Shown here: one piece after another, positions 1-32,230 of the stretch | How the letters are laid out: every line of letters begins with the position of its first letter | Numbering within the stretch: the stretch's first letter is position 1 | NCBI GenBank assembly: GCA_947302535.1 | Contig: CAMYVX010000013.1 | Location: forward strand, 1-32,230 | Source of the DNA: an uncultured Caryophanales bacterium | Lineage (GTDB): Bacteria > Bacillota_I > Bacilli_A > RFN20 > CAG-826 | Reading direction: 5' to 3' | Length of the DNA: 32,230 nt | Program-made: the position numbers and the translations under genes | Notes under the pieces: generated by a model | The model's database searches: none | Told to the model about the DNA's origin: nothing | Seen by the model: the letters and a program-made list of their open reading frames with translations, nothing else

Positions 1-441
1 TTTATCCATTATGAAATATCTAACTGGGCTAAAGAAGGCTATATGGGCGAGCATAATCTTACTTATTGGAGAAATAATCATTACTATGGGGTAGGCTTAT
101 CGGCTTCTGGCTATATTGGTAATGTAAGATACACAAATACGAAAAGTATCAGTGAATACAATAAGGGTGTAAATAAACTTGAAAAAGAAGAATTGACATT
201 AAAGGATGAGAAGATTTATCAAATCATTTTGAATCTAAGAACTATTGAAGGTTTAGATTTAAAACTATATGAAGGAAAATATCATGAAGATTTCTATACT
301 ACATTTAAAGAAATATTAGATAAATTCATCCAGGAAAAATATTTAATCTATAACCGAGATAAAAATATTATCTATCCAACATATCAAGGGATGATGATTC
401 TTGATAATTTATTGATTAAGATAATGGAAAAGATTTCCTAA
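1..441 (+). CDS. hemW: HemW-type radical SAM protein, C-terminal fragment
   Basis: Partial gene: the reading frame is open from base 1 and the true start lies outside the window. The visible 146 residues contain HYEISNWAKEGY near the beginning, then HNLTYWRNNHYYGVG and a GYIGNVRYTN segment, which match the C-terminal half of HemW (oxygen-independent coproporphyrinogen III oxidase-like, now regarded as a heme chaperone). The final part resembles the winged-helix-like HemW C-terminal domain (YLIYNRDKNIIYPTYQG, then a terminal helix). The radical SAM CxxxCxxC motif would be upstream and cannot be seen, so function is inferred from the tail. hemW directly upstream of hrcA is a common Firmicutes arrangement, which supports the call. 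A hairpin follows the stop, separating it from the heat-shock operon. Confidence 0.85.
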   Translation, partial: FIHYEISNWAKEGYMGEHNLTYWRNNHYYGVGLSASGYIGNVRYTNTKSISEYNKGVNKLEKEELTLKDEKIYQIILNLRTIEGLDLKLYEGKYHEDFYTTFKEILDKFIQEKYLIYNRDKNIIYPTYQGMMILDNLLIKIMEKIS

Positions 442-467
442 TAAAAACATCTTATTGAAGCTAGATT

Positions 468-495
468 AACATGGTGAAAAATCATGTTTTTCTTT
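468..495 (+). terminator. Rho-independent terminator after hemW
   Basis: AACATG (468-473) pairs with CATGTT (483-488) around a 9-nt loop and runs directly into a T-rich tract (487-495). The stem is short and AT-rich. An alternative longer pairing of AAAACAT (444-450) with ATGTTTT (484-490) is also possible. It lies between hemW and the hrcA promoter, where a terminator is expected. Confidence 0.6.
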
Positions 496-532
496 ATGTG
501 TACGTTCCTTATTATTAATAATATGAATATTT

Positions 533-559
533 TTAGCACTTAATGCTTGACAGTGCTAG
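533..559 (+). promoter_or_regulatory. CIRCE operator, distal copy (HrcA site)
   Basis: TTAGCACTT, 9 nt, CAGTGCTAG. This matches the CIRCE consensus (TTAGCACTC-N9-GAGTGCTAA) with one change in the left arm and two in the right. It overlaps the -35 hexamer of the hrcA promoter, so bound HrcA would block RNA polymerase. A 14-bp AT palindrome (510-523) lies just upstream, with no assigned role. Confidence 0.9.
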
Positions 560-574
560 CAAAATAAATATAAT
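547..574 (+). promoter_or_regulatory. SigA-type promoter of the hrcA operon
   Basis: A perfect -35 TTGACA (547-552), a 16-bp spacer and a perfect -10 TATAAT (569-574). Transcription should start near 580, inside the proximal CIRCE. The -35 lies within the distal CIRCE, so both operators cover the initiation region. Confidence 0.9.
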
Positions 575-578
575 TAAG

Positions 579-605
579 TTAGCAATCTAGAAAAAAGAGT
601 GCTAA
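579..605 (+). promoter_or_regulatory. CIRCE operator, proximal copy
   Basis: TTAGCAATC, 9 nt, GAGTGCTAA. The right arm is a perfect consensus match and the left arm differs at two positions. It sits at the predicted transcription start and within the 5' leader, just before the hrcA ribosome binding site (AAGGAGG, 608-614). Confidence 0.93.
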
Positions 606-618
606 AAAGGAGGACAAT

Positions 619-1650
619 ATGCTGACAAGAAGTGATACCATTCTCAAATATATCGTTGAATACTTTATTAAGAATGCAGAACCAGTTGGTTCTCACACAC
701 TGATTGAAGAATATCATCTTCCTTATTCCAGTGCGACGATTCGTAATGAGATGGCTCTATTAGAGAAGATGGGATATATCGAAAAGACCCATTCTTCTTC
801 AGGAAGAGTTCCTTCAACATTAGGGTATCGTTATTACTGTGAAAAACTTCGTGATAAGACAGTGGATGAAGCCTTAAAGAATTCATTGCAAACCGTCTTA
901 TCTGATCGCGTAGCTTCAGTGGAAGATGTTATTAAGTCAAGCTGCGAAATTCTTTCACAAATGACTTCATTAGTCTCGGTAGTGTTAGGACCTGATGAAA
1001 ATGAAGAAAGACTTGCTAGTGTATCTTTAGTTCCTATCTCTAACAACACCATTACCGCGGTCTTCGTTACCGATAAAGGCTATGTGGAAAACAAAACCTT
1101 CATCGTCCAGGATAGCGTGGATACCAAAGAAGTTGTTCAATGCATGAATATGCTTAATGAAAGACTTAAAGGAACACCGGTCACTGAGCTCGTAGAAAAG
1201 ATGGATGCTTTGAAACCAATTCTTAGTGAATACATAGTATTCCATGATGTTATCTACCGCGCTTTTATGGAAACATTCTTAAGATTTGCTAGTGATCGTC
1301 TCTCGCTATATGGAAGAGATGAAATCTTCAATAATCCAGAATTCACTAGTGATAGCGAAAGACTACAAAGAGTCTTCAAACTATTGAATGATACTTCCAT
1401 CTTCAAAGAAGCTGATGAAGAAATTGATGATAGAAATCATACCAGTATCCATATTGGCGACATTAATAACAATCCTGATATCGCAACAATTACCACTAAG
1501 TTAAAGATTGGTAATAACGGAGAAACTTCTATCACCTTATTAGGACCAACAAGAATGGATTATGACAAAGCCTTATCCGCTTTGGAATATATAAAAGAAG
1601 AATTAGATAAATATTTTGATAAAGAAGGAGATGACGATAGTGAGTGGTAA
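619..1650 (+). CDS. hrcA: Heat-inducible transcription repressor HrcA
   Basis: HrcA represses class I heat-shock genes by binding CIRCE and depends on chaperonin for folding in the characterised Bacillus system. The 343-residue length is normal for the family. Residues 1-75 form the winged helix-turn-helix, including SSATIRNEMALLEKMGYI (37-54) and the wing HSSSGRVPS (58-66). The rest is the GAF-like dimerisation core, with a C-terminal segment TSITLLGPTRMDYDKA typical of HrcA. The start is supported by AAGGAGG five bases upstream. It is the first gene of hrcA-grpE-dnaK-dnaJ and lies directly behind two CIRCE sites, so it is autoregulated. It overlaps grpE by 11 nt. Confidence 0.97.
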   Translation: MLTRSDTILKYIVEYFIKNAEPVGSHTLIEEYHLPYSSATIRNEMALLEKMGYIEKTHSSSGRVPSTLGYRYYCEKLRDKTVDEALKNSLQTVLSDRVASVEDVIKSSCEILSQMTSLVSVVLGPDENEERLASVSLVPISNNTITAVFVTDKGYVENKTFIVQDSVDTKEVVQCMNMLNERLKGTPVTELVEKMDALKPILSEYIVFHDVIYRAFMETFLRFASDRLSLYGRDEIFNNPEFTSDSERLQRVFKLLNDTSIFKEADEEIDDRNHTSIHIGDINNNPDIATITTKLKIGNNGETSITLLGPTRMDYDKALSALEYIKEELDKYFDKEGDDDSEW

Positions 1651-2206
1651 AGAAGAAAAAATAGTGGAAGAAAAAGAAAATGAAGAAGTCAGTAAACGCA
1701 ACAAGAAAAAGTTTGAAAAATACGAAAACGAAATTGAGTTGTTGAAAACTCAAGTCGAGTATTGGAAAAATGAGTATTACCGCGCTTATGCTGACACGAA
1801 GAATCTTCGTTCTTCGTTAGAAAAAGACCATCAATCAGCGATGAAATATCGTATTGAAGGATTCGTAGACGAGCTTCTTCCTGTCCTTGATAGCTTCTAT
1901 GTGGTTTTAAAGAAAGAACCAGAAGATCCAGTTCTAAGAAACTATCTCACAGGATTCCAATTCATCTATAAAAACTTATGTTCAGTCTTAGAAAACGAAG
2001 GAGTGAAAGAGATCTTTCCTCAAGTCGGAGATAAATTCGATAGTGCTTCTATGAATGCTGTGGAACTTAAAGAAAGCGAGATGGAAGACGGCAAAGTCAT
2101 CGAAGTCTACGCGAAAGGTTATCTCTTACATGACCGTATTGTTCGACCAGCCATGGTCGTGGTCTCTGGTAAGCCAGAAAAACAAGAAGAAAAGAAAAAA
2201 AACTAA
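1640..2206 (+). CDS. grpE: Nucleotide exchange factor GrpE
   Basis: GrpE speeds ADP release from DnaK and is the second gene of the operon. The protein has a charged, coiled-coil N-terminus (Lys/Glu-rich to about residue 65) and a compact C-terminal beta domain. The GrpE signature covers the end, with VIEVYAKGYLLHDRIVRPAM. GTG at 1640 was chosen as start because AAGGAG (1625-1630) lies 9 nt before it. An in-frame ATG at 1631 abuts that Shine-Dalgarno sequence, and a TTG at 1616 would lie upstream of it. The product is 188 residues from GTG. The start overlaps the end of hrcA, consistent with translational coupling. Confidence 0.93.
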   Translation: MSGKEEKIVEEKENEEVSKRNKKKFEKYENEIELLKTQVEYWKNEYYRAYADTKNLRSSLEKDHQSAMKYRIEGFVDELLPVLDSFYVVLKKEPEDPVLRNYLTGFQFIYKNLCSVLENEGVKEIFPQVGDKFDSASMNAVELKESEMEDGKVIEVYAKGYLLHDRIVRPAMVVVSGKPEKQEEKKKN

Positions 2207-2223
2207 ATTATTAGGAGGAATAA

Positions 2224-4044
<1,821 letters not shown>

Positions 4045-4067
4045 TTATTATTAAATGAAAATAATTG

Positions 4068-4098
4068 CTCAGGAGGGGATTAATTCCCCTCTCTTGAG
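4068..4098 (+). other. GC-rich hairpin between dnaK and dnaJ
   Basis: GAGGGGA (4073-4079) pairs with TCCCCTC (4085-4091) around the loop TTAAT. An outer CTCA/TGAG pairing (4068-4071 with 4095-4098) extends it through a small internal loop. No T-tract follows, so it is not a classical terminator. An RNA-processing or mRNA-stability element, or partial attenuation lowering dnaJ relative to dnaK, is inferred. Confidence 0.7.
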
Positions 4099-4116
4099 TA
4101 ATAGAAAGGAAAAGAT

Positions 4117-5247
4117 ATGGCAAATAAAGCTGATTATTATGAAACGCTAGGCGTCAAAAAGAACGCGAGCAAAGATGAAATCAAAAGTGCTTATCGTAAA
4201 TTAGCCAAAAAATATCATCCAGATAATAAAGAAACTGGTAACGAAGCCAAATTTAAAGAAGTACAAGAAGCTTACGATATTCTTTATGATGATCAAAAGC
4301 GTGCGGCTTATGACCAATTTGGTCACGCTGCCTTTGAACAAACTGGTGGTGGTGCTGGTGGTAATCCTTTCCAAGGTGGCTTCTCTGGTTTCTCCGATAT
4401 GGGCGATCTTGGCGATATCTTCTCTTCTTTCTTTGGTGGAGGAGCAAGAAGAAATGCGAATCCTAATGGCCCGCAACGTGGCGATGATGATTTAATGAGA
4501 GCCCGCATTGATTTTATAGATGCGGTCAATGGAAAAGAAATTACAATATCTCTAGATATTGATGAAACATGTAGCCATTGTCATGGGACTGGAGCCGAAA
4601 CTCCTAATGATATTCATACCTGTTCCCACTGTTCTGGAAGAGGCTTTATTAATACGCAAAAAAGAACTTTATTTGGTGTCATGAATGCACAAGAGACTTG
4701 TCCTTATTGTGGTGGTAGTGGCAAAATTGTTGACCATAAATGTTCTTCTTGTGGAGGAAAAGGATACACCCGCAAAAAGAAAGACATTACCGTTAAGATT
4801 CCTGCAGGTATCAATAACGGACAACAAATCCGTGTTTCTGGAATGGGTGGAAGAGGCCTTAATGGAGGCCCTAATGGCGACTTATATGTGGAGATTGCTA
4901 TTAAAGAACATTCATATTTCAAAAGAGACGGCAATGATATCCATATCGAAGTCCCACTCGACTTTGTCGATGCTATCTTAGGAACAACCATTGAAGTTCC
5001 AACAGTGTATGGCGAATATAATGTTACTGTTCCAAGCGGAACTCAACCTGGTCAAATCTTAAGAATGAAGGGCCAAGGCATTAAAGATTTAAGAAGCGGT
5101 AAGCCTGGTGATCAATACGTTCATCTATTAATCAAGATGCCTACTTCCTTAAGCAAAGAACAGAAACAAGCGTTAGAGAATTTCAAGAGTGCCAGTAAAC
5201 CAAGCGATTCATTCTTCTCAAAATTCAAAAAAGCTTTCAAAAAATAA
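4117..5247 (+). CDS. dnaJ: Chaperone protein DnaJ (Hsp40)
   Basis: DnaJ stimulates the ATPase of DnaK and delivers substrates to it. The order of domains is complete for a type I DnaJ of 376 residues: a J-domain with HPD at residues 34-36; a Gly/Phe-rich linker at about 76-109; a zinc-binding domain with four CxxCxGxG-type repeats at about 152-216 ([32 protein letters not shown]); and the C-terminal beta-sandwich peptide-binding domains. A Shine-Dalgarno-like AAAGGA precedes the ATG. It is the last gene of the heat-shock operon, set off from dnaK by a strong hairpin and followed by a terminator. Confidence 0.98.
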
Positions 5248-5275
5248 GTCACTTAAAGTGACTTTTTCTTTTTCT
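5246..5275 (+). terminator. Rho-independent terminator after dnaJ
   Basis: AAGTCAC (5246-5252) and GTGACTT (5258-5264) form a 7-bp stem around TTAAA, followed by a T-rich tract (5263-5273). The stem begins within the dnaJ stop codon. It closes the heat-shock operon. Confidence 0.88.
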
Positions 5276-5318
5276 TGAATAATTTATAAATTTTTTTTCA
5301 ACATTTTTCCTATTTTTA

Positions 5319-5347
5319 GCCTCTTACAAATATTAGGAGGCCTTTTT
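5319..5347 (+). promoter_or_regulatory. Hairpin that would sequester the ribosome binding site of the C39 gene
   Basis: GCCTC (5319-5323) is complementary to GAGGC (5337-5341), and the 3' arm contains most of the Shine-Dalgarno AGGAGG (5335-5340). Five T residues (5343-5347) follow directly before the ATG at 5348, so the element also has the outline of a terminator whose U-tract abuts the start codon. Translational or attenuation control is inferred. The stem is only 5 bp. Confidence 0.5.
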
Positions 5348-6550
5348 ATGAAATTTGTCGCACAACTATTCGAGAATGACTGTGGCATTGCTTGCTTAAA
5401 AATGATGCTTATTGAAGTTAATAAGGACAAGAATTACTGTTATTTACCATTTAAAGAAAAGAAAGGCAATTATTCTTTTCAAGAGATTAGAAACCTGGCT
5501 CATGAACATGGATTAAACCTTGTTGGGTTTCAAGTAAGAGATAAAGAGGAGATATTTCATAATGATACATTCCCCATTATGGTTTCTTTAGAACTTATGG
5601 AAGGAAATAAACACGCAGTCGTTATTGAAAAAATTAAAAAGAAACGTTTATTAATACTTGATCCCGCAAGTGGCAAAAGATGGATGAAGAAGAAAGATTT
5701 TCTTTCTTTATTTGATGGAAACGGGATGTTAATAGAAAAATCTTCGTACACTAAATGCCCTTATTCATTCCCTTATACTAATCCATATAAAGTTATCATC
5801 CCTTCTTTATTACAAATGCTTTCAGCATGCTCTTTGATCCTTGGGATACGTTATATAGAACAAGATGCTCTAGTTATTCTTCCTATCATCTTCTTCTCTT
5901 TAGCGGCGATAGGGGAGATTATCACAAAGAGTATTTTGTTCTCGCAAATGAAAAGGCTAGATACATTAATCTTACAAACGACATATGTTGATAAAACTCA
6001 ACGCCTAGAGTTCTTAAAACGATATGAAGGCTTTAAACAAAGTGAAGTAGTGCACCCAGTTAAATTCTTCACCTCCTTCATTATTGCTTTTGTCTTTTGC
6101 TTTGTTTTACTTTTAAATGGCGTGAACAACATTTTCTTAATACTTTTAACTATGTTAATCGTGCTTATTGATGCTTTTTTAATTTCTCCTTTACTTGATA
6201 AAAATAAAAGCAAATTAGAATTAATTCAAAGACGAGCGTTGTTAGAAAGTAATAACCAAAGGTTCATTAATCAAAGTTTTAATTTAGTAAAGAAGACATA
6301 TAGCTATGGAAAGCTACTTTTATTAAGAAAGTATGCCTATATGCTTATCATTCTTTTCTCTATTATCTTGATGATGATTAATTCTCATATCGTCAGTGTT
6401 CCTTATGTTGTTTGCTATTTCGCTATGACATATGCCTTATTAGAAAACTTAATCCCTATCTTCTCTTATAGTCAAATTAACTATCATCACGAGATTAATA
6501 AATGTAAATTCTTTAACATAATTCATCAAAATGATGAAATCAGGAAGTAA
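5348..6550 (+). CDS. C39-peptidase-domain membrane protein without an ABC ATPase
   Basis: The first ~130 residues resemble the C39 peptidase domain that cleaves double-glycine leader peptides in bacteriocin exporters: Gln6 (oxyanion), Cys12 in NDCGIACLKMM, His89 in NKHAVVI and Asp105 in LILDPASGKRW all fall where the catalytic residues should be. Residues ~149-371 hold six hydrophobic segments (about 149-168, 174-195, 240-258, 261-283, 329-345, 349-371), the number in an ABC exporter membrane domain. The protein stops at 400 residues with no Walker A, signature or Walker B motif, and no ATPase gene is adjacent. AGGAGG lies 7 nt before the ATG. No GG-leader peptide gene is visible nearby. It could be a membrane protease, a half-exporter needing a separate ATPase, or a decayed exporter. 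All four catalytic positions are kept, which argues against simple decay. Confidence 0.8.
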   Translation: MKFVAQLFENDCGIACLKMMLIEVNKDKNYCYLPFKEKKGNYSFQEIRNLAHEHGLNLVGFQVRDKEEIFHNDTFPIMVSLELMEGNKHAVVIEKIKKKRLLILDPASGKRWMKKKDFLSLFDGNGMLIEKSSYTKCPYSFPYTNPYKVIIPSLLQMLSACSLILGIRYIEQDALVILPIIFFSLAAIGEIITKSILFSQMKRLDTLILQTTYVDKTQRLEFLKRYEGFKQSEVVHPVKFFTSFIIAFVFCFVLLLNGVNNIFLILLTMLIVLIDAFLISPLLDKNKSKLELIQRRALLESNNQRFINQSFNLVKKTYSYGKLLLLRKYAYMLIILFSIILMMINSHIVSVPYVVCYFAMTYALLENLIPIFSYSQINYHHEINKCKFFNIIHQNDEIRK

Positions 6551-6553
6551 TTT

Positions 6554-6562
6554 TGCTATCAT
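6554..6562 (+). promoter_or_regulatory. Extended -10 promoter element for ybeY
   Basis: TGC followed by TATCAT (6557-6562) forms an extended -10 element 9 nt before the ybeY ATG. No good -35 is visible. Transcription would begin about 2-3 nt before the start codon, giving an almost leaderless message. Confidence 0.5.
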
Positions 6563-6571
6563 AAATAAACT

Positions 6572-7024
6572 ATGGAATTAGATTTTGTTTCTTTATCCAA
6601 AGAATTTGAGAAATACGAAACTATTTATGATTCTTTATTTAAAAAAACTATCTCTCATTTAGGTATTAAATGTGATCCGGTTGTGTCAGTTAGTATTGTT
6701 GATAACGAATTTATTCATAAAATGAATAATGACTATCGTCATATTGATAGGCCCACTGATGTTATCTCATTTGCCTTTTTAGATAACGAAGAAAATAAAG
6801 ACAAAATCTTATCCTCTCCTGGTATTGTGATACTTGGTGATATTTATATTTCTTATGAAAAGGCTATTTCTCAAGCCGAAGAATATCATCATTCTATAGA
6901 AAGAGAATTCTCATTCTTATTCGTTCATGGTCTTTTACATCTATTAGGCTATGACCATATGAAAAAAGAAGATGAAGATGTCATGTTTGCTCTCCAGGAT
7001 GAGATTTTAGGAAAGAAGGATTAA
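6572..7024 (+). CDS. ybeY: Endoribonuclease YbeY (rRNA maturation)
   Basis: YbeY is a zinc-dependent endoribonuclease active in 16S rRNA 3'-end maturation and ribosome quality control. The family motif HGxLHLxGYDH is present as HGLLHLLGYDH, giving zinc ligands His119, His123 and His129. The upstream RPTDVISFAF (60-69) is also characteristic. At 150 residues the length is normal. No Shine-Dalgarno sequence stands before the ATG. Instead an extended -10-like element ends 9 nt upstream. It leads a tight plus-strand run (ybeY-cdd-era-recO): cdd begins 2 nt after its stop, and the ybeY-cdd-era order is common in Firmicutes. Confidence 0.95.
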   Translation: MELDFVSLSKEFEKYETIYDSLFKKTISHLGIKCDPVVSVSIVDNEFIHKMNNDYRHIDRPTDVISFAFLDNEENKDKILSSPGIVILGDIYISYEKAISQAEEYHHSIEREFSFLFVHGLLHLLGYDHMKKEDEDVMFALQDEILGKKD

Positions 7025-7026
7025 TT

Positions 7027-7428
7027 ATGAACAAAAAAGAATTAGTAAATAAGGCTATTGAAGCAAGAAAATTATCATATTCACCTTATTCTCATTTTGC
7101 AGTTGGGGCGGTTGTGTTAACCAAAAAAGGAGAAATCTTTGTTGGAGCAAACATTGAAAATTCTGCTTATCCACTTTGTATGTGTGCAGAAAGAAACGCT
7201 TTATATAACGCCTATATGCATGGATGCAAAAAGGAAGATTTAGTGGCTCTAGCTTTAGCTGCGGACACTGATGGACCATGTTCTCCATGCGGAGCATGTC
7301 GTCAAGTTATTAGTGAACTCTTCCCAAAAGATGCGCCTATTTATATGGGTAACTTAAAGGGCGAGATTCAAGAAACTAATATCTTGGAATTATTACCATT
7401 TGCTTTTAGTGAGGATGATTTAAAATAA
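7027..7428 (+). CDS. cdd: Cytidine deaminase
   Basis: Deaminates cytidine and deoxycytidine to uridine and deoxyuridine in pyrimidine salvage. The 133-residue protein has the zinc-dependent deaminase motifs CAE (Cys53-Glu55, in CMCAERNA) and PCGAC (Cys88, Cys91), so the three zinc-ligand cysteines and the proton-shuttle glutamate are present. The N-terminal ARKLSYSPYSHFAVGA and the NIENSAYPL segment are typical of homotetrameric Cdd. AAGGA lies before the ATG. Its stop codon overlaps the era start (TAATG). Confidence 0.97.
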   Translation: MNKKELVNKAIEARKLSYSPYSHFAVGAVVLTKKGEIFVGANIENSAYPLCMCAERNALYNAYMHGCKKEDLVALALAADTDGPCSPCGACRQVISELFPKDAPIYMGNLKGEIQETNILELLPFAFSEDDLK

Positions 7429-8315
7429 TGAAATCCGGATTCGTGGCGATTTTAGGTAGACCCAATGTTGGTAAATCCACGCTTTTAAATGCGATTATCA
7501 ATCAAAAGGTTTCTATTGTTACTGATAAAAGTCAGACAACAAGAAACAATATCCGTGGCATTTATAATAGTGAAGACGCTCAGATTATCTTTTTAGACAC
7601 TCCAGGAATTCATAAGCCTAGGCAAAAGCTTGGCATTGAAATGAACTCTATGGCTTATAGTGCCGCTCATGAAGTGGATGTCGCTATTTTAGTGGTGGAT
7701 GCTTCAAAACCTTTTGGAGTGGGCGATAATTATCTACTAGAACACCTTGATATCCATGATGATAAATTAATTATTTTATTTAATAAAATAGATTTAGCAA
7801 GAATCGATAAAGTGGAAGCTTTAAAAGCGGAATATCGTAAAACCTTTAATAAAGCTTTATTCATTGATACAGTGGCTAGTGAAGGCTTCAATGTTGATGA
7901 AGTCATTAAAGCTGTTATTTCTTTGTTAGAAGAAGGCCCAAGATATTATCCAGTGGACGCTGTTACTGATAAAGATGAAATCTTCCAGATTAAAGAAATC
8001 ATTCGTGAAAAAGTTTTAAAAACTTTAAAAGATGAAGTACCTCATTCTATCGCCGTCTATATGGAAGATATTGCTTGGGAAGAAAGCCCCATCCATATTA
8101 GAGCGACTTTAATCGTGGAAAAAGATAGTCAAAAAGGTATTGTCATTGGGGCTAATGGAAAAAGAATTAAATATATTGGTTCTTTAGCAAGAAAAGATAT
8201 TGAAAGGCTTCTTCATAAACATGTTTACCTAGAACTATTTGTTAAAGTACAAGAGGACTGGAGAAACGATAATTCTTCTTTAGAAGAATATGGATATAAA
8301 TACAAAAAGAATTAA
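7428..8315 (+). CDS. era: GTPase Era
   Basis: Era is an essential GTPase that binds the 3' end of 16S rRNA during 30S assembly. Motifs in the 295 residues are G1 GRPNVGKST (10-18), the switch region KSQTTRNNIRG, G3 DTPG (57-60), G4 NKID (119-122), and a C-terminal KH domain with GANGKRIK (241-248). The ATG overlaps the cdd stop codon, so translation is probably coupled. Its placement with ybeY, another 16S maturation factor, and recO is conserved in related genomes. Confidence 0.98.
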   Translation: MKSGFVAILGRPNVGKSTLLNAIINQKVSIVTDKSQTTRNNIRGIYNSEDAQIIFLDTPGIHKPRQKLGIEMNSMAYSAAHEVDVAILVVDASKPFGVGDNYLLEHLDIHDDKLIILFNKIDLARIDKVEALKAEYRKTFNKALFIDTVASEGFNVDEVIKAVISLLEEGPRYYPVDAVTDKDEIFQIKEIIREKVLKTLKDEVPHSIAVYMEDIAWEESPIHIRATLIVEKDSQKGIVIGANGKRIKYIGSLARKDIERLLHKHVYLELFVKVQEDWRNDNSSLEEYGYKYKKN

Positions 8316-8317
8316 AT

Positions 8318-9022
8318 ATGAAAGTTATTATTCTTTCTATTGCTAATTATAAAGAGAAGGATGGAATCATTACCGCGATTAGCGAAGATGAGTCCCTTTC
8401 TTTTTTAGTAAGAGGCTTATTTGATCCTAAAAGTAAAAACGCCGCGCTTAATAATCCCACAACAGTTGTGGATATTGAATTAGTAAAGAAAAATGGGAAA
8501 TACCCAAACTTAGAAAGCTATTCTTTAGTGAGTAGTCCATATTTACTAAGAAGTGATTTAAAAAGATTAAGCGCCATACAAGTGCTTTTAGAAGCCACGC
8601 TAAAGCTCGTGATTGAAGAGGAAAGATTTTATCTTTATCAAGACTTAAACGACGCTTTAAGCGCCTTAAAAGTGGGTGTAGACCCGAATAGTGTGGTTTT
8701 GATGTACCTCGCAAGAGTCTTAAAGGTGAATGGCTATGTCTTTTCTATTAATAAATGCACGGTCTGCGGTACAAAGAATGATATTGTAGCTTTCTCTTTT
8801 TATGATGGTGGCTTCTTATGTAAAGAACATCTCGGAGAAGCAAAAGCGGATTTATCAATTGAACAGATGCTTTTATTAAGAAATGTTTTTGGCTCAAGTA
8901 TCTATTCATCTATAGAAAAGATGAATGAAGAAAACGCGGCCGCTTTATTAATGAAATTTGATGAATATATTAAAGACTCATTTGGGGTCAATATGAAGTC
9001 GTTTGACTTATTTTTAAAATAA
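8318..9022 (+). CDS. recO: DNA repair protein RecO
   Basis: RecO acts with RecR to load RecA on SSB-coated single-stranded DNA. The 234-residue protein has an N-terminal OB-fold (about 1-78) and a helical domain carrying a zinc site CTVC...CKEH (Cys147, Cys150, Cys168, His171), as in Gram-positive and Deinococcus RecO. In many RecO proteins the fourth ligand is Cys rather than His. It starts 2 nt after era and has no clear Shine-Dalgarno sequence, so coupling to era is likely. The gene order era-recO-glyS is typical of Firmicutes. Confidence 0.92.
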   Translation: MKVIILSIANYKEKDGIITAISEDESLSFLVRGLFDPKSKNAALNNPTTVVDIELVKKNGKYPNLESYSLVSSPYLLRSDLKRLSAIQVLLEATLKLVIEEERFYLYQDLNDALSALKVGVDPNSVVLMYLARVLKVNGYVFSINKCTVCGTKNDIVAFSFYDGGFLCKEHLGEAKADLSIEQMLLLRNVFGSSIYSSIEKMNEENAAALLMKFDEYIKDSFGVNMKSFDLFLK

Positions 9023-9040
9023 AACAATAAAAAATACACT

Positions 9041-9080
9041 TATAATAGGTTGACAAAGTAAATGGCGTTTGTCATTATTA
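9041..9080 (+). promoter_or_regulatory. glyS promoter region with an inverted repeat
   Basis: A -35 TTGACA (9050-9055) is followed after 17 bp by CATTAT (9073-9078) preceded by TGT, an extended -10-like element. A separate TATAAT stands at 9041-9046. A perfect inverted repeat TGACAAA (9051-9057) / TTTGTCA (9068-9074) with a 10-nt spacer covers the space between -35 and -10. It could be an operator or, if transcription starts from the upstream TATAAT, a leader hairpin. Confidence 0.55.
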
Positions 9081-9111
9081 CTACGTTGTCTTTTTTAGGA
9101 GGACTTGATAT

Positions 9112-10482
9112 ATGGGAAAATTTAGTTTTGATAAAGTAACTAATCATTTGATTACATCGGGATTTTATTATCAAGGTTCCGAGATTTATGGTGGACTCTC
9201 CAATACTTGGGATTATGGTCCTATTGGTAGCGAAATTAAAATGAACATCCGTAAGATGTGGTGGAAGAAGTTCGTTCAAGAATGCCCAATGAACGTGGGC
9301 ATCGATGCAGCGATTATGATGAATCCACGTGTTTGGGAAGCTACTGGACACGTCGCCACATTTAATGATCCACTTATTGACTGCAAAAAATGTAAACAAC
9401 GTTTTAGAGCGGATCAATTAATTGAATCCGAATTTCCAGACGCTCCTGTAACACAAATGAATAACGAACAAATGATGGATTATATCCATCAAAATCATGT
9501 CAAATGTCCAAACTGTGGTAGTGAAAACTTCACTGACATTCGTCAATTTAATATGATGTTTAAAACTCATGTGGGTGTTACTGAAGATAGTAAATCGGTT
9601 GTTTATCTTAGACCAGAAACCGCTCAAGGGGTTTTTGTGAACTTTAAAAACGTCGCGCGTACCACTAGAAAGAAATTACCTTTAGGTATTTGTAATGTTG
9701 GTCGTGCTTTTAGAAACGAAATCACTCCTGGACAAATGACTTTTAGAACCCGTGAATTTGACCAAATGGAAATGGAATTCTTCTGTAAACCAGGAGAAGA
9801 CTTAAAATGGTTTGATTATTGGAAAAAGCATTGTTTAGATTTCGTTAATGATTTAGGTATCAAGGCCGAAAATTTAAGATATCGTGACCACGATAAAGAA
9901 GAATTAGCCTTCTATAGTAAAGCCACAACAGATATTGAGTATCTGTTCCCATTTGGATGGGGTGAAGTTTGGGGTATTGCTGATCGAACCGACTACGATT
10001 TAAAACGCCATATGGAATATAGTGGTGAATCTTTAGAATATCTTGATCCAGAAACTAATGAAAAATATGTTCCATATTGTATCGAACCTTCTGTTGGCTT
10101 GGATAGGTTGGTGTTGATGACACTTTGTGATGCATATGATGAAGAAGAAATGGAAAACGATACTCGTATCGTTATGCATTTAGCGGCGTGCCTTGCTCCT
10201 TATAAAGCAGCGATTTTACCATTAAGTAAAAAACTTGAAGATAAAGCAAGAGACGTTGAAAACATACTTAACAAGTATATGTCAGTTATCTATGACGATA
10301 CTGGTAGTATTGGAAAACGCTATCGCCGTCAAGATGCGATTGGCACTCCATTCTGTATTACTGTTGACTTCGACACTTTAGAAGATAATGCGGTTACTAT
10401 CCGTGAAAGAGACTCCATGAAACAGATTAGATTACCTATTTCTGAGCTTGTGAAGTACTTAACCGTAAAGGTATTTTATTAG
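9112..10482 (+). CDS. glyS: Glycine--tRNA ligase, alpha2 (single-chain) type
   Basis: Charges tRNA-Gly with glycine. This is the homodimeric class II enzyme found in eukaryotes, archaea, mycoplasmas and many Firmicutes, not the GlyQ/GlyS heterotetramer. Visible features are the N-terminal [13 protein letters not shown], a zinc-binding insert (Cys91, Cys94 in CKKCKQRF, then CPNCGSENF), motif 2 [20 protein letters not shown], motif 3 [10 protein letters not shown], and a C-terminal anticodon-binding domain. The 456-residue length fits the short bacterial forms. AGGAGG precedes the ATG. It has its own promoter region but sits in the recO-glyS-dnaG-rpoD order usual in this group. No T-box fits in the short leader. 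Confidence 0.96.
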
Positions 10483-10506
10483 TAGAATATTAGTATAAAA
10501 TTAGTA
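10479..10506 (+). repeat. Three TTAGTA hexamers at exact 11-nt spacing before dnaG
   Basis: TTAGTA occurs at 10479-10484, 10490-10495 and 10501-10506, one helical turn apart, at the glyS stop and in the dnaG upstream region. The same spacing recurs between parC and yqeG and at the 3' end of the MazF-like gene. The role is unknown. A phased protein-binding site is one possibility. Confidence 0.6.
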
Positions 10507-10524
10507 GGTGTATAACAAAGTTAT

Positions 10525-12306
10525 ATGGCATTTGATGAAGAACTAAGTAATGAGATAAGAAAACGGGCTGATATTGTTAAAATTGTCGGTTCTTATTTGC
10601 CCTTAACAAAGAAGGGACGTAATTTCGTCGCGAAATGTCCTTTTCATGATGATAATAATCCCTCATTCACTGTTTCTCCTGAAAAACAAATGGCGCACTG
10701 CTTTGTTTGCGGAGCCTCTGGTAACTCCATAACCTTTGTTCAGAAGTATCTTAAGATATCTTATGTTGAAGCCATGAAAAAAGTGGCGGAGATTATCGGT
10801 TTTAGTGATCCTAGACTTGAGGCTAATACTTATAAGAAGCCTATTGATAATAAGAAAGCCACAATTTTAAAGTGTCTTAAGGATCTATCCTTATATTATG
10901 AATATGCCTTAAATACCGAACAAGGTAAAGAAGGCTTAGATTATTTTGAAAAACGTCATCTTGATAGTGACTTAAGGGGCAAATATCAGTTAGGTTATGC
11001 TTTTGATGACGCACAAGCGAGTATCAACTTCCTTTTAGGAAGAGGACATTCCTTAAAGACTATTGAAGATACTGGTATATCTCAATTAGTAAATGGCAAT
11101 TATATTGATAAGAATCATGGGCGAGTTATCTTCCCCATCAAAGATGAAAATGGAGATGTTATCGGTTTTAGTGCCAGAAGAATGAATAATGATTCTTCTT
11201 TAGCTAAATATGTGAACTCCCCTGAAACTTATGTTTTTCATAAGAGTAGTGTTTTATATAACTTAGACATTGCTAAAGATAAGGCTCGTTTAGCGGGACA
11301 TATTTATATATGTGAAGGATTTATGGATGTCTTTGCTTTAGGAAGAATTGGTGTTGATAACGCAGTCGCCACCATGGGAACAGCGTTAACTAATGAGCAC
11401 GTACAAATGTTAAGAAAACTTAACGTTGAGATACGTTTATGTTTAGACGGAGACCTTCCTGGACAAACCGCTAGTATGAAAGCAGCGAAATTCTTAGAAG
11501 AGAACGGTTTAAAAGTTTTAATCGTAGATGCCGGTAGTCATAGTAAGGATCCAGATGAAATCTTAAATGCTGAAGGAGAAGAAGCTTTAAGAACGTATAT
11601 TAATACGTTACTTTCTAGAGTGGACTTTGCCTTAGCATATTATCAAAGAAGTAATCCACTTAAGACTAATGAACAAAAGAAGAAACTGATTAAAGAGTTC
11701 CTTCCTATCCTTTTAAGCATTAGAAGTCCTTTAGACTTAGATAATTATTTAAGAAAATTATCCAAGGTCACTGGATATGATGTGGAATCCATTAGAGATT
11801 TATTAAAACGTTCACGTGCAGTTGATGTTTCTCATAATGACGAACTCATGAGGAACTTTAGACCCGAAAGAAAAGCCGTTAGGAAGCTTGAAATTGCGGA
11901 GCGTGAACTTTTATACCAAATGATTAATCATCCGGAAGCAGTGGCCTTTTATGAAGAGAAAATTGGCCTATTCTATGATGAGACATACCGTCACTTAGCT
12001 AATTTCATTGTTGATTATTCATCTCGCCACAACAATTACGATAGCATCGATATCGTTTCTTCCTTAGAAAATAGTGGTCTTGATAATAAGGATGAATTAG
12101 TTAAAGAGTTTTCCTCTTTATATTTAGAGAAAACTCATCCACAAGAATGTAACGAAGAATTACTTAGTAATTTATTAGATTCAATAAATAACGAAAAAGA
12201 AAAAATCTATGAGCAAGATACCTTAGCCATGTCGCTAGAAGGTAAAAGCGAATTAGAACAAGCTAGAATAGTCGCGGAATATAACCGTAGAAAGAATAAA
12301 AAATAG
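10525..12306 (+). CDS. dnaG: DNA primase DnaG
   Basis: Synthesises RNA primers at the replication fork. The 593-residue protein has an N-terminal CHC2 zinc ribbon (Cys38, His41, Cys59, Cys62), the catalytic core, and a TOPRIM domain with Glu264 (CEGFMD) and the DGD pair Asp308/Asp310 (LCLDGDLPG). The C-terminal helical region should bind the replicative helicase. There is no clear Shine-Dalgarno sequence before the ATG. A TATAAC (10511-10516) lies 8 nt upstream and could be a -10, but a good -35 is missing. It is followed after 11 nt by rpoD, the classical macromolecular-synthesis arrangement. Confidence 0.97.
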
Positions 12307-12317
12307 GAGGTAAGACC

Positions 12318-13601
12318 ATGCCAAAAAAAGTTGAAGAAATAAAGAAGACTAGAGGTCGTCCGAAAAAGTCTTTAGAAGAGAAATTAGCTAAACCTAAAAA
12401 GAGTAATAAAGCTGAATCTCTTGATGGCGAAGCCATTGCTTCAATGGACGAAATTAAAGAAAAACTTCTTAAGAAATGTAAAAACGATGGCTTTATTGAT
12501 CAAAGTGAAATCTATGAAGCTTTCGAAGATTATGAATTAGATGATGACGCCATCGCGGAACTCATCAAATATTTCTCCGATAATCAAATTGAAGTCATGA
12601 CCGACGAAGCTGATGATGATTTAGATGACGAAGACTTTGATGAATCCAAGATGATGGAGCAAGAAGATGACTTGCTCGATGATGATGTCGATATGAGCGA
12701 CGAAGATGTTGAAGCCGATATTGATATTGATCATCTTGATATGAGTTTTGGTAGCGATGTTCGTATCACTGACTCAGTGAAAATGTACCTCAAGGATATT
12801 GGGAAATATGAATTATTAAAACCTGAAGAAGAACCAATATTAGCGAAACGTATCCTTGATGGGGACGAAGATGCGAAACAAGAACTCATTAACCGTAACT
12901 TACGTTTAGTTGTTAATATTGCTAAGCATTATGTTGGTCGTGGTATGGCTTTCCTTGATTTAATTGAAGAAGGTAACCTTGGCTTAATGAAAGCCGTTGA
13001 TAAATTCGATTATACAAAAGGATATAAGTTTTCAACTTATGCGACTTGGTGGATTCGTCAAGCTATCACTAGAGCTATTGCCGACCAAGCCCGTACTATC
13101 CGTATTCCTGTTCATATGGTTGAGACCATCAATAAGATGACAAGAATCCAACGTCAACTTATTCAAGAACTTGGTAGAGAGCCAACCGCGGAAGAGATTT
13201 CTGAAGCAATGGGTGGAGAATTATCTCCAAAAAGAATTAGAGATATCCAAAGAATCGCTATGGATCCCGTCTCTTTAGAAACCCCAATTGGCGAAGAAGA
13301 TGATTCCCACTTAGTGGACTTTATCGAAGATAAAAATAATGAATCTCCTGTTGATTACACCACGAGAGTCTTATTAAAAGAAGAACTCTATCGTATCTTA
13401 AAAGACTTAACCGATAGAGAAGAAAGAGTCATCAGACTCCGTTATGGTTTAGATGATAATCGTCCTCGTACTTTAGAAGAAGTGGGTAAAGAATTTAATG
13501 TTACTCGTGAACGTATTCGTCAAATCGAAGCGAAAGCGATTAAGAAATTGAGACACCCAACAAGAAGTAAACGTCTTGGTGATTTTAAAGAAAGAAATTA
13601 A
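12318..13601 (+). CDS. rpoD: Primary RNA polymerase sigma factor RpoD (SigA)
   Basis: The housekeeping sigma factor, 427 residues. Region 1.1-like sequence runs at about 43-94, then a very acidic spacer (about 96-138). Region 1.2 starts near residue 150 ([16 protein letters not shown]). Region 2 includes [16 protein letters not shown] and [16 protein letters not shown], which carry the core-binding and -10 recognition determinants. Region 3 follows, and region 4 holds the -35-binding helix-turn-helix ([20 protein letters not shown]). Ahead of region 1.1 is a basic stretch containing TRGRPKK (residues 11-17), which fits the AT-hook core. AGGAGG precedes the ATG. The 3-nt step to trmK suggests cotranscription. 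Confidence 0.98.
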
Positions 13602-13603
13602 AG

Positions 13604-14296
13604 ATGATTAAACTTTCAAAAAGACTACAAACAATCGCGAATATGATTCCAACAAGCATTGTGGCGGATGTTGGAAGTGATCACGGAAAACTCATGATAT
13701 ATCTTTTTCAAAGTGGAAAAATTATGCATGGTTATGCGATTGAAAATAAAAAAGGTCCTTATGAAAGATTATTAAAATCTTTACAAGAAGAAAAAATAGA
13801 AGATTATATCGTTCCTTTATTTTCTGATGGAATTAGCGAACTTCCTACTTGTGTGGAAACTATAGTTATTGCAGGAATGGGCGGGCTCGCTATTACCAAT
13901 ATTCTTCTTTCTCATAAAGAAAAACTGAAGAATGTGCAAACTATTGTAATAGACGCTCATTCTAATACCAAAGAAGCAAGAAGCGAGATTAGTAAACTTG
14001 GCTACATCATCGCTGAAGAGAAGATGGTAAAAGAAAAAGATATTTATTATGAAATAATAAAATTCATTAAAGGCGATATCGCTATCTATAGTGAAGAAGA
14101 TTTAGAATACGGCCCATCTTTAAGAAAAGAACAACCAATCTTATTTAAAGAGAAATATGAAAATCGTCTTCATGAAATTTCTAATTTGCTTTTGAAGCAG
14201 CTTCCAGAAAACCGTAAAGAAGATTTACGAAAAGAACAAATTAAAATATTAGGTATATTCAATGAAAACCAAAACATTATTAGCGAAACTAAGTAA
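13604..14296 (+). CDS. trmK: tRNA (adenine(22)-N(1))-methyltransferase TrmK
   Basis: Methylates N1 of A22 in bacterial tRNAs using S-adenosylmethionine. The 230-residue protein starts with the family pattern KLSKRLQTIANMI and has the SAM-binding motif DVGSDHG (22-28). The later IAGMGG is also characteristic of TrmK (YqfN). A coiled C-terminal tail follows. It begins 2 nt after rpoD with only a weak ribosome binding site, and its end overlaps nif3 by 35 nt. The rpoD-trmK-nif3 order is the same as sigA-yqfN-yqfO in Bacillus. Confidence 0.95.
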   Translation: MIKLSKRLQTIANMIPTSIVADVGSDHGKLMIYLFQSGKIMHGYAIENKKGPYERLLKSLQEEKIEDYIVPLFSDGISELPTCVETIVIAGMGGLAITNILLSHKEKLKNVQTIVIDAHSNTKEARSEISKLGYIIAEEKMVKEKDIYYEIIKFIKGDIAIYSEEDLEYGPSLRKEQPILFKEKYENRLHEISNLLLKQLPENRKEDLRKEQIKILGIFNENQNIISETK

Positions 14297-15029
14297 GCGC
14301 TTTCCTAAAAAATACGCAAAGATGAATCACGATTTTGTCGGCCTGATGGCGGGCAAACTAAAGGATGAGATTCATAAAATCGTTTTATGCTTAGATATGG
14401 ATGAAGCTATTTTTGAACAAGTTAAAGCTATTCATCCAGATATCGTCATCTCTCATCATCCTTTTATTTATGGTCCAAAACATATTATCTTAAAATATGA
14501 TTTAGCTAAAAAAGACTTAGTGGAAAGAATGAATGTTTTAGATATTCCTGTTTATAGTTTTCACACTAATTTTGATACGGGAAAAGACGGGATGAATGAC
14601 GCCTTAAGCAAAGCTTTAGGTTTAGAAAACGTCTATATTCCAGAAAATGAAATCATGATGAGAATTGGCTATCTCCCTCAAGAGATGGAAATCCATGAAT
14701 TTGCGAAAAAGGCGAAAAGAGATTTTAATGTTTCTTATTCATTATTAATTAATGAAGGTAAAAAGATGATTAAAAAAGTTGGTATCGTTGGTGGTGGCGG
14801 TTCTCGTGATTATAAAGTCGCTTTAGAAGAAGGATGCGATATCTATATTTCTGGAGATGCACCACATCACGTAAGAAGAGAAATAGTGCTTAACCATTTC
14901 AACTATTTAGATATGCCTCACGAAATAGAAAAAATCTTCATGCCACAGATGAAGAAACTCTTATTAGAAATGGATGAAACTCTAGAGATCATTTGTATTG
15001 ATCACGAAGAAGTTCCAGAAGTTATTTAA
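14262..15029 (+). CDS. Nif3-like dinuclear metal-binding protein (YqfO family)
   Basis: Conserved Nif3/YqfO family, annotated elsewhere as a GTP cyclohydrolase 1 type 2 homologue, of uncertain cellular role. Metal-ligand candidates are His65-His66 (SHHPF), His101 and Asp105 (SFHTNFD), and, at the C-terminal end, GDAPHH (198-203) with PHEIEK (219-224). At 255 residues it is the short form, without the inserted PII-like domain of Bacillus YqfO. The ATG lies inside the end of trmK, so translation is probably coupled. A 16-bp AT palindrome (15024-15039) spans its stop and that of convergent ispH. Confidence 0.9.
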   Translation: MKTKTLLAKLSKRFPKKYAKMNHDFVGLMAGKLKDEIHKIVLCLDMDEAIFEQVKAIHPDIVISHHPFIYGPKHIILKYDLAKKDLVERMNVLDIPVYSFHTNFDTGKDGMNDALSKALGLENVYIPENEIMMRIGYLPQEMEIHEFAKKAKRDFNVSYSLLINEGKKMIKKVGIVGGGGSRDYKVALEEGCDIYISGDAPHHVRREIVLNHFNYLDMPHEIEKIFMPQMKKLLLEMDETLEIICIDHEEVPEVI

Positions 15030-15033
15030 TATA

Positions 15034-15903
15034 TTAAATACGTTTTAATAAATCAATAATTTGATCACTAATAAAATCCGGAGTCGAAGCACCGCTTGTA
15101 ATAGCGACGTGCTTTTTCTTTTGATAATGGGATACGTCTAATTCATTAATATTACTAATCTTTTCTACTTGTAGATGTGGATGAACTGATTTAGCCACTT
15201 CATATAAACGAGTCGTGTTGCTACTTTTTGGATCGCCAATAATAAGAATGGCATCCACATCTTTATCTAGATTAATTAAAGATTCTTGTCTTAATCTAGT
15301 CGTGGGGCATACCTCATTAAGAATACGAGCCTCAGGATAGATAGACTTTAATTGTTCGTGGATATTTTTAATTTCAAAATAATTAAGCGTGGTCTGATTT
15401 AAGATAAGAGGGGATTTATCTTGAATATTTAAGGAAGCAAAACCATTATTAACATCATATAGATGAACATTTTTATCAATAGATAAAGAAGCATTAGTTT
15501 CTGGATGATTCTTATAGCCGATATAGATTATTTCGTGACCCGTATTTATTTCAGACTTAATTAAAGATAAATTAGCTTGTACCTTAGGACAAACCGCATC
15601 AAAAACAATTAAATTCTTTTCTTTGGCAATTTCTTCTAACTGATAAGGATGTCCGTGAGCAGTAAAGATAATAATCTCTTTTTCTTTAACGCTTAAAAGA
15701 AGCTCCTCTAGGCTTTTTTCTTTACTAGTTAAAGTATTTATTCCTTTTTCCTTTAAAAAGGATGCAACGGCCTCATTATGAACGAGCATTCCTAATATAT
15801 GAATCGGAGTGGATGGATATTCTTCTTTGACTTTTAAAGCGATGGAGATGGCTCTTGCCACTCCCGAACAATATCCATGAGGTTCTAAAATAGTAATTTT
15901 CAT
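15034..15903 (-). CDS. ispH: 4-hydroxy-3-methylbut-2-enyl diphosphate reductase IspH
   Basis: Last step of the MEP pathway, making IPP and DMAPP with a [4Fe-4S] cluster. Cluster cysteines are present: Cys12 (HGYCSGVARA), Cys105 (DAVCPKVQ) and Cys199 (EVCPTTRLRQES), numbered from the chosen start. The catalytic-site segments TAHGHPYQL and ITSGASTPD are also seen. The frame opens at 15930, but the ATG at 15903 was chosen because AAAGGT lies just upstream and IspH proteins normally begin directly with this strand (MKITILEPHGYC). The product is 289 residues. It is divergent from nfo across a palindromic -10 element, and its stop meets that of nif3 with a 4-nt gap. Confidence 0.96.
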   Translation of the reverse strand: MKITILEPHGYCSGVARAISIALKVKEEYPSTPIHILGMLVHNEAVASFLKEKGINTLTSKEKSLEELLLSVKEKEIIIFTAHGHPYQLEEIAKEKNLIVFDAVCPKVQANLSLIKSEINTGHEIIYIGYKNHPETNASLSIDKNVHLYDVNNGFASLNIQDKSPLILNQTTLNYFEIKNIHEQLKSIYPEARILNEVCPTTRLRQESLINLDKDVDAILIIGDPKSSNTTRLYEVAKSVHPHLQVEKISNINELDVSHYQKKKHVAITSGASTPDFISDQIIDLLKRI

Positions 15904-15918
15904 TATTTTTACCTTTAA

Positions 15919-15932
15919 ATATGTTAACATAT
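15919..15932. promoter_or_regulatory. Palindromic bidirectional -10 element between ispH and nfo
   Basis: ATATGTTAACATAT is a perfect 14-bp palindrome. On each strand it reads TGT-TAACAT, an extended -10, so one symmetric sequence could start ispH (minus) and nfo (plus). Clear -35 hexamers are missing on both sides, as is usual for extended -10 promoters. A palindromic repressor site is the alternative reading. Confidence 0.55.
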
Positions 15933-15956
15933 TGAAAATAAAAAGAAGAAATACTT

Positions 15957-16847
15957 ATGCGTAATGATAAATTGATTATTGGCTCTCACGTTAGTTTAAA
16001 TTCTCCCTTGTTCTATTTAGGGAGTGTTCAAGAAGCTTTAAGTTATGGGGCAACGACTTTTATGTTTTATACTGGAGCCCCACAAAATTCTTATCGCCTA
16101 CCTTTAGAAAGATTAAGAATAGAAGAAGGAAGAAAGCTTCTATTAGAAAATCATATCGATGAATCTAAATTAGTCGTGCACGCTCCATATATAGTTAATC
16201 CCGCGAACAAAACTAAAGAAGATCTCTTTGAGATGTCTATTAGAGTTATTAATGATGAACTTAATAGAACCGCGGCATTTAATGCCAAAATATTAGTGCT
16301 TCATCCAGGGGCTCACGTTAATCAGGGCCGCGATGTTGGTATTAAGAATATTGCAGAAGCGCTAGATAAAGTTTTTGAACAAAATCACACTGACGTCAAA
16401 ATTGCTTTAGAAACAATGTCGGGTAAAGGTAGCGAATTAGGCATTACCTTTGAAGAAATTAGACAAATTATTGACTTATGTCAATATAAAGATAGACTTG
16501 GCGTTTGTTTAGATACTTGTCACATCAATGACGCTGGTTACAACGTCCATGATGTCGAAGGTATATTAGATGAATTTGATAGAGTCATTGGTTTAGATAG
16601 ATTATTAGTTATCCATGTTAATGATTCTAAAAATCCAATCGGCGCGCATAAAGATAGACATGAAAATATTGGATATGGCGAGATAGGCTTTGAAACATTA
16701 AATAAATATGTCAATAATCCTCGTTTAGTTAATATCCCTAAAATATTAGAAACTCCATATTATTTAGATAAACCTCCATACAAAAAAGAAATCGCCATGT
16801 TTAAAGATGGCGAATTCGTTAATGCTTGGAGAGACGAATTAGAATAA
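15957..16847 (+). CDS. nfo: Deoxyribonuclease IV (AP endonuclease, endonuclease IV)
   Basis: Cleaves the backbone 5' of abasic sites in base excision repair, using three zinc ions. All nine expected metal ligands can be placed in this TIM-barrel protein: His75 (HAPY), His116 (LHPG), Glu152, Asp186 and His189 (DTCH), His220 (IHVND), Asp233 and His235 (KDRH), and Glu265 (ETP). At 296 residues the length is normal. The Shine-Dalgarno sequence is weak (AAGAAG). It shares a promoter region with divergent ispH, and its stop codon directly abuts the stop of convergent ispG, leaving no space for a terminator. Confidence 0.97.
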   Translation: MRNDKLIIGSHVSLNSPLFYLGSVQEALSYGATTFMFYTGAPQNSYRLPLERLRIEEGRKLLLENHIDESKLVVHAPYIVNPANKTKEDLFEMSIRVINDELNRTAAFNAKILVLHPGAHVNQGRDVGIKNIAEALDKVFEQNHTDVKIALETMSGKGSELGITFEEIRQIIDLCQYKDRLGVCLDTCHINDAGYNVHDVEGILDEFDRVIGLDRLLVIHVNDSKNPIGAHKDRHENIGYGEIGFETLNKYVNNPRLVNIPKILETPYYLDKPPYKKEIAMFKDGEFVNAWRDELE

Positions 16848-17897
16848 TTACATCTTCTCTATTTCATTTATTAAAGCCTCAAAAGCTTCGTCTTCTGGGA
16901 CTTTTTTAATAATCTTATCTTTTTTAAAGATAACGAATTGGTGATATCCTCCCGCGATACCGATATCAGCGTTTTTCGCTTCTCCTGGTCCATTAACCAC
17001 ACAGCCCATTATCGCAACATGGATGGCTTTATTAATAGTTTCTAAATAGTTCATAACCTTATTAGCTAGACCAGTAACATCAACTTGGGTGCGACCACAA
17101 GTGGGGCACGCTACTAGGGTTGGATAATTAGGATATAAATCGCAGTCATGTAATAAACGTTTAGCAGCAATAACTTCATCCTTTGGATCTCCAGAAATAG
17201 AAATACGGATAGTATCTCCAATTCCTTCTAAAAGAAGTGGGGCTAATCCCGCAGCGCTTCTAATTAAAGAAATGTCTTTAAAGCCAGCTTCTGTAATACC
17301 TAAATGAAGTGGATAGGGGAAAGTCTTGCTAGCTAATCTATAGGCTTCAATAGTTTCTTTAACATTACTTCCTTTTAAGGAAATGACAATATCATGGAAA
17401 TCTAATTCTTCTAAGATTCTGACGTGTTTAGCCGCGCTTTCAACAAGTTTTTGAGCGTTATATAAGGAAGAATAATCATGGACTTCTTTATCTAAAGAAC
17501 CAGAATTAACTCCTATTCTAATAGGAATGTGTTTTTCTTTTGCTAAATCAACAACCTTTTTAACGTTTTCTTTGCTTCCGATGTTGCCTGGATTAATTCT
17601 AACTTTATCAACACCGTTTTCCATCGCTAGTAAAGCTAAACGATAATCAAAATGAATATCGGCCACTAAAGGAATAGATATTCTTTTCTTAATCTCTTTA
17701 ATAGCTAAAGCGTCTTTTTCGTCCATGATAGAGACACGCATCATCTGCGCTCCTAATAAAGCGCATTCGTTGATTTGTTTAGACACTTCTAAATAGTTTT
17801 CTGTTTTAATATTGCACATCGATTGGATGACAACTTTATTTTGTCCTCCAATTTGTAATCCGTTTATAAAAACGGGACGAGTATTTATTCTTTCCAT
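16848..17897 (-). CDS. ispG: 4-hydroxy-3-methylbut-2-en-1-yl diphosphate synthase IspG
   Basis: Penultimate MEP-pathway enzyme, with a TIM barrel and a C-terminal [4Fe-4S] domain. Cluster ligands are Cys264 and Cys267 (VACPTCGRTQVD) and Cys299 (IMGCVVNGPGEAKNADIG), numbered from the chosen start. The N-terminus MERINTRPV and IQSMCNIKTE match the family. The frame extends to 17918, but the ATG at 17897 is preferred because IspG proteins begin here and a TATAAT ends 6 nt upstream, which would place the upstream ATG inside the promoter. There is no Shine-Dalgarno sequence, so the mRNA may be leaderless. With ispH on the same strand, it shows that isoprenoids are made by the MEP route. Confidence 0.95.
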   Translation of the reverse strand: MERINTRPVFINGLQIGGQNKVVIQSMCNIKTENYLEVSKQINECALLGAQMMRVSIMDEKDALAIKEIKKRISIPLVADIHFDYRLALLAMENGVDKVRINPGNIGSKENVKKVVDLAKEKHIPIRIGVNSGSLDKEVHDYSSLYNAQKLVESAAKHVRILEELDFHDIVISLKGSNVKETIEAYRLASKTFPYPLHLGITEAGFKDISLIRSAAGLAPLLLEGIGDTIRISISGDPKDEVIAAKRLLHDCDLYPNYPTLVACPTCGRTQVDVTGLANKVMNYLETINKAIHVAIMGCVVNGPGEAKNADIGIAGGYHQFVIFKKDKIIKKVPEDEAFEALINEIEKM

Positions 17898-17903
17898 ACC
17901 AAT

Positions 17904-17932
17904 ATTATAATTCAGCATATAAATGATTTAAA
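17904..17932 (-). promoter_or_regulatory. ispG promoter, probably leaderless
   Basis: On the minus strand, TTTAAA (plus coordinates 17927-17932), a 17-bp spacer and a perfect TATAAT (17904-17909) stand 6 nt before the ATG at 17897. The predicted transcription start falls at or next to the A of the start codon. Confidence 0.65.
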
Positions 17933-17970
17933 AACAAAATACAAAAAAGAGTGTTATTCAAACTTTTATT

Positions 17971-17979
17971 TGTTAGAAT
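17971..17979 (+). promoter_or_regulatory. Extended -10 promoter for the protease/lipoprotein cassette
   Basis: TGT followed by TAGAAT (17974-17979), 17 nt before the first cassette ATG, with AGGA as ribosome binding site in between. No good -35 is visible. Confidence 0.5.
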
Positions 17980-17996
17980 AAATCTAGGATATTTCT

Positions 17997-18575
17997 ATGA
18001 TTATTCATAATCTCAAAAGACTAGTGCTTCTATCTTCTTTGCTTTTTTCGTCATTGAGCATTGTTTCTTGTGGCAGCTCTTCCTCTTCTTCTCCTAGAAG
18101 AGAACATCGCTTGTCGTGGCGGTTATATAAATACGTCCCTAAGAACAAATATATCACTGCAATAAAAGATGAATATGATTTTGCTTTTATGGTTAGTTGC
18201 AACTATGTTGATAACGGTGATTACTCATACACAATTGAGGGGGAAATAGAATTATTCAATTACACAACAGACATTGATACTCTGCATAGTCTTTTACTAG
18301 AAGAACATATCTTTGGTATCGGTAAAGCTTTGTATGGCAATCATTTTGTTTATGACTACGACAATCCTCTTATCTTTACTGAAACGGCAAATTTAGAAGA
18401 ATTAACCCTTAGTTTCTCTTTAAAATGGTACGATGTTCATTTTGAATTATTTTTGGATTACTACTATATATTCTTCTCTTTGATAGAATCGGAAGCAACT
18501 GAAAACTTTAATAATAAATTCTATTACTATTTCTCGATAAAAGACTATTCAGTTGATAAAGGAGAAGCATCATGA
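17997..18575 (+). CDS. Putative lipoprotein, cassette gene 1
   Basis: Not a family I recognise. Residues 1-24 form a lipoprotein signal peptide (basic HNLKR, hydrophobic core, lipobox IVSC) with Cys25 as the lipidated residue, followed by a poly-serine linker (CGSSSSSS). The mature part, about 168 residues, is rich in Tyr, Phe, Asp and Glu with alternating beta-like pattern and no enzyme motif. It resembles the third cassette gene in layout: Cys plus Ser run, a FxVS strand, then an NYxxDxDTL-type segment (FNYTTDIDTL here, MNYDNDNTL there). Distant paralogy is possible. Its TGA stop, the only TGA stop in the window, overlaps the protease ATG (ATGA), so the two are coupled. Confidence 0.75.
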   Translation: MIIHNLKRLVLLSSLLFSSLSIVSCGSSSSSSPRREHRLSWRLYKYVPKNKYITAIKDEYDFAFMVSCNYVDNGDYSYTIEGEIELFNYTTDIDTLHSLLLEEHIFGIGKALYGNHFVYDYDNPLIFTETANLEELTLSFSLKWYDVHFELFLDYYYIFFSLIESEATENFNNKFYYYFSIKDYSVDKGEAS

Positions 18576-19915
18576 AATTATTACTTTGCCTTAATGTCCT
18601 CTACATAGTTTCTTTGCTTAATAGTAGTCTATATTTAAACAAAAACATTATTTCTTCTTCTCTTGATAACAATAAAACAATCATCAAATCTAGAAAAGAG
18701 ATTGGAGAAGATGAAGATTATATAACTTTATTAAGAAATAATTATCAAAAATTAATTGATGCTTATAATGAAGCTTCGAAAGATAAATTATTAGCCACTG
18801 AACTTCTAGTTTGTCGTAAGATGAATAATGAAGATGACTTATATTATCTAGGTTTCGATAAAGGCTTTGCTATTGTCGATTCCAATAAAACAGTAGTGGA
18901 AGTTACAAATCGTGATTACACCTATAAAGATGATTTAAATGATTACGATGAAATCTTTTATAGAGGCAATACATTTTATTACAAAAAAGACGATGAACTC
19001 ATAGAGCTTATTGATGATAGAGTTTATACAATTAAAACATCAAGTGCAGAAGGTTCGCAAAGTAATGGCGTCAGTCATAACGGCCAAATTAGGCCTGGTG
19101 ACGGCACGATTTATGATTTAGATGATTATATTGATGATAGATATGCTGGATTTACAGTTACAAATGTTTTTTCATCTTGCCTCAACAATACAATGAATGT
19201 ATATCAGTTTGATACAAGCTTTTATCTCAATAATGCAGGCGGAAGCGAATGCAATTGCGTTTTAAACGCTACTTACTCTATGTTGCTTCACATGGGTATA
19301 AATGGATGGGCCCCTACATTTTATTATGGTGATACATATATTGACTGTTTAGATGACATTAGCGACGATCCACATTACCATGATCTCGTTGAAATTGGAA
19401 ACTGGTCCGTCAATTACCGTCAAAGAATCGGCACTGAATGGCACGGATATAACTGTTTGGAAAAAATTCCTGGTTTGTATAATCACATTAGAAACCGCGC
19501 ACTTGAATATTGTTACGATGAGGGCAGCGATTTCCAATTTTTAAGATCAATGGATTTGATTAGTTATGTCGATGGTTTCTATAATTATCAAATAACTACA
19601 GGTTTTTGTAGCGATACAGGAGTAGTGAAAAATCGAATAAATGATGAAATGTCTAGTTTTATCGGGGTATCCGGATCTGAAACATATGGCAATCATGCTA
19701 TGTGTGTAGTTGGCTATGAAACATATAATTTTGGGATTAGCGGCTTTTTTAATTTTTCTTTACCCAGAATCTTCTTTAGAGTTGATGATGGATTTTCTAA
19801 CAAAATAGATGAAGGTCAAATGTGGACAGGTCCTATATTTTTCGATCCTTATTATTCTGATTCATTTATTTTTGTTGTCGCTAGCGAAAACATTGTCGAT
19901 TTATCTCTTTGTTAG
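18572..19915 (+). CDS. Secreted papain-like (C39-like/C10-like) cysteine protease
   Basis: A 447-residue exported protein. Residues 1-20 look like a signal peptide. Residues ~50-155 resemble the propeptide of streptopain-like enzymes (YYLGFDKGFAIVDSNKTVVE). A papain-like catalytic core runs from ~200 to the end. The likely nucleophile is Cys229 in ECNCVLNATYSMLLHMG, the likely histidine is His375 in GNHAMCVVGYE, and Asp405/Asp406 in FRVDDGF stands where papain-like enzymes keep the third residue. The usual oxyanion Gln ahead of the Cys is not evident. The mature region has many cysteines. AAGGAG precedes the ATG, which overlaps the upstream lipoprotein stop. The substrate is unknown. The cysteine protease-fold call is moderate, and export is well supported. 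Confidence 0.7.
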   Translation: MKLLLCLNVLYIVSLLNSSLYLNKNIISSSLDNNKTIIKSRKEIGEDEDYITLLRNNYQKLIDAYNEASKDKLLATELLVCRKMNNEDDLYYLGFDKGFAIVDSNKTVVEVTNRDYTYKDDLNDYDEIFYRGNTFYYKKDDELIELIDDRVYTIKTSSAEGSQSNGVSHNGQIRPGDGTIYDLDDYIDDRYAGFTVTNVFSSCLNNTMNVYQFDTSFYLNNAGGSECNCVLNATYSMLLHMGINGWAPTFYYGDTYIDCLDDISDDPHYHDLVEIGNWSVNYRQRIGTEWHGYNCLEKIPGLYNHIRNRALEYCYDEGSDFQFLRSMDLISYVDGFYNYQITTGFCSDTGVVKNRINDEMSSFIGVSGSETYGNHAMCVVGYETYNFGISGFFNFSLPRIFFRVDDGFSNKIDEGQMWTGPIFFDPYYSDSFIFVVASENIVDLSLC

Positions 19916-20448
19916 GAGGAGTTAGCCATACGAAAACAAATTTTAATCTTTTTAAATCAATAGGCGTTTTATCCGTTTTATTAATTGCTGGATGTTACTC
20001 TAGTTCGTCTCCAGATAATTCTCTTCCCTTCTACCGTTATCATGGGTATATGGATAGGCCAGTTACCTTTGGATCCGAAGACAGCGAGTGTCATGGTGTT
20101 ACTTTTTTTGTCTCCTTCGAGATTATCAAAAATAATAATTCTTTCCTTGTTGATTATACTGTTCAATTCATGAATTATGATAATGATAATACACTGGTTG
20201 AATATTGTAAAAGGGAGCTGGGGAATAACTTTAATATTGTACTATTGCAAAGTAGTTTTTATCTAAGACATCTTGGATATTTTTCCTGTAGTTATTCAAA
20301 ACCTAATAATCTAGATGATATTTTATGTCTTCCTGAACAGCTGCTTTTCAAAGTTACGATCGAACAAGAAGAGCCTCCGAGTGAGGGCGGCATATTTTAT
20401 TTTAGATGGGGTGTTGGCGGTCATTCAGAGTTTTATATACACATTTAA
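19909..20448 (+). CDS. Putative lipoprotein, cassette gene 3, with an anomalous start
   Basis: Unknown family. The frame holds a textbook lipoprotein signal (basic KTNFNLFKS, core IGVLSVLL, lipobox LIAGC) followed by a serine run (CYSSSS) and ~150 beta-rich residues. The only conventional upstream start is TTG at 19909, inside the protease gene and without a Shine-Dalgarno sequence. A strong AGGAGG (19914-19919) lies downstream of that TTG and points to codon 19930, which reads ACG. Initiation at ACG would give the ideal signal peptide. Either ACG is used, the TTG is used by coupling, or the ATG was lost by mutation. The coordinates give the longest form. It looks distantly related to cassette gene 1. 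Confidence 0.65.
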   Translation: MLGGVSHTKTNFNLFKSIGVLSVLLIAGCYSSSSPDNSLPFYRYHGYMDRPVTFGSEDSECHGVTFFVSFEIIKNNNSFLVDYTVQFMNYDNDNTLVEYCKRELGNNFNIVLLQSSFYLRHLGYFSCSYSKPNNLDDILCLPEQLLFKVTIEQEEPPSEGGIFYFRWGVGGHSEFYIHI

Positions 20449-20460
20449 AATAAGTACATA

Positions 20461-20524
20461 AACTATTGGTTTGTTGATTGAATGAAATTATTGCATTTTA
20501 ATCAACATATTATATATAATAGTT
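20461..20524 (+). promoter_or_regulatory. rpmG promoter within nested inverted repeats
   Basis: TTGCAT (20491-20496), an 18-bp spacer and TATAAT (20515-20520). An outer inverted repeat AACTATT (20461-20467) / AATAGTT (20518-20524) encloses an inner perfect one, TGTTGATT (20472-20479) / AATCAACA (20500-20507). The -35 is in the inner loop and the -10 runs into the outer right arm. The dyad suggests an operator. No known regulator consensus is recognised. Confidence 0.65.
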
Positions 20525-20548
20525 AACGACTTTAAGGAGAGTAGTGAT

Positions 20549-20716
20549 ATGGCAAATAAACAAGATAGAATTTCAATCACATTAAAATGTACTGAATGTG
20601 GTGAAGAAAATTATTTGACAAGTAAAAATAAAAAGAAAAATCCTGACCGTCTTGAAAGAAGCAAATATTGCCCAAGATGTAAGAAAAACACACTTCACCG
20701 TGAGAAAAAGAAATAA
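20549..20716 (+). CDS. rpmG: 50S ribosomal protein L33
   Basis: A 55-residue, highly basic ribosomal protein. The sequence starts [20 protein letters not shown] and has the zinc-binding pairs CTEC (Cys14, Cys17) and CPRC (Cys41, Cys44), so it is the zinc-containing (C+) form of L33. TLHREKKK at the end is typical. AAGGAGA precedes the ATG, and a promoter and a terminator bracket the gene, making it a single transcription unit. In many Firmicutes rpmG sits before secE-nusG. That is not the case here, so a second rpmG may exist elsewhere. Confidence 0.96.
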
Positions 20717-20737
20717 TAGGCTTTGCCTATTTTTTTC
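20715..20737 (+). terminator. Rho-independent terminator after rpmG
   Basis: AATAGGC (20715-20721), loop TTT, GCCTATT (20725-20731), then a run of T. It overlaps the rpmG stop codon and ends about 11 nt before the next gene. Confidence 0.92.
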
Positions 20738-20747
20738 TTATTAAGTT

Positions 20748-21377
20748 ATGAAAATAGTTCCATTTATTTATGATGATATAGATGATTTATTCGCTAATAC
20801 GTATTTATTAATTGATAAATCATCATCTTGTGTAGTTATTGATCCAAGTAAAGATAATGATAATCTCATAAACTACATTAGGAAGAATAATCTTGTTTTA
20901 AAAGCCATATTACTAACACATGGACACTTTGACCATATTAGAGGCGTTAGTAGGTTAGTAACCGCTTTCAATTGTCCTGTCTATATTTCTTTTGAGGAGA
21001 AAGAAACTTTAACTAACACTTTGTTTAATTGTTCTTATATGGGCGAAAACGAAGTAATCGTGGACGAAGAAGTAACTTTGGTTAATGATGGTGATGCGAT
21101 TGACATATTAGATGAACCCATCTCCGTTATAGCTACGCCTTTTCATACTAAAGGATCATTATGTTATTACTTAAAAGAAAGCAAAGCTTTATTCTCGGGA
21201 GATTTCCTTTTTGAAGGCTCAGTAGGTCGATGTGATTTACCAACATCTTCAAGAAAGGATTTCGCTAACTCTATTAGTAAGATTCTGGCTTTACCAGATG
21301 AAACAAAAGTTTATCCTGGCCATGGAAGTTTTACTTCAATTGCTAGAGAAAGAAAATCAAATCCTTTTCTAAAGTAA
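20748..21377 (+). CDS. Metallo-beta-lactamase-fold hydrolase (glyoxalase II-like, YqgX family)
   Basis: A 209-residue single-domain MBL protein. The metal site is complete: THGHFDH (His58, His60, Asp62, His63), His133 (TPFHTKGS), Asp152 (SGDFLF) and His192 (YPGHG). The C-terminal glutathione-binding domain of true glyoxalase II is missing, so this is the short bacterial form whose substrate is usually unassigned. The GDFLFEGSVGRCDLPTSS region is characteristic of the YqgX subfamily. No Shine-Dalgarno sequence precedes the ATG, which stands only 11 nt after the rpmG terminator, so the way it is transcribed and started is unclear. A weak hairpin TCCTTTT/AAAAGGA (21362-21382) covers its stop. 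Confidence 0.9.
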   Translation: MKIVPFIYDDIDDLFANTYLLIDKSSSCVVIDPSKDNDNLINYIRKNNLVLKAILLTHGHFDHIRGVSRLVTAFNCPVYISFEEKETLTNTLFNCSYMGENEVIVDEEVTLVNDGDAIDILDEPISVIATPFHTKGSLCYYLKESKALFSGDFLFEGSVGRCDLPTSSRKDFANSISKILALPDETKVYPGHGSFTSIARERKSNPFLK

Positions 21378-21385
21378 AAGGAATT

Positions 21386-21394
21386 TGCTATAAT
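21386..21394 (+). promoter_or_regulatory. Extended -10 promoter of efp
   Basis: TGC followed by a perfect TATAAT (21389-21394), 35 nt before the efp ATG. A convincing -35 is not visible. A Shine-Dalgarno AAGGAG follows in the leader. Confidence 0.7.
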
Positions 21395-21429
21395 ACAAAA
21401 GTTCAAAAAATAAAAGGAGATTTAAAAAA

Positions 21430-21987
21430 ATGGTTAACGTAACAGAATTAAGACCTGGTAACTACTTCATTGATGAAGGTAATCTCTATCGTGTTGAGGA
21501 CATTTTATTAAATAAAACCGCTATGAGAAAAATGGTAGCGAAAGTCAAAGTGAGAAACATGAGAACTGGCGCTATCGTTGAAATTGCTCGTAACAGTGGC
21601 TACATGGTAGAAAACATCCGTTTAGACAAAAAGCAAATGCAATATCTTTATGATACAGGCGATGCTTTATGCTTCATGGATCAAGAAACATACGAACAAA
21701 TTGAAATCAGCAAAGATCGTTTGCAATGGGAAATCCAATTCCTTAAAGGCGATGAAATTGTTGAAATCACAGCCTACGAAGGAGAAATCCTTGGTATCAA
21801 CTTACCAGCTAAAGTTGCTCTTAAAATTGTTTCCTGCGAACCCGCTATCCGTGGTGATACAGTGAATAAACCAACAAAACCAGCAACATTAGAAACCGGA
21901 CTTAAAGTCCGCGTCCCATTATTCATAGAAGAAGGCGAAGAAGTTCTTGTTCGTACAGATAACGGTGAATACGACGGAAGAGCCTAG
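21430..21987 (+). CDS. efp: Elongation factor P with an atypical tip loop
   Basis: EF-P relieves ribosomes stalled at polyproline stretches. The 185-residue protein has the three beta-barrel domains (N-terminal KOW-like, then two OB folds, ending VRTDNGEYDGRA). A gapless alignment to Bacillus EF-P puts the modified tip lysine at position 32, in the usual KPGKGA. Here the loop reads KTAMRK (29-34), so residue 32 is Met, with Arg33 and Lys34 beside it. From memory, mycoplasma EF-P has a similar NKTAMR loop. The usual lysine modifications therefore cannot occur at position 32. AAGGAG precedes the ATG. yneF follows 11 nt after the stop and is probably cotranscribed. Confidence 0.95.
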   Translation: MVNVTELRPGNYFIDEGNLYRVEDILLNKTAMRKMVAKVKVRNMRTGAIVEIARNSGYMVENIRLDKKQMQYLYDTGDALCFMDQETYEQIEISKDRLQWEIQFLKGDEIVEITAYEGEILGINLPAKVALKIVSCEPAIRGDTVNKPTKPATLETGLKVRVPLFIEEGEEVLVRTDNGEYDGRA

Positions 21988-21998
21988 GAGAAACATTT

Positions 21999-22232
21999 AT
22001 GTTTATATTAGCTGATATGGCCGTTGGTGGTGCTATTGGCATCGCTGTTGGAACTTTAATCCTTGGATTAGTTGGTGGATTCTTTGGAGCTAGAGCTTTG
22101 TTTAAAAAACAACTCCGTGACAATCCTCCGATTAACGAAAAAATGATTCGCGTTATGCTCACACAAATGGGACGTAAACCCAGTGAAAAGCAAGTTCGCG
22201 AAATCATGAAATCAATGAACGATGCTCGTTAA
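21999..22232 (+). CDS. YneF family (UPF0154) small membrane protein
   Basis: A 77-residue protein with one N-terminal membrane span (about residues 6-31, Gly/Ala-rich GGAIGIAVGTLILGLVGG) and the conserved cytoplasmic tail DNPPINEKMIRVMLTQMGRK followed by a helix ending KSMNDAR. This pattern is diagnostic of UPF0154/YneF. The function is unknown. GGAG lies before the ATG, and it follows efp closely. A strong terminator follows. Confidence 0.92.
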   Translation: MFILADMAVGGAIGIAVGTLILGLVGGFFGARALFKKQLRDNPPINEKMIRVMLTQMGRKPSEKQVREIMKSMNDAR

Positions 22233-22238
22233 ATAATT

Positions 22239-22262
22239 TCCCACAAATGTGGGATTTTATTT
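22239..22262 (+). terminator. Rho-independent terminator after yneF
   Basis: TCCCACA (22239-22245), a 2-nt minimal loop, TGTGGGA (22248-22254), then TTTTATTTT. It ends the efp-yneF unit. Confidence 0.9.
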
Positions 22263-22338
22263 TGCCTAATAAAAGAGGTTTTAAGGCAAGCAAATATAAA
22301 TATATGAATAGATGCCTAACCAGCATCTTTTCTTTTCC
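22262..22338 (+). other. Structured segment with mutually exclusive pairings ending in a terminator-like hairpin
   Basis: Four segments can pair in alternative ways: TTGCCT (22262-22267) with AGGCAA (22284-22289); AGGCA (22284-22288) with TGCCT (22313-22317); and AGATGC (22310-22315) with GCATCT (22323-22328), the last followed by a T-rich tract. This is the 1:2, 2:3, 3:4 layout of an attenuator, but no plus-strand gene lies downstream. A small RNA or a remnant is possible. No clear promoter is seen. Confidence 0.35.
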
Positions 22339-22386
22339 TAAAATGGCTAAAAACGAGCTCGAAATTTAAGCATTGATTTTAAAGCC

Positions 22387-22412
22387 AAAAAGAAAATCCC
22401 TATACATAGGGA
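22387..22412 (-). terminator. Rho-independent terminator of plsY
   Basis: Read on the minus strand, TCCCTA and TAGGGA (plus 22397-22402 and 22407-22412) form a stem with a 4-nt loop, followed by TTTTCTTTTT. It lies about 30 nt after the plsY stop. Confidence 0.88.
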
Positions 22413-22443
22413 CTTCTACTAAAAATATACTAGAGAATAACTA

Positions 22444-23205
22444 TTACTTCATCCAGGAAATTGTTCTTTCAGTTCCGGCTTTTAAGCGTTCAATATTACC
22501 TCTATGACGGACAACAAGGATAATGCACATGATGGTTTCAATAGAAGCAAAAACCCAGTTGATATTTAAATTAATTCCATAAGTAGGAAGGCTATATAAA
22601 GAAGCTGGAACAACCTTGCACATAACTAGAATCACCCAGATCCATGTAAGAACAGTGATGATAATAGAGGTTAAAATAGAAGCAAGCGAAACATATTTTT
22701 TCCACTTCAAAATAGCAAAATATAATAATCCAGGAATTAACCCTAACATCCATGTCGTTGTTACTGTACAACCCATGAAACAGGAAACCCCTTTACCACC
22801 TTTAAATTTAGCGTAAATTGGATAACAATGTCCAATCATACAGCCTAAAAGTGACATCCAATAGACTGGCCAAGGGATAATATAAGCAGAATTTAGACCA
22901 AAATTATTAACTAAATCTACAGAAGGACATAAAGCTTTTCCATCGAATTTGATGAAAGTGAAAAGCGCCCAACAGATCCACATTGGAGCGATTGTCTTGA
23001 CCATATCAAATAAAATGATACTTAAACCAACTTTTTTGCCCCATAATCTTCCAGCGTTTGTGCCACCAGCATTTTTTGAGCCATAATCGCGAGGATCCTG
23101 ATGGTAGAACACTTTACCAACAACTATAGCTGTTGGAAAAGAACCAAAAAGATAACCAAGAATGAAACAGAATAATACGGCTAATATATTGTATAATATA
23201 TTCAT
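22444..23205 (-). CDS. plsY: Acyl-phosphate--glycerol-3-phosphate acyltransferase PlsY
   Basis: Transfers an acyl group from acyl phosphate to glycerol-3-phosphate, the first committed step of phospholipid synthesis, at the membrane. The three PlsY motifs are present: GSFPTA (21-26), DYGSKNAGGTNAGR (40-53), and GHCYPIYAKFKGGKG (125-139). Several hydrophobic membrane segments surround them. At 253 residues it is longer than the usual ~200, with extra sequence in the loop near 85-110 and in the C-terminal part. AAGGAGG lies just before the ATG. It is a single minus-strand gene with its own terminator, divergent from parE, as plsY and parE often are in Firmicutes. Confidence 0.95.
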   Translation of the reverse strand: MNILYNILAVLFCFILGYLFGSFPTAIVVGKVFYHQDPRDYGSKNAGGTNAGRLWGKKVGLSIILFDMVKTIAPMWICWALFTFIKFDGKALCPSVDLVNNFGLNSAYIIPWPVYWMSLLGCMIGHCYPIYAKFKGGKGVSCFMGCTVTTTWMLGLIPGLLYFAILKWKKYVSLASILTSIIITVLTWIWVILVMCKVVPASLYSLPTYGINLNINWVFASIETIMCIILVVRHRGNIERLKAGTERTISWMK

Positions 23206-23232
23206 TTTTTAGCCTCCTTTTACACGCTATTT

Positions 23233-23277
23233 ATTATACTAAATAACTTTATATTTTCTACAAATATTGTTTATAAT
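23233..23277. promoter_or_regulatory. Divergent promoter region of plsY and parE
   Basis: Minus strand: TATAAT at plus 23233-23238 for plsY, with TTGTAG (23258-23263) as a loose -35 at 19 bp. Plus strand: TATAAT at 23272-23277 for parE, with only a poor -35. A GAGGTC Shine-Dalgarno sequence precedes the parE ATG. Confidence 0.55.
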
Positions 23278-23302
23278 TATTAACGTTTAAACGAGGTCAT
23301 AA

Positions 23303-25249
23303 ATGTCAGATAACAATTTTAAATCTTCATATGGCGCTGATGATATTCATATCCTACAAGGACTTGAAGGCGTTCGCAAAAGACCAGCTATGTACATTGG
23401 CTCCACCAACGCTAATGGTCTTCATCATTTAGTGTGGGAAGTTGTCGATAATGCTGTTGATGAAGCATTATCTGGTTTTGGTAATAAAATTGTTGTCACT
23501 TTACATAAAGATGGATCATGTTCTGTCCTTGATGAAGGTCGCGGAATTCCTACTGGCATCAATAAAGAAACAGGAAAACCAGCTGTTGAAGTGGTTTTTA
23601 CTGAATTACATGCTGGTGGAAAGTTCAATAGTAAGGTCTATCAAAGCGCTGCTGGTTTACATGGTGTTGGTGCTTCTGTTACTAATGCATTAAGTGAATG
23701 GTTAGAGGTCACCGTTTATTTAAACGGTGATATATCATTTATCCGCTTCGAAAATGGCGGTAATCTTGTTGTCCCATTAGAGAAAAGAGGAACAACTAAG
23801 AAACACGGAACATTGGTAAGATTTAAGCCTGACAAGAAGATTTTCTCTACAGTTGAGTTCAAAAGAGACATAATCGCAGGCCATTTACAAGAATCTGCTT
23901 TCTTGATGAGCGGTGTTCGTTTTGTCTTAATTGATGAAAGAATTAACGAGACTCAGGAGTTCTATTATGAGAATGGATTAGTGGAATATGTTAATAATAT
24001 TAACATAAACAAGAAACATTTAACTCCAGTTATCCATTTCACCGACTACGATAATGAAACTGGTATTTCTAGCGAAGTTGCACTTCAATACTGTAACGAA
24101 GACTATAACGAAACCATCCTTTCTTACGCGAATAATATTAGAACCAAGGAAGGTGGAACCCACGAAGTGGGTTTCAAAGCAGGTATTACTCGCGCTGTTA
24201 ATGAATTCGCTGAAAACTTCAATCTTTTAAAAGGAAAGAAGCTTGAAGGCAGTGATATTCGTGAAGGTTTAACAGCTTTAATTTCATTAAAGATTCCTGA
24301 ATCTTCTTTGGAATTTGAAGGACAAACTAAAGGAAAACTAGGAACTCCAGAAGCAACCTACATTGTACAAAATTTTATTTATAATAAGTTAACTTATTAT
24401 CTCACTGAAAACAAAGAATTAGGCTTAAATTTAATCAAAAAATGCGTTGATGCGCAACAAGCTAGAATTGCCGCAAGAAAAGCAAAAGATGAAGCAAGAA
24501 GCGCAAAAAAGACAAAAACCGAAGTCATTCTTTCTGATAAATTAACTCCTGCTCAAAGTAAGGACTATTTGAAAAACGAATTATTCATCGTTGAAGGTGA
24601 TTCTGCTGGCGGATCAGCGAAAAAAGGTAGAGATAGAATACATCAAGCTATTCTTCCTTTAAGAGGTAAACCTCTTAATACTGATGGTTTACAAGTTTCT
24701 CAACTTTTAAAGAACGAAGAAATTGCCACAATTATTAACACTATTGGAGCGGGATTTGGTCAAGCTTTTGATATTGATGATATTCATTATGGCAAAATCA
24801 TTATCATGACCGATGCTGATACTGATGGTGCTCATATTCAAACATTATTACTTACATTCTTCTATCACTATATGAGACCACTTATCACTAGTGGGCATGT
24901 ATTTATTGCTGTTCCACCTTTATATAGAATATATAAAGAAGAAGGTCATAAAATGGTCCAAGAATATGCTTGGGATGACGAAGGATTAGAAAGAGCAAAA
25001 GAAAAAATTGGTCGAGGCTATAAAGTTTCTCGCTATAAAGGGCTTGGTGAAATGGATGCGATTCAATTAAAAGAAACAACTATGGATCCAAGAAGTAGAT
25101 TACTTATTCAAGTGGATATTGAAGATCCTTTGCTTGCGGAAAATAGAGTCTCCACTTTAATGGGTAAAGATACCTCATCGAGGAAACGTTGGGTGGAAGA
25201 AAATGTCAATTTCGATGAAATTGATACATTCATCAAGGAGGTCAAATAA
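23303..25249 (+). CDS. parE: DNA topoisomerase IV subunit B (ParE)
   Basis: ATPase subunit of topoisomerase IV, which unlinks daughter chromosomes. The 648-residue protein has the GHKL ATPase motifs (RKRPAMYIGST, VVDNAVDEALSG, DEGRGIPTG, GLHGVGASV), the transducer domain, and a TOPRIM domain with Glu431 (EGDSAGG) and DADTDG (504-509). ParE rather than GyrB is favoured by SDKLTPAQSKD and GRDRIHQAILPLRGKPLN and by the ParC-like partner that follows. The start is supported by GAGGTC. Its stop overlaps the parC start (TAATG), so the two subunits are translated together. Confidence 0.95.
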   Translation: MSDNNFKSSYGADDIHILQGLEGVRKRPAMYIGSTNANGLHHLVWEVVDNAVDEALSGFGNKIVVTLHKDGSCSVLDEGRGIPTGINKETGKPAVEVVFTELHAGGKFNSKVYQSAAGLHGVGASVTNALSEWLEVTVYLNGDISFIRFENGGNLVVPLEKRGTTKKHGTLVRFKPDKKIFSTVEFKRDIIAGHLQESAFLMSGVRFVLIDERINETQEFYYENGLVEYVNNININKKHLTPVIHFTDYDNETGISSEVALQYCNEDYNETILSYANNIRTKEGGTHEVGFKAGITRAVNEFAENFNLLKGKKLEGSDIREGLTALISLKIPESSLEFEGQTKGKLGTPEATYIVQNFIYNKLTYYLTENKELGLNLIKKCVDAQQARIAARKAKDEARSAKKTKTEVILSDKLTPAQSKDYLKNELFIVEGDSAGGSAKKGRDRIHQAILPLRGKPLNTDGLQVSQLLKNEEIATIINTIGAGFGQAFDIDDIHYGKIIIMTDADTDGAHIQTLLLTFFYHYMRPLITSGHVFIAVPPLYRIYKEEGHKMVQEYAWDDEGLERAKEKIGRGYKVSRYKGLGEMDAIQLKETTMDPRSRLLIQVDIEDPLLAENRVSTLMGKDTSSRKRWVEENVNFDEIDTFIKEVK

Positions 25250-27969
25250 TGGCAAAGAAAAAAGTAGAGCTTCTTGAAGAAATTAATGAAAACATCTCCA
25301 TTTCTCCTCTTGAAGAGGTCATGTCTGATCGTTACGCAACATACGCTAAATACGTTATTCAAGACCGTGCTATCCCTGATGTTAGAGATGGCTTAAAACC
25401 CGTTCAAAGAAGAATCATTTTCTCGATGTATAAATCGGGTAATACATTTAATAAACCAACCAAAAAATGCGCTCATACTGTTGGTGCTGTTATGGGTACT
25501 TTCCACCCACACGGCGATACTTCAATTTATGAAGCATTGGCTCGTATGAGCCAAGATTGGAAAGTTCGTTATCCATTAATCGACTTTCAAGGTAATAATG
25601 GTAGTATTGATGGCGACCAACCAGCGGCTTATCGTTATACCGAATCTCGTTTATCTGAGTTAAGCAACGAAATGGTTAAAGATATCGAAAAAGAGACTGT
25701 TGATATGCAGTTAAACTTTGACGATACTGAATTTGAACCTGTAGTTTTACCATCAAGATTCCCTAACTTATTAATGAACGGTACCGAAGGCATTGCTGTT
25801 GGTTTAGCCACAGAAATTCCACCTCATAATTTAGGCGAAATTGTTGATGCAATTATCTATCGTATTAACCATAAAACTGCGGATATTGAAGATTTACTTC
25901 AATTTGTTAAAGGTCCGGACTTCCCAGGTGGAGGTATTATTTACCGTAGTGAAGGACTTAAGAATATATATTTAACGGGTCGTGGAAGAATAGAAATTGC
26001 TGCGAAAACAGAAATAGTAAGAAATAAAGAAAATACTCAGATTGTTATCAGCGAAATCCCTTATAAATTAGTGAAATCTGCTTTAGTGTATGAAATTGAT
26101 AAGATTATCCATTCCAAGGCTGTTTCTGGCTTATTAGAGATTAGAGATGAGAGTGATTGGAAGGGTATTCGCATTGTCATCGACTGCAAAAAAGATGCTA
26201 AAGTTGAATTACTATTAAAATACTTGATGTCAAAGACATCACTTCATACATCATACACCGCAAATATGGTGGCTATAGTCAATGGAAGACCAAAGACTCT
26301 TAATCTATTGGACTTTGTTGATGCTTATATTACTCATCAAGTTGATGTCATTACTAGAAGAAGTAAATATGATCTTGTGAAGTTCACAAATCGTTTACAT
26401 ATCGTGGAAGCTTTAATTACAGCCTCAATTAACATCAACGAAGTAGTGGAAATTATTAGAAAATCACTTGATAAAGCCGATTCTAAGACGAATTTGATGA
26501 AACGCTTTGATTTTACTAATGAACAAGCCGAAGCTATCGTCATGATGCCTTTATATAAATTGAGCCACACCGATGAAGAAATTTTTGAAAACGAAAAGAA
26601 ACAATTAATCGCTGATATTGATACCCTTAAGGGTATCCTTGAAGATTCTAATAAACTCAATCGTGTCATTATTAAAGACTTAAAAGCGATTGTGGATAAA
26701 TATGGAGACGAACGTCGTAGCCAGATTTTAGACAAAGAGGAAGAAATCATCGTAGATAAAAGAGAACTTATCGCTAAAGAAGAAATCATGCTCTCTGTTA
26801 GTAGAGATGGCTATGTTAAACGTTCTAGCATCAAATCATTTAAGGGTTCTAAAGATGGCTTACTCCCTGGATTAAAGGATGGAGATGTTATTATTGGAGC
26901 GGATTCAGCCTTTACCACCGATTATTTGGTTTGTTTTACAAACCATGGCAATTATGCTTGCTTACCAGTCAATATTTTAACGGAAAATAGATGGAAAGAC
27001 GAAGGCGTCCATTTAAATAGTTTAGTGACCCTTGCAGTTGGTGAAAAAATCATCAAATCTTTAGCTATCTCAGTATTTAGAGATGATATTTACTTAGCTA
27101 TATTGACCAAATTTGGTCAAATTAAACGTATGTCATTAGCAAATATTGAAGCTAGCAAGAGAAGTAAACCAGCTAGATATATGAATCTCATCAAAGGAGA
27201 TGAAGTTGTTTCTATTCAATTATTAACTGGTAATTCTGATGTCTTGGTTTTGACCACAAACGGCATGGCAACATACTTTAATGAAAATGAATTAACGATA
27301 CTTGGTAATAAGGCCGGTGGCGTTAAATCCATTAGTAATTTAGGAAAGAATAATGCTATTGCATTATTAACGTTTGATGAAGAAGAAAAATCAAAATTTA
27401 TGATCTTTACAAACGAAGGTCATATGCGCGTTTTAGATAATACTAAGTTTATGCGCACCGCGCGTTTAGGAAAACCTCAATTAGCGGTTCCTAGCTTTAA
27501 AGGCGAGCCACATACTGTTTTAACTGCAGTGAAAGTGGATAAGAGTTTAGATTCTATTCTTTTAGATTTATACATCTCCAATGGAGATGTTAAAGAAATG
27601 AGCTTTGATGATTTCCATCTCTTTGATATTGCTAAATACGCAAAGAAGAACATCGATATCCCCGCTAAATCTAGATTAGAGTTTGTTACTGATGCGAAAA
27701 TTGAAAGAATAAACACTAGAAGTGTTTCTCGCCCAGTACAAATAAAAGAAAAGAAGATCGATGTTTCTAATTTCTATAACGAAATCGCACCTAACGAAGA
27801 TGTTAAAGAAGAAGACGAAAATCCTGTCTCTTTAATCGAAGAAAATGAGAATAACGAACCAGAAATTGTTAACGAAGAGCCAAAAGCCATCGAAAAAGAA
27901 GAAAAGAAAACTAAGGAAGACGCTAAAGGGTTCGAACAAATCTCTATCTTTGATGACTTAGATGAATAA
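25249..27969 (+). CDS. parC: DNA topoisomerase IV subunit A (ParC) with an acidic tail ending in a clamp-like motif
   Basis: DNA-cleaving subunit of topoisomerase IV. Motifs include DRAIPDVRDGLKPVQRRI (39-56), the quinolone-resistance region HPHGDTSIYEAL (86-97, with Thr91 and Glu95 at the positions usually hit by resistance changes), and the catalytic tyrosine Tyr130 in AAYRYTESRL. The C-terminal half forms the beta-pinwheel. ParC rather than GyrA fits SQDWKVRYPLIDFQGNNGSI and the lack of a clear GyrA box. Residues beyond about 850 form a Lys/Glu-rich tail ending EQISIFDDLDE. QISIF (897-901) fits the bacterial sliding-clamp-binding pentapeptide. AAGGAGG precedes the overlapping ATG. Confidence 0.95.
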   Translation: MAKKKVELLEEINENISISPLEEVMSDRYATYAKYVIQDRAIPDVRDGLKPVQRRIIFSMYKSGNTFNKPTKKCAHTVGAVMGTFHPHGDTSIYEALARMSQDWKVRYPLIDFQGNNGSIDGDQPAAYRYTESRLSELSNEMVKDIEKETVDMQLNFDDTEFEPVVLPSRFPNLLMNGTEGIAVGLATEIPPHNLGEIVDAIIYRINHKTADIEDLLQFVKGPDFPGGGIIYRSEGLKNIYLTGRGRIEIAAKTEIVRNKENTQIVISEIPYKLVKSALVYEIDKIIHSKAVSGLLEIRDESDWKGIRIVIDCKKDAKVELLLKYLMSKTSLHTSYTANMVAIVNGRPKTLNLLDFVDAYITHQVDVITRRSKYDLVKFTNRLHIVEALITASININEVVEIIRKSLDKADSKTNLMKRFDFTNEQAEAIVMMPLYKLSHTDEEIFENEKKQLIADIDTLKGILEDSNKLNRVIIKDLKAIVDKYGDERRSQILDKEEEIIVDKRELIAKEEIMLSVSRDGYVKRSSIKSFKGSKDGLLPGLKDGDVIIGADSAFTTDYLVCFTNHGNYACLPVNILTENRWKDEGVHLNSLVTLAVGEKIIKSLAISVFRDDIYLAILTKFGQIKRMSLANIEASKRSKPARYMNLIKGDEVVSIQLLTGNSDVLVLTTNGMATYFNENELTILGNKAGGVKSISNLGKNNAIALLTFDEEEKSKFMIFTNEGHMRVLDNTKFMRTARLGKPQLAVPSFKGEPHTVLTAVKVDKSLDSILLDLYISNGDVKEMSFDDFHLFDIAKYAKKNIDIPAKSRLEFVTDAKIERINTRSVSRPVQIKEKKIDVSNFYNEIAPNEDVKEEDENPVSLIEENENNEPEIVNEEPKAIEKEEKKTKEDAKGFEQISIFDDLDE

Positions 27970-27992
27970 TACAAAGTATTAACATTAATTAA

Positions 27993-28020
27993 ATAGTATA
28001 AAGTTAGTAGATAATTAGTA
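27993..28020 (+). repeat. Phased ATAGTA/TTAGTA hexamers after parC
   Basis: ATAGTA (27993-27998), TTAGTA (28004-28009) and TTAGTA (28015-28020), again exactly 11 nt apart. The 17-base stretch 28004-28020 recurs exactly, inverted, at 31429-31445, and a close relative precedes dnaG. Confidence 0.6.
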
Positions 28021-28034
28021 ATAGTAAATATACC

Positions 28035-28094
28035 AAAAATCTTTGCAAGGAGTCTTATAATTACGATATAGACAACCCAAACAAAGATTTTTTT
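28035..28094 (+). terminator. Rho-independent terminator after parC with an internal hairpin
   Basis: A perfect 11-bp stem AAAAATCTTTG (28035-28045) / CAAAGATTTTT (28082-28092) encloses 36 nt that hold a second small stem (GTCT at 28052-28055 with AGAC at 28070-28073, extended by ATA/TAT through a bulge). The 3' arm runs into a T-tract. Unusually long for a terminator loop. Confidence 0.75.
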
Positions 28095-28099
28095 GTCTA

Positions 28100-28124
28100 A
28101 AGTCTACTAAAATTAGACTTTTTC
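28100..28124 (+). terminator. Second terminator hairpin before yqeG
   Basis: AAGTCTA (28100-28106) and TAGACTT (28114-28120) form a 7-bp stem followed by TTT. It stands directly after the parC terminator and just before the yqeG -10-like element. Confidence 0.75.
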
Positions 28125-28139
28125 CGTTATCATATTAAT

Positions 28140-28670
28140 ATGCGAAAGAAAGTTTATGCTCATGCTTTGTCAATTTATGAAATCGATGTCGATTTCTTTG
28201 TTAAATCTAATGTCAAAGTTTTGATTGCTGATTTAGATAATACACTTGATAGCTATCGTCTATATCATCCAGGCCAAAGAGCATATGACTTAAAAGAAGC
28301 TCTTAATAAGGTTGGTATCAAACTTGTTATTATTTCTAATAATAAGGGTAAACGTGTAGGTAGTTATGCTCACGATTTAGATGTTCCTTACGTTTGGAGC
28401 GCAAGAAAACCTTTCGCAGGAAAAATCAATCGCTTTATCAAAGATAATAATCTTAATAGAGATGAAGTTATGTTGGTTGGCGACCAACTTATGACTGATG
28501 TTGGCGCGGCTAATAGAGCTAAAATCAGAGTGGTTCTTACAGAAAAGATTGTTAAAGAAGATCAATGGACCACTCATATAAACCGTATCTTTGATAGACC
28601 ATTAAGAAAAAGAATGATGAAAAAAGGCTTATTACCTGACTGGAGGAAAGTTTATGGGCAAATTAAGTAG
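28140..28670 (+). CDS. yqeG: YqeG family HAD phosphatase
   Basis: A 176-residue HAD-superfamily (type IIIA) hydrolase. The nucleophile motif is ADLDNTLDSY (Asp31, Asp33). The second motif is IISNNKG, the lysine motif is ARKPFAGK, and the metal-binding motif is VGDQLMTDVGAAN. The precise substrate in the cell is uncertain. In this cluster (yqeG-yqeH-yhbY-nadD) the partner genes act in ribosome assembly and NAD synthesis. There is no Shine-Dalgarno sequence: TATCAT (28128-28133) ends 6 nt before the ATG, so the message may be leaderless. Its end overlaps yqeH by 17 nt. Confidence 0.93.
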   Translation: MRKKVYAHALSIYEIDVDFFVKSNVKVLIADLDNTLDSYRLYHPGQRAYDLKEALNKVGIKLVIISNNKGKRVGSYAHDLDVPYVWSARKPFAGKINRFIKDNNLNRDEVMLVGDQLMTDVGAANRAKIRVVLTEKIVKEDQWTTHINRIFDRPLRKRMMKKGLLPDWRKVYGQIK

Positions 28671-29805
28671 AGTAATGCGTTGTTATAACTGTGGAGATAT
28701 CTTACAGTACAAGAATAAAGATGTTTCCGGTTATGTTCCTGAGGGAATTCTTCTTCAAGACAATGCTGAGGAACAAGTTATTTATTGCGAAACTTGCTAT
28801 GCAAGAATGAAAGCAGTTAATACTGGTTTATTAGAAGAAGACGCTGATGATGATATCTTAACTATCTTAGATGAGGCGGTTATTTCCGATGCCTTAATCC
28901 TTTGGGTTGTTGATTTATTCTCCTTTAACGGATTCTTAAGCCACCGTGTTGCCGATAAACTTAATAAACTAGATGTTATTGTCATTGGTAATAAATTTGA
29001 TTTATTCCCAAGAACTGTTAAAGAAGCCACGGTCAAATTATTCCTCAAAGAAAGATTTGCGGAAGTTGGTATTGTTCCTAAGAAGATTCTTGTTTTTGGT
29101 AATAGTGATGATTTTGATTCTAAAAAGGTCTTAAGCGACTTAGAGCACGATAGAGCGGGCCGTGATGTTTATATGATTGGCTCTTCTGTTTCCGGCAAGA
29201 CTTCCTTAATCAACAAAGCCTTAAAGGCTTATTCCAATAATTCTAAACGTATTATTAAAACAGAGACATATCCAAATACCAATGCGAAGATTTTAGAAAT
29301 TCCTTTCGATAAGGAATCTACTTTCTATGAAGTACCTGGATTCTCCTTAATTAACAACACTTTAGGTAAAGTGGAAAAAGATGTCATAAGAATGATTACT
29401 CCAAAAGAGAAAATCGATGTTAAAACTGTTCACCTTAGAGAAGGTGATGCCTTTATCATTGGTTCTTTAGGTGCCTTTGTCTTAGAAAGTGGTAAATACA
29501 CATCCATGAAATTCTATTCTTCAGAAATGGTGGAAATTAAGAAGGTCGATGCCTCTCAAGTTAAAAGTGAGTTCTTGGAGAACTTCGTAAAAAGAACTGT
29601 AAGACCAGTTAGTGATCATATTTCTCAATTTACAGACTATGATGTCTTTGAATACACAATGGAAGATGATGAACAACTTCATGATATCGGCATTATGGGT
29701 TTAGGCTGGGTGACATTTGAAGCCAGAGGACAAATTATTCGTGTCTTCTTACCAAAAGGTGTTGCTGTAAAGGAATGTTTATCCAAAGTAAGGAGACATA
29801 AATAA
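28654..29805 (+). CDS. yqeH: Ribosome-assembly GTPase YqeH
   Basis: Circularly permuted GTPase needed for 30S subunit assembly. The 383-residue protein begins with a treble-clef zinc finger (Cys10, Cys13, Cys45, Cys48). The GTPase motifs then come in permuted order: G4 NKFD (113-116), the G5 region near 146-152, G1 GSSVSGKT (176-183), and a G3-equivalent EVPG (226-229). A C-terminal RNA-binding region follows. Family members mostly have GxxNVGKS at G1, so the SVSGKT version is a mild variation that keeps the P-loop. A Shine-Dalgarno GGAGG lies inside the end of yqeG. Its stop overlaps the yhbY start. Confidence 0.95.
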   Translation: MGKLSRVMRCYNCGDILQYKNKDVSGYVPEGILLQDNAEEQVIYCETCYARMKAVNTGLLEEDADDDILTILDEAVISDALILWVVDLFSFNGFLSHRVADKLNKLDVIVIGNKFDLFPRTVKEATVKLFLKERFAEVGIVPKKILVFGNSDDFDSKKVLSDLEHDRAGRDVYMIGSSVSGKTSLINKALKAYSNNSKRIIKTETYPNTNAKILEIPFDKESTFYEVPGFSLINNTLGKVEKDVIRMITPKEKIDVKTVHLREGDAFIIGSLGAFVLESGKYTSMKFYSSEMVEIKKVDASQVKSEFLENFVKRTVRPVSDHISQFTDYDVFEYTMEDDEQLHDIGIMGLGWVTFEARGQIIRVFLPKGVAVKECLSKVRRHK

Positions 29806-30098
29806 TGCTCACTCAACAACAAAAGAAGCAACTGAAGAGTTTAGCAAATAATCTTGATATAAAATATCAAATTGGTAAGAATGAAATCGGACCAACTGTT
29901 TTAGATATGCTTGATAAAGCTTTGACAGCCCACGAGCTCATCAAAATTGACGTTATGAAGTCAGCAAGTGATGATATTGAAGATTTGTCTTCAAAATTAG
30001 TCAAAGAATTAAAAGCCGAATTAGTACAAACACTAGGCCACGTTATTATTCTTTACCGCCGTAATGAAAAGAATCCAAAAATTGTTTTAAAGAAATAA
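29805..30098 (+). CDS. yhbY: YhbY/CRS1-family RNA-binding protein
   Basis: A 97-residue CRM-domain protein associated with pre-50S particles in other bacteria. The pattern LTQQQKKQLKSLANNLDIKY, the YQIGKNEIG loop (the GxxG-like RNA-binding loop), and the terminal QTLGHVIILYRRN are diagnostic. It overlaps the yqeH stop (TAATG), and nadD starts directly after it, so it is in the middle of one transcription unit. In Bacillus, aroE lies between yqeH and yhbY. Here it is missing. Confidence 0.95.
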   Translation: MLTQQQKKQLKSLANNLDIKYQIGKNEIGPTVLDMLDKALTAHELIKIDVMKSASDDIEDLSSKLVKELKAELVQTLGHVIILYRRNEKNPKIVLKK

Positions 30099-31181
30099 AT
30101 GAACAGAATAATATTCGGTGGTGGATTTGACCCGATTCATTTGGGTCATATTAATATGGCAAAAGAAGCTTCTCGCTTTTTAAATGCAGAAGTTATTTTT
30201 GTTCCCGCTCCTATTTCTATATGGAAAAAAGAGTCCATTCCAGCCGAATTTAAAGTGGAAATGATTAATTTATCGATAGAAGGGCTAAAAGGCTTTAGCG
30301 TCGACCTTTTTGAGATAAATAGTGGTAAACAAGAGAATTACTCTATCGACACAGTTCGTTATTTTAAAAATAAATATCCAAACGATGAACTGTTTTATCT
30401 TATTGGTAGTGATCAAGTTAATAACTTTCATAAATGGAAAGATGCTTTAGAACTATCTAAATTAGCTCATATTGTTTTCTTTAAGCGCCCTGGGTATGAC
30501 AATAGCTTAGAAAACATTGATAAATATCATATGTTAGCTATCGATAGTGGGGAACTTTTAGATATTGATTCCACTAGCATCAGAAACTTAAAATCCATTA
30601 AGGTTGATCCAAAGGTTCTTAGATTTATCGAAGATAATAAACTGTATTTTATTAAAAAAATATCCACGATGATGTCAGAAAAAAGATTGGCTCATTCTAT
30701 TTCTGTAGCTAGATTAGCTTATGATATTGCTAAAAAGCATGAGATGAAGGACGCTGATAAGGTTTATATAGCGGCTTTGCTCCACGATATTGGAAAAGAA
30801 TGCCCTGATAGTAAACAAATTATGGAAAAATACTATCCAGAATATCTAGATTTACCGAAATATGCCTATCATCAGTTCGTTGGAGAGCACTTAGCTAAGG
30901 AAATTTTTGGTGTAGAGAATAAAGAAATGCTTTCCGCTATCCGTTATCATTGCACTGGAAATGAAAAAATGAATGAAATTGCCCAAATCATATACGCCGC
31001 TGACAAGATTGATCCTATTAGAGACTATGATTCGTCTTCATTAATAGCCGCTATGATGAATAACAGCGTTCAAGAAGGCTTCAAAATAGTCTTGAAAGCC
31101 AATAAGGAATTCCTTGAAGAAAAAGAAAAAGGGACACAAAATTATTTAACCTTAAAATGCTTCAAGTATTATTTAGTATAA
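30099..31181 (+). CDS. nadD: NadD-YqeK fusion: nicotinate-nucleotide adenylyltransferase plus HD hydrolase
   Basis: Two enzymes in one 360-residue chain. Residues 1 to ~188 are NadD, which makes deamido-NAD: GGGFDPIHLGH (7-17), SxxY-type core LIGSDQVNNFHKW, and the C-terminal DSTSIR (157-162). Residues ~190-360 are a YqeK-type HD domain, a family with diadenosine tetraphosphatase activity: metal-ligand candidates are His199, His229-Asp230 (LLHDIGKECPD), His258, His284 (RYHCTG) and Asp302 (ADKIDP). In Bacillus these are two adjacent genes. The fusion is also known from Mollicutes. It directly follows yhbY. The rsfS gene that usually comes next is not here, as a terminator follows the stop. Confidence 0.95.
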   Translation: MNRIIFGGGFDPIHLGHINMAKEASRFLNAEVIFVPAPISIWKKESIPAEFKVEMINLSIEGLKGFSVDLFEINSGKQENYSIDTVRYFKNKYPNDELFYLIGSDQVNNFHKWKDALELSKLAHIVFFKRPGYDNSLENIDKYHMLAIDSGELLDIDSTSIRNLKSIKVDPKVLRFIEDNKLYFIKKISTMMSEKRLAHSISVARLAYDIAKKHEMKDADKVYIAALLHDIGKECPDSKQIMEKYYPEYLDLPKYAYHQFVGEHLAKEIFGVENKEMLSAIRYHCTGNEKMNEIAQIIYAADKIDPIRDYDSSSLIAAMMNNSVQEGFKIVLKANKEFLEEKEKGTQNYLTLKCFKYYLV

Positions 31182-31213
31182 TCCATTGATCAATATATAA
31201 ATTAAGATGAAGT

Positions 31214-31236
31214 AAGTGGGGAAACCCATTTTTTCT
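31214..31236 (+). terminator. Rho-independent terminator after nadD-yqeK
   Basis: AAGTGGG (31214-31220), a GAAA tetraloop (31221-31224) and CCCATTT (31225-31231), with one G-T pair, followed by TTT-C-TTTT. It closes the yqeG-nadD operon. The remainder of the gap up to 31434 is AT-rich, with only a 6-bp hairpin CATAAT/ATTATG (31293-31308) and no gene that I can support. Confidence 0.9.
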
Positions 31237-31428
31237 TTTGTGTATTGAATACCTCTTTTCCACTATAAATTCTTTAAAAATACATAACTTCGCATAATTG
31301 TCATTATGTTAACTAGAAATTAATTTAATATAATTAATACAGCATAAAAATGAAGCACAATATTTAGATTACACAAACAAACACGTTAAATTAGTGAGTT
31401 TTCCACATATTCGTTTGCCTACAAAATG

Positions 31429-31445
31429 TACTAATTATCTACTAA
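31429..31445 (-). repeat. Inverted copy of the TTAGTA-type 17-nt repeat
   Basis: On the minus strand this reads as two TTAGTA hexamers 11 nt apart and is identical over 17 bases to 28004-28020. It covers the stop codon of the MazF-like gene, so part of it is coding. Confidence 0.5.
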
Positions 31446-32067
31446 TATTTTTGCCATCTTCCTCGTCGCCATTCTTGACCAGGAAGCTAACATATTTTAG
31501 AAGTATCATTTCTAACTGAGCTTTTGTTAACCTCAAAACGTTTGGCGTACTTTCTTCCTCTAGCGTCTCTTCATCATCTTCATAGATAGAACATTCTGGT
31601 CTTTTTAAACCGATTAAGTTTTTTCTTTGAATTCTAAATTTGTCAATTGTTCTTATTTGGTTTACGACTGCTAATGTTTCTCTTTCTTTGGAGAGATCTT
31701 CCACTATTCCTATGTTTACATCGCTTCTTCGATGCCCTCCTGTATGATTTGTCTTTAGTGGACAGACTAAGACAAGAGGATTAAAAGGTTTTGAATCGAC
31801 TAAAACAACAGCGTAATGCCTATTTGAGAATTCGCTATTAATACCTATGCCAAAGTCGACCTCATATATTTCTCCTTTTTTCAAGTCGTAACGTAATTCG
31901 TATACCGATGACACATCGATATATTCAATCATCTTTTTAAGCCACGTTAGCTGATTGACTACACCGACGTTTTGTAAATGCTTATTTCCTAACGAAGGGT
32001 AGCCTTCAGTAGGTTTGGTTTTTCGAAAATAATAAGCAAATTTAATTGAATTTTTATCTTCTTCCAT
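31435..32067 (-). CDS. MazF/PemK-family protein with N- and C-terminal extensions
   Basis: The core, residues ~62-155, has the MazF pattern: KKGEIYEVDFG (63-73), SEFSNRHYAVVLV (78-90), LVCPLKTN, and VNQIRTIDKFRI (135-146), close to the DQIRT signature of this endoribonuclease toxin family. Typical MazF is ~115 residues. This protein has 210, with a ~60-residue N-terminal helical extension and a ~55-residue acidic plus helical tail. The usual RP after the first motif reads RH. No antitoxin gene is visible between its start and the window edge, or downstream. A solitary toxin, a regulator, or a toxin with built-in control are all possible. GGAGG precedes the ATG. Confidence 0.8.
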   Translation of the reverse strand: MEEDKNSIKFAYYFRKTKPTEGYPSLGNKHLQNVGVVNQLTWLKKMIEYIDVSSVYELRYDLKKGEIYEVDFGIGINSEFSNRHYAVVLVDSKPFNPLVLVCPLKTNHTGGHRRSDVNIGIVEDLSKERETLAVVNQIRTIDKFRIQRKNLIGLKRPECSIYEDDEETLEEESTPNVLRLTKAQLEMILLKYVSFLVKNGDEEDGKNISR

Positions 32068-32082
32068 GATTGGAACCTCCTA

Positions 32083-32112
32083 TTTATATATATAGACAAC
32101 GAAAAATGCCAA
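32083..32112 (-). promoter_or_regulatory. Putative promoter of the MazF-like gene
   Basis: On the minus strand TTGGCA (plus 32107-32112) is followed by overlapping -10 candidates: TATATA (plus 32085-32090, 16-bp spacer) or TATAAA (plus 32083-32088, 18-bp spacer). AGGAGG and the ATG follow closely, so the leader is short. Confidence 0.5.
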
Positions 32113-32170
32113 AATTTTAAAAATATTTTCATAAATATGTTTTTTATCTCCAAGATATAGCGGCTCCTAC

Positions 32171-32180
32171 CTCACGTGAG
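32171..32180. repeat. CTCACGTGAG palindrome near the window edge
   Basis: A perfect 10-bp palindrome in a locally GC-richer patch within AT-rich intergenic DNA upstream of the MazF-like gene. CACG can also pair with the CGTG just downstream (32181-32184). It may belong to a structure continuing beyond the window. Confidence 0.4.
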
Positions 32181-32230
32181 CGTGAATTCTTAAAGTAAAT
32201 TCCGTTTTTAAGAAAAACCAGATTAATTCT

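Follow-up and report, generated by a model that had tools for sequence, protein, structure and literature searches.

C39 peptidase domains are usually viewed as the front end of exporters for bacteriocins and pheromones. In PCAT1 the protease touches the membrane channel as long as no nucleotide is bound and is disengaged by ATP binding; this contact with the membrane domain enhances proteolysis, and C39 domains are also active in isolation (excerpts of PMC6363468). For the C39 counterparts of mycoplasmas no peptide cargo is reported in the excerpts of PMC6609329 used here, in which the JCVI-syn3A protein 0401 is given a tentative lipoate role and counts as removable by transposon data. This removability argues against its being essential in that cell.

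The locus described here was found in the window, a stretch of 32,230 nt from contig CAMYVX010000013.1 (C13; assembly GCA_947302535.1) of an uncultured Caryophanales bacterium, whose coordinates are used throughout. The gene, called C39M in the following, lies on the plus strand at 5348..6550, starts with ATG and encodes 400 residues. From its open reading frame, Pfam and AlphaFold2 it consists of a C39 peptidase and a six-helix membrane domain of the ABC exporter type, without the nucleotide-binding domain (NBD). The peptidase covers residues 1-132 (5348..5743, plus strand). Here the curated Pfam profile Peptidase_C39 (PF03412) assigns residues 2-132 to the family with 73.3 bits (E 2.2e-20; cut-off 22), and the predicted fold matches 6mpz, the C39 domain of an AMS/PCAT transporter, with Z 18.0. 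The AlphaFold2 model (23 sequences; mean pLDDT 88.4, pTM 0.77) continues with six long helices between residues 147 and 399 (5786..6544, plus strand), assigned by DSSP to 147-171, 177-211, 216-256, 259-299, 303-346 and 351-399, the last being interrupted at 373. The Pfam membrane domain PF00664 gave no match at E<=1; the type-I exporter fold was recognised through alignment of the model with PCAT1 and other type-I exporters. The whole model (1..400) aligns with PCAT1 10..471 (Z 24.8, 397 residues aligned, rmsd 5.5; Foldseek E 6e-14), and positions 3-300 of the C39M family profile match PCAT1 by sequence (8vp3 residues 35-370, E 4e-14). It follows from the model alignment that the window protein ends where the NBD of PCAT1 begins. 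Hence the architecture given in the initial annotation, a C39 peptidase with six membrane segments that stops at the start of the NBD, was borne out, as was the comparison with PCAT-type exporters proposed there. The C-terminal NBD with Walker A and signature, which characterises PCAT/AMS transporters, is missing. The helices are joined by short turns at 212-215 and 300-302, sites at which exporters have long intracellular loops with coupling helices. The claim of short loops is based on the model and on the difference in span, 400 residues against 462 in PCAT1; a control fold of the full-length relative L138 (pLDDT 69.5) was too poor for loop measurement. (L and G are our working codes for loci and genomes, f1, f2 and so on for families.) Elsewhere in the window, two adjacent open reading frames of 192 and 447 residues (17997-19915) had no Pfam match at E<=0.001, and a PemK/MazF-like domain was seen in a protein of 210 residues, longer than the domain itself, on the minus strand at 31435-32067.

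The four active-site residues claimed in the initial annotation were all present: Gln6 (putative oxyanion residue, 5363..5365) and the catalytic Cys12 (5381..5383), His89 (5612..5614) and Asp105 (5660..5662), all on the plus strand. They are the sole invariant columns in an alignment of the window protein with 28 relatives that are 18-35% identical to it. The mean pairwise identity was 31% in the C39 domain versus 17% in the membrane domain. In total 82 distinct loci were collected, 77 of them without contact to the locus end; 71 of the latter, referred to as uncut copies, span 361-453 aa. Fifteen of the 82 come from named metagenome-assembled genome (MAG) records without an order code and were placed with the window's order on close match. 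All four residues were found in 65 of the 71 uncut copies, Cys in 70, His in 71, Asp in 69, and Cys together with His in 70. The exceptions are L176, which lacks the N-terminus, L193 and L199, in which Gln is replaced, L244, which lacks it, and L202 and L245, in which Asp105 is changed to Phe and Glu, respectively. Gln6 is also absent from all three copies that consist of C39 alone (L201, L238, L241), and Asp is changed in the mycoplasma-type protein L217. As Gln lies 4.3 A from the oxyanion, its loss need not abolish activity (excerpts of PMC6363468). Judged from these alignments the active site is under selection. This supports the initial view that peptidase activity is selected for outside an ABC context: within the order no copy of this gene was seen to carry an NBD, and a failure of Cys and His to be conserved, which would have spoken against that view, was not seen (both kept in 70 of 71).

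A conserved C39 domain does not have to cleave. The C39-like domain of HlyB is a non-cleaving precedent, and a domain that only binds or docks, in a protein with a structural or regulatory role, would agree with the loss of Gln or Asp from some distant copies. It would not need the Cys and His that are retained in 70 of the 71 uncut copies, and we regard this explanation as improbable. Asp205, Lys230, Asn257 and Glu294 are conserved residues of the membrane domain and could reflect a transport or gating role.

The initial annotation proposed to search related genomes for the 400-residue architecture, and it was found at similar length across the order. With the window protein as query, matches at E<=0.01 were obtained in 38 of the 58 genomes searched, which include its own. 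Of the 38 places, 34 fall in frames of 372-453 aa, three are pieces at contig ends and one is a gene of family f2. When the order was searched with a profile, 255 of its 279 genomes gave matches (E<=1e-5), some of them separate full exporters. The 150 places listed from this order-wide search, which had further matches, all have frames of 361-492 aa; five are interrupted by one or two stop codons. The Pfam C39 model found 53 places in 49 of the 58 genomes. A frame above 600 aa was seen in four of the 58 only (G000, G006, G020, G021), each time as a second gene. C39M is present in families f1, f3, f5 and f8, and Walker A was detected in none of the 82 loci and thus in none of the 71 uncut copies. 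The gene is not universal in the order: nine of the 58 genomes had no PF03412 match, four of these being among the 44 genomes that are at least 90% complete. The carriers are uncultured bacteria, many from animal guts, with rumen and faeces among the MAG record titles.

In a class-wide sample 149 of 395 genomes matched. Outside the order the long frames (about 570-760 aa) are full exporters; shorter frames were met at the ends of contigs or where the genome has in-frame TGA. Two sequences from beyond the order seemed at first to be NBD-less, L103 (391 aa) and L148 (473 aa), whose titles point to Bacteroidota. They were rejected, as their ATPase part is encoded in a different frame or follows a masked stretch. 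Among the matches listed in a literature search at the title and abstract level there was no NBD-less C39 membrane protein.

It had been considered that relatives might carry a full-length protein, in which case the gene of the window would be truncated. No such relative was found within the order, but full-length proteins do occur at the same chromosomal place outside of it (see below), which indicates that the NBD was lost long ago and its absence inherited since, and that nothing was cut off recently. Truncation does not account for the gene of the window. A decaying pseudogene or an exporter truncated in the assembly could be suspected from the absence of a domain that is usual for the family and from the one or two stop codons in five of the 150 listed places. 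The similar length at all 150 places, the conserved active site and the presence in four families (f1, f3, f5, f8) make this extremely improbable.

The position of the gene is conserved as well. In the window the next gene, 21 bases downstream, is the endoribonuclease gene ybeY (6572..7024, plus strand; Pfam YbeY 150.7 bits), followed by cdd and era (7027..8315, plus strand), which are conserved downstream genes. Upstream, here and in many relatives, lies dnaJ (4117..5247, plus strand). The names dnaJ, cdd, era and recO were given by reading of the sequence. The initial annotation had placed C39M just downstream of a chaperone operon. This is correct insofar as dnaJ precedes it; however, a terminator-like hairpin (5246..5264, plus strand, consensus scan) comes after dnaJ, and the telling neighbour is ybeY. 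A second hairpin from the consensus scan (5319..5341, plus strand) encloses a Shine-Dalgarno-like AGGAGG directly before the start codon, and translational control is possible at this site.

In the first set of 30 loci (L001-L030) ybeY directly follows in 25, in L030 as a fusion with cdd; it comes after one gene in L009, L017 and L029, was not found at L027, and L028 is cut. Among 23 loci from named MAG records, at least seven of which repeat contigs already counted and are thus not independent, ybeY is directly next in 18 (in L073 as a ybeY-cdd fusion) and follows after one or more genes in L082, L090 and L091; L085 and L092 end too early. It is directly next in the f5 loci L196, L202, L243, L244 and L245. 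In f8 it comes after one gene in L242 and was not seen in the stretch examined of L191 and L246. The fusions (L073:7243-8100 and L030:2717-3574) are single proteins of 286 residues with Pfam matches to both YbeY and Cdd.

The same place is occupied by a C39-ABC exporter in 'code-4' genomes, whose mycoplasma type we inferred from in-frame TGA, matches to NF045998 and genome size. Thirteen of the 28 listed genomes (families f11 and f22) were examined around their C39-ABC gene. In all 13 it lies just before ybeY on the same strand, at a distance of 4-443 bases. Two of the proteins, L211 and L213, are members of NF045998, the Mbov_0121 family, above the cut-off (674 and 682 bits), and L207 and L208 score 131 and 99. 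In eight stretches of f17 with full-length C39-ABC (L203, L204, L221-L226) the linkage is looser: ybeY lies 3.8-4.3 kb downstream in L225 and L226, dnaK and dnaJ lie upstream in L222, and the remaining stretches had no link to ybeY, dnaK or dnaJ within the bases examined. A tree of 43 rows unites the 16 NBD-less proteins in a single clade (100/99), which is joined by the code-4 proteins (99/99) and then by f17 (100/97); the separate exporter of the window's genome and other PCATs fall apart from this group of 27 rows. The tree has long branches and does not tell in which order the NBD-less, f11 and f22 groups split within the 27 rows, and is therefore support and not proof. The synteny is evidence independent of it. 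C39M thus shares both its place before ybeY and its descent with the NF045998 type, which is our own criterion for kinship and not that of the curators. We conclude that C39M is the positional counterpart and the probable orthologue of the ybeY-linked mycoplasma-type C39-ABC exporter, that descent from the Mollicutes C39-ABC (Mbov_0121) type is the best reading, and that a single loss of the ATPase domain probably took place in an ancestor of the order to which the window belongs.

The motor has also decayed elsewhere. Four of the 13 code-4 proteins (L207, L208, L209, L214) have neither Walker A nor signature nor a PF00005 match at E<=1, while their Gln, Cys, His and Asp are intact; the C-terminal part of L207, L208 and L214 can still be identified by hhalign as an NBD (97%, E 6e-11). 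Other members of f11 (L210, L215, L216, L217) keep Walker A. Therefore the motor of the code-4 genomes probably decayed independently of the NBD loss in the order of the window, although the tree is no proof of this. Reduction has gone further in two families. The f2 proteins L235, L236 and L237 (167-171 aa) consist of C39 and one hydrophobic helix only and are encoded directly before ybeY. In f4 (L238, L241, L201) C39 stands alone in frames of 120-132 aa that lack Gln and keep Cys, His and Asp; L241 lies directly before ybeY and L238 two genes before it, and at L201 ybeY was not seen in the stretch examined. Besides, several code-4 and f17 loci have, after the full-length exporter, a small protein (some 115-165 aa) in which a membrane helix can be made out by eye (L210:7801-8157, L211:8102-8545, L213:7526-8029, L223:8025-8435, L225:4452-4865, L226:7109-7576). 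Scans at L210, L222, L223 and L226 gave no Pfam match above cut-off for it, and no such protein was seen after the gene of the window.

Could C39M still be an exporter, powered by a separate NBD protein that binds to its membrane domain? This membrane domain retains the type-I exporter fold, and the window's genome holds 37 ABC_tran places. None of these is on contig C13. A profile search of 117 loci of the order (822 kb, some genes counted repeatedly) found NBD frames at three only: in f8 as the next gene on the opposite strand (L191, L246) and at L238 in a distance of 5.6 kb. The search for an NBD-only partner suggested initially thus had no result on the contig itself and led to ATPases beside C39M in the two f8 loci. 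These (L191:2528-3280, L246:5664-6458) are followed by genes that, by reading, resemble an importer permease and a binding protein. The loops in which exporters carry their coupling helices are tight turns in the window model. The membrane domain is, moreover, the less conserved half and is mostly or wholly lost in f2 and f4. The neighbours in f8 and the removability of 0401 give more weight to the idea of a partner ATPase, and less to the interpretation that we prefer, yet we consider it quite unlikely. The gene next to C39M in L017 (386 aa) had been taken by eye for a decayed NBD and was rejected, Pfam finding no ABC_tran in it and hhalign against an NBD set giving 2.9%; four further loci with its genus code (L187, L188, L189, L206) showed no counterpart.

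Another possibility is that C39M matures GG-leader peptides of its own genome in trans, beside a full-length exporter. The window's genome does contain a full-length C39-ABC exporter, separate from C39M on contig C20, and several proteins with leaders of the ELTDEQLxAISGG type. The initial statement that no ATPase or GG-leader gene is nearby therefore holds for contig C13 and the immediate neighbourhood of the gene, but both are present on other contigs. The GG-leader matches of this genome look like Nif11-type leaders that end in GG. They belong to small proteins with the leader ELLKGL...ELTDEQLxAISGG (L230-L233, on contigs C2, C20, C4 and C3, respectively), whose cores look zinc-ribbon-like by eye except for L231; the latter lies near the exporter. 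One copy lies near a full C39-ABC and radical-SAM-like cluster (L061, L042), and the family is possibly a set of RiPPs with odd cores. TIGR01847 matched above cut-off in seven of the 58 genomes, namely in all four with a full exporter and in G004, G014 and G027. GG-leader matches above cut-off thus occur in 4/4 genomes with a separate exporter versus 3/54 without one (Fisher p 8e-5). In G004, G014 and G027 PF03412 found nothing; G014 nonetheless carries a piece of the window's gene, and no exporter was found in it. Matches above cut-off hence go mainly with the exporter, which has a C39 domain of its own. Of the 49 genomes with C39, 45 have no frame above 600 aa, and none of these had a match above cut-off, with weaker ones in ten. 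We therefore judge maturation in trans to be unlikely. The leaders of the window's genome, the matches in G014 and these ten weaker ones also weigh against the interpretation preferred below. The GG model has 15 positions and is insensitive, having detected three of 14 controls, one of them above cut-off. No GG-leader cargo gene was seen with it beside C39M, and since it is so short and insensitive, C39M genomes may contain further GG substrates beyond its reach.

A role as a substitute for prepilin peptidase was also considered, since the full-length relatives L138 and L221 adjoin genes that look prepilin-like by reading. It was rejected for the C39M family, as neither T2SSF nor A24 was found in the window's genome or in 33 relatives from f1. 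A24 peptidase and T2SSF were both above cut-off in two of the 58 genomes, G054 (L205) and G041 (L180/L183), and G054 is also the source of L245, the C39M copy that has Glu in place of Asp105.

The interpretation we prefer, and consider rather likely, is that C39M is an ATP-independent, membrane-anchored C39 endopeptidase with a cellular substrate, which arose from the ybeY-linked mycoplasma-type C39-ABC exporter by loss of the NBD. That the motor was lost while the peptidase half was kept at the same chromosomal place suggests that these cells and their mycoplasma relatives retain the gene for cutting and not for export. The architecture, the match of the fold, the conservation of the active site, the missing NBD, the synteny and the grouping in the tree are observations; on catalytic activity, dimer, docked state and substrate we draw inferences. 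By analogy with PCAT1, where ATP releases the protease, an exporter without NBD would be a permanently docked peptidase. Its membrane domain, probably as a dimer, would hold the peptidase at the inner membrane face. There an endogenous protein or peptide close to the membrane would be cut behind a GG-like motif, and this would need neither ATP nor export. The substrate of such a permanently docked peptidase would probably be no bacteriocin but a cellular protein shared across the order.

Compared with PCAT1 (PDB 9azl, 6v9z, 4ry2), C39M has the same succession of C39 and type-I exporter membrane domain; it differs by the missing NBD and by the tight turns between helices 2/3 and 4/5, and from peptidase-containing ABC transporters in general by having no cargo gene in sight beside it. 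LahT150 and other isolated C39 domains are similar in that C39 is active without an ABC motor (excerpts of PMC6363468), but they are laboratory constructs and not natural NBD-less proteins. FapD (NF058616) and FilB (NF050078) are natural C39 proteins whose names suggest roles outside ABC transport. Their matches are weak, and the window protein stays far under both cut-offs (24.5 vs 330 and 12.6 vs 475). The Mbov_0121 family (NF045998) is the best NCBIfam match of the window protein (E 3.8e-12, best stretch 9-149), and its members L211 and L213 sit at the same place before ybeY and group with C39M in the tree. With 45.3 bits the window protein remains below the equivalog cut-off of 500 bits; it has no NBD, and no small gene lies between C39M and ybeY.

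The loss of the motor at a fixed place beside core genes is a natural experiment that parts the peptidase from transport. The proposed series of dismantling would run from a live ATPase over a dead ATPase and no ATPase to one membrane helix and finally C39 alone, with active site and chromosomal place unchanged throughout. The existence of the NBD-less lineage speaks against a bacteriocin role of the mycoplasma counterparts, and it makes the function of this gene family in near-minimal cells testable, as a substrate protein should be sought and not a secreted peptide. JCVI-syn3A 0401, compared here by description only, is likewise a Mycoplasma C39-domain protein, and the excerpts of PMC6609329 name no GG-peptide candidate for it. 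Perhaps, though we put this forward tentatively, the ybeY-linked C39 is a conserved cellular peptidase with an expendable motor; 0401 would then be the same peptidase, acting on an endogenous substrate that possibly belongs to YbeY/Era ribosome maturation or to the membrane.

What the first reader, a model, noticed from the sequence alone, without database searches (positions are those of the whole stretch)
17997..20448. Lipoprotein / secreted cysteine protease / lipoprotein cassette
Three coupled genes (an ATGA overlap, then a Shine-Dalgarno sequence across the next stop) lie between ispG and rpmG. The middle one encodes an exported papain-like protease with a streptopain-like propeptide. It is flanked by two lipoproteins that share layout (lipobox, serine run, beta-rich 150-170 residues) and a possible common segment (NYxxDxDTL). 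Cysteine proteases in staphylococci and streptococci are often encoded with dedicated inhibitors or propeptide-like partners. Membrane-anchored partners on both sides would be a new arrangement, for example self-protection or a surface-tethered protease complex. Function is inferred from layout only.
Basis: partly seen in the sequence, partly recalled or inferred. Interest (0 to 1): 0.7.

Follow-up and report, generated by a model that had tools for sequence, protein, structure and literature searches.

The report
Secreted cysteine protease with lipoprotein partners
A gut bacterium makes an exported papain-like protease together with two small membrane-tethered proteins; related bacteria keep the same pairing, which suggests the tethered proteins hold the protease in check, and the protease also carries an unusual terminal cysteine that goes with a radical-SAM modifying enzyme.

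Summary
The three coupled genes are real: lipoprotein, exported papain-like protease, lipoprotein. Corrections: lipoprotein 2 has no ATG/GTG/TTG after its Shine-Dalgarno (ACG at 19930 fits); similarity between the lipoproteins is not significant; a streptopain-type propeptide is not shown. The protease matches no named family but belongs to a scattered family in gut Bacilli, a TGA=Trp genome and Christensenella, with conserved Cys/His/Asp. At 27 of 37 loci (12 genera) it is tightly followed by one to three small lipoproteins, against 4 of 245 control genes. The lipoproteins are unrecognisable between genera. Four homologues that lost Cys and His lack a lipoprotein; ten intact ones, mostly one genus, also lack it. 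Best reading (inferred): membrane-tethered inhibitors or immunity proteins, working like Bacteroides bfi1A-bfp1-bfi1B. Unexpected: the window protease ends in Cys, and that tail tracks a PapB-like radical SAM/SPASM gene: five family genomes have both, sixteen neither. At eight of eight readable strong radical SAM loci found independently of this protease, a nearby protein also ends in Cys. That may be a new effector-maturation system; its chemistry is unknown.

The parts
17997..18575 (+). lipoprotein 1 (192 aa), lipobox IVSC, serine run; putative membrane-tethered partner of the protease
   Evidence: ORF and sequence; no Pfam/NCBIfam family; no credible homologue in 220 family genomes
18558..18563 (+). 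Shine-Dalgarno-like AAGGAG upstream of the protease start
   Evidence: sequence
18572..18575 (+). ATGA stop/start overlap between lipoprotein 1 and protease
   Evidence: sequence
18572..19915 (+). exported papain-like (clan CA) cysteine protease, 447 aa: signal peptide, about 160-residue pro-region, catalytic domain
   Evidence: conserved catalytic motifs in relatives; AlphaFold catalytic domain; Foldseek top hits mostly papain-like though none below 1e-3
19256..19258 (+). catalytic Cys229 codon (motif SECNC, relatives SEGNC)
   Evidence: N-terminus of helix 229-243 in the model
19694..19696 (+). catalytic His375 codon (TYGNHAM)
19787..19789 (+). third catalytic residue candidate Asp406 (VDDG)
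   Evidence: conserved as D (E in one subgroup) in nearly all relatives
19889..19912 (+). C-terminal tail NIVDLSLC ending in Cys447; the terminal Cys tracks a radical SAM gene
19914..19919 (+). Shine-Dalgarno AGGAGG overlapping the protease stop codon
19930..20448 (+). lipoprotein 2 (172 aa from the apparent ACG start 19930-19932), lipobox IAGC, serine run
   Evidence: no credible homologue in 220 family genomes

Best explanation
One transcript makes an exported papain-like cysteine protease precursor and, in coupled translation, two lipoproteins that stay on the outer face of the cell membrane. Each lipoprotein most likely binds its cognate protease and blocks it near the producing cell (self-protection or immunity), so proteolysis happens only after the enzyme has left. 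Shown: the genes, their coupling, the export and lipobox signals, the catalytic residues, and the conserved protease-lipoprotein linkage. Inferred: one transcript, binding, inhibition and self-protection. The terminal Cys of the protease is a candidate site for modification by the radical SAM/SPASM enzyme encoded elsewhere in this genome (G000 contig 9, 1-459); that step is inferred from co-occurrence only.
For: Tight downstream lipoprotein (gaps mostly -35 to +30 nt, many stop/start overlaps) at 27 loci in 12 genera, against 4 of 245 control genes, including Christensenella with three tandem copies and a TGA=Trp genome with one and three copies. Homologues without catalytic Cys and His (genus g5, four genomes) have no lipoprotein. 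Lipoproteins outlast the protease: two related lipoproteins where protease B is absent (G132, L012), one intact beside an interrupted protease B (G064, L010). Lipoproteins diverge beyond recognition between genera while the protease stays alignable, as expected for co-evolving inhibitors. Two other effector families at related radical SAM loci (L209/L214 and L216) also carry one or three lipoproteins. Precedents for co-transcribed protease/inhibitor pairs: PMC2873492, PMC3462683.
Against: Ten loci with intact active sites lack a lipoprotein, mostly one Anaeroplasmataceae genus (L088-L095, L185), plus L066, L075 and L184. The lipoproteins match no inhibitor family and a related one could not be folded confidently (pLDDT 45). 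The g5 case is one lineage, so it may be a single event. No complex could be modelled.
Confidence: 0.55

Rival explanations
1. The lipoproteins are anchors or folding/activation partners: they tether the protease to the membrane or help its precursor fold, making a surface-bound enzyme complex.
For: Same operon-like order, membrane anchor and coupled translation would fit; the protease itself has no lipobox or wall-sorting signal.
Against: A pro-region is already present; several intact homologues lack any lipoprotein; lipoproteins persist after loss or interruption of the protease gene, which a helper would not; no similarity across genera.
Confidence: 0.2
2. The cassette is a toxin-immunity pair aimed at competing bacteria: the protease attacks other cells and the lipoproteins protect producer and kin. 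This overlaps with the best explanation and differs from it in the target.
For: Tandem and orphan lipoproteins, fast divergence, and a shared radical SAM/lipoprotein context with unrelated proteins, one of them with a DUF6973 domain. Papain-like domains are known toxins of polymorphic systems (PMC3482391).
Against: No delivery domain; nothing shows the target is bacterial rather than dietary or host protein; inhibitor and immunity readings make the same genomic predictions.
Confidence: 0.35
3. The lipoproteins are sensors or substrates cleaved by the protease, feeding an envelope-stress circuit.
For: ECF sigma factor genes plus an adjacent gene without a family match lie upstream of several homologues (L066, L077, L094) and near L210.
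Against: No sigma factor gene beside the window cassette; loci with sigma factors often lack the lipoprotein.
Confidence: 0.1
4. Unrelated neighbours: small lipoprotein genes happen to follow the protease.
For: The lipoproteins share no detectable homology between genera.
Against: 27 of 37 loci against 4 of 245 control genes, with overlapping stop/start codons.
Confidence: 0.04

Closest known systems
bfi1A-bfp1-bfi1B and btp/bti clusters of Bacteroides (C10 proteases with staphostatin-like inhibitors; PMC2873492, PMC3462683)
   Same: Exported papain-like protease with pro-region, small predicted-inhibitor genes directly up- and downstream, co-transcribed; some predicted inhibitors are lipoproteins; one cluster member (BtpZ) has lost its catalytic Cys
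   Different: Window protease is not recognised as C10; partners are larger (172-192 against 116-138 aa) and not staphostatin-like by sequence search; these are mostly Bacilli (one Christensenella); Cys tail linked to a radical SAM enzyme
SpeB/Spi (Streptococcus) and staphopain/staphostatin (Staphylococcus)
   Same: Secreted cysteine protease precursor co-encoded with a small dedicated inhibitor; prostaphopain B and the staphopain-staphostatin complex are among the Foldseek hits
   Different: Spi and staphostatins are thought to act in the cytoplasm (PMC3462683); here both partners carry lipoboxes; no sequence similarity found
Peptidase_C39_2 (PF13529)
   Same: 14 of 31 family members match it; four of the ten scanned individually score above the curated cut-off
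   Different: The window protein itself does not match; the family has a pro-region and lipoprotein partner
PapB-type radical SAM/SPASM ranthipeptide maturases (NF047865)
   Same: Best NCBIfam match of the tail-associated enzyme (157.5 bits)
   Different: Far below the 340-bit cut-off; associated with Cys-terminated whole proteins rather than short precursor peptides

Membership tests
Papain-like (clan CA) cysteine protease | Cys at the start of a central helix, followed by His and Asp/Asn on strands | tested here: met
   C229/H375/D406 aligned across relatives; helix 229-243 and strands at 373-389 and 396-405 in the model; Foldseek top hits mostly papain-like, best E 2.4e-3, so fold support is moderate
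Peptidase C10 (streptopain) | Match to PF01640 | tested here: not met
   no match for the window protein; 2 of 31 relatives weakly, best E 0.0016, 19.2 bits against a 26-bit cut-off
Peptidase_C39_2 | Match to PF13529 above cut-off | tested here: not met
   window protein no match; relatives L068, L073, L076 and L010 match above 24 bits
Streptopain-type propeptide | Sequence or fold match of the pro-region | tested here: inconclusive
   no family match; pro-region modelled at pLDDT below 50
Staphostatin / Spi / other protease inhibitor families | Sequence match of the lipoproteins | tested here: not met
   no Pfam, NCBIfam or credible PDB match
Staphostatin / Spi / other protease inhibitor families | Inhibition of the cognate protease | not testable with these tools
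   needs biochemistry or a complex prediction
Bacterial lipoproteins | Sec signal with lipobox [LVI][ASTVI][GAS]C | tested here: met
   IVSC and IAGC
bfi-bfp-bfi type cassette | Protease gene flanked by coupled small exported partner genes | tested here: met
   window layout; PMC2873492 for the reference
bfi-bfp-bfi type cassette | C10 protease with staphostatin-like partners | tested here: not met
   no C10 match; no staphostatin match
PapB radical SAM equivalog | NF047865 score at or above 340 bits | tested here: not met
   120-158 bits for three tail-associated enzymes

The most novel reading that the evidence does not exclude
A modular effector system of gut Bacilli and Christensenella: diverse exported proteins (papain-like proteases and several unnamed families) end in a terminal cysteine, often with a hydrophobic residue three before it, that a dedicated PapB-related radical SAM/SPASM enzyme modifies before export, with immunity-like lipoproteins or small membrane proteins encoded alongside. 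The window cassette is one member, with its enzyme elsewhere in the genome.
Probability: 0.4. Interest if true: 0.88.

Novelty: new variant of a known kind. Interest (0 to 1): 0.62.

Why it matters
It extends the protease-plus-tethered-inhibitor logic known from Bacteroides to poorly studied gut Bacilli, a TGA=Trp genome and Christensenella, with a protease family and partner proteins that the libraries do not name. The link between a terminal cysteine on whole exported proteins and a radical SAM enzyme would, if chemical, be a new kind of protein maturation or sorting, and it is testable by mass spectrometry.

Tried and rejected
Sequence-only search of PDB with the protease and with its profile: no relevant match. 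Collection scan with the window protease: no confirmed relative; profile-derived patterns were not conserved enough, so a DNA pattern was used instead. Homology of the two window lipoproteins: rejected as unproven. Homology of lipoproteins across genera: not detected; hits of the window lipoproteins in other genomes are short weak matches inside unrelated frames. Structure of a related lipoprotein: too poor to search with. Horizontal origin from composition: no anomaly. A Cys-Asp/Glu thioether of PapB type at the tail: acidic residues near the Cys are not consistently placed, so the chemistry is left open.

Full report
What is there. The three genes are real and coupled. Lipoprotein 1 (17997-18575) overlaps the protease start by ATGA; the protease (18572-19915) stops inside an AGGAGG that serves lipoprotein 2. 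After that Shine-Dalgarno there is no ATG, GTG or TTG in frame; the lipoprotein-like N-terminus begins at an ACG (19930). This may be a weak non-standard start, a recent mutation or an assembly error. The two lipoproteins share lipobox, serine run and size, but their sequence similarity is not significant (168 of 2000 shuffles as good).

The protease. It matches no Pfam or NCBIfam family and no PDB sequence. A search of its own taxonomic family found weak relatives, and a profile found 22 of 224 family genomes and further genomes of the class. Motifs SE(G/S)NC, YGNHA...GY and DG are conserved, and window and relatives find each other by plain BLAST too (up to 71.6 bits). Fourteen of 31 members match Peptidase_C39_2, two weakly C10. 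The AlphaFold model has Cys229 at the start of a helix, with moderate confidence in the catalytic domain; Foldseek's best hits are mostly papain-like enzymes (IdeC, a C39-like peptidase, calpain, prostaphopain B, staphopain), none below E 1e-3. So it is a divergent papain-like enzyme, not a demonstrated streptopain.

The partner. At 27 loci in 12 genera the protease gene is tightly followed by a small lipoprotein gene, often with stop/start overlap; the control rate is 4 of 245 genes. Christensenella has three tandem copies and a TGA=Trp genome has one and three. Between genera these lipoproteins are not recognisably related, and the window pair has no credible homologue in 220 family genomes. 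Loci are not phylogenetically independent, and several protease frames are truncated or interrupted, so the odds ratio overstates the number of events.

Why inhibitor or immunity. Four homologues in one genus have lost both Cys and His and have no lipoprotein. In G132 the second protease is absent while two related lipoproteins remain, and in G064 the second protease frame is interrupted while its lipoprotein is intact. These fit a protective role better than a helper role. Against it, ten loci with intact active sites have no lipoprotein, most in one Anaeroplasmataceae genus (the genus name rests on L118). Mechanism is therefore inferred, at about 0.55.

Known parallels. Bacteroides fragilis bfi1A-bfp1-bfi1B has co-transcribed predicted inhibitors on both sides of a C10 protease; Bfi1B and Bfi4 are predicted lipoproteins and Bfi1A Sec-exported (PMC2873492). 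B. thetaiotaomicron btp/bti is similar (PMC3462683). The window differs in protease family, partner size and sequence, and organism group.

An unexpected link. In several relatives the protease sits next to a radical SAM/SPASM gene whose best NCBIfam match is PapB, below cut-off. The window genome encodes one too, 52% identical to the g17 enzyme over the 149 residues aligned, cut by a contig end. Within the family, five genomes have a protease ending in Cys and this enzyme, and sixteen have a protease without terminal Cys and no enzyme found (Fisher 4.9e-5, not corrected for relatedness; the enzyme search covered 220 of 224 genomes at E 1e-40). The second protease of G199 lacks the tail although that genome has the enzyme. 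Christensenella has both, and lies apart from the window/g17 group in the tree, so the combination probably arose or moved at least twice.

Check of the link at other loci. Radical SAM genes of this group found without reference to the protease were read with their neighbours. At eight of eight readable loci scoring above 300 bits (L203, L205-L210, L214) an adjacent or near protein ends in Cys; a truncated one (L216) also does; one contig is cut (L204) and one gene ends with its contig (L217); one weaker hit (L215, 262 bits) has none. None of these proteins is matched by the window protease's profile, though L207 weakly matches Peptidase_C39_2. Most begin with a signal-like stretch, but the L214 frame as listed does not, and L216 starts with a hydrophobic segment. 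In the sample of 506 genes, 18 end in Cys, of which 14 are such proteins and the four others lack a hydrophobic L, W or F three before the end. L214 and L216 lack that residue too, so the terminal Cys, not the full motif, is the safe claim. Outside the family, 14 class genomes whose protease homologues lack the tail have no such enzyme; G533 has two, one of them beside another Cys-terminated protein.

Limits. No complex or chemistry was tested, the lipoprotein model failed, and the window genome's radical SAM gene is separate from the cassette and truncated. Whether it acts on this protease is open.

Noticed in passing
G000 contig 9, 1-459 (L190); L010, L011, L066, L136, L203-L210, L214, L216: PapB-like radical SAM/SPASM enzyme beside proteins that end in Cys; the window genome has one at a contig end, and the window protease also ends in Cys.
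   Followed up: yes
window 19928-19935: Apparent ACG start codon of lipoprotein 2, with a good Shine-Dalgarno ten bases upstream; no ATG/GTG/TTG fits.
   Followed up: partly
L066 1911-2210 (-) and 8503-8793 (+): Two small proteins with Nif11-like leader segments containing SGG, near a radical SAM gene; below family cut-offs.
   Followed up: partly
L013, L070, L071, L072: Exported homologues that lost catalytic Cys and His, preceded by two helix-turn-helix regulator genes, without a lipoprotein: possible pseudoenzymes.
   Followed up: partly
L066, L077, L094, L210: ECF-type sigma factor gene (sigma-like in L210, not scanned) followed by a gene without family match, upstream of or near protease homologues.
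   Followed up: partly
L182, L183 (G673): Protease homologue readable only with TGA as tryptophan; one and three downstream lipoproteins.
   Followed up: partly
L010 7896-9013: Second protease of G064 is split over several frames while its lipoprotein frame is intact.
   Followed up: partly
L209 6221-7321 and L214 2872-3993: Two Cys-terminated proteins sharing a DLIHMFA...GDLQT segment, each with a lipoprotein and a radical SAM gene; no Pfam match.
   Followed up: partly
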